Of a stretch of 64,000 nt of DNA, positions 1-64,000 are shown in pieces. The notes beneath the pieces were generated by a model that saw only the letters and a program-made list of their open reading frames with translations, was not told the origin of the DNA and ran no database searches. This DNA comes from Arthrobacter sp. B1805 (lineage in GTDB: Bacteria > Actinomycetota > Actinomycetes > Actinomycetales > Micrococcaceae), in assembly GCF_002929745.1 (NCBI RefSeq), contig NZ_PJIQ01000002.1:1-64000 (forward strand), given 5' to 3'. How positions within the stretch are numbered: the first letter of the stretch is position 1; each line of letters opens with the position of its first letter. A program made the translations under genes and the position numbers.

Positions 1-78
1 ACACTGGACGACGCCACTCAGCCCTCGGAGGCAACCCCCCGATCAGCCGACTGCAACCAACGTCCTGACCCCGTACAG

Positions 79-1728
79 CTAGGCGCTCCCGGAACCGGCG
101 AGGGCGAAGCGGATCAGCGCTCCAGGGGGCAACTGGGCGGCGCGGTCCAGGTCGGCGGAGACGACGACGGCGATGACGGGGTAGCCGCCCGTGACCGGGT
201 GGTCCGCGAGGAACAGCAGCGGCAGGCCCGACGGCGGCACCTGGAGTGCACCGCGCACTGTCCCCTCGCTCGGCAGTTCGCCTTCACGCGTCCTCGTCAG
301 GGCAGGACCGGTGAGCCGAAGACCGATCCTGTTCGACTGCGCTGAAACGGCCCAGTCCGTGCTGCACAGGAGAGCGACGGCGCCGTCATCGAACCAGTCG
401 TCCCGCGGACCGGGGACCACTCGCAGCACCTCGGGGGACCCGGCACGCCTCGGAGCCTCCGGCTCACCCACGGCGGATCCGGGCCGTTCCTGACCTACCG
501 GCAGGGCCGTTCCCCGCGCCAGGGCCGGCGGCCCGAGGCCGGACAGTGAATCCGTCGATCGGCTACCCAACACCTGCTCCGTGGCGAATCCGCCGCGCAC
601 GGCCGTGTAGGCGCGCAGTCCGGCCACCGGCGGGGACTGCCGCAGCACCTCACCGCTTCGCAGGAGGAATGGCGCGCACAGGGACGGCGAGCGCTCGACG
701 CCGTCGGGCGTCCTGACCGTGAGGTCCACCTCGGCCCCGGTGACGGCGAGGACGTGGTCCTCCTCCGCTTCGAGCGCGAGACCGCCGTTGAGGCTTTCGA
801 TGACCGCGGAGCCGGCCGGGTTGCCGACGAGCCGGTTGGCCTGCCGCAGCGCTGCGCGATCGAGAGCGCCGGCCCCTGCGACCCCGAGGTCCATCAGTCC
901 TGGCCTGCCGAGGTCCTGCACGGTGCTGTAGAGGCCGGGATCGACGACGGTCAGGCCTCCCTGCGCGCCAGCCGGCCGGGTTGAGGCGGCGGAGCCGGGT
1001 ACAACCGATGCAACCGCCGTACCGGGAGCGGCAGACAGCCCCCCGACGTGCATCGCCTGCTCCGGGATCTCCACCAGCTCGCGCACCGCCGTGAACCGCA
1101 CTGTGGTGCCGGGTCGGATGAGCGCCGGTTCGGCGCGGTGCGTATCCCAGAGCACAACAGCCGTCCGCCCGATCAATTGCCATCCGCCCGGGGATTCACG
1201 CGGGTAGACAGCCGAGTACGGTCCTGCGAGTGCCACCGAACCGGCCGGTACCACCGTCCGCGGCGAGTCCTGCCGGGGCACTTCCAGCCGTGGATCGCCC
1301 CCGATGAGATAGGCGAAACCAGGGGCGAAGCCCCCGAAGGCTGCCACCCACGGCGTGCCGGTATGGGCTGAGACCACGGCTTCCTCACTCATGCCGGTAC
1401 GCCGGGCGACGTCGGCGAGGTCGACGCCGTCGTACTGCACCTCGATGGTGACGAGCGAGTCCCCCTGCTCGGACGGCAGGGAAGGATCGATGGATCGCAG
1501 GTGCGCGGCAAGGGCGGCGATCTGCCGCGCCTCCCGGACGGTCACGAGCACGGTGCAGGCAGCAGCGACGACATCCACCTGACCGTCGACCGGATGCTCC
1601 TGGAGGTGGGCCTGCAGGCTGAGCACCTCCGGCAAACCGGGGAGCTCGACCAGCAGCGCGCGATCACCGACCGGCCGGAGGAGCAGCTCCGCCGGGCGAC
1701 TCACGTCGGCAGGCTCAGGCAAAGGCAC
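79..1728 (-). CDS. pxpBC: 5-oxoprolinase subunits B and C, fused (PxpB-PxpC / KipI-KipA)
   Basis: A 549-residue fusion of the two subunits that, with PxpA, hydrolyse 5-oxoproline to glutamate using ATP. Residues about 15-225 form the KipI/PxpB domain (GFAPGFAY at 133-140, GGWQLIGR at 181-188). A Pro/Ala/Ser-rich linker covers about 226-258. Residues from 259 ([17 protein letters not shown]) form the KipA/PxpC biotin-carboxylase-like domain. These subunits are separate proteins in many bacteria. The first 14 bases overlap the 3' end of pxpA, so the genes are translationally coupled. Earlier names for these families were allophanate hydrolase subunits 1 and 2; the pxpA neighbour favours oxoprolinase. 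Family call is firm, substrate is from family knowledge. Confidence 0.9.
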
Positions 1729-2473
1729 CGACCGTCACACCCGCCGAGACCAGCGCCCGCCGCACTGCTGCGGCCATCGCGACGGCACCCGGAGTGTCTC
1801 CATGAACGCAGATGCTCTCGGCTGCGAACCGGATCCGGGATCCGTCGATCGCGACCACCTCTCCCTCCGTCGCCATCCGCAGCACGTGATCGACGACGTC
1901 GGACTCGCAGTGGAGGACCGCCCCCGGCTCGCGCCGGGACACGAGGGCACCATCCGGCGTGTAGGCGCGATCGGCGAAGGCCTCGACCACCGTGCGCAGT
2001 CCGGCCGAGCGCGCCTGCTCCTCGATCACGGTGTCGGGCAGCACGAGCAGTGGCAGGGAATCGTCCACCTCGAGGACGGCCTGCACCACGGCGCGAGCCT
2101 GCCGCTCATGTACCGCGATCGCGTTGTAGAGCGCTCCGTGGGGCTTGACGTACCGCACGGAGGTGCCGGCTGCACGTGCGAGCCCCTGGAGCGCGCCGAT
2201 CTGGTAGACGACGTCGTTCGTCAGTTCGACGGGGTCGACGTCGATGAATCTCCTCCCGAAGCCCGCCAGGTCCCGGTATCCCGGGTGGGCTCCGACGGAG
2301 GCACCGGCGGCTGCAGCCGCCGCGCAGGTCGCCCGGATGCCGCTGGGGTCACCGGCGTGGAAGCCGCAGGCCACATTGACGCTGGACACGGACTCGATGA
2401 TGCGTGCATCGTCCCCGAACGTCCAATGACCGAAGGACTCCCCCACGTCGCTGTTCAGATCGATCGCCGCCAT
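1715..2473 (-). CDS. pxpA: 5-oxoprolinase subunit A (LamB/YcsF family)
   Basis: A 252-residue LamB/YcsF protein, the usual family length. It begins [15 protein letters not shown], the family N-terminal signature, and carries ACGFHAGDP and VKPHGALYN. It acts with the downstream PxpBC fusion in cytosolic 5-oxoproline breakdown. The start at 2473 is preferred over an upstream in-frame ATG at 2557 because GGGAGG lies just upstream and the family signature begins there. It is the first gene of a two-gene operon and overlaps pxpBC by 14 bases. Confidence 0.92.
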
Positions 2474-2624
2474 CTGGCCTCCCTCCCGTGTGCCTCCAAG
2501 CTTGCCCGACCGCTCCGCATTGTCCAACAGATCGCACCTACGGCTTGCCTGCCGCACTCGGGCGGCGCGGGATCGCAGGTGCGGACGCGCGGTATCGAAG
2601 GACGGCGCACCGGGGCGCGGGCTG

Positions 2625-2885
2625 TCATGGTTCGGATCTGAACCCGATCAGCTTGTGGGACCCGTCGCAGTAGGGCTTCAGCACCGACGCGCCGCATCGG
2701 CACAGCGCCACAGTGCGCCGCGTGCGCGGCAGTTCCTCGCCGTCCGGGCCGACGAGCTCGAAGTCGCCGCGGATGAGGAGCGGCCCGTTCGGGCAGGCGA
2801 CAACGGAGGCGGGGGCGCCCTCGCCCGAGTTCAAGGAACGCATCGGTGCCGGGTCGGCACCGTCGGACGGCGACTCGTCGCTCAC
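2625..2885 (-). CDS. CDGSH iron-sulfur domain protein
   Basis: An 86-residue protein with a full CDGSH 2Fe-2S motif, [16 protein letters not shown], near the C terminus. Three Cys and one His bind the cluster, as in mitoNEET-type proteins. I place the start at a GTG (2885) that forms a GTGA stop-start overlap with the upstream heme-oxygenase-like gene, which implies coupled translation. An ATG at 2933 is possible but would overlap that gene by 52 bases. CDGSH proteins act in redox sensing or cluster transfer; the pairing suggests it supplies electrons or iron-sulfur to the partner oxidase, which is inference. Confidence 0.85.
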
Positions 2886-3916
2886 GAGGCCATCGATTCC
2901 GAGGGACGCAGCGACGAGCGTCCCGACTCCCACGCCTCCATGATGTGGACAGTCATGAGGGTATCGACGGCGAGTCCGGCAGCTGCGCCGAAGAGGACGT
3001 CCTGCAGCAGGCGGGGGTCGGATTCCACCAGGCCGCCGGCCATGTCCCTTCCCGCGATCTGCTCGTGCACGGCGTCGGCCTCGACGTGTTCGTCGAAGTA
3101 TTCCGTGGCGTCCTCGCCGTACCCGTGGCGCTTGAACCCGCGCGAGTAGAGGCGGTTGGGCTGGGAGGAGGTCATTTCGTACGCAGCGAGGTGACCGACT
3201 ACCGCGCCCCGAAGCCGACGGTTCAGGCCGAACAGGGACATCAGGTTGTTGACGGCCAAGGTGATTGCAGGGGCTGCATCGAGGTAGGCGCCGTAGGTGT
3301 CATCCATACCGAGTGAACGCATGGTGCGGGCGAAGAGCGCGGAATGCATCCGGGCCGGCAGGCCGTTGCCGTATTCGTCGGCCTGGATCTCGACCATCGC
3401 GGCCTTCGAACGCCCTGCCAGCCGCGGGATGACCCAGGTGTGCGGGTCGGCCTCCTTGAGCTGGTAGATCGATTTGTGCACGAGGAACTCACGCAGTTGC
3501 TCCTCCGTGGCGGACTTCGCCACGAAGCGGGACATGCTGGGGCCCGAGTCCTCTCCGGTCATCCGGAACAGCTCCTGGCAGACCGCTTCGCTCGTTGCTT
3601 CGGGCAGGCTGCCGAGGACCACTTCGTCCCGCACCCTGGCCTCGAGGGCCGCCTCGATCCGGTGCCGCACCCGCAGGAGATCGGGATTCCACTCCCAGTC
3701 GTCGCCCGCCTCGTCGATCCCGCTGTAGTGCAGCTCGTACTGGCAGAAGAGCGCCAGCTGGAGGTCGTCGTCGTGCAGGATGTCAGCCGTTGCGGCGACG
3801 GCGCTCTCGACCAGCCGATCGAGTCGGGCAAGCGGTTCCTGCTGCGATTCGGCGGTACCGCTGATCACGGCCAGGACGAGGGCACTGATGTCTCCTCGTG
3901 GTGACGGCTGCTTCAT
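2882..3916 (-). CDS. Iron-containing redox enzyme, heme-oxygenase-like diiron fold
   Basis: A 344-residue protein of the Haem_oxygenas_2 type. Recognisable elements are the segment MVEIQADEYGNG followed by a His-containing MHSALFA helix, and YFDEHVEADAVHEQIA near residue 300, which supply the Glu, Asp and His residues expected for a non-heme diiron site. The start at 3916 is chosen because AAGGA precedes it; the longer reading frame from 4009 lacks support and would cross the palindromic site at 3967-3978. The CDGSH gene overlaps its stop. The reaction is unknown; relatives include N-oxygenases and decarboxylating oxidases. Confidence 0.78.
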   Translation of the reverse strand: MKQPSPRGDISALVLAVISGTAESQQEPLARLDRLVESAVAATADILHDDDLQLALFCQYELHYSGIDEAGDDWEWNPDLLRVRHRIEAALEARVRDEVVLGSLPEATSEAVCQELFRMTGEDSGPSMSRFVAKSATEEQLREFLVHKSIYQLKEADPHTWVIPRLAGRSKAAMVEIQADEYGNGLPARMHSALFARTMRSLGMDDTYGAYLDAAPAITLAVNNLMSLFGLNRRLRGAVVGHLAAYEMTSSQPNRLYSRGFKRHGYGEDATEYFDEHVEADAVHEQIAGRDMAGGLVESDPRLLQDVLFGAAAGLAVDTLMTVHIMEAWESGRSSLRPSESMAS

Positions 3917-3966
3917 CGAGGTCCTTCTCTCTCGGCTGCGCGCCCCACTGGGAGGGGCGTTGATGC

Positions 3967-3978
3967 TAAGCGTACTTC
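3967..3978. promoter_or_regulatory. Palindromic operator-like site 1 (TAAGCGTACTTC)
   Basis: Eleven of twelve bases match the palindrome family TAAGC(A/G)T(A/G)CTTA seen upstream of the neighbouring stress genes. It lies 51 bases upstream of the heme-oxygenase-like gene start. Confidence 0.6.
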
Positions 3979-4016
3979 GTATCCCCATGCTGTGGAGCGG
4001 GCCCTTCACGGGCCGA

Positions 4017-4076
4017 ACACGACGACGCCGGACCGAGCGAGCCCCAACGGGGACCGCCGGTCCGGCGTCGTCGTGT
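4017..4076 (-). terminator. Long perfect hairpin, probable terminator of the Mn-catalase/DUF4383 operon
   Basis: Bases 4017-4034 and 4059-4076 form an 18-bp perfect stem around a 24-nt loop. It sits 58 bases past the stop of the DUF4383 gene and before the site 1 promoter region. There is no strong U-tract, which is common for actinobacterial terminators. It could also be a processing site. Confidence 0.6.
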
Positions 4077-4134
4077 CATGTCAGCAGCACTCGTGCCGCA
4101 CGGATCCGCTCCTTGGAACGGGATTCCGGTTGAA

Positions 4135-4593
4135 TCAGGCGCGAGCCCCGGTGCGGTCATTGCGGGTGAGCAGGAGCGCAAGCGCAATCATCGCGACGGC
4201 CAGCAGGAAGTGCAGCCAGTTGTCCGCACCGTTGAGGGGGACGAAGTTCGCTCCGGACTCCTGGCCGATAACGAGGCCGTAGATCCACAGGATGGCGTAG
4301 ATGATGCCGCCGCCCAGCAGGTAGTTGCGCGCTCCGGAGACGGTCTTCGCCATTGCGAGGCCTGCGATGCCGAACAGCAGGTGGACGATGTTGTGGAGGA
4401 TCGACACCTGGAAAATTCCGAGCAGATGCGCCTCCGACTCGTGGCCTGCGAACTTCATCGTGTCGTAGTTGGACGTGATACCGGGAATGAATCCCAGGAT
4501 GCCGACCAGCAGGAACACGATGCCCATTACCTGCGCAGCGCGCTGTACCTTCGTGCGGCCGTGGTCCACCGTACGGTTGTTCGTACTTGTCAT
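4135..4593 (-). CDS. DUF4383 four-helix membrane protein
   Basis: A 152-residue protein with four predicted membrane helices, including VMGIVFLLVGILGFIPG, a Gly-rich LLGGGIIYAILWIYG segment and a C-terminal WLHFLLAVAMIALALLL. The HLLFGIAGLA stretch and overall layout match DUF4383. GAAGGAGA precedes the start. It lies 33 bases downstream of the manganese catalase gene and is probably cotranscribed with it. Function is unknown; the context points to an envelope role during oxidative or drying stress. Confidence 0.8.
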   Translation of the reverse strand: MTSTNNRTVDHGRTKVQRAAQVMGIVFLLVGILGFIPGITSNYDTMKFAGHESEAHLLGIFQVSILHNIVHLLFGIAGLAMAKTVSGARNYLLGGGIIYAILWIYGLVIGQESGANFVPLNGADNWLHFLLAVAMIALALLLTRNDRTGARA

Positions 4594-4626
4594 GACGATC
4601 TCCTTCTCTTCGGGTAGGGCGATAAG

Positions 4627-5508
4627 TTATTCGCGGTTCAGCTTATCTTGGATGGTTCCCGCCATTTTTTCGACGGTGTTCGGGATCTCCGTGGTGCCGT
4701 AGAAGCGCGAGTCGGGATGCGTCGCCGGCGGCATCGGGGCACTCGTCGTCGGTCCCTCGTGATACGTGAACTCTCCCTTGCCGTCAGGGGTCGGGCCGGA
4801 GGCCCAGCTGCCCTCGGACGCGGCCTTGCCGTCGGAGAAGTTGAGGTACTGGTAGGAGACCTCGCGTGCTTCCTTCTTGATGGGGAAGTTGCTCGGCACT
4901 GGCAGCTCTTCCAGCTTCGCCTCCTGAAGTTCCTTCGCCGCTGCGATCCACTGGTTCTGGTGCATGGTGTCGCGTGCCAGGAGGAAGGACAGCATGTCGC
5001 GGATACCGTGGTCGTCGGTCATGTGGTACAGGCGGGCCACTTGGAGCCGACCCTGCATCTCGGCGTTCGCGTTGGCGGTGAAGTCTGCGAGCAGATTTCC
5101 GCTCGCCGTGATGTAGCTGCCCTGCCAGGGGTTGCCGTTGCTGTCCGCGGCACGTGCCCCGGCTCCGGCGACGATGGCCTGCTGCATGTCCGTGCCGCCG
5201 ATGACGGCAGCGATGGCGGGATCAGCCTGGATCGAATCCTCGGTGATGCCCAGGGGCGCCTTTTCGAGCAGCTGGGCGATCATGGTCGCAAGCATCTCCA
5301 CATGGCCCATCTCCTCGGCACCGATCCCGAAGAGCAGGTCGCGGTACTTCCCTGGGATGTGGGCGTTCCAGGCCTGGAAGCTGTACTGGAGCGCGACGGT
5401 GATCTCGCCGTACTGTCCGCCGAGCACCTCCTGGAGCTTGCGCGCATAGATGGCATCGGGCTTGTCCGGGCTGGCCTTGTACTGAAGTTCTTGCTTGTGG
5501 AAAAACAC
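4627..5508 (-). CDS. Manganese catalase
   Basis: A 293-residue non-heme dimanganese catalase that disproportionates hydrogen peroxide. All five expected metal ligands are visible: Glu35, Glu66 and His69 (AEEMGH), Glu150 and His183. The C-terminal tail contains the HPDSRFYGT region typical of the family. The start is GTG at 5508 with GGAGG nine bases upstream. It heads a two-gene operon with the DUF4383 protein. A perfect-match palindromic site (5627-5638) lies 119 bases upstream. Such catalases are common in desiccation- and radiation-tolerant bacteria. Confidence 0.93.
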   Translation of the reverse strand: MFFHKQELQYKASPDKPDAIYARKLQEVLGGQYGEITVALQYSFQAWNAHIPGKYRDLLFGIGAEEMGHVEMLATMIAQLLEKAPLGITEDSIQADPAIAAVIGGTDMQQAIVAGAGARAADSNGNPWQGSYITASGNLLADFTANANAEMQGRLQVARLYHMTDDHGIRDMLSFLLARDTMHQNQWIAAAKELQEAKLEELPVPSNFPIKKEAREVSYQYLNFSDGKAASEGSWASGPTPDGKGEFTYHEGPTTSAPMPPATHPDSRFYGTTEIPNTVEKMAGTIQDKLNRE

Positions 5509-5626
5509 GGGTGGTTACCTCCCCACGTAGCGACCACCCGGGGTGATCCCCGCTCCTTCTGGAAGCGGCCACCGAGGGTCCTCTTGATCCGACGCTAACC
5601 GCGCACCTAGGATTTATGGAAGATAC

Positions 5627-5638
5627 TAAGCGTACTTA
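5627..5638. promoter_or_regulatory. Palindromic operator-like site 2 (TAAGCGTACTTA)
   Basis: A full twelve-base copy of the palindrome family. It sits in the divergent region between the manganese catalase gene and the LEA-like operon, closer to the catalase. Confidence 0.65.
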
Positions 5639-5683
5639 TTTAGATGTTGCAGTATTTCCGGGAAGAGCTTGCATCGGGGAATG

Positions 5684-5695
5684 TAAGCATGCTTA
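5684..5695. promoter_or_regulatory. Palindromic operator-like site 3 (TAAGCATGCTTA)
   Basis: A perfect 12-bp palindrome 95 bases before the start of the LEA-like gene. Its centre is 57 bases from site 2. The spacing to the start codon resembles that of site 5 to the PRC-barrel gene. Confidence 0.68.
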
Positions 5696-5790
5696 GCTTC
5701 AGTGATAAGTCCAGCACGAGATGCCGGACCATCGCGCAACATCACGATGGAGCGTCCGCTACAACGGCAATATCAACGTTAGGAATGAAC

Positions 5791-6621
5791 ATGACTACGC
5801 AGAATTGGCCGCAGGATCCCCTGGTTCCCTCCACCACCGGAACCGAGTCGTCCACTTCGGACCTCGGAACCCACGAGCTCGGCACCGCGGAATTCACGGG
5901 TGGCTCGACAGGCTCCGGCGACTCGAAGGCGTCGGTCGCGAAGGACCAGGCCAGGCAGGTAGGCCAGGACGGCAAGGAAGCAGCCAAGAACGTGGCAGGC
6001 ACGGCCGCCTCAGAGGCGAAGAACGTTGCAGCCGAAGCCGGCTCGCAGGCAAAGAACCTGCTCGGCACGGTGACCTCCGAGGTCAAGAACCAGGCCGGCA
6101 CGCAGCAGCAGAAGATCACCGAGGGCATCCGGAGCATCTCCGATGAGTTGAAGTCGATGGCGGAGAAGTCGGACAACCAGATGGTGTCCAGCCTCGTCCA
6201 GCAGGCCTCCCAGCGCACGAGCTCCGCCGCAGGCTGGCTCGAGGGCCGTGACGCCGCTGACATCCTCGAGGACGTCAAGGCCTTCGCTCGCCGGAAGCCG
6301 GGAGCTTTCCTCGCCATCGCAGCAGGTTCCGGCCTCGTCGTCGGCCGACTCACGAAGGGCCTCACCGGCAACCGGGAGTCGAACAGCACCTCCGGCGGCA
6401 CACAGGACTCGACGGCAACCGGAAGCTACCCCACCTACTCCGAGTCGGATTCCGGCCTCTACAGCGGCACCCCCGCCACCGCCACCTTCGGTGAGACCAC
6501 CCGCGGCCAGCACGTCGCCGAGCCGACTCCTGCGTTCGTGGACCCCGCTGACGACTACCCCACCATCCCGCCGGGAACCCCTCCCGTCGGCACCCTTCCG
6601 AATGACGGGAGCCTGCGCTGA
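5791..6621 (+). CDS. LEA-like 11-residue-repeat protein with a glycine-rich hydrophobic segment
   Basis: A 276-residue hypothetical protein. Residues 62-105 are four consecutive 11-residue units (KEAAKNVAGTA, ASEAKNVAAEA, GSQAKNLLGTV, TSEVKNQAGTQ), the pattern of group 3 late-embryogenesis-abundant proteins. A hydrophobic segment, KPGAFLAIAAGSGLVVGRL, follows at about 170-190, and the C terminus is low-complexity and Ser/Thr/Pro-rich. The ATG at 5791 is chosen over 5644 because AGGA precedes it and the upstream part would cover the operator. The stop overlaps the next start by one base. Likely a membrane-associated protectant; this is inference. Confidence 0.75.
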   Translation: MTTQNWPQDPLVPSTTGTESSTSDLGTHELGTAEFTGGSTGSGDSKASVAKDQARQVGQDGKEAAKNVAGTAASEAKNVAAEAGSQAKNLLGTVTSEVKNQAGTQQQKITEGIRSISDELKSMAEKSDNQMVSSLVQQASQRTSSAAGWLEGRDAADILEDVKAFARRKPGAFLAIAAGSGLVVGRLTKGLTGNRESNSTSGGTQDSTATGSYPTYSESDSGLYSGTPATATFGETTRGQHVAEPTPAFVDPADDYPTIPPGTPPVGTLPNDGSLR

Positions 6622-7073
6622 TGAGTGAGGCATATACGAGCGGCTCCCACCAGGCCGCCGCTCCCCTACCGTCGGAGGCCGAGCAGCGCTCTGCCAACGC
6701 GTCGGTGGGCGAGCTGCTCGGGGAGGTGACCAAGGACCTCTCGAAGCTCATGCGCCAGGAAGTCGCACTGGCAAAGGCCGAAGCCACCGAGTCGGCGAAG
6801 GATGCCGGAAAGGGTGCCGGCATGTTCGCCGGTGCCGCGGTCGGCGGTCACTTCGTCCTCCTGTTCCTGTCTCTCGCCCTCATGTGGGGCCTCGACGCGC
6901 TCATGCCGATCGGTTGGGCCGCCGTCATCGTAGCCGTCATCTGGGGCATCATTGCCGCGGTGCTGGCCATGCAGGGCAAGAAGGAAATGAAGAAGGTCAA
7001 GGGTCTCCCCCAGACAGCGGAGACCGTCAAAGAGATTCCGCCGACACTGAAACCAGGTGAGCACACACGATGA
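6621..7073 (+). CDS. Phage holin family protein (holin-X, actinobacterial type)
   Basis: A 150-residue protein with an N-terminal amphipathic helix (VTKDLSKLMRQEVALAKAE) and two membrane helices (about 75-90 and 95-115), matching the Phage_holin_3_6 / holin-X family. Despite the name these are chromosomal housekeeping proteins and there is no phage context here. It begins in a TGATG overlap with the previous gene and ends in an ATGA overlap with the DUF3618 gene, so the three genes are a coupled operon. Role unknown, probably envelope organisation. Confidence 0.8.
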   Translation: MSEAYTSGSHQAAAPLPSEAEQRSANASVGELLGEVTKDLSKLMRQEVALAKAEATESAKDAGKGAGMFAGAAVGGHFVLLFLSLALMWGLDALMPIGWAAVIVAVIWGIIAAVLAMQGKKEMKKVKGLPQTAETVKEIPPTLKPGEHTR

Positions 7074-7765
7074 GCCAGACACCAGATGAGATTCGCGCAG
7101 ATATCGAACGCACCCGCATGGAACTGGGTACAGACGTGGATGCGGTGGCGGACAAGGTAAGCCCCGCCAACATCGCCCACCGTCAGACCGAGAAGGTCAA
7201 GAACAGCTTCAGCAATGTGAAGGAGACCGTCATGGGCAAAGCCGAGGACGTCAAGGATTCCGTCATGGGAACGGCCGGAGATGTGAAGGACTCGGTGTCC
7301 GACAGGGCCGGGGGCGTGAAGGACAGCTTCAAGAGCACAGCCGGCAGTGGGAAGGGAGCCGCCCAGTCGGCCACCGGAACCGCGAAGGACAAGGCCCTGC
7401 AGGCTGGTCACGCCGTTCAGGGTGCACCCCGCCAGCTTTCGAACAAGGCCGCCGGCAACCCGCTCGCCGCCGGGTTGATCGCATTCGGCGCCGGCTTGCT
7501 CGTCTCCTCGCTCATCCCTTCGAGCCAGAAGGAGCAGCAGGCCGCTTCCCAGCTCAAGGAGCAGGCAGCCCCTCTGAAGGAGAAGGTGACCGAAGCCGCG
7601 AAGCAGGTTGTCGAGGACATCAAGGAGCCCGCGCAGGAGGCCGTCCAGTCCGTGAAGGACACAGCCGCCGAGTCGGTCCAGACGGTGAAGGACGAGGGCC
7701 AGCACGCAGCCAGTGACGTCAAGGGCAGCGCGCAGGACGCGAAGTCGAGCGTTCAGCAGAGCTGA
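7070..7765 (+). CDS. DUF3618 protein with LEA-type 11-residue repeats
   Basis: A 231-residue protein. The N-terminal IRADIERTRMELGTDVDAVADKV is the DUF3618 signature. Residues 48-91 hold four 11-residue repeats (SNVKETVMGKA, EDVKDSVMGTA, GDVKDSVSDRA, GGVKDSFKSTA). A hydrophobic segment, NPLAAGLIAFGAGLLVSSLI, is near 130-150, and the C-terminal tail is an Ala/Lys/Glu/Gln-rich helix with further VKD/VKE spacing. It is the last gene of the operon, overlaps its neighbour by 4 bases and is followed by a strong hairpin terminator. Confidence 0.82.
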   Translation: MSQTPDEIRADIERTRMELGTDVDAVADKVSPANIAHRQTEKVKNSFSNVKETVMGKAEDVKDSVMGTAGDVKDSVSDRAGGVKDSFKSTAGSGKGAAQSATGTAKDKALQAGHAVQGAPRQLSNKAAGNPLAAGLIAFGAGLLVSSLIPSSQKEQQAASQLKEQAAPLKEKVTEAAKQVVEDIKEPAQEAVQSVKDTAAESVQTVKDEGQHAASDVKGSAQDAKSSVQQS

Positions 7766-7784
7766 CACCTGATTGATGGGAGGG

Positions 7785-7810
7785 AGGCCGCCGGGACGAC
7801 CCGGCGGCCT
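7785..7810 (+). terminator. Rho-independent-type terminator after the LEA-like operon
   Basis: An 11-bp perfect stem (AGGCCGCCGGG / CCCGGCGGCCT) with an ACGA loop, 19 bases past the DUF3618 stop, followed by TCCTGTCGT. Confidence 0.75.
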
Positions 7811-7859
7811 TCCTGTCGTCAGGGCAGGGCTTCCGCATGCGTCAGCGAGCGCGGAGCGC

Positions 7860-7877
7860 TCGTAGCTCTCGTAGCTC
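7860..7877. repeat. Short direct repeat, two copies of TCGTAGCTC
   Basis: Two adjacent copies of a 9-base unit in the convergent intergenic region between the DUF3618 and isochorismatase genes. Its role is unknown and it may be chance. Confidence 0.5.
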
Positions 7878-7912
7878 TCCGGTGAGCGGGGTGCTGCTTC
7901 CAGCCACGAAGG

Positions 7913-8506
7913 TCAGCCGAACCGCGCCTCCGCCTCCTCCTGGCCGATGATCGACTGCCTGTACTCGACGGAGAGGATCTCCAGCATGGCAGCGGCGTAG
8001 TCGTCGTTGGTGCTGCCGATGGCGTCGAGCGCGTAGCTCACCCGGAAATTCTGGGCAAAGGCATCGGCTCCCGTATGAGCGACGCAGTTGTGCGTGGACA
8101 CTCCCGCGAGCACCACGCTCTCCACACCTTGGGCTCGGAGCCTTTCAGCGAGGTCCGTGCCGAAGAAAGCGCTGTCGCGCGTCTTCGTGACCGTTTCAAT
8201 ACCCTCGACGTCGAGGCCCTCCACGAACTCCGCTTGATGGGTGCCCCGGAAGATGAAGCCCTGGTCGTCGTCGCGCATCGACAGGGTCCACGTCGATCGG
8301 TCACGCAGGTGCTCGGTCCTCGCCAGCAGCACGGGTGCGCCACCGGTCCGGGCCGCCGCGATCAGGCCGTTGCACGCGGCGACGAGCGTTTCCTGAGCGG
8401 TCCCGAGCTTCTCGTCCTCGAAGAATGCGTTCTGCATGTCGATCACGAGCAGGGCAGTGCTGCCTGCGGTCCGGCCGTCCCCGGAGCCGGGGTCAGACTG
8501 CCGCAT
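7913..8506 (-). CDS. Isochorismatase-family cysteine hydrolase
   Basis: A 197-residue alpha/beta hydrolase of the isochorismatase/nicotinamidase superfamily. The catalytic triad is visible: Asp in LLVIDMQNAFF, Lys in VTKTRDSAFFGTDL and Cys in GVSTHNCVAHTGADAF. I place the start at ATG 8506, where the fold begins; the longer frame from 8707 runs over the upstream small gene. It overlaps that gene's 3' end by 14 bases, so the two are probably coupled. Substrate cannot be told from sequence. Confidence 0.85.
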   Translation of the reverse strand: MRQSDPGSGDGRTAGSTALLVIDMQNAFFEDEKLGTAQETLVAACNGLIAAARTGGAPVLLARTEHLRDRSTWTLSMRDDDQGFIFRGTHQAEFVEGLDVEGIETVTKTRDSAFFGTDLAERLRAQGVESVVLAGVSTHNCVAHTGADAFAQNFRVSYALDAIGSTNDDYAAAMLEILSVEYRQSIIGQEEAEARFG

Positions 8507-8768
8507 CCGGCGTCCTTGAAGTAGGGAATGAAACGCCGTCGAGGACTGGTTCGGCACCTGCTGATGGCACATCCGCGAGGCGACGGACCTCTGCCTCGGG
8601 CACGTTTGCGGCGCGGGAGATCTGCGCGTGCGTATGGCCCGCGGCCAGCGCTTGCCTGATGGTGTCTCCGAAGGCCATGGCGAGCCTGTCGCGCTCGAAC
8701 TCGGCATCCTCGAGGTCCGCAGCGGCCACCATCAGATCGCTGATGGGGGAAGTACGAGTAGCTGACAT
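8493..8768 (-). CDS. Small protein with a helix-turn-helix-like segment
   Basis: A 91-residue protein. The segment AFGDTIRQALAAGHTHAQISRAANVPEAEVRRLA resembles a helix-turn-helix of the sigma-factor region 4 or Xre type. AAAGGG precedes the ATG at 8768. It sits directly upstream of, and overlaps, the isochorismatase gene. Codon use matches the window. I do not recognise a named family; a small DNA-binding regulator of the hydrolase is plausible but unproven. Confidence 0.6.
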   Translation of the reverse strand: MSATRTSPISDLMVAAADLEDAEFERDRLAMAFGDTIRQALAAGHTHAQISRAANVPEAEVRRLADVPSAGAEPVLDGVSFPTSRTPDAAV

Positions 8769-9064
8769 GTCTGCCCTTTCGGTGGGCTCGGCGCACGGAA
8801 CCAAGCGCGCTGTCCGGGCCCGAAGCGTGATCTCCGCGAAGGACGTCGACCTGGCGCCGGCCATCCTGCTCGGCTGGTACTCGGCGTTCCATCAAGAATC
8901 TGCATGACGGCCCCGGCGTCGAACCTGGTCCGTCCGGGGAACATTCGGCCGCTTGCTGGACCTTGTCGCCATCATACGGAAGCCCCGATCACGATGAAAG
9001 CTGCAGGCTCCGGCACGGACCGCGCAGCACACATCGTGCTGTGCCGGGATCCGGAGAGGAACGA
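8769..9064. other. Intergenic stretch without recognisable gene
   Basis: About 300 bases between two divergent genes. Beyond the promoter-proximal operator pair that begins at 9065 I see no hairpin, repeat or convincing coding frame. Confidence 0.5.
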
Positions 9065-9099
9065 TAAGCATGCTTCCAATTAACTACTAAGTATGCTTA
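9065..9099. promoter_or_regulatory. Pair of palindromic operator-like sites (sites 4 and 5)
   Basis: TAAGCATGCTTC at 9065-9076 and TAAGTATGCTTA at 9088-9099, with centres 23 bases apart. They precede the PRC-barrel/DUF2382 gene; site 5 ends 98 bases before its ATG, almost the same distance as site 3 to the LEA-like gene. Confidence 0.67.
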
Positions 9100-9197
9100 C
9101 TCTAGAGACCGGTGGTTCGAAGGGCTTCGGTCCCAATGGAACCTATAACCGTGAATCCCATACCCCTCACAGTGAGAATGCTCAGAAGGAGAAGGTA

Positions 9198-10076
9198 ATG
9201 ATCGCTCAGGAGAACATCGATACCCTGCTCGGCAACGGCGGGAACGTCCTCGGTTCCGACGGGGAGAAGATCGGCTCGATCGGCCAGGTCTACCTCGACG
9301 ACCAGACCGGGGAGCCCAGCTGGGTCACGGCGAAGACGGGCCTCTTCGGAACATCGGAGTCGTTCATCCCGCTGCAGGGCGCGGACATCGAAGGCCACGA
9401 CGTCCGCGTGCCCTACACCAAGCACCAGGTCAAGGACGCCCCCCGGATCGACTCGGACGGCAGCCTGAGCCCCGAGGAAGAGGATCGCCTCTACCGCCAC
9501 TACGAGATCGGCGGCGGCACCACCGACTACAGCGACACGACGACGGTCGGCACCGTCGGCCAGGGAGAGCGTGACGTCGACATCGACACCACCTCGGGCC
9601 GCCACGCCGGTGTCACCGACACCGACACGAGCAGCTACTCGGGCACGGACCGTGCAACGGTCGGTCATGACACCTCCGGCCCCACTACCGATGACGCCAT
9701 GACGCGCTCCGAGGAGCAGCTCCATGTCGGCACGGAACGCCGCGAGGCAGGCCGCGCACGACTGCGCAAGTACGTCGTGAGCGAGAACGTCACCCAGACC
9801 GTACCCGTGAGCCACGAGGAGGTCCGCGTCGAGCGCGAGCCCATCACGGATGCCAACCGCGGAGACGCCTACGACGGCCCTGCCATCAGTGAGGAGGAGC
9901 ACGAGGTCACGCTTCACGCCGAGCGCCCCGTGGTCGAGAAGGAAGCGGTTCCCGTCGAGCGCGTGCGCCTGGACAAGGAGACCGTCACGACGAACGAGAC
10001 GGTGAGCGGAGAGGTCCGCAAGGAAGAGATCGAGATCGACGGCGCGGATGATACCCGCCGAGGCAACAACCTCTAA
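9198..10076 (+). CDS. PRC-barrel and DUF2382 (YsnF/AvaK-type) stress protein
   Basis: A 292-residue protein with a PRC-barrel domain at about 10-95 (GEKIGSIGQVYLDD and FIPLQGADI) and a DUF2382 domain at about 180-285 (RRLRKYVVS-like RARLRKYVVSENVTQTVPV, VRVEREPI, VVEKEAVPVERVRL). The two are joined by an acidic Thr/Asp/Gly-rich linker. Such proteins are stress-associated in Bacillus, Deinococcus and actinobacteria. The ATG at 9198 follows AAGGAG; an upstream frame to 9093 would cross the operator. It is monocistronic and followed by a terminator. Confidence 0.87.
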   Translation: MIAQENIDTLLGNGGNVLGSDGEKIGSIGQVYLDDQTGEPSWVTAKTGLFGTSESFIPLQGADIEGHDVRVPYTKHQVKDAPRIDSDGSLSPEEEDRLYRHYEIGGGTTDYSDTTTVGTVGQGERDVDIDTTSGRHAGVTDTDTSSYSGTDRATVGHDTSGPTTDDAMTRSEEQLHVGTERREAGRARLRKYVVSENVTQTVPVSHEEVRVEREPITDANRGDAYDGPAISEEEHEVTLHAERPVVEKEAVPVERVRLDKETVTTNETVSGEVRKEEIEIDGADDTRRGNNL

Positions 10077-10090
10077 TCGATCGATGCCGC

Positions 10091-10121
10091 AAAGGGCCCG
10101 GGGCACAGCTCCGGGCCCTTT
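10091..10121 (+). terminator. Hairpin terminator after the PRC-barrel/DUF2382 gene
   Basis: Stem AAAGGGCCCGG / CCGGGCCCTTT with a 9-base loop, 15 bases past the stop, followed by a short TGTCGT. Confidence 0.78.
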
Positions 10122-10180
10122 GTCGTCCCCTGTGGCGCGTGCCGCCGGGCGCGCCGGTCGTAGCGGCAGCATCGACCGCC

Positions 10181-10212
10181 CGGCCACCCGGCCACCCGGC
10201 CACCCGGCCACC
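10181..10212. repeat. Four tandem copies of CGGCCACC
   Basis: A 32-base perfect octamer tandem repeat just upstream of the MarR gene promoter region. Copy number could vary by slippage. No function can be read from it directly. Confidence 0.85.
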
Positions 10213-10218
10213 CGATAA

Positions 10219-10267
10219 TAAGCCTGCTGTCTATTTGGGGCGAAGTTGTCTAGAGTAAGTAGAAGGA
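10219..10267. promoter_or_regulatory. MarR gene upstream region with degenerate operator copies
   Basis: TAAGCCTGCTGT (10219-10230) matches the palindrome at 9 of 12 bases. TAAGTAGAAGGA at 10256-10267 keeps one half-site. The eleven-base TCTAGAGTAAG (10249-10259) is an inverted copy of CTTACTCTAGA at 9096-9106, which overlaps site 5. This links the MarR gene promoter to the palindrome-bearing promoters and suggests autoregulation. Confidence 0.45.
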
Positions 10268-10312
10268 ACAAGCGCATCCACCGCGTACAACCGAGGGGAA
10301 GGAATCGCCATC

Positions 10313-10735
10313 GTGCCGGAGTTGAACGATTGGTCGACCAGCCGCCTGCTAACGACCGCGGCCCGCATCGTCGAGCATTCATGGAACGAGAAGCTCCTGA
10401 GCATCGGCATCACGCACGCAGGGCTGACGACATTGGGAGTACTGGAGCGGGAAGGAACCCTTACCGGGGTCCGCCTGGCGCAGCTCGTCCACGTGCAGGC
10501 GCAGACGGTCGGGCGGACCCTCGACCGCCTCGAGAAGCGCGGCCTCGTGACACGGCTCCGCAACACCGCCGACCGGCGCAGTCAGAGGATCACCATCACC
10601 TCGGCGGGGCTCAAGGCACTCGAACGCGCCAAGAACATCGAGCATGAACTCATGGCCGAGGACGGCCTTGCGTCCGAAGACCTGCGCGACCGGCTGAAGA
10701 CGGTCATCCAGGAGCTCGGTCCGAAGAAGGACTAG
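10313..10735 (+). CDS. MarR-family winged-helix regulator
   Basis: A 140-residue MarR-type repressor. The winged helix spans about 30-100 (VRLAQLVHVQAQTVGRTLDRLEKRGLV recognition region, DRRSQRITIT wing). The start is GTG at 10313 after AAGGA. It is a clear paralogue of the protein at 28179-28622. The last 4 bases overlap the dnaB stop tail to tail (CTAG). It is the nearest DNA-binding candidate for the palindromes between 3.9 and 10.3 kb. Ligand unknown. Confidence 0.87.
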   Translation: MPELNDWSTSRLLTTAARIVEHSWNEKLLSIGITHAGLTTLGVLEREGTLTGVRLAQLVHVQAQTVGRTLDRLEKRGLVTRLRNTADRRSQRITITSAGLKALERAKNIEHELMAEDGLASEDLRDRLKTVIQELGPKKD

Positions 10736-12108
10736 TAGCCCCCGCCGTCGGCGGCCATGTTGTTGAAGCGCGAGTAGTGCCCCTGGAATCCGACCACCAG
10801 GGTCTTGGTAGGTCCGTTTCGGTGCTTGGCCACGATCACATCCGCCTCGCCGGCACGCGCCGACTCCTTGTCGTAGACGTCGTCGCGATGCAGCAGGATG
10901 ACCATGTCGGCGTCCTGCTCGATCGATCCCGACTCTCGAAGGTCCGAGACCTGCGGGCGCTTGTCCGTTCGCTGCTCGGAACCGCGATTGAGCTGGGACA
11001 GGGCGACCACGGGCACGTTCAGCTCCTTCGCCAACAGCTTGAGGGCGCGGGAGAACTCCGACACCTCCTGCTGGCGGGACTCCACGCGCTTGCCGGAGGA
11101 CATGAGCTGCAGGTAGTCCAGGACCACGAGTTTCAGGTCATGCCGCTGCTTCAGGCGCCGGCACTTCGCCCGGATCTCCATGAGGGACATGTTCGGGCTG
11201 TCGTCGATGAAGAGCGGAGCGTCGTTCATACGACCCATGGTCGTGGCGATCTTCCCCCATTGCTCATCCTTGATGGTCCCCTTCCGCAGGTCCTGGAGAC
11301 CGATGGTGGCTTCGGCGGACAGAAGGCGCATCGCGATCTCGTTCCGCCCCATCTCCAGCGAGAAGAAGACGGTGGTCATGTTGTGCTTGATGGCTGCCGA
11401 CCGCGCCCAGTCCAGGGCGAAGGTCGACTTCCCCATCGCGGGACGGGCCGCGACGACGATCATCTGACCACCGTGAAGCCCCTGGGTGAGCTCGTCGAGC
11501 TCGTAGAAACCGGTGGGCACCCCCGTCATACCTTCCCCGCGGTGCCCGGCGGACTCGATCTCGTCGACGGTTCCCTCGATGATGTCCTTGAGAGCCACGT
11601 AGTCCTCGGCCGTCCGGCGCTCGGCTACCGCGTACACCTCGGCCTGCGCTGCATTGACGAGGTCATCCACCTCGCCGTCGTTGGAATAGCCGAGCTGCAC
11701 GATCTTGGTGCCTGCGTCCACGAGGCGGCGGAGGACCGCCCGTTCACGGACGATCTCCGCGTAGAATCCGGCGTTGGCCGCCGTCGGAACGGACTGGATC
11801 AGCGTGTGGAGGTAGGCGGGTCCGCCGATGCGCGAGATCTCCCCGCGTTTCGTGAGTTCGTCCGAGACCGTGACGGCGTCGGCGGGCTCCCCGCGCCCGT
11901 ACAGGTCGATGATCGCCTCATAGATGCTCTCATGGGCCGGCCGGTAGAAGTCGATACCCCGGAGAACCTCGACGCAGTCCGCAATGGCGTCCTTCGAGAG
12001 CATCATCCCGCCGAGTACCGACTGCTCCGCGACGAGGTCCTGCGGGGGCGTGCGCGAGAACTCCGGGGTACGTGTGTCCGATGATGAATCTGCATGTGCC
12101 AGGGACAC
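10732..12108 (-). CDS. dnaB: Replicative DNA helicase DnaB
   Basis: A 458-residue hexameric helicase that unwinds DNA at the fork. The N-terminal collar domain (LVAEQSVLGGMML) is followed by a RecA-type motor with Walker A ARPAMGKST near 225, Walker B LVVLDYLQLM and the SDLRESGSIEQDAD element. No intein is present, unlike some actinobacterial dnaB genes. The start is GTG at 12108 after AGGAGAGAGG. It is separated from the rplI operon by a terminator and by the DnaA-box cluster, so it likely has its own promoter. Confidence 0.97.
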   Translation of the reverse strand: MSLAHADSSSDTRTPEFSRTPPQDLVAEQSVLGGMMLSKDAIADCVEVLRGIDFYRPAHESIYEAIIDLYGRGEPADAVTVSDELTKRGEISRIGGPAYLHTLIQSVPTAANAGFYAEIVRERAVLRRLVDAGTKIVQLGYSNDGEVDDLVNAAQAEVYAVAERRTAEDYVALKDIIEGTVDEIESAGHRGEGMTGVPTGFYELDELTQGLHGGQMIVVAARPAMGKSTFALDWARSAAIKHNMTTVFFSLEMGRNEIAMRLLSAEATIGLQDLRKGTIKDEQWGKIATTMGRMNDAPLFIDDSPNMSLMEIRAKCRRLKQRHDLKLVVLDYLQLMSSGKRVESRQQEVSEFSRALKLLAKELNVPVVALSQLNRGSEQRTDKRPQVSDLRESGSIEQDADMVILLHRDDVYDKESARAGEADVIVAKHRNGPTKTLVVGFQGHYSRFNNMAADGGGY

Positions 12109-12276
12109 TGAAGGGCCTCTCTCCTACTGTCGAAGCGGCGGTCGCCGTAGCGCACCGCCGGACACCCGGGCCGGGTCCGACAGGACAGGCCTATCACCCG
12201 ACACCCTCACTATTGGGAATCTCCCGCAACGCTAGCCCTCCTGCCGAGCACCACAAAGCGCGGTGCCAACAGGGGG

Positions 12277-12443
12277 TGTGGGTAAGTGTGAATAAGCTGT
12301 GGATTAAGCAGGAAGTATTGTGCACAGGATGGGGAGAACTCTGTGGACAAGTATCTTCAGTAGCTTCGAAGTAGCCCCTGACCTGCGGAAACCTTATCCC
12401 CCGCCTGTGGAGCGGAATTAGTTTCGGTCGGCCCTCATCCACA
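12277..12443. promoter_or_regulatory. Cluster of DnaA-box-like 9-mers upstream of dnaB
   Basis: Perfect TGTGGACAA (12342-12350, TTGTCCACA on the other strand), with near matches at 12277-12285 (TGTGGGTAA), 12287-12295 (TGTGAATAA), 12298-12306 (TGTGGATTA), 12318-12326 (TTGTGCACA) and 12435-12443 (TCATCCACA). The first three share orientation and are 10 and 11 bases apart, one helical turn. The segment is more AT-rich than its surroundings. The whole 12109-12693 interval holds no convincing gene. Confidence 0.6.
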
Positions 12444-12693
12444 GGCGTGCTGTTGACAACTCTCGGGAAACCACTTCGCTAGGTTCCCTAGCCGCACATA
12501 TCGCCGCTGCGCCACACTCCGTCCGGGGCGCTACCCAGCACCAGAACCGGTGGACGTGGGCGTATGCACGAAGCAGTACTTGAAAGGAGGCTGAGGAAAG
12601 CGCCGGCGGCTCGAGCACCCCCGCGAGTAGTCGCGAGGAGGCATGGACAGCGACACGGCTCCGGCCTCATGCGGGTGGACGCAGAGTCCTTAA

Positions 12694-12731
12694 CCAGGGA
12701 AAGCCCCCGCTTGTGCGGGGGCTTTCTCTGG
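12694..12731 (-). terminator. Terminator of the rpsF-ssb-rpsR-rplI operon
   Basis: A 17-bp stem (one mismatch on the minus-strand RNA) with a 4-base loop, 29 bases past the rplI stop, followed by TTAAG on the minus strand. Confidence 0.82.
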
Positions 12732-12759
12732 TGGTTCTGATCTGGCAGAGCAACGAGCG

Positions 12760-13209
12760 CTAGCTCGCGACGACGTCCAGATCGATGACGGCTGCTACGT
12801 CCTCGTGGAGACGGACGTTGGCCTGATAGGAACCGACCGACTTGATATGAGCCGGGAGCTCCACCTTGCGCTTGTCGATCTTGCCGAGACCCGCGGCCTC
12901 GACAGCCTTCGCGACATCGTCGGCCTTGACCGTGCCGAACAGGCGGCCGGAGCCACCCGCCTTGACGGTGAGGGTGACAGGCTTCGCCGACAGTGCGGCA
13001 GCCTGGCGCTGGGCGTCCTCGAGCGATGCGTGCTCACGGGCGGAGCGGGCAGCCTTGATCGACTCGACCTGCTTCTCGCCACCCTTGCTCCACATCAGGG
13101 CGAAACCGCGGGGCAGAAGGTAGTTACGTGCGTAACCGTTCTTTACCTCGACGACGTCGCCTGCGGCACCGAGTCCGGTGACCTCCTGGGTCAGAATGAG
13201 CTTCGACAT
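12760..13209 (-). CDS. rplI: 50S ribosomal protein bL9
   Basis: A 149-residue large-subunit protein. The N-terminal [35 protein letters not shown] region is the family signature, here cited by its ends. A long central helix and a C-terminal domain follow. AAGGG lies upstream. It is the last gene of the ribosomal protein/ssb operon, 15 bases after rpsR. Confidence 0.97.
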
Positions 13210-13224
13210 AGTGTGTCCCTTTCC

Positions 13225-13464
13225 CTAGCCGCGGCCAGCGCCGGAGTACGGCAGGAGCGCAACTTCGCGGGCGTTCTTGATTGCCTGGGCGATCTTGCGC
13301 TGCTCCTGGACCGTCACACCGGTGACGCGACGGGCGCGGATCTTTCCACGATCGGAAATGAACTTGCGCAGCAGTGCTACGTCCTTGTAGTCGATGACGG
13401 TGACGTCAGCGGCCTTCAAGGGGTTGGACTTTGGTTTGGGCTTACGGAGTTCAGCCTTAGCCAT
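13225..13464 (-). CDS. rpsR: 30S ribosomal protein bS18
   Basis: A 79-residue basic protein of usual length with [18 protein letters not shown] and [14 protein letters not shown]. It binds S6 on the small subunit platform. The start at 13464 has AAAAAGGAG upstream. It contains no Cys residues, so it is a zinc-independent type. Confidence 0.96.
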
Positions 13465-13571
13465 CGTGGTGCTCCTTTTTCTGTTGGAGCCCGCAGAACG
13501 ATTCTGCGGGATGGGAATTGCCAGTTCCACGAGGAACTGCGGCAGGGGTCCCGGGAACGGGACCCTGCTGC

Positions 13572-14153
13572 CTAGAAGGGAGGCTCGGAGTCGGGGCCGT
13601 TGCCCCAGCCCTGCGAGTTACCACCCGCAGGAGCGCCCCAGGGATCATCCGCGGGTTGCTGGGCCTGCTGGCCACCACCACCCCAGCCCGAACCGGAGTT
13701 CGAGCCGCCGGAGTTACCACCGAAACCGCCACCGCCGGCGTTGCCACCGGAGTTGCCGCCGAAACCGCCACCGTTCCCGCCGCCGGAGCGCTGGGTACGG
13801 GTGACCTTCGCCGACGCATAGCGCAGGGATGGACCGATCTCGTCCACCTCGAGCTCCATGACGGTGCGCTTCTCGCCTTCTTTGGTGTCGTACGAACGTG
13901 ACTTGAGTCGGCCCTGGGCAACCACGCGGGTTCCCTTGGTCAGGGTCTCTGCAACGTTTTCCGCAGCCTCGCGCCAGACCGACGCACGGAGGAACAGCGT
14001 TTCGCCGTCCTTCCAGTCGTTGCTCTGGCGATCGAAGGTGCGGGGAGTGGACGCGATGGTGAAGTTGGCAACCGCCGAACCCGACGGCGTGAACCGCAAT
14101 TCGGGGTCGTTGGTGAGGTTGCCGATCACCGTGATGACTGTTTCGCCTGCCAT
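13572..14153 (-). CDS. ssb: Single-stranded DNA-binding protein
   Basis: A 193-residue SSB. The OB fold spans about 1-110 ([36 protein letters not shown]). A Gly/Asn/Ser-rich linker (about 120-165) leads to the acidic C-terminal tip DSEPPF, which recruits repair and replication proteins. It lies between rpsF and rpsR as in most bacteria. AAGGAGG precedes the ATG. Confidence 0.97.
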
Positions 14154-14212
14154 GGTGCCTCCTTAGTCACTTCCCGCAGGAGCGGGATGGGTGGATGAGG
14201 AATCTGCCGAAA

Positions 14213-14518
14213 CTACTCGGCGGAAACCTTCTGCTCCTCGGGGCGGATGATCTTGGTGCGCATGATCGTCTCGTTGAGGCTCAGCTGGCGGTCGAGCTCA
14301 GCAGCCACGGCCGGAGTCGCGGTGAAGTTGACGACGGCGTAGATGCCTTCGGTCTTCTTCTGGATCTCGTACGCGAGGCGCCGGCGTCCCCAGATATCCA
14401 CCTTGTCCACTGTGCCGCCGCCGTTGCGGACGACATTCAGGAACTTGTCCAGTGTTGGGTCGATGGAGCGTTCCTCGACGTCGGGGTCGATGATTACCAT
14501 CAATTCATATGCACGCAT
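14213..14518 (-). CDS. rpsF: 30S ribosomal protein bS6
   Basis: A 101-residue protein beginning [17 protein letters not shown] with the family [17 protein letters not shown] segment. It pairs with S18. The ATG at 14518 follows GAGGAGG. It is the first gene of the rpsF-ssb-rpsR-rplI operon. The leader can fold over the ribosome binding site (see the leader entry). Confidence 0.96.
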
Positions 14519-14580
14519 GTGTGAACCCACCTCCTCTGGGCTAAACGGTCGCGGTCCTTCCGCAACAGGAGGTTCTTTAG
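14519..14580 (-). promoter_or_regulatory. rpsF leader with a hairpin that can hide the ribosome binding site
   Basis: Plus-strand ACCTCCT (14529-14535) and AGGAGGT (14567-14573) form a 7-bp inverted repeat; on the mRNA the Shine-Dalgarno GGAGGT would pair with an upstream ACCTCC. A structured S6:S18-binding leader is known in front of rpsF in many bacteria, so feedback control is plausible. Confidence 0.45.
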
Positions 14581-14674
14581 CGTTGGTCCGGCCGCCGTCG
14601 CAGTATGAACCGCCGACCGGTTGTGGCACAGACGTATCAATGATACCGGACGATTCAAGGGAGGCGGTTCCGAG

Positions 14675-15958
14675 CTACTGTCCAGCGCGGAAGAACGCCG
14701 TCGTGGCCGTCGCGAGGTGGCCGGGGTCCTCCACGCCGCAGAGCTCGCGGGCCGAGTGCATCGACAGGAGCGGCGTCCCGACGTCGACCGTCCGGATGCC
14801 GAGCCGGGTGGCGGTCAGCGGCCCGATGGTCGACCCGCAGGGCATCACGTTGTTCGACACGAACTCCTGGTACGGCACGCCGGCGGCCCGGCACAGTGCA
14901 GCCCAGTAGGCGGCGCCCGGCGCATCCGTGGTGTACCGCTGGTTCGCGTTGATCTTCAGCAGTGGTCCCTGGTTCAGCACAGGCAGGTTGACGGGGTCGT
15001 GCCGCTCGGCGTAGTTCGGGTGTACCGCGTGTCCTGCGTCCGCCGAGACACAGAACGAGGACGCCAGGGCACGCAGGCGCTCCTCGGTCCCTGCGCCGAG
15101 ACCCAGGGCGATCCGCAGGAGCATGTCTTCGAGGAACGGGCCACTTGCTCCGGAACGCGAGCCGCTGCCCACCTCCTCGTGGTCGAATGCCGCGAGGACT
15201 GAGATCGGCCCGTCCGAAGGGCCGGTCGACGCCGTATCGATGAGCGCCGTGAGCCCGGCGTGCACCGAGGAGAGGTTGTCGAGCCGCCCGGACGCGAAGA
15301 ACTCACCCCGGGCGCCGAAGACCCGAGGCTCCTGCGTGTCGGCGACGACCACGTCGAATCCGCCGATGTCCTCAGCACGGACACCTGCGCTTCCGGCCAG
15401 CATCCCGAGGAGATCGGCGTCTGCCGGCTCTCCCAACCCCCAGACAGGATTCAGGTGTCGCTGCTTGTCCAACGCCAGGCCGTCGTTCACCGCACGATCC
15501 AGGTGGATGGCCAGTTGTGGGAATCGCAGCAACGGCCCGGTGGCCACGAGGTGTTCGCTTCCGTCGTGCAACGTGAGCCGGCCGGCGAGCGCGAGCTCGC
15601 GGTCCAACCAGGAGTTCAGCAACGGCCCGCCGTACACCTCGACACCGGCCTGCAGCCATCCGTACTTGCCCGTGGTCGGTTTGGGCTTGAGTTTGAACGA
15701 CGGGGAATCCGTGTGGGCACCCAGGATGTGGAAAGCCGTGGTGGCACCAGCGCTCTCGGGAACCACCCAGGCGATGAGCGCACCGTCCCGGATGGCGTAG
15801 AAGGACCCGGTCGAGGCGTCCCAGGCGTCCCGCTCCTCGAGCCGACGGAACCCGGCGGCGGCAAGGCGCCGGCCTGCTTCCGCCACGGCATGGAAACTCG
15901 ACGGTGACGCGGTGACATAGGCCGCGAGGTCCTGGATGTGCGCTGTGGATGGACTCAT
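14675..15958 (-). CDS. M18-family aminopeptidase
   Basis: A 427-residue zinc aminopeptidase of the M18 family (aspartyl aminopeptidase type, ApeB in some annotations). Metal-site motifs are visible: GAHTDSPSFKLKP near 80, FDHEEVGSGSRSGA near 290, SADAGHAVHPNY near 340 and a C-terminal MHSARELCG. It removes N-terminal acidic or neutral residues from peptides in the cytosol. The ATG at 15958 is preferred; the in-frame extension to 16132 is basic and unlike the family. It lies just downstream of rpsF without an obvious terminator between, on the same strand. Confidence 0.9.
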   Translation of the reverse strand: MSPSTAHIQDLAAYVTASPSSFHAVAEAGRRLAAAGFRRLEERDAWDASTGSFYAIRDGALIAWVVPESAGATTAFHILGAHTDSPSFKLKPKPTTGKYGWLQAGVEVYGGPLLNSWLDRELALAGRLTLHDGSEHLVATGPLLRFPQLAIHLDRAVNDGLALDKQRHLNPVWGLGEPADADLLGMLAGSAGVRAEDIGGFDVVVADTQEPRVFGARGEFFASGRLDNLSSVHAGLTALIDTASTGPSDGPISVLAAFDHEEVGSGSRSGASGPFLEDMLLRIALGLGAGTEERLRALASSFCVSADAGHAVHPNYAERHDPVNLPVLNQGPLLKINANQRYTTDAPGAAYWAALCRAAGVPYQEFVSNNVMPCGSTIGPLTATRLGIRTVDVGTPLLSMHSARELCGVEDPGHLATATTAFFRAGQ

Positions 15959-16098
15959 CCCCCGATTCAACCAGATGGTGGTCCGCAGCTCCGGAGGCGC
16001 CTCCGCCCGAGCAGCGGCCTCGGCCCCGTGTTCCCGTCTCCGGCGCGGTCTCATGTCCGGCACGGTATTTCTTCTCCTTCCCTTCGGTTTCCGCACGG

Positions 16099-16178
16099 TC
16101 TTCGGTTTTCTTTCGGCAAGGGTTCGCAGCATGCGCAGGTTCGGGTTTAGCTGCGCCTTCCAGAGTTGGTATCAGAAG
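16099..16178 (+). promoter_or_regulatory. Upstream element shared with the SipW-type peptidase gene
   Basis: CCAGAGT-N5-TCAGAAG at 16160-16178, preceded by TCTTCGGT-led T-rich sequence at 16099-16118. The same two elements occur at 40932-41000 before the signal peptidase gene, with all 14 defined bases identical in the first and 15 of 20 in the second. TATCAG at 16170 could be part of a -10 region. Confidence 0.5.
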
Positions 16179-16247
16179 CACCGGGATCCGAAGGAGACCG
16201 GAGAAGGCATACCAACCACCGCAGCACTCACGAAAAGGGTCAACCTC

Positions 16248-16901
16248 ATGGCACGCACCGCTCGCAGCTCACGAATCAACATGAAGTCCACGTCCGGTAA
16301 GGTCCTCGCCTCCGTCGCCCTCCTCGGTGTGGCTGCTTCGGTTGCGGGTCTCGGAACCTACGGTTCCTTCACGTCCACGACGTCCGCCAGTGAGACCGTC
16401 ACAGCCGGCTCCGTCAAGATCGAACTCGGCGCGACCGGCACCGCAGCCAACCGCCTCACGGTCCCCGCCGTCGGCGTCATCCCCGGCGACACCATTCAGC
16501 GCGCTGCCACCCTGTCGAACACCGGCAACCAGAACTTCGGCGGCGTCACTCTCAGCACCACTGCCGCGGCTCCCGCTTCCAAGCTCACCACCGACGGCAT
16601 CAACGGCCTGCAGGTCGCCGTCGACGCCTGCAGCGTGCCCTGGACCGAAGCCGGCACGGCGCCTGCCTACACCTACACCTGCGCCGGCACGATCACCAGT
16701 GTCCTGCCGACCCGCCCGATCATCGGGACCGATGTCGTGCTCTCCAACCTGGCGTCGATCACCAACCCCAACAGCAGCAAGGCCGACAACCTCCGGATCA
16801 CCGCCACTCTGCCCACCGCTGCGGACAACACCTTCCAGGGCCTGACCAGCACCGTCGACTTCGCCTTCACGGCTACCCAGCGCGCAGCAACCAGCCGCTA
16901 G
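16248..16901 (+). CDS. TasA/CalY-like secreted protein with SipW-type signal peptide
   Basis: A 217-residue exported protein. The N terminus (basic, then VLASVALLGVAASVAGLGTYGSFTS) is a SipW-dependent-type signal peptide, and the mature part shows the camelysin/TasA pattern of Thr/Asn/Ala-rich beta strands (SVKIEL, IPGDTIQRAATLSNTGN). Two Cys at about 125-145 could pair. The ATG at 16248 follows AAAAGGG. In Bacillus such proteins form biofilm fibres after SipW cleavage. The likely peptidase is encoded 25 kb away at 41110. A hairpin and a second exported protein follow. Confidence 0.82.
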   Translation: MARTARSSRINMKSTSGKVLASVALLGVAASVAGLGTYGSFTSTTSASETVTAGSVKIELGATGTAANRLTVPAVGVIPGDTIQRAATLSNTGNQNFGGVTLSTTAAAPASKLTTDGINGLQVAVDACSVPWTEAGTAPAYTYTCAGTITSVLPTRPIIGTDVVLSNLASITNPNSSKADNLRITATLPTAADNTFQGLTSTVDFAFTATQRAATSR

Positions 16902-16905
16902 CCAG

Positions 16906-16949
16906 ACGTGGCCCGGTGTCCTGACCCCCACCAGGAGCCCGGGCCACGT
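16906..16949 (+). terminator. Intra-operon hairpin between two secreted-protein genes
   Basis: Stem ACGTGGCCCGG / CCGGGCCACGT with a 22-base loop, just past the TasA-like stop. It may be a partial terminator or RNA-stability element setting different levels of the two proteins. Confidence 0.5.
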
Positions 16950-16991
16950 GCACGACACCGCCGGACCGAGACCGCACCAGGAAGGACGAGC

Positions 16992-17438
16992 ATGAGCCAG
17001 CACCGCGCCGCACGCCGGCTGGGCCCGCTGCGCCTGGTTCGCTTCGTCGTCCAGGTGCTCCTCGGAGTCATCGTCCTCACCTGGGCGCCCACGGTCGCGC
17101 AGGCCGCGTTCTCCGGCGCTGCAGTGGCTCCGGTCACGGTCGGCACCTACGCGATTCCAGCTCCGGCCGGTGTCACGGGCAACTTCAGCTGTACCACGAA
17201 CAAGCTGTCGATGACGGTGAACCTGACGGATTTCGGTGCCGTCAATCGCGCGACCGGCTACACCGTGTCCCTGACGGCACCCAACGGGCAGGTCACCACC
17301 AACAACCTCGCGGCGAACACCCGCTCCACGGCGATCACCCGCTCGTCGAGCACCGTCGGCAACTACACGCTGCGGATCCGGGCGAACGTGGGCACCTGGA
17401 CGGGACAGAACCTCGAGCGCGTGCTCACCTGTCCCTGA
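16992..17438 (+). CDS. Small exported protein of unknown family
   Basis: A 148-residue protein. A Sec signal peptide spans about 1-38 (basic start, LVRFVVQVLLGVIVL, then APTVAQA). The mature part is a beta-rich domain with two Cys, one at about 61 and one in the last residues (LTCP). AGGAAGGA precedes the ATG. It lies 90 bases after the TasA-like gene on the same strand and is likely a partner in the same surface structure. No named family recognised. Confidence 0.68.
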   Translation: MSQHRAARRLGPLRLVRFVVQVLLGVIVLTWAPTVAQAAFSGAAVAPVTVGTYAIPAPAGVTGNFSCTTNKLSMTVNLTDFGAVNRATGYTVSLTAPNGQVTTNNLAANTRSTAITRSSSTVGNYTLRIRANVGTWTGQNLERVLTCP

Positions 17439-17450
17439 TCAGGAAAAGGA

Positions 17451-18158
17451 TCAGTGCGGACCGGCAGGACCGGGCACCACGATCCCGTTCTCGTACGCAT
17501 ACACGACGGCCTGCACGCGGTCCCGGAGATCGAGCTTGGTGAGGATCCGCCGCACGTGCGTCTTGATCGTCGCCTCGGACAGGAAGAAGCGTGCGGCCAG
17601 TTCCGCATTGGACAGCCCTTCGGCGATCGCCTCCAGCACTTCACGCTCCCGCGGCGTCAGTTCGCCGAGCCGGCGGTCGGGCACCCTGGCCGGGTGCGCC
17701 GGGGCCAACGACCTGACGTACGTCTCAAGCAGGCGCTGTGTCACGCGAGGGGCGACGACGGCATCCCCGCTGGCGACGACACGTACCGCGTGCACCAGGT
17801 CCTCGGGGGCGACGTCCTTGAGGAGGAACGCGGAAGCACCCGCCTGAAGGCCCGCGAAGGCGTATTCGTCGAGGTCGAACGTCGTCAGGATGATGATGCG
17901 CGAGCAGGACCCCGAGGCTGTGATCTGGCGTGTGGCCTCGATCCCGTCGCCCTGGGGCATCCGCACGTCCATCAGCACGACGTCCGGCAGCAGTTCAGCG
18001 GCAAGGCGGACGGCCTCGGTACCGGTCGAGGCCTCACCCACGATCTCCAGGTCGGACTCCCCCTCGAGGATCAGCCGGAATCCCATCCTGAGCAGCGGCT
18101 GGTCGTCAGCGAGCAGGACCCTGATCGGCGTATCCGGCGTGATGTCGTGCGCTGTCAT
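17451..18158 (-). CDS. NarL/FixJ-type response regulator
   Basis: A 235-residue regulator. The receiver domain carries the phosphoacceptor Asp64 (VLMDVRMP) with the acidic pair at about 18-19 and Lys in LLKDVAPE. A LuxR-type helix-turn-helix covers about 166-217 (LTPREREVLEAIAEGLSNAELA). It overlaps the sensor kinase gene by 53 bases. Together they form the last two genes of an ABC transporter operon, so they likely sense the transported compound or envelope stress. Confidence 0.93.
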   Translation of the reverse strand: MTAHDITPDTPIRVLLADDQPLLRMGFRLILEGESDLEIVGEASTGTEAVRLAAELLPDVVLMDVRMPQGDGIEATRQITASGSCSRIIILTTFDLDEYAFAGLQAGASAFLLKDVAPEDLVHAVRVVASGDAVVAPRVTQRLLETYVRSLAPAHPARVPDRRLGELTPREREVLEAIAEGLSNAELAARFFLSEATIKTHVRRILTKLDLRDRVQAVVYAYENGIVVPGPAGPH

Positions 18159-19428
18159 CTTTCTGTTTCCCCCGTTCGTGTCCCGACCCGTCGTCGGTGT
18201 CGGGGACTGTCAGATCCACTTCGACGAGCCACCCACCCGAGGGACGGCTTCCGACCTCGACCGTGCCCGCATAGATCGCGGCCCGCTCGCGCATCCCGGC
18301 GATGCCCTGCCCGGAGCCGAGGGAGACGACGGGCCCCATAGCTCCGCGACCGTCGTCGGCGACGCGCAGGGACACGGCTTTGCCCGTCCTGGTGATCGAG
18401 ATGTCCACCAGCGTAACCCCCTTGCCGTAGCGCAGTACGTTGGTCAGCGACTCCTGCAGGATCCGGTACACCGTCAGCTGGAACGCCGGGTCATCCGGCA
18501 ACCGCGGGCCGCTGGTGGTCACCCGGAGGGGCAGGCCCGCGGCACGAAAGCCGTCGAGGAGCTGCGCCAGGGAGCTCGACGCCGGTAGCGGCTCGAGCGA
18601 CTCACTGGCGGCCTCGGCGCGGAGCACACCCAGGACGCGTCGCATGTCTGCGATCGCCGTGCGTCCGGTGCCCGACAGCTCCCGCAGGACCGCGACCGCG
18701 CGGCCCGGGTCGCGCTTCATGACGACGGCTGCTCCGTCGGAGAGCGCCACCATGACGGTGAGCGAGTGAGCGACGACGTCGTGCATCTCGCGGGCGATGC
18801 GGTTCCGCTCTCCCGCCGAGGCCAGCTCGGCGTTGCGGGCCGCCCACTCCCGCAACTCACTCTCGTGCTCGCGATCGCGCCGCACCGTGACGCCGACTCC
18901 GACGGCGATCGCGAGGAACATGACGACGAACCCGCTCAGCAGCCAGATCACTCCCGGGGCATCGGCGAAGATCCCCACGGGAATGAGGAAGAGTGCCCCC
19001 ACCGAGAGGATCACGGCCGCGCCCGCCGCCAGCAGTGCCTTCTTCAGTGGATAGGTCGCTGCCACGGTGTAAAGCGCGATCATGGTGGCGACCGCTACGC
19101 TGCCGGCACCATCGGTGAGGAAGCTGACGGGTGGATCGAGCAGGGCGACGAACGCCAGGACGAGCATCGGGTGGCGCCGACGGAACACCAAGGCGCCCGC
19201 CGCGAGGACGATGCCCGGCAGCCCCAGCCAGCTGCCGTCCTCGAGGATCAGGAAGAGCGCGTTGGGAAAGGCCACCAGGAGGAACGCCAGAACCACGACG
19301 GCGTCCATAGCCCTCGGGTGACTGCGGAAGAACCGCCGCAGGGGACCCAACCGGCGGGCGTTGAGCTCGGTGAAGGAAACCGCGGCCGTTCGTTCCGCGG
19401 TTCCCTCCACCGAGAGTCTGTTACTCAT
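18106..19428 (-). CDS. Sensor histidine kinase (HisKA_3 / DesK type)
   Basis: A 440-residue membrane kinase with several hydrophobic helices at about 40-180 and no large extracellular loop. The HisKA_3 phosphoacceptor is His216 in EMHDVVAHSL. The HATPase region has TNVLRYGKG and DDGRG. It pairs with the overlapping NarL-type regulator. Its gene lies 32 bases downstream of the ABC permease gene. Confidence 0.92.
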   Translation of the reverse strand: MSNRLSVEGTAERTAAVSFTELNARRLGPLRRFFRSHPRAMDAVVVLAFLLVAFPNALFLILEDGSWLGLPGIVLAAGALVFRRRHPMLVLAFVALLDPPVSFLTDGAGSVAVATMIALYTVAATYPLKKALLAAGAAVILSVGALFLIPVGIFADAPGVIWLLSGFVVMFLAIAVGVGVTVRRDREHESELREWAARNAELASAGERNRIAREMHDVVAHSLTVMVALSDGAAVVMKRDPGRAVAVLRELSGTGRTAIADMRRVLGVLRAEAASESLEPLPASSSLAQLLDGFRAAGLPLRVTTSGPRLPDDPAFQLTVYRILQESLTNVLRYGKGVTLVDISITRTGKAVSLRVADDGRGAMGPVVSLGSGQGIAGMRERAAIYAGTVEVGSRPSGGWLVEVDLTVPDTDDGSGHERGKQKDDSARHHAGYADQGPAR

Positions 19429-19460
19429 GGGCGGGGGTCATGAAAGGTGTTCGGGGATTC

Positions 19461-20348
19461 TCACACGTCCCGCTTCTTGGCGACCACGAGAGCGATGACC
19501 AGGAGTACGAGGGCCCAGGCGGCCATGACGAGCCCGCCTTGCCACTGGGTCAGGGCGTCCTCGGCGACCTCGACGGCAACCATCTGCTCCCCCGCGTCCG
19601 CCGGCAGGAATCGCGCGGCGTCCGGGATCCAGTCGGCGATGCCGGAGAGGAGTTGAACGATGATCGGCAGGACGAAGAAGATGCCGACGGCGGTGACCAC
19701 GCCACCGGCGGTGTTGCGGAGCAGGATGCCGATGGACATCGAGATCACCGCGACGAGTGCCAGGAATGTACCGGTGTTGATGACGCTCGCCAGGACGCCG
19801 TCCTCGCTCAGCGCGAAGTCCAGGTTCTCACCCCGGAGGATGGGCTGGGCAACGAGGTAGGACACCAGCGCGCTCACGAACCCCACGACGAAGGCGACGA
19901 CTGCGATGATGACCGTCTTGGCCAGGAGAGCCGGAACGCGCTTCGGCACGGCGACCATGGTGGACCGGATCATTCCGGTGGTCCATTCGGAGGCGATCAG
20001 GACCACAGCCAGGGACGCGATCAGCAGCTGACCGAAGGCGAGCCCCGACGACGGCGTGGTCAACGCCTGGAAACCCGGACTCCCGGGGCCCTCGGTGGGT
20101 GTGCGGAATTCTGCAGGCACGCTCGGGTCGTTGATGGACTGGGCCATCATCGTGAGCGACCATGCGAACAGCGCCGCGAGTCCCACCATGACGACGACGG
20201 TGGAGACGATGAGGATGACCGTGGAGGGAACCGTCGTGACCTTGATCCACTCGGACTTCATGACGCGGCCGAAGTTCACACCCGGGCCGGTCTCGCGGTG
20301 CTGGCGCGGCCGCGATGGAGCCGGCGCGCTTGATGTCGAGGTTGCCAT
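19461..20348 (-). CDS. ABC-2 type transporter permease
   Basis: A 295-residue permease with six predicted membrane helices, preceded by a Ser/Pro/Arg-rich cytosolic tail. FGRVMKSEWIKVTTVPST is the usual start of ABC-2 permeases paired with BcrA-like ATPases. The ATG at 20348 follows GAAGGA; the longer open frame to 20807 is antisense-like shadow of the ATPase gene. It lies two bases after the ATPase stop. Confidence 0.9.
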   Translation of the reverse strand: MATSTSSAPAPSRPRQHRETGPGVNFGRVMKSEWIKVTTVPSTVILIVSTVVVMVGLAALFAWSLTMMAQSINDPSVPAEFRTPTEGPGSPGFQALTTPSSGLAFGQLLIASLAVVLIASEWTTGMIRSTMVAVPKRVPALLAKTVIIAVVAFVVGFVSALVSYLVAQPILRGENLDFALSEDGVLASVINTGTFLALVAVISMSIGILLRNTAGGVVTAVGIFFVLPIIVQLLSGIADWIPDAARFLPADAGEQMVAVEVAEDALTQWQGGLVMAAWALVLLVIALVVAKKRDV

Positions 20349-20350
20349 GG

Positions 20351-21298
20351 TCAGCGTCCTTCCAGTGGAGCCACGGCCTCGGAGGCGTCGGGCAGGGAGT
20401 GTGAGTGGTACTCGACTTCTGTCTGGGTGAGCTGCATATAAGCGTCCTCGAGGGACACCTGCAGCGGAGTGAGCTCGTAGACGAGCACGCGGTCGCGCAG
20501 CGCGACCTCCGCAATGCGGCGGGCGTCGACTCCGGTGATCTCGATCAGTTCGGGCTCGAGCACCTGCGAGGTCACGCCCTCTCCCGCGAGGCTCGCGAGG
20601 AGGTCCTGGGGTCGGTCGGCGCGCACGCGGACGCGGGCCCTGCCCTGCCCGTCGATGATCGACTGGATGGGCGCGTCGGCGATGATGCGTCCGCGACCGA
20701 TGACGATCAGATGGTCTGCCGTGAGGGCCATCTCCGACATGAGGTGCGAGGACAGGAAGACGGTGCGGCCCTCGGCTGCCAGGCCCTTGGCCAGGTGGCG
20801 GACCCACTGGACGCCTTCCGGGTCGAGCCCGTTGACGGGTTCGTCGAGGATCACCGTGTGGGGATCACCGAGCAGGGCGGCTGCGATACCGAGCCGCTGG
20901 CCCATGCCGAGGGAGAAGCCGCCGACCCGCTTCTTCGCCACGGGACCGAGGCCGGTGAGCTCGATGACGTCCTTCACGCGGCTGTTCGGGATGCCGTGGG
21001 TCGCTGCCATGGCGCGGAGGTGGTTGTAGGCCGAGCGTTTGGTGTGGACGGCCTTGGCGTCCAGGAGCGCGCCCACCTCGCGCAGTGGGGCTTTGTGCTG
21101 GGCGTAGGGCTTGCCATTGACGGTGACGTGCCCGCCACTCGGGTTGTCGAGGCCCACGATCATCCGCATCGTGGTGGACTTGCCGGCTCCGTTCGGGCCG
21201 AGGAAGCCCGTCACCCTTCCGGGCTGGACGGTGAACGAGACGGCGTCGACCGCCGCTTTCGCGCCGTAGCGCTTCGAGAGGGCCTGTGCCTCGATCAT
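20351..21298 (-). CDS. ABC transporter ATP-binding protein (BcrA-like)
   Basis: A 315-residue ATPase with Walker A GPNGAGKST near 35, signature SLGMGQRLGIA, Walker B TVILDEPVNGLD and the switch His in SSHLMSE. It drives the ABC-2 permease downstream. The signature is LGMGQ rather than LSGGQ, as in BcrA-like proteins. First gene of the ATPase-permease-kinase-regulator operon, AAAGGA before the ATG. Substrate unknown, possibly an antimicrobial peptide or lipid. Confidence 0.92.
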   Translation of the reverse strand: MIEAQALSKRYGAKAAVDAVSFTVQPGRVTGFLGPNGAGKSTTMRMIVGLDNPSGGHVTVNGKPYAQHKAPLREVGALLDAKAVHTKRSAYNHLRAMAATHGIPNSRVKDVIELTGLGPVAKKRVGGFSLGMGQRLGIAAALLGDPHTVILDEPVNGLDPEGVQWVRHLAKGLAAEGRTVFLSSHLMSEMALTADHLIVIGRGRIIADAPIQSIIDGQGRARVRVRADRPQDLLASLAGEGVTSQVLEPELIEITGVDARRIAEVALRDRVLVYELTPLQVSLEDAYMQLTQTEVEYHSHSLPDASEAVAPLEGR

Positions 21299-21407
21299 GG
21301 TGCGTCCTTTGCCTGTCGACGTCGTTCCGTGCCGCTGGTGCGGCTCCTGTCATCAACAGTAGGTCGGGGACCGCGGCCGGTCACCGCCCCCAGGGATGAT
21401 CACTGCC

Positions 21408-21443
21408 CCGGCAGCAGTACGTCTTTCGGACGACTGCTGCCGG
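21408..21443 (-). terminator. Terminator of the DrrAB-like exporter operon
   Basis: A 15-bp stem with one bulged base (CCGGCAGCAGT arm) and a TTTCG loop, 15 bases past the permease stop. Confidence 0.7.
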
Positions 21444-21457
21444 CACAGGACACTCCA

Positions 21458-22336
21458 TCAGCGGCTGCTGATCGAGGCGAACTTCCTGATGCACAGGGGC
21501 ACGAAGATGACCAGCATCAGGATCGCTCCGACCAGGACCGTGAGGACCGCGTTCTGCATGGGCCACGCATCCGGGACGGGGACGGTGCCCGTGTTGCCGA
21601 ACAGCTCTCGGACCGCCTGCACCAACGCCGACACGGGATTCCAGTTCGCGAAGGTCTCCAGCGGCCCGGGTAGATTCTGGGCCTGGACGAAAGCGTTGGA
21701 GATGAAGGTCAGGGGGAACAGGATCATGAAGGATGCGTTGTTGATGACCTCCGGCGACTTCACCGACATGCCGAGGAGTGCCATGACCCAGCTGAAGGCG
21801 TAGGAGAAGAGGAGCAGAAGCCCTATCCCCGCGACCATGCTTGCCGGGGAGGTGTTGACGCGCCAGCCGACCAGGGCTCCGGTGCCCATCATGATGACCA
21901 CCGAGAGCGTGTTCAGCACGAGGTCGCTGTTCGTCCGGCCCACGAGTACGGCGGAGGAACTCATGGGCAGCGTCCGGAAGCGGTCGATGATGCCGTCCTT
22001 CAGGTCCTGCGCCATGGCGGAACCGGAGAAGGTGGAACCGAAGATCACGGTCTGCGCGAAGATCCCCGCCATGAGGTACTGCGTATAGTCACTCCCCTCG
22101 ACCTGGATGGAACCTCCGTAGATCTGGCTGAAGAGCAGCACGAACATGATCGGCTGGAGGACGGCGAAGACCAGCATGTCCGGCGATCGCTTGAGTTTGA
22201 TGAGGTTCCTCTTGGTGACGGTCCATCCGTCGGAGAACCACATCGACACGTCCGACGGCTGCTGCGGAGCACCGGCCCCCGCAGGGCGGGAGTGCTGGTT
22301 GTCGGGCTGCCGGTCGTTCGGCGCCAGTACGCTCAT
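21458..22336 (-). CDS. ABC-2 permease, DrrB type
   Basis: A 292-residue permease with an N-terminal Pro/Gln/Ser-rich tail then six helices. TKRNLIKLKRSPDMLVF and the FSQIYGGSI region match daunorubicin-resistance-type DrrB permeases. It overlaps the ATPase gene by four bases (ATGA), and AAGGAG precedes the start. With the ATPase it forms a drug or lipid exporter. Confidence 0.9.
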   Translation of the reverse strand: MSVLAPNDRQPDNQHSRPAGAGAPQQPSDVSMWFSDGWTVTKRNLIKLKRSPDMLVFAVLQPIMFVLLFSQIYGGSIQVEGSDYTQYLMAGIFAQTVIFGSTFSGSAMAQDLKDGIIDRFRTLPMSSSAVLVGRTNSDLVLNTLSVVIMMGTGALVGWRVNTSPASMVAGIGLLLLFSYAFSWVMALLGMSVKSPEVINNASFMILFPLTFISNAFVQAQNLPGPLETFANWNPVSALVQAVRELFGNTGTVPVPDAWPMQNAVLTVLVGAILMLVIFVPLCIRKFASISSR

Positions 22337-23322
22337 GCTGCAGGCTCCTTCTGGTGCGACGCTTCCTCGGTGTCCTCCGCGCGGTGTCCGGTCAGCTGCA
22401 GGAAGACGTCGTCGAGGCTTGGGCGCCTCATGCCGGCGTCGTGCAGTTCGATGCCGCGCTCGCCGAGCTCGGACAGGATGTACTGGAGGGCCCGTGGGCC
22501 CTCGTTGACGGTCACCTCGATGCTGCGGCCGTCGCCGCCGACCACCGGATCCCCGGAACCGTGACGTCCCAGAATCTCGCGGGCTGATGCGGCGTCGGCG
22601 GCATCGACGAGGGACACCACGACGCGGTGCCCGCCGATCTGCGCCTTCAGCTGGTCTGCCGTACCTTCCGCGATGGCCCTGCCACCGTCGATCACGGTGA
22701 TGTCGTCGGAGAGCTGGTCCGCCTCCTCGAGGTACTGCGTGGTGAGGAGCAGCGTGGTGCCGTCCCGCACGAGCTCCTTGATGATGCCCCACAGCGAGAG
22801 CCTGCTGCGCGGGTCCAGGCCCGTCGTCGGCTCGTCGAGGAAGAGGATCTTCGGGTTGATGACGAGGGCCCCGGCGAGGTCGATCCGCCGCCGCATGCCG
22901 CCCGAGAAGCCTTTGACCGGGCGGTTGCCGGCCTCGGTGAGTTCGAACTGGTCGATGAGTTCCTGCGCACGGCGCCGTGACTCGCGAGCACCCAGGTGGT
23001 AGAGCCGGCCGACCATGTCGAGGTTCTCGAACCCGGTGAGGTTCTCGTCCACGGCGGAGTACTGGCCGGAGACACCGATGATGCGACGGGCTGCCTTGGG
23101 GTCACGGACGACGTCGATACCGTCGATGTGTGCGGTACCCGCCGTGGGCTGGATGAGTGTGGTCAGGATCTTCACGACGGTCGTCTTACCCGCGCCATTC
23201 GGCCCCAGGAGGGCCTTGACCGTGCCCTGCGGAACGGAGAGATCCATGCCGTCGAGAGCGGGGACCGGCCCGCTCTTCGACGAGTAGGTTTTCTTCAGAC
23301 CTTGTGCCTCGATGATTGCCAT
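22333..23322 (-). CDS. ABC transporter ATP-binding protein, DrrA type
   Basis: A 329-residue ATPase with Walker A GPNGAGKTT near 40, signature FSGGMRRRIDLA, Walker B ILFLDEPTTGLD and a DrrA-type C-terminal extension (PSLDDVFLQLTG). There is no clear ribosome binding site. A TACGCT hexamer (23330-23335 on the minus strand) ends 7 bases before the ATG, so translation may be leaderless. The MFS gene stop is 33 bases upstream. Confidence 0.92.
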   Translation of the reverse strand: MAIIEAQGLKKTYSSKSGPVPALDGMDLSVPQGTVKALLGPNGAGKTTVVKILTTLIQPTAGTAHIDGIDVVRDPKAARRIIGVSGQYSAVDENLTGFENLDMVGRLYHLGARESRRRAQELIDQFELTEAGNRPVKGFSGGMRRRIDLAGALVINPKILFLDEPTTGLDPRSRLSLWGIIKELVRDGTTLLLTTQYLEEADQLSDDITVIDGGRAIAEGTADQLKAQIGGHRVVVSLVDAADAASAREILGRHGSGDPVVGGDGRSIEVTVNEGPRALQYILSELGERGIELHDAGMRRPSLDDVFLQLTGHRAEDTEEASHQKEPAA

Positions 23323-23355
23323 GCTGCACAGCGTAGGACCAGCACGGCGGCTCTC

Positions 23356-24576
23356 CTAGGGACTTCGGTCAGAACCTGTCCGCAATGCTTCGGGCGCGTG
23401 GTCGGAGCGCTCCCGGGCGGCGGGAGCGACCAGGAAGGACGCCAGGACGGCGACCCCGACGGCGAGCAGCGCGTTGCGGATGCCCACGACGTCACCGAGG
23501 AAGCCGATGAGGGGTGGGCCGGCGAGGAATGCGGTGTAGCCGATGGTGGACACCACGGAAACACGCGCGGCCGCGCGCTCGGGTTCGTCCGCTGCGGCCG
23601 ACATGCCCATGGGAAACCCGAGCGCCGCCCCCGCACCCCAGAGAATGGCGCCGACGGCGGCGAGCGGAACGGTCGGGGCGACGACGAACAGGACGAGTCC
23701 CGCGAGGGACGAGCCGAGGCTGGCCTGCAGCACCCGGACGCGGCCGAACCTGTCGATCAGGCCTCCGCCCACGAATCGCAGCGAGGTCATGGCGGCCACG
23801 AACACCGCGAACATGATGGCACCCGTACTCTCGGTGGTCCCCAGACCGTCCACACTGGCCTTCGCGACCCAGTCGTTCGCCGCGCCCTCTGTCAGTGCCG
23901 CCCCCAGGACCACGAGCCCGATCAGGAGGGTACGCGGCTCTGCCCACGCACCGAATCCCTTGCTCCTGGACCCCTGCTGCTCCGTTCCGACGGCTTGGGG
24001 CACTTCCTTCTCCTCGGGCAGGAAGTATCGCGGCGTCCACAGCGAGACGACCAGGCTGAGCACGGCGACAGCCGCCAGATGAGCGGGCAGTCCGACCTCC
24101 AGAGCGGACAGGCCGGCGCCTATCAGCGCGCCCACGAAGGCCCCTCCACTGAACGCCGCATGGAACCGCGGCATGATGGTGCGCCCGACCCGTCGTTCGA
24201 CGTCGGCTCCCTCGATGTTCTGGCCCACGTCCCACAGGGCTATGCCGCACCCGAAGAGGAACAGGCCGATGGCGACGAGGGGCACCGAGACCGCCCCCAG
24301 TCCCGATGCGACGGCGATCGCGCCCAGAGCGGCAGCGGTTCCACCGAGGCGGACCGTGTTCGCGGTACCGAAGCGGGCGGCAACGACGCCGGCCAGCGGA
24401 AGGGAGAGCACGGAGCCGACGGCGCCGATCAGCAGGAGGCTCCCCATCTGCCCGGATCCCAGGCCGAGCGTGCTGGAGGCAGCGGGGATGCGGGCGGCCC
24501 AACTGGCGAAGACGAGGCCGTTCAGTCCGAAGATGGCATAGGTGGCGAACACGGCGGATCGGACGGGTGGCTTCAC
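23356..24576 (-). CDS. Major facilitator superfamily transporter
   Basis: A 406-residue protein with about 12 membrane helices. SWAARIPAASSTLGL and GFGCGIALWDVGQNIEGA-like segments match the YbjJ-type MFS subgroup. The GTG at 24576 is favoured: TACGGT (24583-24588, minus strand) ends 6 bases before it, giving a leaderless start. A TTG at 24612 would extend it by 12 residues. Substrate unknown. It lies upstream of the DrrAB-like pair on the same strand. Confidence 0.82.
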   Translation of the reverse strand: MKPPVRSAVFATYAIFGLNGLVFASWAARIPAASSTLGLGSGQMGSLLLIGAVGSVLSLPLAGVVAARFGTANTVRLGGTAAALGAIAVASGLGAVSVPLVAIGLFLFGCGIALWDVGQNIEGADVERRVGRTIMPRFHAAFSGGAFVGALIGAGLSALEVGLPAHLAAVAVLSLVVSLWTPRYFLPEEKEVPQAVGTEQQGSRSKGFGAWAEPRTLLIGLVVLGAALTEGAANDWVAKASVDGLGTTESTGAIMFAVFVAAMTSLRFVGGGLIDRFGRVRVLQASLGSSLAGLVLFVVAPTVPLAAVGAILWGAGAALGFPMGMSAAADEPERAAARVSVVSTIGYTAFLAGPPLIGFLGDVVGIRNALLAVGVAVLASFLVAPAARERSDHAPEALRTGSDRSP

Positions 24577-24639
24577 CCTGCAACCGTAGGCGGGCGTGAC
24601 GTCGCACCACAAACGCCGCCCGTTACAACCGCCGCGGAG

Positions 24640-24683
24640 TTATCCACCGATTGTGGACAAGGCTGTGGAAGGACTGTGGACGA
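24640..24683. promoter_or_regulatory. Second DnaA-box-like cluster
   Basis: TTATCCACC (24640-24648), perfect TGTGGACAA (24652-24660), TGTGGAAGG (24664-24672) and TGTGGACGA (24675-24683) within 44 bases, between the MFS and ABC-F genes. Confidence 0.55.
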
Positions 24684-24691
24684 GCGGCGCC

Positions 24692-26374
24692 CTAGCGTGC
24701 CCGGACGACTCTGTTCTCGTCCCAGACGGGCTCCTTGGTCTCGTAGACCTTGCCGTCCGACCCGAAGACGAGGAACCTGTCGAAGCTCCGCGCGAACCAG
24801 CGGTCATGGGTGACGGCCATGACCGTGCCTTCGAAGGCGCCGATCGCACGCTCGAGGGCCTCCGCCGAATGCAGGTCCAGGTTGTCCGTCGGCTCGTCGA
24901 GCAGCAGCAGGGTCGCACCGGACAGTTCGAGCAGCAGGATCTGCAGGCGAGCCTGCTGGCCACCGGACAGGGAGTCGTAGGGCTGCTCCGCCTGCGGTGC
25001 CAGTCCGTAGCGGTCCAGCACCGCTGATGCGGCTTCGCGGCCCAGGCCCGACCGGTGCTCGTCGCCACGATGCAGGATGTCGATGAGGGTGCGCCCGAGG
25101 AGGTCGGGGCGCGAGTGTGTCTGCGCGAAGAACCCGGGCCGGATGCGGGCCCCGAGCTTCACCGAACCCTCGTGGGGCACGTGCGCGATGTCGACCTCCG
25201 ACACCGGCATGTGCTCCTTGTCCGGATCGGACCCGCCGGCCGCCAGAAGCCGCAGGAAGTGCGACTTCCCCGAGCCGTTCGAGCCCAGGACACCCACCCG
25301 GTCCCCGAACCAGATCTCCGTGCTGAAGGGCTTCATCAGGCCGCTGAGTTCGAGTTTCTGGGCGACGACGGCACGCTTGGCGGTCCTGCCACCCTGCAAG
25401 CGCATGGACACGTTCTGCTCCAGCGGGATTGCTTCGGGTGGCCCTGCCTCGAGGAACTTCGCGAGGCGGGTCTGCGCTGCGTGGTACCTGTTGGCCATGT
25501 CGGACCGGAATGCCGCCTTGTTCTTGTACATGTTGACGAGTTCCTTGAGCTTGATGTGCTCCTCGTCCCAGCGCTTGCGCAGTTCCTCGAACCGAGCGTT
25601 CCGGTCCTCGCGCGCCTTCAGGTAGGTCTCGAAACCGCCGCCATGGGTCCACGACGACGCTCCCAGCACACCGGGTTCGAGCGTCACGATGCGCGTCGCG
25701 GCGTTGGCCAGCAGCTCCCGGTCGTGGCTGACGAACAGGACGGACTTCTTGGACTCGCGGAGCTTCGCCTCCAGCCAGCGCTTGCCCGGAACGTCCAGGT
25801 AGTTGTCGGGCTCGTCGAGGAGCAGCAGTTCATCGGGCCCGGAGAACAGTGCTTCCAGCACGAGCCGCTTCTGCTCTCCACCGGAGAGCGACGACGCCGC
25901 ACGGTACTGCGCGCGGTCGAAGGGTATTCCCAGGGCGGCCATCGTGACCTCGTCCCACGTGGTCTCCAGTTCGTAGCCGCCGGCATCGCCCCAATCGGCG
26001 ATGGCCTGCGCGTACTTCATCTGCGTGGGCTCGTCGTCGGCCTCCATCATGGCGAGCTCGGCGTCCTCGACGCGTTTCGCGGCCGCGGCCAGGACCGGCG
26101 GGGCTGCGGTGACCAGGAGATCCCGGACCGTGGTGTCGTCGCGCACCTGGCCGACGAACTGCCTCATGATACCCATGCTTCCCGACCGGCTCACGGAACC
26201 CTCGTCGGGCGCGAGGTCGCCGGAGATGATCCGCAGCAGCGTCGTCTTGCCGGTACCGTTCGGCCCGATCAACGCCGTCTTGTGGCCGTCACCGACCTTG
26301 AAGGCGACGCCGTTGAGCAGTTGCCTGCCGTCGGAGAGGAAGTAGTCGATACCTGATACGTCGAGATGTGCCAC
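24692..26374 (-). CDS. ABC-F family ATPase
   Basis: A 560-residue soluble protein with two ABC domains and no membrane helices. Walker A motifs are GPNGTGKTT near 38 and GSNGSGKSH near 345; signatures are SLSGGEQKR and SLSGGQQAR; a charged linker lies at about 240-300. ABC-F proteins act on the ribosome, as antibiotic protection or translation factors. The start is GTG at 26374. The type (EttA-like, Uup-like or resistance) cannot be fixed without comparison. Confidence 0.9.
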   Translation of the reverse strand: MAHLDVSGIDYFLSDGRQLLNGVAFKVGDGHKTALIGPNGTGKTTLLRIISGDLAPDEGSVSRSGSMGIMRQFVGQVRDDTTVRDLLVTAAPPVLAAAAKRVEDAELAMMEADDEPTQMKYAQAIADWGDAGGYELETTWDEVTMAALGIPFDRAQYRAASSLSGGEQKRLVLEALFSGPDELLLLDEPDNYLDVPGKRWLEAKLRESKKSVLFVSHDRELLANAATRIVTLEPGVLGASSWTHGGGFETYLKAREDRNARFEELRKRWDEEHIKLKELVNMYKNKAAFRSDMANRYHAAQTRLAKFLEAGPPEAIPLEQNVSMRLQGGRTAKRAVVAQKLELSGLMKPFSTEIWFGDRVGVLGSNGSGKSHFLRLLAAGGSDPDKEHMPVSEVDIAHVPHEGSVKLGARIRPGFFAQTHSRPDLLGRTLIDILHRGDEHRSGLGREAASAVLDRYGLAPQAEQPYDSLSGGQQARLQILLLELSGATLLLLDEPTDNLDLHSAEALERAIGAFEGTVMAVTHDRWFARSFDRFLVFGSDGKVYETKEPVWDENRVVRAR

Positions 26375-26419
26375 GAGTCCAGTGTTCCATCCGGAACGGA
26401 CCCGCTGCGTCGACGGACT

Positions 26420-27154
26420 TCAGGACCGGTTGTCGTTCGGCATCATGCGGTACCCCACGCCGCGTACCGTCCGGATGAAGCGGGGGTTGCTCATGTCCTC
26501 GCCGAGCTTCTTGCGCAGGTTGCGGATGTGCACCTCGACGAGGTGGTGGTCCTGGCTCCAGCCGTCCCCCCACACCCGATTGAGGAGCGCCTCCCGCGTC
26601 CAGACGCGCTGGGCGCCGGTCAGGAGTGTCTCGAGGAGGTCGAACTCGATGCGCGTCAGGGCGAGCTCCTGCCCGTGCAGCGTGACGACGCGGCCCTCGA
26701 CGTCCATCACGAGGTCGTTGTGGCGGAGCATCTCGTTGCCGGCGGGCTGCCCCTGCACAGCCGGGGCCGGGCCCGTGCGGGGACGGCGGAACATCGCCGA
26801 GACGCGCGCCGAGAGCTCGCGGGGGCTGAAGGGTTTACCGATGAAGTCGTCCGCGCCGGTCTCGAGCCCGATCAGGCGATCGATCTCGTCCTGCCGCGCG
26901 GTGACCATGACGATGTAGGCATCACTGATGGCTCTGCACTGACGGCATACCTCCACGCCATCGAGGTCCGGCAGATTGAGGTCGAGGGTGATCAGGTCCG
27001 GCTGGTGCTCCTTCAGCGCGGCCAGGCCGTCGTGCCCTGACGCGGCCTCGACGACGGCGAAGCCGTTCATGCGCAGGGTGGTGGCGAGCAGCTCACGGAT
27101 ATCCGGGTCGTCTTCGACGATCAGCGCAGTGCGCTGCGGCGCGGAAACGGACAT
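26420..27154 (-). CDS. OmpR/PhoB-type response regulator, orphan
   Basis: A 244-residue regulator: receiver domain with Asp58 (LITLDLNLPDLDG), Lys in GKPFSPRE, then a winged helix at about 145-240 (TRIEFDLLETLL, VEVHIRNLRKKLG, IRTVRGVGYRM). No histidine kinase gene is adjacent. It is closely similar to the regulator at 42150-42950, including an unusual ending with GYRM. AAGTCTTGCTTCATG shows no strong ribosome site. It is divergent from the hydrolase gene. Confidence 0.93.
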   Translation of the reverse strand: MSVSAPQRTALIVEDDPDIRELLATTLRMNGFAVVEAASGHDGLAALKEHQPDLITLDLNLPDLDGVEVCRQCRAISDAYIVMVTARQDEIDRLIGLETGADDFIGKPFSPRELSARVSAMFRRPRTGPAPAVQGQPAGNEMLRHNDLVMDVEGRVVTLHGQELALTRIEFDLLETLLTGAQRVWTREALLNRVWGDGWSQDHHLVEVHIRNLRKKLGEDMSNPRFIRTVRGVGYRMMPNDNRS

Positions 27155-27256
27155 GAAGCAAGACTTTCATAGATCGGCGCCCGCGAGGGCCCGGTGCGGG
27201 AACTTGCCGTGATCAAATCCTGCTGCTGCGGTACCCTGCCCCCGTAGAATGCCCGG

Positions 27257-28090
27257 ATGCAGCCGATCTCCCTGAGCACCCTGAGCACGGTGCAGGCGCG
27301 GGGCTTGACCGTCCGCATCCGCACCACACCGGAGCCGGTAGCTCCTTCCGACCCTCGGCGTGGCCCGTACGTCCTGGTGCACGGGTTGGGCATGACCCAT
27401 CGCTACCTCGACCGTCTGGCGGCGGAGCTCGCGGCTGACGCCGTCGTACATCTCGTCGACCTACCCGGTTTCGGACCTGATCCCCGGCCCCGGATCCACC
27501 TCGGAGTGGAGGACCACGCCGCTCTGATCGTCGATGCACTCGGCGCCATGGGGATCCGGAAGTGCACGCTCGTCGGGCATTCGATGGGCGTGCAGTTCAT
27601 CACGGCTGCCGCGATCCGATCACCGGCCCTCGCGGAGCGCCTGGTCCTCATCGGGCCCGTCGTGGATCGGTGCCGCCGTACGGTCGTCCAGCAGGCCGTC
27701 TCCCTGGGCCTCGATACCTTCCGTGAGAGCGCATCCGCCAATGCGATCGTCTATACCGACTACCTGCGCACCGGTGTGCGCTGGTACCTGCGCCAGCTAC
27801 TGCCCATGATGCGCTACCCGCTGGAACGCGCGATCGAGAGCGTCGAGTGTCCCGTCCTGGTGGTGCGCGGCGGGCGTGACCCGGTGGCCCGGCGTCGCTG
27901 GTGCCGGGAAATCGCAGGGCGCGCCAAGCACGGTTCCCTCGTCGAGATTCCCGGGCAACCGCATGTGGTCCAGCACTCGGCAGCCGCCGAAGTCGCTGCC
28001 GGGATCATCGCATTCGGCTCACGTCCCCACCGTGGCGGGGATCTCTTTCCTGAAGCTTCGGACGGGGCAACGGTAAAACTTGAAGATTGA
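27257..28090 (+). CDS. Alpha/beta hydrolase
   Basis: A 277-residue alpha/beta hydrolase. The nucleophile elbow is GHSMG near 112, the oxyanion region is VLVHGLGM, an acid Asp lies in RGGRDPVARR and the catalytic His in GQPHVVQHS. TAGAAT at 27245-27250 ends 6 bases before the ATG, so the mRNA may be leaderless. It is followed by a 14-bp hairpin and the second MarR gene. Substrate unknown. Confidence 0.88.
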   Translation: MQPISLSTLSTVQARGLTVRIRTTPEPVAPSDPRRGPYVLVHGLGMTHRYLDRLAAELAADAVVHLVDLPGFGPDPRPRIHLGVEDHAALIVDALGAMGIRKCTLVGHSMGVQFITAAAIRSPALAERLVLIGPVVDRCRRTVVQQAVSLGLDTFRESASANAIVYTDYLRTGVRWYLRQLLPMMRYPLERAIESVECPVLVVRGGRDPVARRRWCREIAGRAKHGSLVEIPGQPHVVQHSAAAEVAAGIIAFGSRPHRGGDLFPEASDGATVKLED

Positions 28091-28117
28091 AGAGCATAGT
28101 GGACCTATTGCACGACG

Positions 28118-28150
28118 CCCGGCCGGTGCTGTAGGCCAGCACCGGCCGGG
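28118..28150 (+). terminator. Strong hairpin between hydrolase and MarR genes
   Basis: A 14-bp perfect stem (CCCGGCCGGTGCTG / CAGCACCGGCCGGG) with a 5-base loop. It lies 27 bases past the hydrolase stop and 28 before the MarR start, so it is a terminator or attenuator. Confidence 0.65.
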
Positions 28151-28178
28151 TGTTCCAAGACTTCGGGAGGAAGATCAC

Positions 28179-28622
28179 ATGTCTGAACTGGAAGAGTGGT
28201 CAACCAGCCGCCTGCTCACGACGGCCGCTCGTCTGGTCGACCATGCCTGGAACGAGCGGCTGCTCGACATCGGGATCACCCACGCCGGCTACACGACGCT
28301 CGGTGTCCTCTCCCGACAGGGCACGATGACGGGCGCGAAGCTCGCCGTCGCGGTGCACGTCCAGGCGCAGACCATCGGCAAGACCATCGAGAAGCTGGAG
28401 CGGCAGGGCTTCATCTCCCGTATCCGCGACAGCATCGACCGCCGCAGCCAGCGCATCACGATCACTCCAGCAGGCGTCGAAGCGCTCGCCAAAGCGGAGA
28501 ACATCGAGCGCACGCTCATGGTGGGTGAGGGCCTGGAGTCCTTCGAGTTGCGCAGCCTGCTTCGTGGCATCGTCGGTGAGCTCGCCCCCCAGCGGCAGAA
28601 GAGCGCGGCCGTCGTCGTCTGA
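28179..28622 (+). CDS. MarR-family regulator, paralogue of the 10313 gene
   Basis: A 147-residue MarR protein. The core EWSTSRLLTTAARLV, GITHAGYTTLGVL, HVQAQTIGKTIEKLE and DRRSQRITIT is shared with the regulator at 10313-10735; I estimate more than half the residues are identical. GGGAGG precedes the ATG at 28179. No TAAGCATGCTTA-type site is present upstream, so target specificity has probably diverged. Confidence 0.88.
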   Translation: MSELEEWSTSRLLTTAARLVDHAWNERLLDIGITHAGYTTLGVLSRQGTMTGAKLAVAVHVQAQTIGKTIEKLERQGFISRIRDSIDRRSQRITITPAGVEALAKAENIERTLMVGEGLESFELRSLLRGIVGELAPQRQKSAAVVV

Positions 28623-28652
28623 CCCCTGCCGATCGACGACGCTTCGCGAGCA

Positions 28653-28690
28653 TGAGGAGCGGCTACCCCTCCGGGGGTAGCCGCTCCTCA
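28653..28690. terminator. Bidirectional terminator
   Basis: A 17-bp perfect stem with a TCCG loop between the convergent MarR gene and the solute-binding-protein gene. It can serve both. Confidence 0.85.
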
Positions 28691-28730
28691 CCGTTACGGC
28701 TTCATGACGAGAGCGTCAGTGGTCCCTGCC

Positions 28731-30083
28731 TCAGAGGTACGGCTCGACGTTCTGCTCGTACGATCGCTGGATGGCCGTGCTCGCCGTAGCGAAGGCTTCG
28801 GCCGGGTCGCCCTGCTGCAGGATGATGCTCTCCAGGGCCGTCGTGAGCTCCTTGTCCCCTCCCGGCACGAACACGCGGCCCCAATCCTGGACGCGCGTGG
28901 TCTCGAGCTGGTCGACGGCGGTGCGGAACTGGGGGGAGGTCTTGTAGACCTCGGCCATGATGTCGCTGTCCTGTGCGGAGGTGCGCACGGGCATGTACCC
29001 GGTGTTCGAGGAGAAGTACGCCGTGCTCTCGGTGCTGGTGAGGAATTTGAGGAACATGCCGGCGGCGAGCTGCTGTTCCGGGGAGCGGTTCGAGCTGATG
29101 GCCACTCCTGTGCCGCCGGTGGGGCAGGCGGGTCCGGCGGGCCCCTCCGGCAGGAAGCCTGTCCCTACCCCGAACTTCGCCGCTTCGAGGATGCCCGTCA
29201 GCGAGCCGGTGGAGCCGATGGTGCACGCCGTCAGTCCCGCACCGAAGTCGGCTACGTTGTCTGTGGCCGCCACGGCCGCGATCTTGTCGTCGAAGATCAT
29301 GGACTGCACGAACTTCGCGGCGTCCAGGGCCTCGGGGGAATCGAGCGTCATGGACCACTCGTCGGAGTAGGCGCCCCCCCGGCCCCAGAGGAAGTTGCAG
29401 AACCACCACGCGGTCCAGGACGTGCCCTTGCCGAGGCCCAGTGGAATCATGGACGCCGATGCCAGCTTCGGAGCCCATTCGGTGAACTCGTCCCAGGTCT
29501 TCGGTGAGCGGTCCGGCAGGCCGGCTGCGGCCCAGGCGTCCTTGTTGTAGTAGAACAGCGGGGTCGAGCGGGCGTACGGCACGGCCCAGTGGGCGTCGTC
29601 GTACCTGTAGTCGCTGTAGAGCGTCTCGTTGTAGTCGGCGGTGTCGAATTCCAGGTGCTCCGCCAGCTGGTCCATGGGCAGGATCTGCCCGTTGATCATG
29701 TAGCGGAACCACCACACGTCACTGGAGACGACGACATCGGGCCCGTTGTCGGTGCCGGTCGCCGCCTGGAACTTCTGCGCGACCTCGTCGTAGTTGGCGC
29801 CCGCCGTGACCAGATTGACCTTGATTCCGCTCTCCGTGGTGAAGCGCTTGATGAGTTCCTCCTCCACCGGGCGCGAGGCGCCGGGATGGTTGCTCCACCA
29901 GGTGATCTCCTTGGCCGGGGTCACGGACGCCCAGTCGGTCGCGGCGTCCGTCGCCGCGCCTCCCGCCACGTCGGAGCTGACGGACGGGCCTCCGCAGGCT
30001 GCGAGCGCTGCTGCGCCGCCGAAGATGGCGGTGAGCTGGAGGAGTTGGCGGCGGTCGAGGTCGAACTGCGGGCGCGGGGACAT
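28731..30083 (-). CDS. Extracellular solute-binding lipoprotein of a sugar-type ABC importer
   Basis: A 450-residue lipoprotein. The signal peptide ends in a lipobox with Cys30 (AALAAC). The mature protein is of the UgpB/MalE-like family 1 type (EITWWSNHPG, PDVVVSSDVWWFRYM, VPYARSTPLFYYNKD). It delivers a carbohydrate or glycerophosphate ligand to the two permeases. AAGGAG precedes the ATG. Ligand not identifiable. Confidence 0.9.
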   Translation of the reverse strand: MSPRPQFDLDRRQLLQLTAIFGGAAALAACGGPSVSSDVAGGAATDAATDWASVTPAKEITWWSNHPGASRPVEEELIKRFTTESGIKVNLVTAGANYDEVAQKFQAATGTDNGPDVVVSSDVWWFRYMINGQILPMDQLAEHLEFDTADYNETLYSDYRYDDAHWAVPYARSTPLFYYNKDAWAAAGLPDRSPKTWDEFTEWAPKLASASMIPLGLGKGTSWTAWWFCNFLWGRGGAYSDEWSMTLDSPEALDAAKFVQSMIFDDKIAAVAATDNVADFGAGLTACTIGSTGSLTGILEAAKFGVGTGFLPEGPAGPACPTGGTGVAISSNRSPEQQLAAGMFLKFLTSTESTAYFSSNTGYMPVRTSAQDSDIMAEVYKTSPQFRTAVDQLETTRVQDWGRVFVPGGDKELTTALESIILQQGDPAEAFATASTAIQRSYEQNVEPYL

Positions 30084-30127
30084 GGGGACTCCTTGATGGT
30101 AGGGAACTGAGGGGAGGAAGAGGTTGG

Positions 30128-30988
30128 TCAGCCGGTCACGGCACCGGCGGTGAGGCCGGAGACGATGCGCCTTTGCAGCGCGAAGAACGCGAGCAGGACG
30201 GGTGCGGTCACCAGGACGGTCGCGGCCATGAGCACGCCCCAGTCGGCGATGCCGTCGTTGTTCTGCAGCAGCGTGAGCCCGACAGGCAGGGTCATCATGT
30301 CGGCACGGTCCACGACGAGCAGCGGCCACAGGTACTCGTTCCACTCGGCCACGATCGAGACGAGGGCGACGGCCGCGATGGTGGGCGCGGAGATCGGCAC
30401 GATGAAGCGCCACAGGCGCGTCCAGTGCCCGGCCCCGTCGAGCGCTGCCGCCTCGAGGATCGAGACGGGCAACGTCAGGAAGTGCTGGCGGAACAGGAAG
30501 GTGCCGAAGGCGCTCGCGAGACCGGGGACGATGATGCCCTGGTACGTGTTGACCCAGCCGAGTTCTGCGACGAGCGTGTAATTGGGGATGATGACGATCT
30601 GCTGCGGCACCAGCAGCGCGAAGATCACGACGCCGAACACCACCTTCTTGAAGGGGAACTCGAGGAAGACGAGCGCGTACGCCGTCGTCAGTCCCAGCAG
30701 CATCTTCAGGCCCGCTCCGATGACCGTGGTGATGGCGCTGTTGATGAAGAAGCTACCGAACGGTACGGCGCTCATCGCGGTCTCGTAGTTCGAGCCGTCC
30801 ACCGCCGCGGGCAGCCACTGGATGGGCGAGGTGTAGATCTCGTCGCGCTCCTTGAACCCAGCGAGCACCATCCATACCAGCGGTAGGACCATGACGGCGA
30901 CGGCGAGCAGGAGCGTCAGGTAGCTGCCCCAGGGCGTAGGGGTCGAGCGGCGCGGCGTCGCCGCTGCCTGCACGGTCGTGGAGCCCAT
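30128..30988 (-). CDS. Sugar ABC transporter permease (UgpE/MalG type)
   Basis: A 286-residue permease with six helices and the EAA loop EAAALDGAGHWTRLWRFIVPI near 200. It is coupled to the first permease by a TGATG overlap, with GGAAGG upstream. The operon has no ATPase gene, so it likely shares a multi-use MsiK/UgpC-type ATPase encoded elsewhere. Confidence 0.92.
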   Translation of the reverse strand: MGSTTVQAAATPRRSTPTPWGSYLTLLLAVAVMVLPLVWMVLAGFKERDEIYTSPIQWLPAAVDGSNYETAMSAVPFGSFFINSAITTVIGAGLKMLLGLTTAYALVFLEFPFKKVVFGVVIFALLVPQQIVIIPNYTLVAELGWVNTYQGIIVPGLASAFGTFLFRQHFLTLPVSILEAAALDGAGHWTRLWRFIVPISAPTIAAVALVSIVAEWNEYLWPLLVVDRADMMTLPVGLTLLQNNDGIADWGVLMAATVLVTAPVLLAFFALQRRIVSGLTAGAVTG

Positions 30989-31983
30989 CAGTAATGCACC
31001 TTCCTGTCGACGTACCTCACCTGGGCGAATGTCACGAGGAGCAGGACCACGAAGAGGATGGTCGCGACGGCGGACGAGTACCCCGCGCGGCCACTCTGGA
31101 AGCCCTCCTGATAGATCTGGTACATCATCGTGGTGGTGCCGCCGAGCGGGCCGCCCTTGGTCATGGCCTGGATGATGTCGAACGACTGCAGCGACGTCAG
31201 CAGCGTGGTGATGGCGAGGAAGAACGTGGTCGGCCCGAGAAGCGGCAGCACGATGGACCGGAACGACCTGATCGACGACGCGCCGTCGATCGATGCCGCC
31301 TCCACGAGATCGCGGGGTACGGACTGCAGCGCGGCCAGGTAGATGAGGGCTACGTAGCCCACGTTCTTCCAGAGGTAGACCACGATCACCATGACGAGCG
31401 CCCACTGCGGATCGTTGTACCAGTCGGGCGAGGCCAGGCCCACCAACCGCAACAGCGCCGCGGTCACACCGAAGTTCGGATCGAAGACGAAGAGCCAGAG
31501 CAGGCCGACGGCGACGCCGGAGAGGACGTAGGGTGCGACGACGACGGTCCGCGCCACACCGGTCCCGCGCAGCCTCCGGTTCAGGACGAGTGCCAGGAGG
31601 AGACCTATCACCATCCCGCCGCCCACGGTCGCGACCGTGAAGAGCACGGTGACGGTGACGATCCCCGGCGTCGTGGGGTCCGTGAACCAGTCGACGTAGT
31701 TGTCGAGGCCCACCGGCATCGCGACGGGGGATCCGATGTTCCACTGGAGGGTGGAGTAGTAGAGCGACTGCATGAGGGGCTTGTAGGTGAAGATCACCAA
31801 CAGTGCCATGTTGGGTCCCGCGAAGAGCAGGAACAGCATCCACGATTTCCAGGGGGTCCGCCGGCGCCGTCGGGCGGGAGCGGTTCCGCTCGGGCCCCGC
31901 CCGGGTGACGACGGCGGTGCCTGGTCCGCCGCCCGATCCGCCCGCGCCCCTTGAAGTACGGGGATGTCCGCCACTTGTTCCAT
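30988..31983 (-). CDS. Sugar ABC transporter permease (UgpA/MalF type)
   Basis: A 331-residue permease. A Pro/Arg-rich cytosolic tail of about 45 residues precedes six helices; the EAA loop EAASIDGASSIRSFRSIVLP is near 235. The ATG at 31983 follows GAAGGG. First gene of the three-gene importer operon. No LacI-type regulator or operator is seen next to it. Confidence 0.92.
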   Translation of the reverse strand: MEQVADIPVLQGARADRAADQAPPSSPGRGPSGTAPARRRRRTPWKSWMLFLLFAGPNMALLVIFTYKPLMQSLYYSTLQWNIGSPVAMPVGLDNYVDWFTDPTTPGIVTVTVLFTVATVGGGMVIGLLLALVLNRRLRGTGVARTVVVAPYVLSGVAVGLLWLFVFDPNFGVTAALLRLVGLASPDWYNDPQWALVMVIVVYLWKNVGYVALIYLAALQSVPRDLVEAASIDGASSIRSFRSIVLPLLGPTTFFLAITTLLTSLQSFDIIQAMTKGGPLGGTTTMMYQIYQEGFQSGRAGYSSAVATILFVVLLLVTFAQVRYVDRKVHY

Positions 31984-32266
31984 CGATCGCCCTTCGCTCG
32001 GCCTCCTGAACCTCTGCAAGGCTAGGGGCGCGAATCGTCCGATCAGCCCCGGATCCGGCTTCTGAGCCGACTTGTGCGTCAGAGTTCACGAGTCATTAAG
32101 TCGGGCGATCTGCTGTTTCCCTGCCCGTTGCCGCCCGCGGTGCAGCGCACCCGAGGGAGATCCGGCTGGATATTACGCGGGCACGCGCCGGGCAACCGGC
32201 GGGCGGCCGCGAGCGCGAGAGGAACGCGTTGCTAGACAAACTAACTAACCGTCGTAAGATGACCGA

Positions 32267-32998
32267 GTGAACGAGGAGAACCCACATGCGCAGTCGGTAG
32301 CCCAACTGCAGGACCTCATGCTCAGCAACGAGAGCGTCGACCAGTTCCTCGAGGACCTGGCGAGCCTCTCCTCACGGATCCTCGGCGGCTCCGTTGAGGT
32401 GCAATGCGGTGTCACGTACCGACACCAGAACCTGGCGACGACCGTGGCCTGCAGCAGCGACGAGGCGAGGATCCTCGATGAGTTGCAGTACGGCTTCGGG
32501 GACGGGCCGTGCCTGCACGCCATCAGCACCGGCAACACCGTGATCGTCGACGACGTGCGCACCGACAGCCGCTGGCCCGACTACTTCCGGGCCGTCGCGG
32601 ACCACGAATACTTCGCCATGATGGGCGTACCCCTCGTGCTGGGATCGGAGGGCGGGGCAGCCCTGAACTTCTACGCCGCCCGCCCACGAACCTTCACCAG
32701 CAGCACGCAGCTCCTCGCGGAGGGTTTCGCCACCCAGGCTGCCAAGGCACTCCAGATGGTGCTCCGCGTCTCCAGGCATGCCAACACGTCGACCAACCTC
32801 AAAGCGGCCATGGAGTCGAGGACGACCATCGACATCGCGATCGGCATCATCATGGGTCAGAACCGCTGCACCCAGGCGGAGGCCTACTCGATGCTGCACC
32901 GCGCCTCGAACGCCCAGAACGTGAAGCTGCGCGACATCGCGGAGCGCATCGTGAACGGAATCTCGGCGGAACCGACGCGAACGCATTTCGCCACCTGA
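32267..32998 (+). CDS. GAF and ANTAR domain regulator
   Basis: A 243-residue protein: a GAF sensor at about 20-165 followed by an ANTAR RNA-binding domain at about 175-235 (ESRTTIDIAIGIIMGQNRCTQ). ANTAR proteins act as antiterminators on paired hairpins in mRNA leaders. The start is GTG at 32267. TAAGAT at 32255-32260 ends 6 bases upstream, and TAGACA at 32233-32238 is 16 bases further, so the mRNA is probably leaderless. No ANTAR target is evident nearby. Confidence 0.88.
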   Translation: MNEENPHAQSVAQLQDLMLSNESVDQFLEDLASLSSRILGGSVEVQCGVTYRHQNLATTVACSSDEARILDELQYGFGDGPCLHAISTGNTVIVDDVRTDSRWPDYFRAVADHEYFAMMGVPLVLGSEGGAALNFYAARPRTFTSSTQLLAEGFATQAAKALQMVLRVSRHANTSTNLKAAMESRTTIDIAIGIIMGQNRCTQAEAYSMLHRASNAQNVKLRDIAERIVNGISAEPTRTHFAT

Positions 32999-33074
32999 CA
33001 GTCCCGTCACCGCTGGCGACCCGCCTCCGGGTCGGAGTCATCAGGGCCCCGCGGCTCCGCGGCAGTCGTGGACG

Positions 33075-33881
33075 TCAGCGGGCGGGGAACGTCACGTCCG
33101 ATGCCGCGAGCTCTGCCAGGTCGTTGAAACTGTAGACGTGCAGGCCCGCGTACCCGGCGTCGTCGAGCTCTGCCACGAGCGGTGTCGGATCGTATGACGC
33201 ACTGGAGAGCAGCTGCCGGACCACGGAGCCCGCGTTGGCACTTCCCGCCGACCGGCGGAGGAACCCCAGGGACGGACCTACTCCGATCCTTCCTGCGAGC
33301 CGTAGCAGGCGGCTCATCCGCACCGGTCCGGGTATCCCCGCCCACACCGGCAGGGTGATGCCCTGCCTCCGCAGCTGCGACGGGTAGGCGCGGAGGGTGT
33401 CCGGCGAGAAGCAGAGCTGCGTGACGCACCACGACGCCAGCTCCTGCTTCCCCAGCAGAATCCTGGCCAACTCTTCCTCGTCCGTCCCCGGATGCCCCTC
33501 CGGGTACACGGCGATCCCGATCCGGAGGGCCCCGCCGGACAGCTCCGCGACGTCCTCCATCAAGGCCCCACCCCACGGGTACGGTCCCGCGGCGTCCGCC
33601 GCGTCCCCGCCGACCACGAACACGTCGGTGATGCCGACGCCCAGGCATCGGTCCACGTACTCCGCGAGCTCCTGCCGGCTGTGCACCGATCGTGCTGCCA
33701 GGTGCGGAATCGCCGTGTACCCGGCACCGGCCAGTTCCACCGCCGCTCGTACGGCCTCGCTCGGCCCATGCTGCGGCAGGCACGTGACGGTCACGACGGC
33801 GGGGGCGGGCAGATGGGCTCGCAGCCGCTCCTGGAGACCCTCGCTCGGGATGACTTCGACGCGGATCGAGGATTCACCCAC
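33075..33881 (-). CDS. Methylenetetrahydrofolate reductase-like protein
   Basis: A 268-residue protein of the MTHFR TIM-barrel superfamily, shorter than typical MetF. Features are VTVTCLPQHG, YTAIPHLAARSV, VFVVGGDA, IGIAVYPEGHP and VYSFNDL. FAD-type oxidation or reduction of methylene-THF is the expected role. The start is GTG at 33881, six bases after the sdaA stop. Its place behind gcvP-gcvT-sdaA suggests it handles the one-carbon units released from glycine. Confidence 0.78.
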   Translation of the reverse strand: MGESSIRVEVIPSEGLQERLRAHLPAPAVVTVTCLPQHGPSEAVRAAVELAGAGYTAIPHLAARSVHSRQELAEYVDRCLGVGITDVFVVGGDAADAAGPYPWGGALMEDVAELSGGALRIGIAVYPEGHPGTDEEELARILLGKQELASWCVTQLCFSPDTLRAYPSQLRRQGITLPVWAGIPGPVRMSRLLRLAGRIGVGPSLGFLRRSAGSANAGSVVRQLLSSASYDPTPLVAELDDAGYAGLHVYSFNDLAELAASDVTFPAR

Positions 33882-33887
33882 AGCGCG

Positions 33888-35261
33888 TCAGCATTCTACG
33901 ACGTTGAGGGCGAGCCCGCCCCGCGCGGTCTCCTTGTACTTGTCCATCATGTCCGCGCCGGTCTCGCGCATCGTCTTGATGGCGACGTCGAGGGAGACGT
34001 GGTGCTGGCCATCGCCCCGCACGGCCATGCGGGCGGCCGTGATCGCCTTCATCGCACCCACGGCGTTCCGCTCGATGCAGGGGATCTGGACGAGCCCGCC
34101 GACCGGATCGCAGGTGAGCCCCAGGTTGTGCTCGATCCCGATCTCGGCGGCGTTCTCGACCTGCTCCGGGGTCCCACCGAGAACCTCCGCCAACGCTCCC
34201 GCGGCCATGGCGCACGCGGAGCCGACCTCACCCTGGCAGCCGACCTCCGCGCCGGAGATCGAGGCATTCTTCTTGAACAGCGAACCGATCGCGGTGGCTG
34301 CGAGCAGGAAGCGCACGACGCCGTCATCGTCGGCACCGGGCACGAAGTCGACGTAGTACTTCAGGACCGCCGGGATGATACCGGCCGCGCCGTTCGTCGG
34401 CGCCGTGACCACACGTCCACCGGCGGCGTTCTCCTCGTTGACGGCCAGCGCGAAGAGCGTGACCCACTCCATGGTCCCGAGGCGATCGTTCGGGTCGTCG
34501 GCCTTCTCGAGCAACTGCCGCTGCCGTTCGGCGCGGCGCCGGACGCTCAGTCCGCCCGGAAGGATACCGCCCGTGGTTGTGCCCCGCCGGATGGTGTCCT
34601 GCATGACGGACCAGATCTCCAGCAGGCCGGTCCGCACGTCGTCCCGCGAGCGCCACGACATCTCGTTCGCCAGCACGACGTCGGAGAACGACCACCCGGT
34701 GGAGCGGCAGATCTCGAGCAACTGGTCCGCGGTCCCGAAGGGGTGCGAGACCGGTACGGGCTTGAGGGCGGCCGTCTCGGACCCGATCTGGTCCTCGTCC
34801 AGGACGAATCCGCCGCCCACGGAGAAGTATTCTCGCGTCCGCATGAGCTCTCCATCGGCCGAATATGCCGAGAAGCGCATGCCATTGGTGTGATAGTCGA
34901 GGCGCTGGCCCCGGTGCAGCACCACATCGGCTACCGGATCGAAGGCTATCCGGCGTTCAGCCCCGAGGTTCAGGGATTCGCCCGCGCCGATCTCCGCAAC
35001 ACGGGCATCCGCCGTCGTCGGATCGACGAGATGGGGCTGCTCGCCTTCGAGCCCGAGCAGGACGGCCTTGACCGTTCCGTGCCCGTGGCCGGTCACGCCG
35101 AGCGAACCGAAGAGGTCCACTCGCACACGCCGTACGGCATCGAGAATCCCGTCGGAGCGGAGCAGCTCCGTGAAGAGATAGGCAGCGGTCATCGGTCCGC
35201 CCGTGTGGGAACTCGAGGGACCGATGCCGATCTTGAAGAGGTCGAACGCGCTGATCGTCAC
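33888..35261 (-). CDS. sdaA: L-serine ammonia-lyase, single-chain iron-sulfur type
   Basis: A 457-residue enzyme that converts L-serine to pyruvate and ammonia. The beta domain opens [20 protein letters not shown]; the alpha domain carries the 4Fe-4S Cys residues in [21 protein letters not shown] and IPCIERN. The start is GTG with a GTGA overlap with the gcvT stop, so it is translated with the glycine cleavage genes: glycine to serine to pyruvate. Confidence 0.94.
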
Positions 35262-36388
35262 GGCGCGGGCTCGGAGGGCTGGCGCCTGTAGAACGGGGTG
35301 GGGACGACGGTGAACGGTTCCGGCCGCCCACGGAGATCCACCTGCACCTCGGTGCCGACGGCGGCATGGGCCGAATCCACGTACGCCAGGGCGACGGGGT
35401 ATCCGAGCGTGGGACTCGGCAGTCCGGACGTGACCGTGCCCACTCGAGCCCCGTCGACGACGACGTCGTAGCCGGCGCGCGCGGACCGGCGGCCCACCGC
35501 CCGGAGGCCGACGAGTCGTCGGGAGGGCTCGACTGCCTTGAGCGGCTCCAGCACCGACCGGCCCACGAAGTCAGCCGCCTTCTTGGTGCTGACCACCGGT
35601 CCGAGGCCGGCCTCGAACGGGTTGGTATCGAGGCCGAGTTCGTGCCCGTACAGTGGCATTCCCGCCTCGAGGCGCAGCGAGTCGCGGGCGGCGAGCCCGC
35701 AGGGTCGGAGCCCGTGCGCTTCCCCTGCCTGCAGCGCGGCGTCCCAGAGGCGTACTGCGAGGTTGGTGCCGACGAAGATCTCGAAGCCGTCCTCGCCCGT
35801 GTAGCCCGTGCGCGCCAGCAGGACAGGGAGCCCTGCCAGTTCGAGTTCCACCGCGGCGTAATACTTCAGGTTCCGGATGGCTTCGGCGTCCTCGGGGCGC
35901 GCGAGCTCGAGCAGCACAGCTTCAGCCCTGGGACCCTGCACCGCGACCAGCGCGGTCACCTCCGACTGGTCCTCCACAGCGACGTCGAATCCCTTCGCGC
36001 GCAGGCGCAGTTCCTCCGCGACAGCCGGAGCGTTGGAAGCGTTCGGCACCACGAGGAAGGAGTCCTCGGCGAGGCGGTAGGTGATGAGGTCGTCGATCAC
36101 GCCGCCCTCGTCGTTGCAGATGAGTGAGTACTTCGCCTTCCCCACGGCCATGATCGCGAGGTTGCTCACGAGCGCGTAGTCGAGGAACTCCGCAGCCTGG
36201 GGACCACTGACGAGGACCTCGCCCATGTGGGACAGGTCGAAGAGGCCGGCTGCCCTCCGGACCGTGTGGTGTTCCTCCAGTTCGCTCCGGTACTTCAGGG
36301 GCATCTGCCAGCCCCCGAAGTCGGTGAAGGAGGCGCTATGCGCCTCGTGCTGCGTGTACAGCGCTGTGTGTTTGCTCTGCTCGCTCAT
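35258..36388 (-). CDS. gcvT: Glycine cleavage system T protein (aminomethyltransferase)
   Basis: A 376-residue THF-dependent aminomethyltransferase. Features are [50 protein letters not shown]. It takes the methylene group from the H protein to THF and releases ammonia. It lies 11 bases after gcvP with no gcvH between them. Confidence 0.96.
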
Positions 36389-36399
36389 GGGATCCGGTC

Positions 36400-39273
<2,874 letters not shown>

Positions 39274-39329
39274 GGGGAACTCCGTAGGTCAGAAAGGGGG
39301 CGCGTGCGCGCGTGCCTGGTCGGGTTCCT

Positions 39330-39525
39330 CCCCGCTCTGTGTGGGACCTGAGAGTTTCCGCAGGGCTCCGCGCCTGCTTGCACCGTCGGTGAGCGTCGGG
39401 CCTGCCCGATGCTGCTTTCCAGAGTTGCCTATCCGTAGCGGTACTGGGCCTGAGAGATTCCTGGGGAGGATTTGCTCCTACGGCGCCTGCCGGTTGTGTC
39501 TCGACGGCAGAACTCTCCCGCTGCA
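39330..39525 (-). ncRNA. Tandem glycine riboswitch
   Basis: On the minus strand two glycine aptamers follow each other. The first starts with GCGGGAGAGTTC (about 39521) and the second ends near 39335. Each holds the conserved CTCTCAGG (plus-strand CCTGAGAG at 39449-39456 and 39347-39354, 102 bases apart). It lies 57 bases before gcvP, so glycine should switch on the whole operon. The remaining 39526-39792 interval shows no further gene. Confidence 0.93.
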
Positions 39526-39792
39526 GATCATTGGCATATTCAGTTGAGGTGTTCGGCATGTGAGCCGTCCCACAGCTTACCGCGCGGTCGGGACGTGAGG
39601 CAAAGCTCGGCCACCCGGGGAGCGTAGAGCAGCCCTTGGGCACGCCCGTCCCGCCGGACCGGGGTCGCCACTGTCAGCTGCGTAGGAGCTCAGAGCGAGA
39701 TAGATACCTTTGCATGGAATAACGCCGTCCTGCCCTCCGTTCTATGAGCAGGCCCAGGGTGGGCCGGAACGGCAAGCACGGGGAGTTGCACC

Positions 39793-40824
39793 ATGGCACG
39801 CGAACTGGAACTCGGACTGGACACCTTCGGGGACGTCACGCGCGGACAGGACGGCAACCCTGTTCCCTATCCGCAGGTCATCCGGAACGTCATCGCCGAG
39901 GCGGTCCTCGCCGACGAGGTCGGCGTCGACTTCATCGGGATCGGCGAGCACCACCGTGACGACTTCGCCATCTCCGCCCCCGAGACCGTCCTCGCCGCCA
40001 TCGCCGGCCAGACCGAGCGCATCCGCCTCGGCTCCGCGGTGACAGTGCTGAGCTCGGACGACCCCGTGCGCGTGTTCCAGCGTTTCGCCACGCTGGACGC
40101 CGCGTCCAATGGTCGCGCCGAGGTGATCCTCGGCCGCGGATCCTTCACGGAGTCGTTCCCCCTTTTCGGCTACGAGCTGTCCGACTACGAGCGGCTCTTC
40201 GAGGAGAAGCTTGATCTCTTCGCCGAGCTCATCAAGGAGGGCCCCGTGGCCTGGTCCGGGAGCACCCGCCCCGGCCTCGACAACCACGAGGTGTACCCCA
40301 AGACCGACGGTGGCCGCCTCAAGACGTGGATCGGTGTCGGTGGAAGTCCTGAGTCGGTGGTGCGTGCCGCACGATACGGGATGCCCCTGATGCTCGCGAT
40401 CATCGGTGGTGATCCGGCCCGGTTCGCGCCCTATGTGGATCTGTACCACCGGGCCCTGACCCAGCTCGGCCAGCCCACGCTGCCGATCGGAGTCCACTCG
40501 CCGGGCTACGTCGCGGACTCGGACGAACAGGCCCGCGAGGAGCTGTGGCCCGACAACCGCATCATGCGCGACCGCATCGGCCGTGAGCGCGGCTGGGGCC
40601 CGACGACGCGCGCGGAGTTCGACCAGGAGGCCGACTTCGGCTCCCTGTACGTTGGTTCGCCGGAGACCGTTGCGAAGAAGATCGCCGCAACCGCCCAGAC
40701 GCTCGGCATCGACCGCTTCGACATGAAGTACAGCGCGGGTCCGCTGCCGCACGAGAAGCTCATGCACAGCATCGAGCTCTACGGTACGAAGGTCATCCCG
40801 ATGGTCCGCGAGATGCTCTCCTAG
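39793..40824 (+). CDS. LLM-class flavin-dependent oxidoreductase
   Basis: A 343-residue luciferase-like TIM barrel. Features are FIGIGEHHRDDFAIS, RIRLGSAVTVLSSDDPVRVFQ, GRAEVILGRGSF and VGGSPESVVRAARYG. The family oxidises diverse substrates with FMN or F420. GGGGAG precedes the ATG. It is monocistronic. Substrate unknown. Confidence 0.92.
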   Translation: MARELELGLDTFGDVTRGQDGNPVPYPQVIRNVIAEAVLADEVGVDFIGIGEHHRDDFAISAPETVLAAIAGQTERIRLGSAVTVLSSDDPVRVFQRFATLDAASNGRAEVILGRGSFTESFPLFGYELSDYERLFEEKLDLFAELIKEGPVAWSGSTRPGLDNHEVYPKTDGGRLKTWIGVGGSPESVVRAARYGMPLMLAIIGGDPARFAPYVDLYHRALTQLGQPTLPIGVHSPGYVADSDEQAREELWPDNRIMRDRIGRERGWGPTTRAEFDQEADFGSLYVGSPETVAKKIAATAQTLGIDRFDMKYSAGPLPHEKLMHSIELYGTKVIPMVREMLS

Positions 40825-40931
40825 GATCGTCCCTCCCGGAGTCCCTCGCACTGTCCACCAGGACGGTGCGGGGGACTTCTGCGTTCTCGTCGCACGGGTA
40901 CAGGAGACCCCTCGAATACCCCTTCGCCCTT

Positions 40932-41000
40932 TCTTCGGTCTCTTTTCGCCCTTCCGCCACTCCACCTTTGAGCGACACGCGCCAGAGTAGTACTCAGAAG
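40932..41000 (+). promoter_or_regulatory. Upstream element shared with the TasA-like gene
   Basis: TCTTCGGT-led T-rich element at 40932-40951 and CCAGAGT-N5-TCAGAAG at 40982-41000. Both elements recur at 16099-16178 in the same order. TTGAGC at 40968-40973 could be a -35. Confidence 0.5.
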
Positions 41001-41012
41001 TTCGACACTCTT

Positions 41013-41048
41013 CCCGCCGGCTCCGCACCGTCCACCGGAGCCGGCGGG
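41013..41048 (+). other. Hairpin in the 5' region of the signal peptidase gene
   Basis: A 13-bp perfect stem (CCCGCCGGCTCCG / CGGAGCCGGCGGG) with a 10-base loop, 61 bases before the start codon. Could be an attenuator or stability element. Confidence 0.55.
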
Positions 41049-41109
41049 TAGCTTCAGCCGGGCAGGAATCCGGTCGATCAGGAAACCAGCAGCAACAGAA
41101 GGAGCAGGC

Positions 41110-42180
41110 GTGAGCACGATCGACCTTTCGTCCATCGGTCCCGGGTTCCGAGCGAGCGCTCGCAACCGGCAGCAAACGGACGACGTGACGACGGCTACCA
41201 CGGCGACACCCGGGGCAGTGCGTGCGACTTCCGATCGCCCGTCCATCGCCCAGCGCATCACCAGCCTCCTGGGCACACTCCTCATGGTGCTCGCCATCGC
41301 GGCCGTCCTGTTCTTCGCGATCGGTCCGCGCTTCCTCGGCTACCAGACGGCGACGATGCTGACCGGCAGCATGGCCCCCGAGATCATGCCCGGTGATGTC
41401 GTCGTCACCACGGTGCAGCCGGTGAGTGACATCGCTGTGGGAGACGTCATCAGCTACCACATCCCCGTCGAGGACCACCGCGTCGAGACACACCGCGTGA
41501 TCGAGGTCATGAGGGGAACCGACGGCAGCACGGCCGTGCGCACCAAGGGCGACGCCAATCAGGCCGCCGACCCCTGGATCGCCACGCTCGAGGGGGACTA
41601 CGTCTACGAGGCAACGGCCACCATCCCCGAGGTCGGCAACGTGATCCGCGCCCTCCGTACGCCCGTCGTCCGCCAGGCCCTCGTGTACGGCGTGCCGGCC
41701 GTGCTCGTCGGCAGCCTGCTTCTCATGATCTGGTCACGCCCCAAGGAGGAGGACGACGACGCCTCGGTCGGCACGCCTGCCACGGTCGAGGACCGTCCCG
41801 GTTCACCCGTCATGCCCACGGCCGGCGGCACCGACGTCCCACTCCTCCCGGTCCTGGACCGGTCGGTCCTGCAGAACCTCGGCGTCGAACTCTCCAGCCA
41901 CGCCGGGGCGCTCCACTTCGCTGAGACGTTCGTCCAGCTGCTGCCGCAGCGCATCGCGGCTGTGGAGTCCGCGTTCAGGGCCGAGGACACTGATGCCGCC
42001 GTCGTCGCGCTGCTCAGCCTCAATGTGAGCGCGTCCATGGTCGGCGCCAGCCGGCTCGAGGAGTCGACGTCCGCAGCACTCCGCCTGATCGAGAATCCCT
42101 CGGCCCACCCCGGCCTCATTGCTCGGCTTCGCAGCCTCGGGGACGAATTTCAGTCGGCGCTCGGCGGGATCATGCGGTAG
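41110..42180 (+). CDS. SipW-type signal peptidase I with degenerate Hpt-like C-terminal domain
   Basis: A 356-residue protein. Membrane helices are at about 50-72 and 188-208. The S26B (SipW/SEC11) catalytic region lies between, with Ser87 (GSM), His128 (HRV) and Asp148 (KGDAN). After a linker (210-245), residues about 249-352 look like an Hpt four-helix domain (LDRSVLQNLGVEL, HFAETFVQLLPQRI, AEDTDAAVVALLSL, VGASRLEE). The usual phosphoacceptor His is Leu302 and the Lys is Asn305, so phosphotransfer is unlikely. The start is GTG after AAGGAG. The 3' end overlaps the response regulator gene by 31 bases. Likely processes the TasA-like protein. Confidence 0.8.
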   Translation: MSTIDLSSIGPGFRASARNRQQTDDVTTATTATPGAVRATSDRPSIAQRITSLLGTLLMVLAIAAVLFFAIGPRFLGYQTATMLTGSMAPEIMPGDVVVTTVQPVSDIAVGDVISYHIPVEDHRVETHRVIEVMRGTDGSTAVRTKGDANQAADPWIATLEGDYVYEATATIPEVGNVIRALRTPVVRQALVYGVPAVLVGSLLLMIWSRPKEEDDDASVGTPATVEDRPGSPVMPTAGGTDVPLLPVLDRSVLQNLGVELSSHAGALHFAETFVQLLPQRIAAVESAFRAEDTDAAVVALLSLNVSASMVGASRLEESTSAALRLIENPSAHPGLIARLRSLGDEFQSALGGIMR

Positions 42181-42950
42181 CCGACACCGCGTACGGTTCG
42201 GATGAAGCGCGGGGCCTTGGTATCCTCGCCCAGCTTCTTCCGCAGGTTGCGGATGTGCACCTCGACCAGATGCTGGTCATTGACCCACCCGTCGCCCCAG
42301 ATGCGCGACAGCAGCGTCTCCCGCTGCCAGACCCGCCGCGGCCCCGAGACGAGGGTTGCCAGGAGGTCGAACTCGATGCGTGTGAGCGGCAGTTCCACAC
42401 CCTCGAGCATGGCGATCCGCCCTTCCGTGTCGATGCTGATCGGTCCGTGCAGCAGCGATCCCTCGACCTGCTCGTCCCGGGGGGCGACCAGCGTGCTCCC
42501 CGTCGCAGGCTGCGTCACCTCGGTCTCCTCACCGGTCCCCAGGAGGGGCTGCGACACGTTCCGCACGGTGCTCCTCGGGCGCCTGAACATCGCGTTGACC
42601 CGTGCACCGACCTCACGCGGGCTGAAGGGCTTCACCACGAAGTCGTCGGCTCCGATCTCCAGGCCGATCAGGCGGTCGATCTCGTCCTGACGTGCAGTGA
42701 TCATGATGACGTACGCGTCCGTGAGCGGTCGGATCTGACGGCACACCTCGACGCCGTCGATGTCGGGGAGATTGAGATCGAGGGTCACGAGGTCGGGCTG
42801 GCGGTCGCGCACGAGTGCGACACCTTGCCGCCCGGTCTCGGCCTCGAGGGTGGTGAAGCCGTTCATGCCCAGAGTCATGACCAGCAGCTGCCGCACGTCG
42901 GCATCATCTTCGATGACGAGGGCAACACGCGAATCGGGGTCGGAAGTCAT
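42150..42950 (-). CDS. OmpR/PhoB-type response regulator, orphan
   Basis: A 266-residue regulator: receiver with Asp58 (LVTLDLNLPDIDG), Lys in VKPFSPRE, a long linker (about 125-165) and a winged helix to the end (TRIEFDLLATLV, VEVHIRNLRKKLG, TVRGVGYRM). It has no adjacent kinase and is a close paralogue of the 26420-27154 regulator. Its 3' end overlaps that of the signal peptidase gene, so the two are convergent. The upstream region has a direct repeat ATCAGCACTG at 42990 and 43040. Confidence 0.93.
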   Translation of the reverse strand: MTSDPDSRVALVIEDDADVRQLLVMTLGMNGFTTLEAETGRQGVALVRDRQPDLVTLDLNLPDIDGVEVCRQIRPLTDAYVIMITARQDEIDRLIGLEIGADDFVVKPFSPREVGARVNAMFRRPRSTVRNVSQPLLGTGEETEVTQPATGSTLVAPRDEQVEGSLLHGPISIDTEGRIAMLEGVELPLTRIEFDLLATLVSGPRRVWQRETLLSRIWGDGWVNDQHLVEVHIRNLRKKLGEDTKAPRFIRTVRGVGYRMIPPSAD

Positions 42951-42989
42951 GATTACACAGTGCCAGATGTTCGAAGCACGGCCGAGTGC

Positions 42990-43049
42990 ATCAGCACTGT
43001 TGTGTCGATTTTCTGGCTGATCCGCTCGTCGGACACGCGATCAGCACTG
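42990..43049. repeat. Direct repeat ATCAGCACTG, two copies 50 bases apart
   Basis: Copies at 42990-42999 and 43040-43049, each followed within 20 bases by TGTTGTG-type sequence, in the region upstream of the orphan regulator gene. A possible binding site pair for autoregulation. Confidence 0.45.
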
Positions 43050-43161
43050 CCGCCCGCTGTTGTGGTTGTGTCACCCGCTGTGTCATTGAATGGCCGGCGT
43101 GGACCGGGTCGAGGAGGATGATGGCCACGTCGGCACCGTGGCCACCACGAGCAGCGGGCTC

Positions 43162-44646
43162 CTAGCCCAGATGGACCGCTTCGCCCGACGTCGTGAACTC
43201 GTTCCTGGCGACCCTGATCATGAACCATGAGATCGGTGCTGCGAGCGCAAGGGCGACGGCGGCGGCGAGGAACACGACCGCGTAGCCATCGACGAGTGAC
43301 TGGAGTCCGCCTGCGGCTCCCTCTGCCGTGCCGGTTCCTGCGCCCACGGTGTAGAGCGCGGTGAAGACGGCCGTACCGATCGATCCGCCGATCTGCTGGG
43401 TCGCCGTCACCGCGGCACTCGCCACGCCGGAATCACGGGGAGCGATCCCCAGGAGCGCGACGTTCTGCAGTGGTACGAAGATGAACGCGAGACCCATGCC
43501 CAGCAGGATCTGCGCCGGCAGGACCTCCAGCACGTAGGATCCGTCGACGGTGATACGGCTCAGCAGGAGCAGCCCCGCCGCTGCGATCAGTGGACCGACC
43601 GTCATGAGGATGCGGGGTCCCACCGTCGTCAGCAGGCGTGAGACCACTCCGGCGCAGACGATGATCGCTGCCGTCATGGGCAACGACGCCAGGCCGGACA
43701 CGAGCGGACTCATCCCCAGCACGATCTGGAAGTACAGCGTCAGGTAGAGCAGGGCCCCGAGCAGCGCGGCTCCCACCGCGATCGACGCCAGGTATGCGCC
43801 GGCCCTCGCCGGATTAGTGATGATGCGCAGCGGAAGCAGAGGGTGCGCCGATCGGACCTCGACGAGGACGAACAGGGCCAGGAGCGCGGCGCCGAGGGCG
43901 AGGAAGCCCAGCGTGTCCACCCGGACCCAACCTGCTTCGGCCCGGGAGAACCCGTAGACCACGGAGGCGAGACCGAGACTGACGAGGACGGCACCGGGGA
44001 CGTCGTACCGTGTGCTTCCCTCGGCGCGGCTCTCCCGCAGGACAGGTACACCCACCGCGATCGCGGCGACCGCGATGGGCACGTTCACGAGCAGGCACCA
44101 GTGCCAGCTGAAGTACTCGGTCAGCACCCCACCGAGCAGGAGCCCGACGGCTGCACCTCCTCCGGCGATGGTCCCGTAGACCGCGAAGGCCCGCACGCGG
44201 TCCTTGCCGCCGGGAAACGTCACGGACAGGATGGCGAGCGCAGCCGGCGCCAGCAGGGCGGCGAAGGAGCCCTGCAGACCGCGGGCCACCAGGAGCAGTT
44301 CTCCCGTCGTCGCGATGCCGCCGAGGGCGGACGCGAGGGCGAAGCCTCCCATACCCACGAGGAACGAGCGCTTGCGGCCCCAGAAGTCCGCGATGCGGCC
44401 ACCCAGCAACAGGAGGGCACCGAAGGTCAGGGCGTACAGCGTGACGACCCAACTGCGATCGCTGTCCGACATGCCGAGTTCCGCCTGCGCCTGCGGCAGG
44501 GCGATATTGACGATGGTGCCGTCGAGCACGACGGTGAGCTGGGCGAGCGCGACGATCGCCAGCACGAGCCAGCGGTTCGCGGGGGCCTCGACGGAAGCAT
44601 CGCCCGGGGCGGACGTGCTGGCGGGGCCCGAGGGTGGAACGGTCAT
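43162..44646 (-). CDS. MFS drug-efflux transporter (DHA2, 14-helix type)
   Basis: A 494-residue transporter with about 14 membrane helices. ALPQAQAELGMSDSDRSWVVTLYAL-type start and the LGGRIADFWGRKRSF loop match DHA2 (EmrB/QacA) proteins. GAGGAG precedes the ATG at 44646. It is divergent from the TetR gene with a perfect operator between them, so the TetR protein should repress it. Substrates are probably hydrophobic or cationic drugs. Confidence 0.92.
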   Translation of the reverse strand: MTVPPSGPASTSAPGDASVEAPANRWLVLAIVALAQLTVVLDGTIVNIALPQAQAELGMSDSDRSWVVTLYALTFGALLLLGGRIADFWGRKRSFLVGMGGFALASALGGIATTGELLLVARGLQGSFAALLAPAALAILSVTFPGGKDRVRAFAVYGTIAGGGAAVGLLLGGVLTEYFSWHWCLLVNVPIAVAAIAVGVPVLRESRAEGSTRYDVPGAVLVSLGLASVVYGFSRAEAGWVRVDTLGFLALGAALLALFVLVEVRSAHPLLPLRIITNPARAGAYLASIAVGAALLGALLYLTLYFQIVLGMSPLVSGLASLPMTAAIIVCAGVVSRLLTTVGPRILMTVGPLIAAAGLLLLSRITVDGSYVLEVLPAQILLGMGLAFIFVPLQNVALLGIAPRDSGVASAAVTATQQIGGSIGTAVFTALYTVGAGTGTAEGAAGGLQSLVDGYAVVFLAAAVALALAAPISWFMIRVARNEFTTSGEAVHLG

Positions 44647-44674
44647 GGATCTCCTCAAGGACAGGTGGATTCCG

Positions 44675-44703
44675 AGGTTAGGACAGCTGAGCACCACTGT
44701 CAA
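44675..44703 (-). promoter_or_regulatory. Promoter of the MFS efflux gene
   Basis: On the minus strand TTGACA (44698-44703) and TAACCT (44675-44680) with a 17-base spacer, 29 bases before the start codon. The -35 box overlaps the operator. Confidence 0.72.
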
Positions 44704-44720
44704 ACGAACTAGTTCGTTTG
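44701..44720. promoter_or_regulatory. Perfect 20-bp palindromic TetR operator
   Basis: CAAACGAACTAGTTCGTTTG is self-complementary over all 20 bases. It overlaps the -35 of the MFS promoter and lies just upstream of the TATACT (44723-44728) of the tetR gene. One bound dimer would block both genes. Confidence 0.85.
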
Positions 44721-44734
44721 GGTATACTGGCAGG

Positions 44735-45298
44735 ATGTCTTCGACGACGGACGTACGGACCCGCATCCTTCTGGCTGCCCGCAGCGAGTTTGCCGCCTAC
44801 GGCCTCGCAGGTGCCCGCATCGACCGGATCGCCAAGGCCGCGAGTGCCAGCAAGGAGCGCCTCTACGCCCACTTCGTCGACAAGGCTGCCCTCTTCCAGG
44901 CCGTGCTCGACGTGAATGCCATCGAGTTCCATGAGGGCACCGCGCTCGATCCCACGGACGTTCCCGCCTTCGTGGGCCTCGTCTTCGACCATACGCACGA
45001 GCACCCTGAGATCCTCCGGATGCTCACCTGGGCGCGGCTCGAGGGCATCGATTACGACCTACCGGGCCACTGGCCCGCTCCGGACGCCAAAGTGACGGCT
45101 CTCCGCGAGGCGCAAGAGCTCGGGCTCGTCGACTCGTCATGGGCGCCCGAGGAACTCCTGCCCATCCTCTTCGGCGTCGCGCAGGCGTGGGCCCAGGCTC
45201 CGCTGGTCGCACAACTCAACGCGCAGGACACTCCCCGGGCTGCCCACCGCTCGTCAGCGGTCGAAGCCGCACGTCGGATCCTTCGGCCGAAGGGATAG
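44735..45298 (+). CDS. TetR-family repressor
   Basis: A 187-residue TetR regulator with the N-terminal helix-turn-helix RIDRIAKAASASKERLYAHF and a ligand domain. TATACT ends 6 bases before the ATG, so the mRNA is probably leaderless. It is divergent from the efflux gene and should control it and itself through the palindrome. Its inducer is likely a transported drug. Confidence 0.92.
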   Translation: MSSTTDVRTRILLAARSEFAAYGLAGARIDRIAKAASASKERLYAHFVDKAALFQAVLDVNAIEFHEGTALDPTDVPAFVGLVFDHTHEHPEILRMLTWARLEGIDYDLPGHWPAPDAKVTALREAQELGLVDSSWAPEELLPILFGVAQAWAQAPLVAQLNAQDTPRAAHRSSAVEAARRILRPKG

Positions 45299-45391
45299 AC
45301 GGCGCCCGCCGGGTCAGCGCCCGGAAGGCGCTGCTTCCGCGCGGTGCTTCAGCGCCCTCGGCCCGACCTCGTCGGACGACCGGCTGTGTCC

Positions 45392-46831
45392 TCAGACGCC
45401 GAGGACAGGCACGGGAAGGCCGAACTCGCGTCTGAGCGCCAGCCGTGCTGCGTTGAATCCCGCCATGCCGTGCACGCCGGGACCGGGAGGAGTCGACTGT
45501 GAGCAGAGGTACACGCCCTTGATCGGCGTAGCCCACGGCTGCAGGGACGGTACGGGCCGGGCGACGATTTGGCGCAGGTTGACGGCCCCGCTGCTGAAGT
45601 CCCCGCCCACGTAGTTGGCGTTGTAGGCCTCGAGCTCGCTCGCCGTCGTCGTATGGCTGCGGACGACGACGTCGCGGAAGCCGGGAGCGAAGCGCTCGAT
45701 CTGCGCGGTGATCGCCCCGGCCATGTCGCGCGTGGACCCGCGTGGCACATGGCAATAGGTCCACAGCGTGTGCCGACCCTCCGGAGCGCGGGTCGGGTCG
45801 AACGACGACGGCTGCGAGAGGAGCACGTACGGGCTGTCGGGATGCTTGCCCTGGTTGACCTGCCTCTCCCCGGCAGCGATCTCCTCCCTCGTTCCGCCAA
45901 GATGCGCCGTCCCGGCCCTGTGCAGGTCCGGATGAGTCCATGGAACGGGGGCGGACAGGATGAAGTCGACCTTGCAGGCAGCGTTCCCGTAGGTGAAGGC
46001 GGACAGCGCCGCGTCATACGCCCATGGAAGGCGGCCACGGGACATCGACCGGAAGGTCTTCGGAGCCACGTCGAGGAGCACTGCGCGGGCGTCGGACACC
46101 TCGGCCAGTGTCCCGATCCTGCTGTTGGTGACCACCTCTCCGCCGTGCTCACGGAGATCGAGCGCGAGGGCATCCGCAATGGACTGTGACCCACCGACCG
46201 GGATGGGCCATCCCACGGTGTGGGCCAGGAAATTCAGCACCAGGCCGGCTCCGGCTCCCGTGATCGATGGAAGTGTCCCGACCGGGTGCGCCATCACGCC
46301 GGTGATGAGCGCTTTCGCTTCGTCCGTCCTGAAACGGCGGTTCCAGGAGGGCAGACCCTGGTCGAGGACCGCGAGGGCGAAGCGCACAGCAGCCTCCGGT
46401 TTCGCGGGGACGCGCACCACATGGTTCAGGGTGAACGCGAGGATGTCCTGCTCCCGGTCACTCAGCGGCTGCATCAGGTGCCGGTACGCCTCACCGTCCG
46501 CGCCCAGCCCCGCCACGGTCTGCTCCATGCTGCGGTAGGCGATTCCTGCCCTGCCGCCGTCGAGCGGGTGGGCGAAGGACACGTCGGGGACTGCGAACCC
46601 GATCCGTCGGCTGAGCTCGAAGGCGCGGAAGAACGGCGAGGCCAGCGCCATGGGGTGGACCGCGGAGCAGAAGTCGTGGAGATGTCCCTCCTCCATCAGT
46701 TCCAGCGACCGCGACCCGCCACCGAGCGTAGGAGCGGCCTCATGGACCCTGACGGAAAGGCCCGCGCGCGCCATGACGACGGCCGCGGCGAGGCCGTTCG
46801 GTCCAGCTCCGACGACTTCGACATCTGCCAT
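45392..46831 (-). CDS. FAD-dependent oxidoreductase, phytoene-desaturase/PYROXD2-like
   Basis: A 479-residue flavoprotein. Rossmann motif GAGPNGLAAAVVMARAG at 8-24, followed by the desaturase pattern VHEAAPTLGGGSRS, AHPVGTLPSITGAGAG and C-terminal YLCSQSTPPGPGVHGMAGFNAA. There are no other carotenoid genes nearby, so a PYROXD2-like role is as likely as carotenoid chemistry. Monocistronic or first before the FemX operon; TGATGCTTCC shows no strong signals. Confidence 0.85.
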   Translation of the reverse strand: MADVEVVGAGPNGLAAAVVMARAGLSVRVHEAAPTLGGGSRSLELMEEGHLHDFCSAVHPMALASPFFRAFELSRRIGFAVPDVSFAHPLDGGRAGIAYRSMEQTVAGLGADGEAYRHLMQPLSDREQDILAFTLNHVVRVPAKPEAAVRFALAVLDQGLPSWNRRFRTDEAKALITGVMAHPVGTLPSITGAGAGLVLNFLAHTVGWPIPVGGSQSIADALALDLREHGGEVVTNSRIGTLAEVSDARAVLLDVAPKTFRSMSRGRLPWAYDAALSAFTYGNAACKVDFILSAPVPWTHPDLHRAGTAHLGGTREEIAAGERQVNQGKHPDSPYVLLSQPSSFDPTRAPEGRHTLWTYCHVPRGSTRDMAGAITAQIERFAPGFRDVVVRSHTTTASELEAYNANYVGGDFSSGAVNLRQIVARPVPSLQPWATPIKGVYLCSQSTPPGPGVHGMAGFNAARLALRREFGLPVPVLGV

Positions 46832-46873
46832 GATGCTTCCTCTCCTATGCCGTTGGGACCCATTCCCCTCCGA

Positions 46874-47983
46874 CTATGTATTGGCTCCCTGTGCACCCGC
46901 TGCGGACCGCGCACCCCTGGCCCGCCGCAGGAGCACACCAGCACGGTGCAGGGCCGCTCGTCCAGCCGTCGGCACTGATCGTCGCGCAGCGAGGAGGGAC
47001 GCCACCGCTGCGTAGCGGGCCGGACGCAGCGGGATGTCGTACGTGGTCGGCACCACCACCACGTTCTTCGAGAAGTTTCGCTTGAACGTGGTGACGTTGG
47101 CGAGCCCCGGGTAGTTATCGCTCTCGATACCCGTGAGCCCGCACGCGGTGTTGCCGGCGGCCTTCAGCGTCCTGAACGCCTCCCACAGCAGCAGGTACGG
47201 GGCGAACGTCTTGCGGGCCTCGAGCGTACTTCCCGCGAAGTAGTAGACGGCGTACCCGCGGTACTCGGTGGTGATCAACCAGCTCACGGGGACTCCGTCG
47301 CTGTAGGCGACCATAAGGCGCATGTGGTCACCCAGCACCGTCAGCAGGGTCTCGTAGTACGAGGAATCGAACGACTGGAACCCGTCCCGATCGGCGGTCT
47401 CCTGCATGATCGGGTACAACTGCGTGGCGAAGACTCCAGTCCATTCCTCACGAGGGATATGCCTCACCTCGACGCCGCTCCGCTGTGCCCTGCGAATGCT
47501 GTTCCGCGCGTTCGGCCGGAAGCTCTTCAGCAGCTCTGCCTCGGACGGTTTCAGGTCGACGACGATCTCGCGCTCGTACCAGCCGTGCTCGATGGGACCG
47601 TTGGCAGGGGGCTGCAGCGTAGCGACCTGCATCCGGACGTAGAGGGGATGTACGGAAGGATCGTGGCGGAACTGCTCCCGTACCGTCTCCATCAGCAGCC
47701 GCTCCGCTGCCGGCGTCCGCTCTGCGAACCAGACAGGGCCGTTGACGACGACGACCGACTCCCTGAAGCGACGCACCACGCGGATATAGCTGGCGGTCGC
47801 CACGAGGTTCCCGGCCGCATCCGTGTAGGCCCAGATACCCAGCGGAGCCCGTCCTAGCGCGTGCTCGAACTCGACCCAGTCCGGAGTCTGCTCGATCGGG
47901 ATCACGACGCCGGGGTGCGCGTCTGCGATCGAGTCGAAGCCGCTCCTGGTGAGCCTGCTGTAGGTAAGGGATGCTGCTCTCAC
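46874..47983 (-). CDS. FemABX-type peptidoglycan bridge peptidyltransferase
   Basis: A 369-residue FemABX/GNAT-fold enzyme. Features are ARNSIRRAQRSGVEV, YFAGSTLEARKTFAPYLLLWEA, GIESDNYPGLANVTTFKRNFS. It adds an amino acid from tRNA to the peptidoglycan stem peptide, making cross-bridges, or modifies other lipids. The start is GTG at 47983 with a GTGA overlap with the upstream glycosyltransferase gene. The frame stays open far upstream, but that part is not coding. Cytosolic, acts at the membrane. Confidence 0.9.
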   Translation of the reverse strand: MRAASLTYSRLTRSGFDSIADAHPGVVIPIEQTPDWVEFEHALGRAPLGIWAYTDAAGNLVATASYIRVVRRFRESVVVVNGPVWFAERTPAAERLLMETVREQFRHDPSVHPLYVRMQVATLQPPANGPIEHGWYEREIVVDLKPSEAELLKSFRPNARNSIRRAQRSGVEVRHIPREEWTGVFATQLYPIMQETADRDGFQSFDSSYYETLLTVLGDHMRLMVAYSDGVPVSWLITTEYRGYAVYYFAGSTLEARKTFAPYLLLWEAFRTLKAAGNTACGLTGIESDNYPGLANVTTFKRNFSKNVVVVPTTYDIPLRPARYAAVASLLAARRSVPTAGRAALHRAGVLLRRARGARSAAGAQGANT

Positions 47984-49593
47984 TGATGATCTTCCGCTGG
48001 AGGTGTCGACGGCGCACGGATGGATCGACGGGGCAGCGACTCCGGCTCGCCTGCGTCGGCCGCTCGGGAGTGCGTGGCGTCGACGCCGTTCCGCCAGCCT
48101 ATCGGAGCATGGCCGCCCGCCGCCCGTACCGGCGGCTGGGGCAGGGCCCCTCCGGTTCGACGACGACCCCGTCCGGAGCGCAGGGTGAAGCGGTCGGGCA
48201 ATCGGTCGAAGGGACCACCCTGTGGATCGTCGATCCCGATGCGCCGCACGGCGTCCAGCGATGGCGAACGGATCTCGACCACCACGACCGCGGCAACATA
48301 TGCAGTGGCCAGAATATGCGCGACGACGGCCCAGACGTAGAGGCCGAGCCCCAGGTTGTTCTCCGGCGGACCGCCGCTGGTCTGTCCGCCGAGGTACAGC
48401 CAGACAGCCGCCCAGTGGAGTACTTCCACCAGTTGCCAGGCGATGACCACGCGCCACCGGGGGACGGCAAGTGCCACCAACGGCACGAGCCACAGAGCGT
48501 ACTGCGGTGAGTAGACCTTGTTGCAGAGGACGAAGGCGATCACGATCAGCAGGGCGAGTTGCGCCAGCCGGGGCCTGCGCTGCGCCCGGAGGGCCAGCAC
48601 TGCGACGGCGGCGCAGCACGCGACAAAGAGGATTCCTGCGCCCGCATTGATCGCACCCGGCGGGAGCACGGGGGCACCGGTTTCCCGTGCGAGGGCGTTG
48701 AAGACGTACCACCCGGACGAGAAACCGGCATCGCGCGTCTCCGAGAAGGTGAGGAAGTACGCCCATCCGTTCGGATCGCGCAGCAGGAAGGGCAGATTCA
48801 CCACGAGCCAGGCGCCCGCGGCGCCCGCGAGAGCGGCTGCGAACGGCCGGTACCGGCCCGTACGGATGGCCAGCACCAGCACGGCGCCGAGCAACAGGAC
48901 AGGGTAGAGCTTGACCGCTGTCCCGAGTCCCCACAGCACGCCCGCCAGGACCGGCCGATCGCGGGCGAAGGCCAACATCCCGGCCGTCGCCAACAGCACC
49001 GCCCATAAGTCCCAGTTGATCGTCCCGGACAGGATGATCACAGGAGCCGAGGCCACGATCGCAGCGTCCCAGGGCCGCCGGTGGGACAGGCGCATGGTGA
49101 CGAGCACCGTCATGATCCAGACGCCGGCCAGCAACACGGCATTCAGGTCGAAGTAGAGGAGCGACTTCGCCTCTGGTGCAGCTCCGTGCGCCGCGAGTTC
49201 GACGAGAACCGCCGTGCCCGATGCCAGCAGGCCGAGCAGCACCGGATACTCGAACAAGGCTCCGGGGGTGATGAACGGGAGGACGCCCTCGCCGAAGCCG
49301 CGACTCTGGTAGAGCTCTGCCCAATCGGAGTAGCAGGCGCGATAGAAGTAGTCCGGGGAGGACCACCCACCCAGTCGGCAGGGATTCTTGGCCGCGACGG
49401 CGAGGATCGAGGAACACACCGTGATGAGGATGAGGACCCGTGGGACTGTGAACCATCGCGGAGCGACGCGACCCGGGTCCGCGTGACGGCCGAGTGGCCC
49501 GCCGACGCCCTCGACGAACTGTCGGAGGATCGGATCCGACCGGCTCGGGATGCTGATGCGGTACGGTCCGCGCCTTCCCGTACCCGACGTCAT
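47980..49593 (-). CDS. Membrane glycosyltransferase, GT87-like
   Basis: A 537-residue integral membrane protein with about 10 helices. The loop YFYRACYSDWAELYQSRGF and VKLYPVLLLGAVL match polyprenol-phosphate-mannose-dependent GT87 (DUF2029) enzymes. The C-terminal tail of about 100 residues is Arg/Pro-rich and cytosolic. A relative, Rv0051, precedes rpsF in Mycobacterium. TAGGCT (49600-49605, minus) ends 6 bases before the ATG, so the mRNA may be leaderless. It leads a two-gene wall operon with FemX. Confidence 0.85.
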   Translation of the reverse strand: MTSGTGRRGPYRISIPSRSDPILRQFVEGVGGPLGRHADPGRVAPRWFTVPRVLILITVCSSILAVAAKNPCRLGGWSSPDYFYRACYSDWAELYQSRGFGEGVLPFITPGALFEYPVLLGLLASGTAVLVELAAHGAAPEAKSLLYFDLNAVLLAGVWIMTVLVTMRLSHRRPWDAAIVASAPVIILSGTINWDLWAVLLATAGMLAFARDRPVLAGVLWGLGTAVKLYPVLLLGAVLVLAIRTGRYRPFAAALAGAAGAWLVVNLPFLLRDPNGWAYFLTFSETRDAGFSSGWYVFNALARETGAPVLPPGAINAGAGILFVACCAAVAVLALRAQRRPRLAQLALLIVIAFVLCNKVYSPQYALWLVPLVALAVPRWRVVIAWQLVEVLHWAAVWLYLGGQTSGGPPENNLGLGLYVWAVVAHILATAYVAAVVVVEIRSPSLDAVRRIGIDDPQGGPFDRLPDRFTLRSGRGRRRTGGALPQPPVRAAGGHAPIGWRNGVDATHSRAADAGEPESLPRRSIRAPSTPPAEDHQ

Positions 49594-49783
49594 CCATCGA
49601 GCCTAACCCCAGGGACCGTTCCTGATGCCGCGGAACGGGCAGGCTTGACGCGACGGCCCTGGCGGGCGCGGAATGGACCCGCTTACACCCGCGTTGTGAA
49701 CTGAACGTAGACTGGCACTTCCTGCCGACCGCGCCCAGGGCGATGACGGCCGGGGCATATTCAACGGGCTTTCGAGGAGAACT

Positions 49784-50869
49784 GTGGGACAGAACCCCAT
49801 TCGCGTGGCAATCATTGGAGTCGGCAACTGTGCCGCGTCGCTCGTGCAGGGTGTGCATTACTACCGTGATGCGGATCCGGCAGGCAGCGTTCCGGGCCTG
49901 ATGCATGTCGAGTTTGGCAAGTACCACGTGGGGGACGTGCAGTTCGTGGCGGCGTTTGACGTCGACGGCAAGAAGGTCGGTCACGACCTCGCCGAGGCGA
50001 TCGGTGCGAGCGAGAACAACACCATCAAGATCGCCGACGTACCCCCGACCGGTGTCATCGTCCAGCGGGGTCACACTTTGGACGGCCTGGGCAAGTACTA
50101 CAGGGAGACCATCGTCGAGTCCGACGAGGAACCCGTGGACATCGTCGGTCAGCTCAAGGCCACCAAGGCCGATGTGCTCGTCTGCTACCTGCCGGTCGGG
50201 TCCGAGCACGCTGCGAAGTACTACGCGCAGTGCGCCATCGACGCGGGCGTCGCGTTCGTCAATGCGCTTCCGGTGTTCATCGCCGGCACGAAGGAATGGG
50301 CGGACAAGTTCACCGAGGCAGGAGTGCCGATCGTCGGTGACGACATCAAGAGCCAGATCGGTGCCACGATCACCCACCGCGTGATGGCGAAGCTGTTCGA
50401 GGACCGCGGCGTCACCCTGGACCGCACCTACCAGCTCAACGTCGGCGGCAACATGGACTTCAAGAACATGCTCGAGCGCGACCGCCTCGAATCCAAGAAG
50501 ATCTCCAAGACCCAGGCCGTGACCTCCAACGTGAAGGCGGATCTGCACGCGAACGACGTGCACATCGGCCCCTCGGACTACGTGGCCTGGCTCGATGACC
50601 GCAAGTGGGCGTTCGTTCGTCTCGAAGGCCGCAACTTCGGCGACGCTCCCGTCTCCTTGGAGTACAAGCTCGAGGTGTGGGATTCCCCGAACTCGGCCGG
50701 TGTCATCATCGACGCCATCCGCGCCGCCAAGATCGCCCTGGACCGCGGCATCGGTGGTCCGATCCTCTCGGCGTCGAGCTACTTCATGAAGTCGCCGCCC
50801 GAGCAGTACGCCGACGACATCGCCCACGAGAAGGTCGAAGCTTTCATCCGGGGCGACCTCGACCGCTAG
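49784..50869 (+). CDS. ino1: Inositol-3-phosphate synthase
   Basis: A 361-residue NAD-dependent enzyme turning glucose 6-phosphate into 1D-myo-inositol 3-phosphate. [14 protein letters not shown] is the NAD motif; [11 protein letters not shown] and [11 protein letters not shown] are conserved. The start is GTG after GAGGAG. Its product feeds mycothiol (through MshA, encoded at 54666) and phosphatidylinositol. It is convergent with the MerR gene. Confidence 0.95.
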
Positions 50870-50884
50870 TCCGACGCATACCCG

Positions 50885-51565
50885 CTAGTCCGATTCATCG
50901 AAGGGCTGGGACGCATCGCCGTCCCGGCCCTTCTGCGTGTGCGGTCCCTGCTGGGCGTACCGCTGGATGGACCGGCTAGCCTGGGCGAGTGCGATGACCT
51001 TGAGGATGAGCTGGTTATGCAGGTGCATCCCGACCGCTGCGGTGAGGATGAGCTCCTCGACAGATCGCTGGCCGTCCGTGACGGTCAGCTGGGCATCCGC
51101 GATCGCGTCCGCCGCTCGCGCATACAACACCAGCACTGCTGGGTCCGCTGCCACTCCTGCAGCGGTCATCGCCGCAAGGTGCTCGCCGACCGCAGCGCGC
51201 GCTTCGCTGTCCTCGTCAGGCCACCCCATCTGCAGTACGAGTTCCTTGACCGTAGGCGGCTCCCTCGTTCCACTGTTGCTGAAGCCGAGCACGACGGACT
51301 GCACCGTGGCGAGCAGGGCGAGCCGCTTGTGCCCGGAGGTTTCGGCGCCGTCGGAAGCCTCGATGATGCGTCGGATGTCCTCAAGGCCCAATCCGATCAC
51401 CGACCGCAATCCCTGGATGAGACGCAGTCGCCGCACATGGGCGTCCCCGTACTCCGCCCTGGTGGGATGGACGGCCTGTCCTGGCTCGAGGAGCCCTGAG
51501 CGGAGATAGAACTTGATACTCGCCGGACTGATTCCACTCACCGCGCTGAGTTCGCTGAGCCTCAT
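50885..51565 (-). CDS. MerR-family regulator
   Basis: A 226-residue regulator. The N-terminal winged helix starts MRLSELSAVSGISPASIKFYL and includes GQAVHPTRAEYGDAHVRRL. The C-terminal half is a helical effector domain. GAGGAGGAG precedes the ATG at 51565; the longer frame from 51634 would cover the operator. It is divergent from the DUF2306 gene. Confidence 0.9.
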   Translation of the reverse strand: MRLSELSAVSGISPASIKFYLRSGLLEPGQAVHPTRAEYGDAHVRRLRLIQGLRSVIGLGLEDIRRIIEASDGAETSGHKRLALLATVQSVVLGFSNSGTREPPTVKELVLQMGWPDEDSEARAAVGEHLAAMTAAGVAADPAVLVLYARAADAIADAQLTVTDGQRSVEELILTAAVGMHLHNQLILKVIALAQASRSIQRYAQQGPHTQKGRDGDASQPFDESD

Positions 51566-51634
51566 GCAGAATCTCCTCCTCGCTGCTGCAATGGATAGTG
51601 ACCCCGTGGGCAGCTCTCCTGATGTCCATATCAA

Positions 51635-51649
51635 GATAGTGCAACTATC
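51635..51649. promoter_or_regulatory. MerR-type operator (GATAGT-GCA-ACTATC)
   Basis: A 6-bp inverted repeat with a 3-base centre that overlaps the TATCCT (51646-51651) before the DUF2306 gene. A further half-site GATAGT lies at 51594-51599 toward the MerR gene. Confidence 0.65.
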
Positions 51650-51657
51650 CTGAGCGC

Positions 51658-52173
51658 ATGGACTGGAACCCGCTCCTTGCGACGCATGTCGTCGGCGCCC
51701 TCGTCGCGCTCGTCATCGGACCCGTGAACATCCTCCGACGGCGGCGCGACCGCACCCACCGCATCCTCGGCTACACCTGGGCGGCGTCCATGTACTACGT
51801 CTGCATCAGCAGCTTTTGGATCGTGACGGACGGGCGATTCAGCTGGCTCCACGGGCTGTCCGCCTTCACGATCGTCACAGTCACCCTCGGTATCGCGGCG
51901 GCGTCGAGAAGGAACATCCGCGCCCACCTCATGAACATGATCGGCAGCTACCTCGGGCTCCTGGTGGCGTTCGTCTTCGCCGCCACCGTTCCGACGCGCG
52001 CCATCCCACGCCTTCTCATCGGTGATCCCAGCACCGCCTGGCTCGTGGCGACCTTCGTCGTCGCCAGCGTCGCGGCCCTCTATCTCACCGTGCGACCACG
52101 ACGGCGCGGATCCGAACCGGAGCCGCAGGTTCGCTCCGTCCGGGAGGACACCGCCGCCGTCGAGCAGAGCTAG
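51658..52173 (+). CDS. DUF2306 membrane protein
   Basis: A 171-residue protein with about four helices. The first two enclose [15 protein letters not shown] and [15 protein letters not shown], and [12 protein letters not shown] follows; this is the DUF2306 pattern with conserved His residues. TATCCT ends 6 bases before the ATG, so the mRNA is probably leaderless. The MerR protein is the likely regulator. The stop overlaps the fhs stop by four bases (CTAG). Role unknown. Confidence 0.83.
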
Positions 52174-53837
52174 AACAATCCGACGGCGTTTCCCTCGGCG
52201 TCGACGTCCATCTGCAGCGCGGCCGGGTCCTTGGGCAGGCCCGGCATGGTCATGACCGACCCGGTCAGGGCCACGATGAATCCTGCGCCCGTCTTCGGGA
52301 TGAGATCCCTCACGTGGACCGTGAAGCCCTTCGGCGCTCCGAGCAGGCTCGCGTCGTCGGAGAAGGAATACTGCGTCTTCGCCATGCAGACGGGAAGACC
52401 TGACCACCCGTTGTCCTCGATCTCCTTCAACCGCCTCAGCGCCGGAACGGAGAACTCGACGCCGTCGGCGCCGTAGATCTCCTGCACGATCGTCCGGATC
52501 TTGTCCTCGATCGAGAGATCGAGCGGGTAGAGGTGCGAGAAACGGACGGGCTGTTCGAGAGCAGCGAGGACTCTGGCCGCGAGTTCGTCGCCGCCCGGTC
52601 CCCCACCGCCCTGCCCCCAGACATCGGCGACCGCCGCATCGATTCCCTCCGCCGCACACCAGGATTCCAACCAGTCGAGTTCCTCCTGGGTGTCCGTGCC
52701 GAACCGGTTGATGGCCACGACGGGTGAGATACCGAATTTCTCCACGTTGCGCACGTGCCGGAGCAGGTTGGCAGCGCCACGTCCGACCGCTTCGACGTCG
52801 GGGGCAGCGAGGTCGGCCTTCGCGACCCCACCGTGCATCTTCAGGGCGCGGACCGTCGCAACGATGACGACCGCGTCGGGAGCAAGGTCGGCAGCCCGCG
52901 CCTTGATGTTCATGAACTTCTCCGCGCCGAGGTCCGCCCCGAAGCCCGCCTCGGTGACCACGATGTCGGCCAGCTGCCGGGCAGTCCGGGTAGCGATCAC
53001 CGAGTTGCAACCGTGGGCGATGTTCGCGAACGGACCGCCGTGGACAAGGGCTGGAGTGCCCGCGATCGTCTGCACCAGGTTCGGTTTGATGGCGTCCCGG
53101 AGCAACAGGGCGAGCGCGCCCTCGACCCGCAGTTCGCCCACCGTGACGGGCCTGCGGTCATACGTGTACCCGAAGGTGATCGCGGCCAGCCGTTCCTTCA
53201 GGTCATCGAGATCCCGGGCGAGGCAGAAGACAGCCATGATCTCGGACGCGACCGTGATGTCGAAACCGTCCTGGCGCGGCGTGCCCTGCGCGGGCCCCCC
53301 GAGCCCGACGACCACTTCGCGGAGGGCCCTGTCATTGACGTCGAGTACCCGCTTGAACGTGATCCGCCGCGGGTCGATGCCGAGTTCGTTGCCCTGGTGG
53401 ATGTGATTGTCGATCAGCGCAGCGAGAGCGTTGTTGGCTGATGTGATCGCATGGAAGTCGCCGGTGAAATGCAGGTTGATCTCATCCATCGGGAGCACCT
53501 GCGAATACCCGCCGCCCGTCGCACCGCCCTTCATCCCCAACACGGGTCCGAGCGAGGGCTCACGCAGGGCGATCATGACCCGCTGCCCGGCACGGGCCAG
53601 CGAGTCCGCGAGGCCCACGGTGCAGGTGGACTTCCCTTCCCCCGCGGGTGTGGGACTCATGGCGCTGACCAGGACCACCTTTCCCGGGATCCTGCCCTCG
53701 TCCGGCAGAAGGCGGGGATCGATCTTCGCCTTGAAGCGCCCATGCAGTTCGAGCGCCTCCCGCGGAATACCCGCGGCGTCGGCAATGTCCCCGATGGGCC
53801 TGACCGCGGCAGCGCGGGCAATCTCGAGATCGCTCAT
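52170..53837 (-). CDS. fhs: Formate--tetrahydrofolate ligase
   Basis: A 555-residue ATP-dependent enzyme making 10-formyl-THF. P-loop [11 protein letters not shown] near 60, and [27 protein letters not shown], cited by its key residues 106-132. It connects with the glycine cleavage operon at 33-39 kb through THF metabolism. It is the last of the mshA-phosphatase-fhs gene series, 26 bases after the phosphatase. Confidence 0.96.
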
Positions 53838-53863
53838 GGGGAAAACCTACCAGCGCTCCGGCT

Positions 53864-54634
53864 TCAGAGGAGGGGCAGACCGGCGCGCTCGAGGACGTAC
53901 GCGATGAGCGGCTCGTACAGTCCCGGACACACGTTGTCGTCGAGCGGCACGGCGACGTCCACCTGTCCCTGCGCTTCCGAGACGAACAATCCCGGGTCGT
54001 TGCAGTCGGCGAACCCGATGGTCGGGATGCCCGAGCTGGCAGCCTGCCCGGCCCACCCGTGATCCGCCACCACGAGGTCGGGCAACCCCTGTCCGGCCTC
54101 GGCGAGCGTCTCGAGACTGAGGCGCATGGGCTCGGGGAAGTGGGTGTGCATGAGCCCGCCGTGCTGATGCCAGACGAGGACGCCGAAGACCTGCCGGATG
54201 TCGCCGGCACCGAAGCGCCGGCCCTCGTGGACGCTCACCACCGTGGCACCGACGGCGGCGACTGCACGTGCGAACGCCGCGTGGACGGGCAGCAGGCCGG
54301 CCGGATGGCCCGTCGCGAAGAGTATCCGCTCACCACGACGGGCCGAGGAACCCAGCCGGTCGGCGAATCGGTCCAGGGCAGCCACGCACTTGCCGGCGTC
54401 GATCGTGTCCTGGCCCTCGGTATGGCTGCGGTCCGCGCTCGTTCCTACGCGCTCGTGCATCAGGTCGAAGACGTCATCGTACGTCCACTCCCGCGTGCGG
54501 GTGACACCGAACTCGAGGTGTTCGTTCCCCTCCAGGAACAGCTGCATGTGCCTGAGATTGTCCTGCCGGGGAGTGGCAACCTGGCCGGTGATGCGGACGG
54601 AATCGAGGTACTCGGCGAGCTCGGTCGGGTTCAC
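53864..54634 (-). CDS. Predicted phosphatase, candidate partner of MshA
   Basis: A 256-residue protein that I recognise only loosely as an actinobacterial family annotated as phosphatase. It has repeated His/Asp motifs that could bind metal: FATGHPAGLLPVH, VWHQHGGLMHTHFPEP, VVADHGWAG and GFADCNDPG. The start is GTG at 54634. It follows mshA by 31 bases. Mycothiol synthesis needs a phosphatase (MshA2) that removes phosphate from GlcNAc-inositol-phosphate; to my knowledge that gene has not been assigned. This position makes it a good candidate, as inference. Confidence 0.6.
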   Translation of the reverse strand: MNPTELAEYLDSVRITGQVATPRQDNLRHMQLFLEGNEHLEFGVTRTREWTYDDVFDLMHERVGTSADRSHTEGQDTIDAGKCVAALDRFADRLGSSARRGERILFATGHPAGLLPVHAAFARAVAAVGATVVSVHEGRRFGAGDIRQVFGVLVWHQHGGLMHTHFPEPMRLSLETLAEAGQGLPDLVVADHGWAGQAASSGIPTIGFADCNDPGLFVSEAQGQVDVAVPLDDNVCPGLYEPLIAYVLERAGLPLL

Positions 54635-54665
54635 CTTCCCATCCTAGGGGCCTTGTGGGCATGCC

Positions 54666-55913
54666 TCAGTGTGCGGTGGCGGCGGAGAAGCGCTCGACGG
54701 CTGTGCGGTAGCTCTGGGCTGTCAGCAGGGCAGTGCGCTGCCAGCCCAAGGCGAGCGCATGGGTCGCGGCCGCCTGGCCGAGATTCTTCCGGAGGGGGAC
54801 GTCGTCGTACAGGCGTTCGAGGGCGGCCGCCCAGCCGGTCGCCGAGTGACCATCCACCAGGAGCCCGGTGCGTCCATCGCTGATCGCCTGTGGGAGGCCT
54901 CCGACGTTGGCAGCCACGACGGGCGTGCCGCAGGCCTGCGCCTCGAGCGCCACGAGCCCGAAGGACTCACTGAAGGAGGGCATGACGACGGCGTCGGCCG
55001 ACCTGAACCACTGGGCCAGCCGCGCTGCCGTGACGGGCGGGTAAAGCCGGATGTCATCGGAGAGACCTTCAGCATCGATCAGGGGCTGCAGTGCGAGGGC
55101 CTCCGAACCGCTGCCCGACCCGAGGATGCTCACGTCGAGCGGGATGTCCGGCCTGCGGTGGCGGAGTTCCGCCGCAGCTGCCACCAGCACCTGCGGGCCC
55201 TTGAGCTTCTGGATCCGGCCGGCGAACACCACGTGGAACCGTTCCGGGGGGAAGGCGAGCGCAGCGCGGGCCGCAGCGCGGTCACCGGGATGGAAGGTCG
55301 AGAGATCGACTCCCGGGGCCACCACGTCGACGCGATCCGCGACCGCCCCGTAGAGGGAGACCAACTCGGAGGCCTCGGTACGGGTGTTGGCGATGAGGCG
55401 TGCCGCGCCGGCCACGATCTCCTGCTCGCCGGCAATCCTCTCGCCCGGCTCCGGGGAGCCGAGCGCCTTCATGTGCAGGTTCTTGACCTTCGCCATCGTG
55501 TGCATGGAGTGGACCAGGGGCAGGTGCATCTCCTGGCTGAGGGTGAGCCCGACGGTGCCGGAAACCCAGTAGTGGGAGTGCAGGACGTCGAAGTGTCCAT
55601 CGGCGAGGACGTCGGCGACGTCGGTGATCGCATCGGCGAACGTATTCCTCAGGCCCGGCAGGGCTTCCTTCGGGATCCGGTGGCGGGGCCCGGCATCGAG
55701 GTGATGCACCACCACACCGTCACCCAGCACCTCGCGGCGGGGGCGTCCCTCGCCGACCTCACGCGTGAAGATCTCTACGTCTATGCCTACCCGGGCCAAT
55801 TCGAGCGCCGTGCTCCTGACATAGACATTCATGCCTCCCGCGTCGCCCGCACCGGGCTGCTCGAGCGGCGAGGTATGGAGGGACAGCATGGCCACGCGCC
55901 TGACGCCGGACAC
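54666..55913 (-). CDS. mshA: D-inositol-3-phosphate glycosyltransferase (mycothiol step 1)
   Basis: A 415-residue GT4 enzyme joining UDP-GlcNAc to inositol 3-phosphate. MshA features are AGGMNVYV, HSMHTMAKVKN, EQEIVAGAARLIANT and the C-terminal PSFSESFGLVALEAQACGTPVVA. The start is GTG at 55913. A GGAAT-N18-GTT promoter lies upstream. It heads the mshA-phosphatase-fhs series; ino1 is 5 kb away. Confidence 0.96.
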   Translation of the reverse strand: MSGVRRVAMLSLHTSPLEQPGAGDAGGMNVYVRSTALELARVGIDVEIFTREVGEGRPRREVLGDGVVVHHLDAGPRHRIPKEALPGLRNTFADAITDVADVLADGHFDVLHSHYWVSGTVGLTLSQEMHLPLVHSMHTMAKVKNLHMKALGSPEPGERIAGEQEIVAGAARLIANTRTEASELVSLYGAVADRVDVVAPGVDLSTFHPGDRAAARAALAFPPERFHVVFAGRIQKLKGPQVLVAAAAELRHRRPDIPLDVSILGSGSGSEALALQPLIDAEGLSDDIRLYPPVTAARLAQWFRSADAVVMPSFSESFGLVALEAQACGTPVVAANVGGLPQAISDGRTGLLVDGHSATGWAAALERLYDDVPLRKNLGQAAATHALALGWQRTALLTAQSYRTAVERFSAATAH

Positions 55914-55971
55914 ACCCTCTCCCTTCCGACGGGCCGACGGATGGCCCGGTCGATTGACCCCATGACCCTAT

Positions 55972-55997
55972 AACGCGATGTTCCCGCCCCACATTCC
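55972..55997 (-). promoter_or_regulatory. SigR/SigH-type promoter of mshA
   Basis: On the minus strand GGAAT (55993-55997) and GTT (55972-55974) are separated by exactly 18 bases, the consensus of the thiol-stress ECF sigma factor. It lies 59 bases before the mshA start. Confidence 0.82.
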
Positions 55998-56128
55998 GGA
56001 ACACCGCCCCGGGCAGACGGCCCCTCTCCCGGCCTCAGAAGGGCGCCGGGCCGATGACGAGCCAGGACCGCTGACCTGATCGCGGGCGTCTGTCTCGGCT
56101 CGTGCGACGTCCATCGATGCACGGCGTC

Positions 56129-56362
56129 CTACTTGATGAACATGGTGTGGTGAGGATCCCGGAATCGATGGCAGTCGTCCCAGGGACCACGTGACGGACT
56201 GGACAGGATCCGGCCCCAGAACGACACCCCATTACGCCACCTCTTCAGCATGCGCTGCACCTTCTTCCTGCGGTGGAATCCGGGCATGGCGGTGGCAGGG
56301 GTAGCTGGGTCGTCCTGTACTGTCCCGGTGTCCTGCAGGGAGGGTGTCAGTGATCCGCTCAT
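56129..56362 (-). CDS. Possible small basic protein
   Basis: A 77-residue frame opening MSGSLTPSLQDTG with AGGGGG eight bases upstream. The centre is strongly basic (HRRKKVQRMLKRW) and could be a helix. No family recognised and base composition is less GC-rich than its neighbours. Could be spurious. Confidence 0.33.
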   Translation of the reverse strand: MSGSLTPSLQDTGTVQDDPATPATAMPGFHRRKKVQRMLKRWRNGVSFWGRILSSPSRGPWDDCHRFRDPHHTMFIK

Positions 56363-56891
56363 GATGAATTCCCCCTGCGCGGACCCCCGACCGGCGGGAG
56401 GAGGTTTAGTGGTGGGGGACGTCGCTGACGGTTCGGTGAATTGGGCAGGAATGCCCCGTAAATTGGACATGACAAACTCTCAGTGGCTGGTGAAGGGCAC
56501 GATGAAGCCCAGGAAAGGGCAATTCCTGAAAAAGAAAGGCCAGAAGAATCGCGGAAGGAAGTCGCGCACGGGCGCGGGGTGAGGAGTGGATCAGCCGGCT
56601 GGAGCCGGTGCGCTGACTTCCTAGTGCGTACGGATGACGAAGGCGGGATTGGCGCCGCGGGCAAAGGCTCCGCTGAGCATGGTATTCACAATCTCCACCT
56701 CCATTTCGCTGAGTGCACCTATTGATGTCCAGCCACGACGTTCCCGGGATGTTCGGTTGGGAAGGCCCAATGGCATGTAGATAAAGCTACCCCATGAAAT
56801 GCTGATCGGCATAGCCCACGAGAAAATTCGTCGCTGAATTCTTCCTCGACGAGAGTTTGCGCGCAATCCCGTGCAACCGGTTCGGAGCCGG
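56363..56891. other. Stretch with only doubtful small frames
   Basis: About 530 bases with lower GC than the rest. It holds a 63-residue minus frame (56621-56812, ending NPAFVIRTH) and a 37-residue basic plus frame (56469-56582), neither with a ribosome site or recognised family. It may contain gene remnants. Confidence 0.5.
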
Positions 56892-57542
56892 CTACAAATT
56901 CCAGTGCACGATCGCGGGGGTGCGCTTGTCCCACCCGAGGGCGCAGACCGCGGCTGTGCCGAGGACGAACCGCCTCCCTTCGATCCCGCCGAACTGCAGC
57001 CAGCGAGCCGCGACGATCCGAAGGAAATGACCGTGGGCGACGAGCAGGGCGTTCTGCACGGGCTGCGCCTCGGGATGCCTGTCGGCAGGCGTCCCGCACC
57101 CGGCCTGCACCCGCGCGATGACACGGTCCGCCCGCTCGGACACCTGGTCGAGGGTCTCACCGTTCGGGGCGCCGTCGTTCCAGATGAGGTAGCCCGGGTT
57201 CTCCTCGCGGACTGTCTCACTGTTCCTGCCCTCATTGTCCCCGTAGTCCCACTCGTGGGCGAACGGGAGTACCTCCGCGTTGGGAAACCCTGCCAGTTCG
57301 GCCGTACGGACCGCGCGCTGCAGGGGCGAGGTGACCACGAGATCGAACTCGACGTCCTGGAGGTGCTCGCGGGCCGCCAGCGCCTGCTCCTCGCCGTGCT
57401 GGGTCAGCGGAAGATCCGTCAGTCCGGTGTATCGCCCGTCCCTCGACCACTCCGTCTCGCCGTGCCGCAGCAGCCACAGCCTGGGCAGCGGCGTCCCGGC
57501 CGGAGTGAGATCCGGCGCTGCTGCGCCTGTCATGGGCTTCAT
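56892..57542 (-). CDS. Histidine phosphatase family protein
   Basis: A 216-residue phosphoglycerate-mutase-like phosphatase. Catalytic RHGETEW near 26 and the second His in VAHGHFLRI near 172. It dephosphorylates small molecules; substrate unknown. It overlaps the cca gene by four bases (ATGA), and AGGAG precedes the ATG at 57542. Confidence 0.9.
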   Translation of the reverse strand: MKPMTGAAAPDLTPAGTPLPRLWLLRHGETEWSRDGRYTGLTDLPLTQHGEEQALAAREHLQDVEFDLVVTSPLQRAVRTAELAGFPNAEVLPFAHEWDYGDNEGRNSETVREENPGYLIWNDGAPNGETLDQVSERADRVIARVQAGCGTPADRHPEAQPVQNALLVAHGHFLRIVAARWLQFGGIEGRRFVLGTAAVCALGWDKRTPAIVHWNL

Positions 57543-58984
57543 GGTGTGCTCTCCTGTGATTCGGGCTGTTCGGTCCACCACTGGCGGAGCTTGGTCTCGG
57601 CGTCGGCGGGGTCATGGGGTCCGTGCTCCATGCGTTCCTCGAGGAGGTAGCGGTAGGCGCGCCCCACCACCGGGCCGGGGCGGATGCCGAGGAGTGCCAT
57701 GATCTGTTCCCCGTCCAGGTCCGGCCGGATCTGAGCCAGCTCCTCCTGCTCGGCGAGATCGGCGATCCTGGCCTCGAGATCGTCGTAGGCGAAGGCGAGG
57801 CGCTCGGCCTTGCGTCGATTGCGCGTCGTGACATCCGAGCGCGTGAGGCGGTGTAGGCGCTCGAGCAGGGGGCCCGCGTCGTTCACGTAGCGCCGCACGG
57901 CGGAGTCGCTCCAGCCTGCCTCTCCGTAGCCGTAGAAACGCATGTGCAGTTCCACGAGGCGAGCCACGGCCTTGATGGTGTCGTTGTCGAAGCGCAGGGC
58001 CCGCAGCCGTTTGGCTGCCAGCTTGGCGCCGACGGCATCGTGGTGACGGAAACTCACCGCACCGCCGGGTTCGAACTTCCGCGTCGCGGGCTTGCCGATG
58101 TCGTGCAGCAGCGCGGCGAAACGGAGGACGACGTCGGGGGAAGGTACCGGGCCGTCGTCGTCCGTCTCGAGCTCACACGCTTGGCGCAGGACGGTCAGCG
58201 AATGCTGGTAGACGTCCTTGTGGCGGTGGTGCTCGTCCGTCTCGAGGCGCAGCGCCGCGACCTCCGGCAGCACGTGATCGGCGAGTCCGGTATCCACCAG
58301 AACGTCGATCCCGGCGTCGGGCGACCGACCCTGGATGAGCTTCACGAGTTCGTCCCGGACGCGTTCCGCGGAGATGATGCAGATGCGCTCGGCCATCGCC
58401 GTCATCGCCTCCGATACGTCGGGCGCGACGGCGACCCCCAGCTGGGAGACGAAACGCGCCGCGCGCATCATCCGCAGCGGGTCGTCGGAGAAGGACGACG
58501 ACGGAGTTCCCGGGGTGCGCAGCATCCCGGCGTGGAGGTCCCTGACACCGCCGAACAGATCGACGAGTTCGAGCGACGGCAACCGCAGCGCCATGGCGTT
58601 GATCGTGAAATCACGGCGGAGGAGATCGTCCTCGAGGCTCGTCCCGAAGGCGACCTTCGGGTTCCTGGACTCCGGGTCGTAGGCTTCGGCGCGGTAGGTC
58701 GTGATCTCGATCTGGAACCCGTCCTTGCGCAGCCCGATGGTGCCGAAGGCCCGGCCGATCTCCCAGTAGGCGTCGGCCCAGCGCCTGATGACGGCGAGGG
58801 TCTGGTCGGGGTCGGCGCTCGTCGTGAAATCGAGGTCCGGCGAGACCCTGCCGAGGAACAGGTCCCTCACCGGCCCGCCGACGAGGGAGAGCTCATGGCC
58901 CGCCGCATCGAAGAGCTCACCGACCTCGAGGACTACGGGAGGGAGGGGTGCGGTAAGGGTCGAAGTGTCCAGCAGGTGCGCCAT
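57539..58984 (-). CDS. cca: CCA tRNA nucleotidyltransferase
   Basis: A 481-residue class II enzyme that adds or repairs the tRNA CCA end. Nucleotidyltransferase head: LVGGPVRDLFLGR and DLDFTTSADP; RRDFTINAM; an HD domain with LLHDIGKPATR near 300. AAGGG precedes the ATG. It lies upstream of the histidine phosphatase gene and is divergent from the NUDIX-murJ genes, an arrangement common near actinobacterial origins. Confidence 0.95.
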   Translation of the reverse strand: MAHLLDTSTLTAPLPPVVLEVGELFDAAGHELSLVGGPVRDLFLGRVSPDLDFTTSADPDQTLAVIRRWADAYWEIGRAFGTIGLRKDGFQIEITTYRAEAYDPESRNPKVAFGTSLEDDLLRRDFTINAMALRLPSLELVDLFGGVRDLHAGMLRTPGTPSSSFSDDPLRMMRAARFVSQLGVAVAPDVSEAMTAMAERICIISAERVRDELVKLIQGRSPDAGIDVLVDTGLADHVLPEVAALRLETDEHHRHKDVYQHSLTVLRQACELETDDDGPVPSPDVVLRFAALLHDIGKPATRKFEPGGAVSFRHHDAVGAKLAAKRLRALRFDNDTIKAVARLVELHMRFYGYGEAGWSDSAVRRYVNDAGPLLERLHRLTRSDVTTRNRRKAERLAFAYDDLEARIADLAEQEELAQIRPDLDGEQIMALLGIRPGPVVGRAYRYLLEERMEHGPHDPADAETKLRQWWTEQPESQESTP

Positions 58985-59114
58985 AGTCCCTTAAGGGTGC
59001 CAGATCAGCCCGTGTTTCCCACACCGGTGCCGCCCCCCGCGGCTGGTACCCAGGCGGGCGTGCAGCGCGTCGCGCCGTCATCGCCGCTCCTTAAAGATCG
59101 TTAGAGTGGTCTTC

Positions 59115-59645
59115 ATGGACCGACCCGTTCCAAGTGCTCCAAAGCGCACCCCGTTGACAGTGTCAATGGGAACCACGGGTATGCCTGCCGCGCAGCACCA
59201 GCTGCCCACGGTGGAGGAGGTCTCGGCGGGTGGGATCGTCGTGGACACCACGAAGGACTCACTGGACGTCGCCATCATCGCTCGTTTGAACCGAGGCGGT
59301 CGCCTGGAATGGTGCCTGCCCAAGGGCCACCCGGAGGGCGTCGAGAACAGCGAAGAGGCAGCCATCCGTGAGATCGCGGAGGAAACCGGGATCGAGGGGC
59401 GGATAGTCTCCGCCCTCGGCAGCATCGATTACTGGTTCACCGTCAGCGGTCACCGCGTCCACAAGACGGTGCACCACTTCCTGCTGATCGCCACCGGCGG
59501 CTACCTCACCATCGAGAATGATCCGGACCACGAAGCCGTCGACGTCGCCTGGGTCCCTCTCCAGGAACTGGGCCGCCGCCTGTCCTTCCCCAACGAACGC
59601 CGCATCGCCGACCTTGCGCGAGAGGTCCTGCCCGAGCACCTCTGA
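59115..59645 (+). CDS. NUDIX hydrolase
   Basis: A 176-residue hydrolase with a complete Nudix box GHPEGVENSEEAAIREIAEE and TGI. TAGAGT at 59102-59107 ends 7 bases before the ATG, so the mRNA is probably leaderless; a GTG at 59106 is the other start. It hydrolyses nucleoside diphosphate compounds. In Mycobacterium a NUDIX gene (Rv3908) precedes murJ in the same way. Confidence 0.9.
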   Translation: MDRPVPSAPKRTPLTVSMGTTGMPAAQHQLPTVEEVSAGGIVVDTTKDSLDVAIIARLNRGGRLEWCLPKGHPEGVENSEEAAIREIAEETGIEGRIVSALGSIDYWFTVSGHRVHKTVHHFLLIATGGYLTIENDPDHEAVDVAWVPLQELGRRLSFPNERRIADLAREVLPEHL

Positions 59646-59703
59646 GCCACTCCCCGAGGGCGCGGACGTCGTCGTCGTTCCGTGGGTGAGACGATGGGGA
59701 GCG

Positions 59704-61431
59704 ATGTCTGAAACGAACACAGCCTCGATACCACTGCAGGATGCCGGGCAGCCCCTACGGGAGACCCGCCCTACCCCGAGCAGCGGTTCCACCGCACGCT
59801 CGAGCGCCATCATGGCCGCCGGGACGCTGGTCTCGCGGATCCTCGGCCTGGTTCGCGTGGGACTGCTCGCCACCGCGATCGGAGCCTCGGGGCAGGTCTC
59901 GGACCTCTTCACCTCCGCGAACAACCTCCCCAACTTCATCTACCTCATGCTGGCCGGCGGCGTGTTCAATGCTGTCCTGGTACCGCAGATCATCCGAGCG
60001 AGCAGGCAGCCCGACCGGGGCGCGGACTACGTCAGCAGACTGCTCACGCTCGCCGCCGCCGCCCTCCTCGTCCTCACGGTGCTCGTGACTCTCGCCGCTC
60101 CCGTCATCGTCGGGCTCACCACGAGTTTCACGGGAGCCAATCTCGCGCTCACCACCGCCTTCGCCTTCTGGTGCCTACCGCAGATCTTCTTCTACGGCAT
60201 GTACGCGGTGACAGGGCAGATCCTCAACGCCAACGGTTCCTTCGGGCCGTACATGTGGGCGCCCGTCGTCAACAACCTGGTGTCCATCGCATTCCTGGTG
60301 GTCTTCATCATGCTCATGGGGACCGAGCAGGTGGAGCGGCACAGCCCGGAGACGTGGACGACGGAGCAGACGGTGCTGCTCGCCGGCGGAACCACGCTCG
60401 GCATTATCATCCAGGCGGTCGTGCTGTTCGTCCCGTTGAAGCGTCTGAACCTGGGCCTGAAGCCGAAATTCGGGGTCCGTGGCACCGGGCTCGGTCGGAC
60501 CGGGAAGCTCGCCTCCGTCACGATCGTGACCATGCTGATCGGCAACGGACTCTACCTCGTGAACCTGCGTGTGGCGACGATCGCCGCCGATGCCCGGCCA
60601 CGCCTTCTCGCACAGGATCCACCGGTGCAGATCGCGGGCTCGACGAACCTCGAATTCGGGTCGATGGTGTATCAGCTCCCGCACGCGGTCATCGCGCTGT
60701 CCCTGGCGACGGTCATGTTCAACCAGCTGGCGTCCGCACACGCGGACAACAACCTGGCCGCCGTCCGGGCAACACTGTCCCAAGGGTTGCGCATCATCGG
60801 TGTTGCCACCGTCTTCGGTGCTGCCGCACTGCTCACCTTCGCCGGACCCCTGGGGATGCTCTTCAGCGAATCCGCCGAGGTCGCTGCCATCAACGGCGTC
60901 ATCATCGCGATCCTCGCCGTAGGAGCGCCGTTCCTCAGTGCGAACTTCTTCCTCAATCGCGTCTTCTACGCCAGCGAGGACGTCAGGACTCCCCTCAAGA
61001 TCCAGCTGATCCTGTCCGTCGTCGGGGTCGCATTCGCGCTCCTCGCCGCCATGTTCGATCCTCGGCTCATTGTGCCGATGCTCGCAGTCGCCTACACGCT
61101 GGGCAACGTGATCGCCGTCGTCATCAGCCACGTCTTCCTCAAGCGCGCCATCGGATCCTATGGCGCCGGGCACGTCTTCGACGTCCACGTGCGGCTCATC
61201 ATCGCGGGCATGGTCTCGGCACTCGCGGGAACGGCCCTGTCCTGGGCATTCGGCGGATATGACCCCGGCGGGTACCTCTGGCAATCGAAACTCAATGCCC
61301 TCCTCGTCCTCGCGATCGGCGGAGTTCTGATGTCCGCCGTGTACCTGGGCATGCTCAAACTGCTCCGCATCACCGAACTGACCGAGTTCCTGGAGCCGCT
61401 CATGGCGCGATTCCGCCGGAGCGGCGCCTGA
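59704..61431 (+). CDS. murJ: Lipid II flippase MurJ
   Basis: A 575-residue flippase with about 14 helices. TLVSRILGLVRVGLLATAIG, SANNLPNFIYLMLAGGVFNAVLVPQI (cited by key ends) and VFYASEDVRTPLKIQ are MurJ/MviN motifs. It moves lipid II across the membrane for wall synthesis. The ATG at 59704 has GGGGAG close upstream. In Mycobacterium this protein is fused to a pseudokinase; here the partner is a separate gene. Confidence 0.95.
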   Translation: MSETNTASIPLQDAGQPLRETRPTPSSGSTARSSAIMAAGTLVSRILGLVRVGLLATAIGASGQVSDLFTSANNLPNFIYLMLAGGVFNAVLVPQIIRASRQPDRGADYVSRLLTLAAAALLVLTVLVTLAAPVIVGLTTSFTGANLALTTAFAFWCLPQIFFYGMYAVTGQILNANGSFGPYMWAPVVNNLVSIAFLVVFIMLMGTEQVERHSPETWTTEQTVLLAGGTTLGIIIQAVVLFVPLKRLNLGLKPKFGVRGTGLGRTGKLASVTIVTMLIGNGLYLVNLRVATIAADARPRLLAQDPPVQIAGSTNLEFGSMVYQLPHAVIALSLATVMFNQLASAHADNNLAAVRATLSQGLRIIGVATVFGAAALLTFAGPLGMLFSESAEVAAINGVIIAILAVGAPFLSANFFLNRVFYASEDVRTPLKIQLILSVVGVAFALLAAMFDPRLIVPMLAVAYTLGNVIAVVISHVFLKRAIGSYGAGHVFDVHVRLIIAGMVSALAGTALSWAFGGYDPGGYLWQSKLNALLVLAIGGVLMSAVYLGMLKLLRITELTEFLEPLMARFRRSGA

Positions 61432-61504
61432 CGCCCCAGCCCGGGAAAGGCGTGACCGACCGGTAGCATGGTGAGAAATCAGCCAGGTTTGCCGGGAGGA
61501 ACAC

Positions 61505-63064
61505 GTGCCAGAAGCAGTAGACGTCGGTTCAGTGCTGGGGGGCCGCTACAAGGTGACCGCCTATGTGCTGGCATCTGCTGAGAAGGATCTCGTGCTCGAG
61601 GGCGTCGACCAGGTTCTCAACCGCTCGGTGAGCATCCTCGTCGCATCGGCAGGGAATGCTTCCCAGGTAGCAACGAGTGCCCGCGAGCTGGCGACCGGCG
61701 ACCGCAGCGGGAACATCCAGGTCCTCGACCTCGGGATCACCGAAGCGGGCACCTACCTGGTCACCAATCGGGCACCGGCCGCCGACATGCTCGACCTGAT
61801 CGTGCAGCAGGACGCGCCCGCTCAGGAGCCGCCATATGTCGAGCCCTTCTTCACCGACACCCTCGGTTCGGAGATCTTCGGCCGCCCCCGGTCCATGGAA
61901 CCCGAAACCTATGAGGACGACGACGACCAGTACGACGAGTACGACGACGAGCAGCCCCACCGGAAGTCACGCCTCTCCGGTCTGACGCGGCGATTCGGGC
62001 GCCAGAGGTCCGACCAGGAACGCCAGGACGAAACATCCGATCTCCCACCCGTCGTGGCCTCGCCGGTGGCCGAGCCCCGCCGCACACCTCACCTCGTACC
62101 ACCGCCGCCCAGCAGGAAGCCGAGCGGTCCTCCGGCCGGGCAACCGTCCGGGCGCGACGGCGGGTCCGAACAGGATGACGCGCGTCCCCTGCGCGCGGCA
62201 GCGGCAGCAGGAGCCGCAGGTGCCGGGGCAGCCGGCGCGGCATCCGCTATGGCGTCGCAGCAGCCCGAACGGGCGGCGTCTCGCTTTCCGCTGTCAGGAC
62301 ACCAGAGTGCGTCCGATGGCACACAGCACCCTGATGGCCATAACCGGAATGACGACGACGGCTACGGGGATGACTACGACGACACCGACACCGGGGGGCG
62401 CAAGTTCAGCCGCGTGCTGGTCGGCGTCGTCCTCACCATCGTGCTCGTGGTGGCTGTCGTCCTCGCGGCGACACAACTGGGAAAGATCTCCGGGGGAACC
62501 GACCTCGCGGGCGGCGGGACCGAGCAGGCCACGAACGAGCCGGCGCCGGAGCAATCGGTGGCGCCGCCCACTCCCTCGGCAGAACCGACACCCGAAGCAG
62601 TACCACCCGTCGTCACCGGGATCACCCGGCTCGTTCCTGACAATCAGGCCCTCGACGCAGCGAACGACGTCAATCTGCCGCTCATCATCGACGGGAATCC
62701 CGCCACGTTCTGGGGCAACCAGGTCTACGCCAGCGACACGTTCGGCGGGCTGGCCACGAACCTTGCCCTCGTCGTCGAGCTCGAGCAGCAATCCGCTGTG
62801 TCTCGCGTCACGATCGATCAGCTCAACGGAGCAGGGGGCGGCTTCTCCGTCCTGGTGAACGATCAGCCAACCCTCGACGGCGCTGTCCAGATCGCGCAGG
62901 GAAGCTTCACCGCACCCACGGTCACCCTGCCTATCCCGGCCGGCGCCGACGGTCCTGCGAGTGGTCGCTACGTCATCGTCAACATCACCAGACTGCCCCG
63001 GCTCTCCAATATCCAGGCCCAGTATCCGTTCGGCCTCCGGATCGCGGAGATTCGCATCGAATAG
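61505..63064 (+). CDS. MurJ-associated truncated pseudokinase, membrane protein with discoidin-like domain
   Basis: A 519-residue protein. Residues 1-110 resemble the N-lobe of a kinase (VLGGRYKVTAYVLASAEKDLVLEG) but lack catalytic motifs. A long acidic and Pro-rich cytosolic region (about 120-300, including DDDDQYDEYDDE) and an Ala/Gly-rich tract lead to one helix near 305-325. The extracellular C-terminal domain (380-519; DGNPATFWGN, LALVVELEQQSAVSRVTI) is discoidin-like. The start is GTG after GGGAGG, 73 bases after murJ. It mirrors the C-terminal half of mycobacterial MviN (Rv3910). Confidence 0.8.
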   Translation: MPEAVDVGSVLGGRYKVTAYVLASAEKDLVLEGVDQVLNRSVSILVASAGNASQVATSARELATGDRSGNIQVLDLGITEAGTYLVTNRAPAADMLDLIVQQDAPAQEPPYVEPFFTDTLGSEIFGRPRSMEPETYEDDDDQYDEYDDEQPHRKSRLSGLTRRFGRQRSDQERQDETSDLPPVVASPVAEPRRTPHLVPPPPSRKPSGPPAGQPSGRDGGSEQDDARPLRAAAAAGAAGAGAAGAASAMASQQPERAASRFPLSGHQSASDGTQHPDGHNRNDDDGYGDDYDDTDTGGRKFSRVLVGVVLTIVLVVAVVLAATQLGKISGGTDLAGGGTEQATNEPAPEQSVAPPTPSAEPTPEAVPPVVTGITRLVPDNQALDAANDVNLPLIIDGNPATFWGNQVYASDTFGGLATNLALVVELEQQSAVSRVTIDQLNGAGGGFSVLVNDQPTLDGAVQIAQGSFTAPTVTLPIPAGADGPASGRYVIVNITRLPRLSNIQAQYPFGLRIAEIRIE

Positions 63065-63106
63065 ATCCCGTGAGGTAGCGACCCCGCTCAGCGGGGCCGC
63101 GGGATC
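63064..63106 (+). terminator. Nested hairpin after the pseudokinase gene
   Basis: Outer arms GATCCCG / CGGGATC (63064-63070, 63100-63106) enclose CCCCGC / GCGGGG with a TCA loop (63082-63096). It starts at the stop codon and would separate the gene from trxB. Confidence 0.65.
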
Positions 63107-63134
63107 GCTTGGGTGACGGACACACCGGGTCGAC

Positions 63135-63160
63135 GGAATAACATCCCTCGTGCGCCCGTT
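63135..63160 (+). promoter_or_regulatory. SigR/SigH-type promoter of trxB
   Basis: GGAAT (63135-63139), exactly 18 bases, then GTT (63158-63160). trxB is a classic SigR/SigH target in Streptomyces and Mycobacterium. It lies 74 bases before the trxB start. Confidence 0.88.
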
Positions 63161-63233
63161 GACGGAAGTGTCCGCGGATATGTCCAGCTCGGCCGTATCA
63201 GCGCATGAGAAGACAGAAAGGTCTTTCGAGAAC

Positions 63234-64000
63234 GTGACAACGCAAACCGGTGTCCAGCTGGACACGCCTACAGTCAACGGCTCAGGTAATGAGCAGAAGA
63301 TCCACGACGTCATCATCGTGGGCTCCGGGCCGTCGGGCTACACCGCTGCGGTGTACACCGCCCGCGCGAACCTGAAGCCCGTCATGCTCGCCAGTTCGGT
63401 GAAGGCCGGCGGCGAACTCATGAATACCACCGATGTCGAGAACTTCCCCGGATTCCCCGAAGGCGTCATGGGACCGGAGCTCATGGAGCAGTTCGAGAAG
63501 CAGGCGCGTCGCTTCGGAACCGAGATCCTCTTCGAGGACGTGGTGTCCGCCGAGCTGTCCGGTGAGGTCAAGAGACTCACCATTGCGACGGGCGAGGAGT
63601 TCCTGGCTCGCGCGGTCATCATCTCGACCGGCTCGGAGTACCGCGAGATCGGCCTCGACGACGAGAAGCGGCTGTCGGGTCGCGGGGTCAGCTGGTGTGC
63701 AACCTGTGACGGTTTCTTCTTCCGCGACCAGGACATCGCCGTCGTGGGCGGTGGGGACTCAGCCATGGAAGAAGCGCTTTTCCTGACGAAGTTTGCCCGC
63801 TCGGTCACAGTGATCCACCGTCGCGACAGCTTGCGTGCCTCTAAGATCATGCAGGATCGCGCCTTCGCCCATGACAAGATCCGGTTCCTCTGGAATTCCG
63901 AGGTCGTGGGCATCCACGGCACGGACAAGGTGACCGGCGTGAAGGTGGCGAGCACCGTCGATGGAACGACCAGCGATCTCGACGTTACAGGCATATTCGT
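63234..64000 (+). CDS. trxB: Thioredoxin-disulfide reductase, partial (cut by window end)
   Basis: The first 255 residues of an NADPH flavoenzyme that reduces thioredoxin. FAD motif VIIVGSGPSGYTAAVYTARA near 27, redox pair CATC in SWCATCDGFFF, NADPH motif VVGGGDSAMEEA. The start is GTG at 63234. The frame stays open to the last base. Under the SigR/SigH promoter at 63135. A thioredoxin gene probably follows beyond the window. Confidence 0.96.
   Translation, partial: MTTQTGVQLDTPTVNGSGNEQKIHDVIIVGSGPSGYTAAVYTARANLKPVMLASSVKAGGELMNTTDVENFPGFPEGVMGPELMEQFEKQARRFGTEILFEDVVSAELSGEVKRLTIATGEEFLARAVIISTGSEYREIGLDDEKRLSGRGVSWCATCDGFFFRDQDIAVVGGGDSAMEEALFLTKFARSVTVIHRRDSLRASKIMQDRAFAHDKIRFLWNSEVVGIHGTDKVTGVKVASTVDGTTSDLDVTGIF

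Follow-up and report, generated by a model that had tools for sequence, protein, structure and literature searches.

The open reading frame that spans the locus of interest in the window (here, the entire 64,000-nucleotide stretch of Arthrobacter sp. B1805 DNA that was analyzed) is a single frame with a GTG start codon and an AGGAG sequence at 41,100-41,104, and encodes a SipW-type signal peptidase that continues into a C-terminal Hpt-like tail (Table 1). Hydropathy analysis delineates two hydrophobic spans, residues 45-78 and 186-209; the profile peaks again, less strongly, at residues 296-314, which correspond to the tail helix that carries Leu302. Given that the peptidase half has two spans, the tail is expected to lie on the cytosolic side of the membrane. 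The Ser, His and Asp motifs of signal peptidases were used as a membership criterion, and all three catalytic residues (Ser87, His128 and Asp148) are present in the peptidase half, in agreement with the preliminary description, which had recognized a SipW-type enzyme with an intact catalytic set. Residues 58-199 match TIGR02228 (SipW/ER-type signal peptidase I) with 64.7 bits, above the cut-off of 51.85; the score with Pfam S26 is below the cut-off (20 vs 22.9 bits), and the Bacillus SipW equivalog model, NF046067, yields 61.9 bits vs a cut-off of 190.

Table 1. Features of the fused gene, its convergent neighbor and the likely substrate gene (window coordinates)
Feature	Coordinates	Strand	Details and basis
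SipW-type signal peptidase-pseudo-Hpt fusion	41110..42180	+	356 aa; ORF, TIGR02228, orthologues
Peptidase part, residues 45-209	41242..41736	+	hydropathy, motif positions; invariant in 6-row alignment
Linker, residues 210-245	41737..41844	+	acidic, variable; 6-row alignment
Predicted pseudo-Hpt domain, residues 246-356	41845..42177	+	family profile, AlphaFold2 model, structure comparison
OmpR-type response regulator	42150..42950	-	Response_reg 92.3 bits, Trans_reg_C 89.8 bits; conserved pair
Likely substrate, camelysin/TasA-like, SipW-type signal	16248..16901	+	217 aa from internal Met of ORF 15936-16901

An assembly artefact can be ruled out for the fusion, which is present in 12 genomes of the Arthrobacter group, one of which (G023) consists of a single contig. 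This count includes the genome of the window itself (hence 11 further orthologues) and strain H5 (G028), which was counted as fused and has a scaffold gap inside the gene; the named relatives are Arthrobacter echini, Arthrobacter sp. and a Micrococcaceae MAG. The genome of the window has one more SipW-like match (L194; G000:C54:150000-166000), which is distinct, with 33% identity, and adjoins its own SipW-type signal proteins.

The preliminary description had taken the tail for a degenerate Hpt-like domain, a reading that is borne out by both profile search and structure comparison. The window protein scores below the gathering cut-off of PF01627 (16.1 bits for the whole protein and 19.2 for the tail; cut-off, 24.6), and several relatives (L204, L209, L220 and L254) exceed it. 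We gathered 108 related Hpt-like ORFs from 116 loci (L039-L058, L107-L200, L035 and L036, with shorter duplicates of the same places dropped); the window gene itself is outside this count, so that the aligned family has 109 members, of which 77 have a Pfam Hpt match with E<=0.01 (6.2e-9 for the best) and 32 lack one. In a search of the PDB with the family profile, a solved Hpt, HptB (7c1i), came first, with E=1.3e-9, followed by 3myf (0.0023), ArcB (0.0065) and then weaker matches, and the phosphoacceptor His of HptB falls on the Leu column of the family.

The full-length fusion protein yielded a model too poor to use (pLDDT 51), and residues 242-356, modeled with AlphaFold2 together with five relatives, formed five helices with pLDDT 86.4 and pTM 0.75 (the structure alignments leave out L037, which contains an internal run of N, and L038, which is unrelated). 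The nearest solved structures are Hpts, namely, 7c1i (Z 13.7; 2.7 A over 99 residues) and 3myf (Z 13.3). Because helical bundles can reach Z of about 13 by chance, unrelated helical receptors in that list score up to Z 12.3, and the best Foldseek E-value is only 0.014, it is the sequence profile that carries the weight in the fold assignment. The family profile, the model and the structure comparison, taken together, rule out a chance similarity, and the tail is best described as a predicted Hpt fold without its defining residue, that is, a pseudo-Hpt.

The loss of the phosphoacceptor can be read directly: as the preliminary description had stated, its position is occupied by Leu302 (42,013-42,015), and the Lys position, three residues further, by Asn305 (42,022-42,024). 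Among the 108 family members, the phosphoacceptor column contains Leu in 86, Val in 4, His, Gln and Ala in 3 each, and other residues in 9, and the +3 column varies, with Lys in 16. Of the 69 members that are linked to a response regulator (RR), 68 have Leu, Val or Met in the phosphoacceptor column, vs 24 with a hydrophobic residue among the 39 others (Fisher p=3.5e-7, for rows that are not independent). The three His-bearing ORFs (L109, L111 and L124), none of which is RR-linked, group nearest to His-less ORFs in a weak tree of 170 rows, built from 83 columns. In this tree, the His label requires only 2 changes, a history weakly consistent with one loss and one regain.

Hpts are phosphorylated on His, and, with Leu in place of this residue and Asn in place of Lys, no phosphotransfer is expected. 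Unconventional phosphotransfer via another residue of the tail appears highly improbable: two Asp columns are common in the family (89 and 79 of the 108 members) and His does occur in place in those three ORFs, but the family alignment contains no further column rich in His or Cys, and the near-invariance of the hydrophobic residue in RR-linked members argues against it as well.

The gene downstream of the fusion encodes an OmpR-type regulator and is convergent with it, such that the 3' ends overlap by 31 bp. Around the 108 Hpt-like ORFs, the RR gene is convergent in 67 cases, tandem in 2 and divergent in none, with 39 ORFs lacking an RR in the available flanks; 66 of the 67 convergent RRs have a winged-helix match (OmpR-type) and one is a lone receiver (L178). 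The L178 gene itself is a GT2-Hpt fusion beside a kinase; its interpretation as a kinase-Hpt fusion was ruled out (overlapping frame). In 62 of the 67 pairs, the genes are at most 100 bp apart, and in 25 they overlap. In 14 of the 67, the overlap has precisely the length that it has in the window (31 bp; 42,150-42,180). The catalytic residues, namely, the Asp pair, the phospho-Asp and the Lys (DD, D and K), are intact in all 69 neighboring RRs of the relatives. In the genome of the window, which encodes 13 winged-helix regulators and four Hpt-like genes, three of the latter (in the window, on C27 and on C54) are convergent with a winged-helix regulator; for the fourth (C49:151069), the sole winged-helix regulator on the contig is 119 kb away.

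The distances among Hpts and among their RRs are correlated (r=0.88 over the 67 pairs, the two tandem pairs being left out), with agreement on the nearest paralogue in 1380 of 1487 comparisons; for the 39 within-genome paralogue pairs, r is only 0.46. The correlation points to co-inheritance of the Hpt/RR pairs rather than to contact; the 67 convergent pairs are not independent, and a pairing can be passed down without contact.

The preliminary description had named two regulators as potential partners of the tail, at 42,150 and at 26,420. The second of these was rejected because no Hpt-like match adjoins it, the fusion itself being the sole Hpt-like match in the window. The first is likely to be the docking partner, given that the two genes overlap tail-to-tail and that they stay paired across genomes whether or not the peptidase is fused. 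GGDEF/EAL-like ORFs (L042-L056 and L195) were detected within 3 kb of 11 of the 67 convergent pairs, several of them adjoining the orthologous RR; none was seen beside the regulator in the ORF list of the window.

A kinase-like ORF lies within 3 kb of 40 of the 67 convergent pairs vs none of the 39 ORFs without an RR, and in five of these kinase-like ORFs, HisKA and HATPase were confirmed. The association brings to mind a competitor role, whereby the pseudo-Hpt would keep the phosphate of a histidine kinase (or of its receiver) from reaching the RR, as plant AHP6 does according to an excerpt of PMC7402358. For the protein in the window, such a role seems unlikely: no true Hpt to compete with was found within the window, no kinase was seen beside the pair in the window ORF list, and the best candidate is unlinked. 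This candidate kinase for the orphan regulator (G000:C75:52982-54490) is 38% identical to the kinase that adjoins the orthologous RR in strain H5.

The likely substrate of the peptidase is a camelysin/TasA-like protein, which matches PF12389 with 30.9 bits (cut-off, 22.5) and TIGR04088 with 22 bits when the genome was searched, or 17.2 bits when the long ORF was used (cut-off, 19). In the window, its gene is located 25 kb from the fused peptidase; in other genomes, it adjoins SipW. Among 57 genomes, a SipW of the window type was identified in 15 (at least 250 bits, with the next match at 65), and the camelysin/TasA-like gene is present in the same 15, with two short fragments in G027 in addition. 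This co-occurrence is a direct observation, and the fused SipW is likely dedicated to the camelysin/TasA-like protein.

Eleven of the 15 SipW genomes carry the fusion (the G028 copy being the one interrupted by the scaffold gap), and the twelfth fused gene comes from a MAG (L035). In the remaining four (G003, G018, G025 and G032), an unfused SipW adjoins the substrate gene. A separate tail gene faces the same RR in eight genomes (G003, G006, G009, G012, G025, G027, G032 and G033), three of which retain a separate SipW elsewhere; in G032, an apparent remnant of the second SipW span precedes the separate tail gene. In G018, the RR is kept with no Hpt-like gene beside it, and the separate SipW shares 4 bp with a different Hpt-like gene.

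Thus, the peptidase half tracks the substrate, and the tail tracks the regulator, persisting where the fused peptidase half is gone. The peptidase apparently can do without the tail because it is unfused in these four genomes and several loci elsewhere have no downstream gene; conversely, the occurrence of the tail as a separate gene in eight genomes suggests that its role with the RR is independent of SipW. In a tree of 28 RRs, the fused forms branch first among 21 close relatives, with the standalone forms nested among them and 5 changes required; 8 of the 25 inner branches of this tree are weak, and UBA4005 is a long branch. With this limit, the tree disfavors many recent independent fusions within the genus, and the simplest account is a single fusion, after which the peptidase half was repeatedly lost wherever its substrate had disappeared or been relocated.

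The split forms also bear on a structural reading of the tail, namely, that it is a cap or dimer-maker for SipW and that the gene pairing is historical or comes from overlapping transcripts. The recurrent 31-bp overlap of the 3' ends could indeed be kept for RNA reasons, but the domain is retained beside the RR where SipW is absent and, as described below, also occurs as part of an unrelated enzyme whose gene lies next to that of a lone receiver, which makes a purely structural role improbable.

Beyond the Arthrobacter group, we surveyed loci of the wider family, leaving out duplicates (L210 and L219) and places seen earlier (L201-L203). For the 21 top-scoring SipW loci that were retrieved from the family's other genera, the substrate gene is located upstream in all 21 cases, and a pseudo-Hpt gene lies just downstream of SipW in 15; one of the other six ends at a contig end. 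A convergent RR is found in the available flank at 7 of these 15 loci. Because the substrate gene is always upstream and the pseudo-Hpt gene is downstream in 15 of the 21, the module is substrate-SipW-pseudo-Hpt, often opposite an RR, and the window gene represents its fused form. In another family, a second SipW-pseudo-Hpt fusion was detected (G169; Hpt 32.7 bits, above the cut-off), and G100 contains consecutive SipW, Hpt and kinase genes. Altogether, the SipW-pseudo-Hpt association, as a fusion or as same-strand neighbors, recurs in several genera and in three families.

A different export enzyme carries the same domain in five genomes of the order, where one gene encodes a fusion of a GT2 glycosyltransferase and a pseudo-Hpt (L252-L255 and L267) and a kinase-like ORF lies next to it. 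Pfam identifies GT2 in all five and Hpt, at E<=0.01, in four. Stand-alone receivers (125, 139, 137 and 130 aa) face four of these genes, and the L252 receiver sits in a longer, unclear ORF. Given that the GT2-pseudo-Hpt genes face stand-alone receivers, the partner shared by the pseudo-Hpts appears to be the receiver domain itself.

At larger phylogenetic distances, a sample of 198 genomes of the order yielded Hpt-like matches in 29 (E<=1e-4), and a sample of 296 genomes of the class yielded them in 23 (E<=1e-8), the weakest of which include ordinary His-bearing Hpts; the class survey leaves out L287 and L293, which belong to the window's own genome and had been seen earlier. Within the class, genus g135 has five pseudo-Hpts opposite OmpR-type RRs, and one of the five also adjoins SipW. 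Two of the g135 genomes additionally encode a true, His-bearing solo Hpt (L291 and L292) that is likewise convergent with an OmpR-type RR. Three more His-bearing solo Hpt-like frames (L277-L279) face weak receiver matches (E 1e-8 to 1e-11), and in G229 (L215), a pseudo-Hpt ends a 601-aa frame without a Pfam match and faces an OmpR-type regulator. On the evidence of these comparisons, the window protein is not unique but represents one form of a pseudo-Hpt/receiver module that is patchily distributed across the class.

The mechanism that we consider probable is that the phosphotransfer-dead tail of the SipW export peptidase docks the receiver of the convergent regulator, tying export to gene expression. 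The membrane signal peptidase would process the camelysin/TasA-like exported protein, and its cytosolic tail, which would take no phosphate at the usual place, would offer the receiver domain of the convergently encoded regulator a place to dock. Such docking, with no transfer of phosphate, would keep the regulator at the export site or, alternatively, would allow the phosphorylation state of the regulator to alter the peptidase activity; in either case, export of the surface or matrix protein would be coupled to gene expression. That docking is physical and which way control runs are both inferred here. Control of the enzyme by the receiver is favored because the receivers of the GT2 forms have no DNA-binding output; the reverse, with the regulator held at the membrane, is also allowed because the SipW forms pair with an OmpR-type regulator.

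A one-directional version of the latter scheme, in which the tail does nothing but bind and titrate the OmpR-type regulator and the peptidase is a mere, uncontrolled membrane anchor, is a possibility to be taken seriously, if a somewhat doubtful one. It would explain the standalone tails beside the same RR in the eight genomes that lack the fused SipW half (with SipW kept elsewhere in three), and it is in line with the DNA-binding output of the partner encoded at 42,150; yet, the recurrence of the SipW-pseudo-Hpt link across genera and families exceeds what would be expected of an arbitrary anchor, and a lone receiver, such as the partner of the GT2 form, offers no DNA-binding output to titrate.

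Extending the docking model to the entire family, we tentatively suggest, as a conceivable scenario, that phosphotransfer-dead Hpts are receiver-docking adaptors that place membrane export enzymes (SipW and GT2) under direct post-translational two-component control, and that the family had a single origin, in true Hpts whose genes converged with those of OmpR-type regulators, and was carried patchily through the Actinomycetes as tail-to-tail pairs. Response regulators are usually held to act on DNA or second messengers. If the scenario is correct, a dead Hpt on a protease or a polysaccharide synthase, beside a receiver gene, would constitute a direct two-component wire to secretion.

The preliminary description had known of no comparable protein, and the open-licence literature agrees, in part among the matches listed, with the amendment that the protein belongs to a wider module. 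In this literature, SipW together with an Hpt domain was not found in full texts, nor was the combination of a signal peptidase, an Hpt and an RR; there was nothing related on SipW in Arthrobacter, and a search for SipW and camelysin in Actinobacteria returned only an Anoxybacillus genome. Among the matches listed, pseudo- or degenerate Hpts were the subject of plant papers only, nothing relevant connected a glycosyltransferase with an Hpt, and no Hpt without His was bacterial, although a bacterial pseudo-Hpt may be described in a paper outside those listed or beyond the open-licence literature. One candidate precedent, PMC11481889, was rejected because, in the excerpt, it describes a kinase without His. 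Thus, the parts are of known kinds, and the combination and the receiver-paired family appear to be undescribed.

With the known Hpt domains (PF01627; HptB 7c1i, 3myf, ArcB and BarA being the nearest), the tail appears to share the fold and the residues around the phosphoacceptor and differs in having Leu for His and Asn for Lys. Plant AHP6, an Hpt protein without His, is a negative regulator according to the excerpt of PMC7402358 and illustrates that loss of His does not preclude a regulatory role for an Hpt; AHP6, however, belongs to cytokinin signaling in plants, whereas the domain described here resides on membrane export enzymes and has one receiver as its gene partner. Predicted plant transmembrane HPts resemble the fusion in placing an Hpt domain at the membrane but belong to the plant multistep phosphorelay, and the excerpt of PMC12785465 that describes them mentions no peptidase.

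Another close parallel is B. subtilis SipW, for which Terra 2012 is reportedly the original paper on the second role in biofilms. In the excerpt of PMC4238804, this second role concerns surface-adhered biofilms. B. subtilis SipW resembles the system in the window in that a dedicated SipW-type peptidase is associated with a TasA-family substrate and that, beyond cleavage, the enzyme has a second role in the biofilm (PMC4238804 and PMC4551309, both in excerpt). The window protein differs in falling short of the Bacillus SipW model, as noted above, and its second function would belong to the Hpt-like domain, whose gene partner is an OmpR-type regulator. If this is the case, the fusion would provide a molecular model for the second biofilm function of SipW, one that is genetically separable because both fused and split versions occur in nature.
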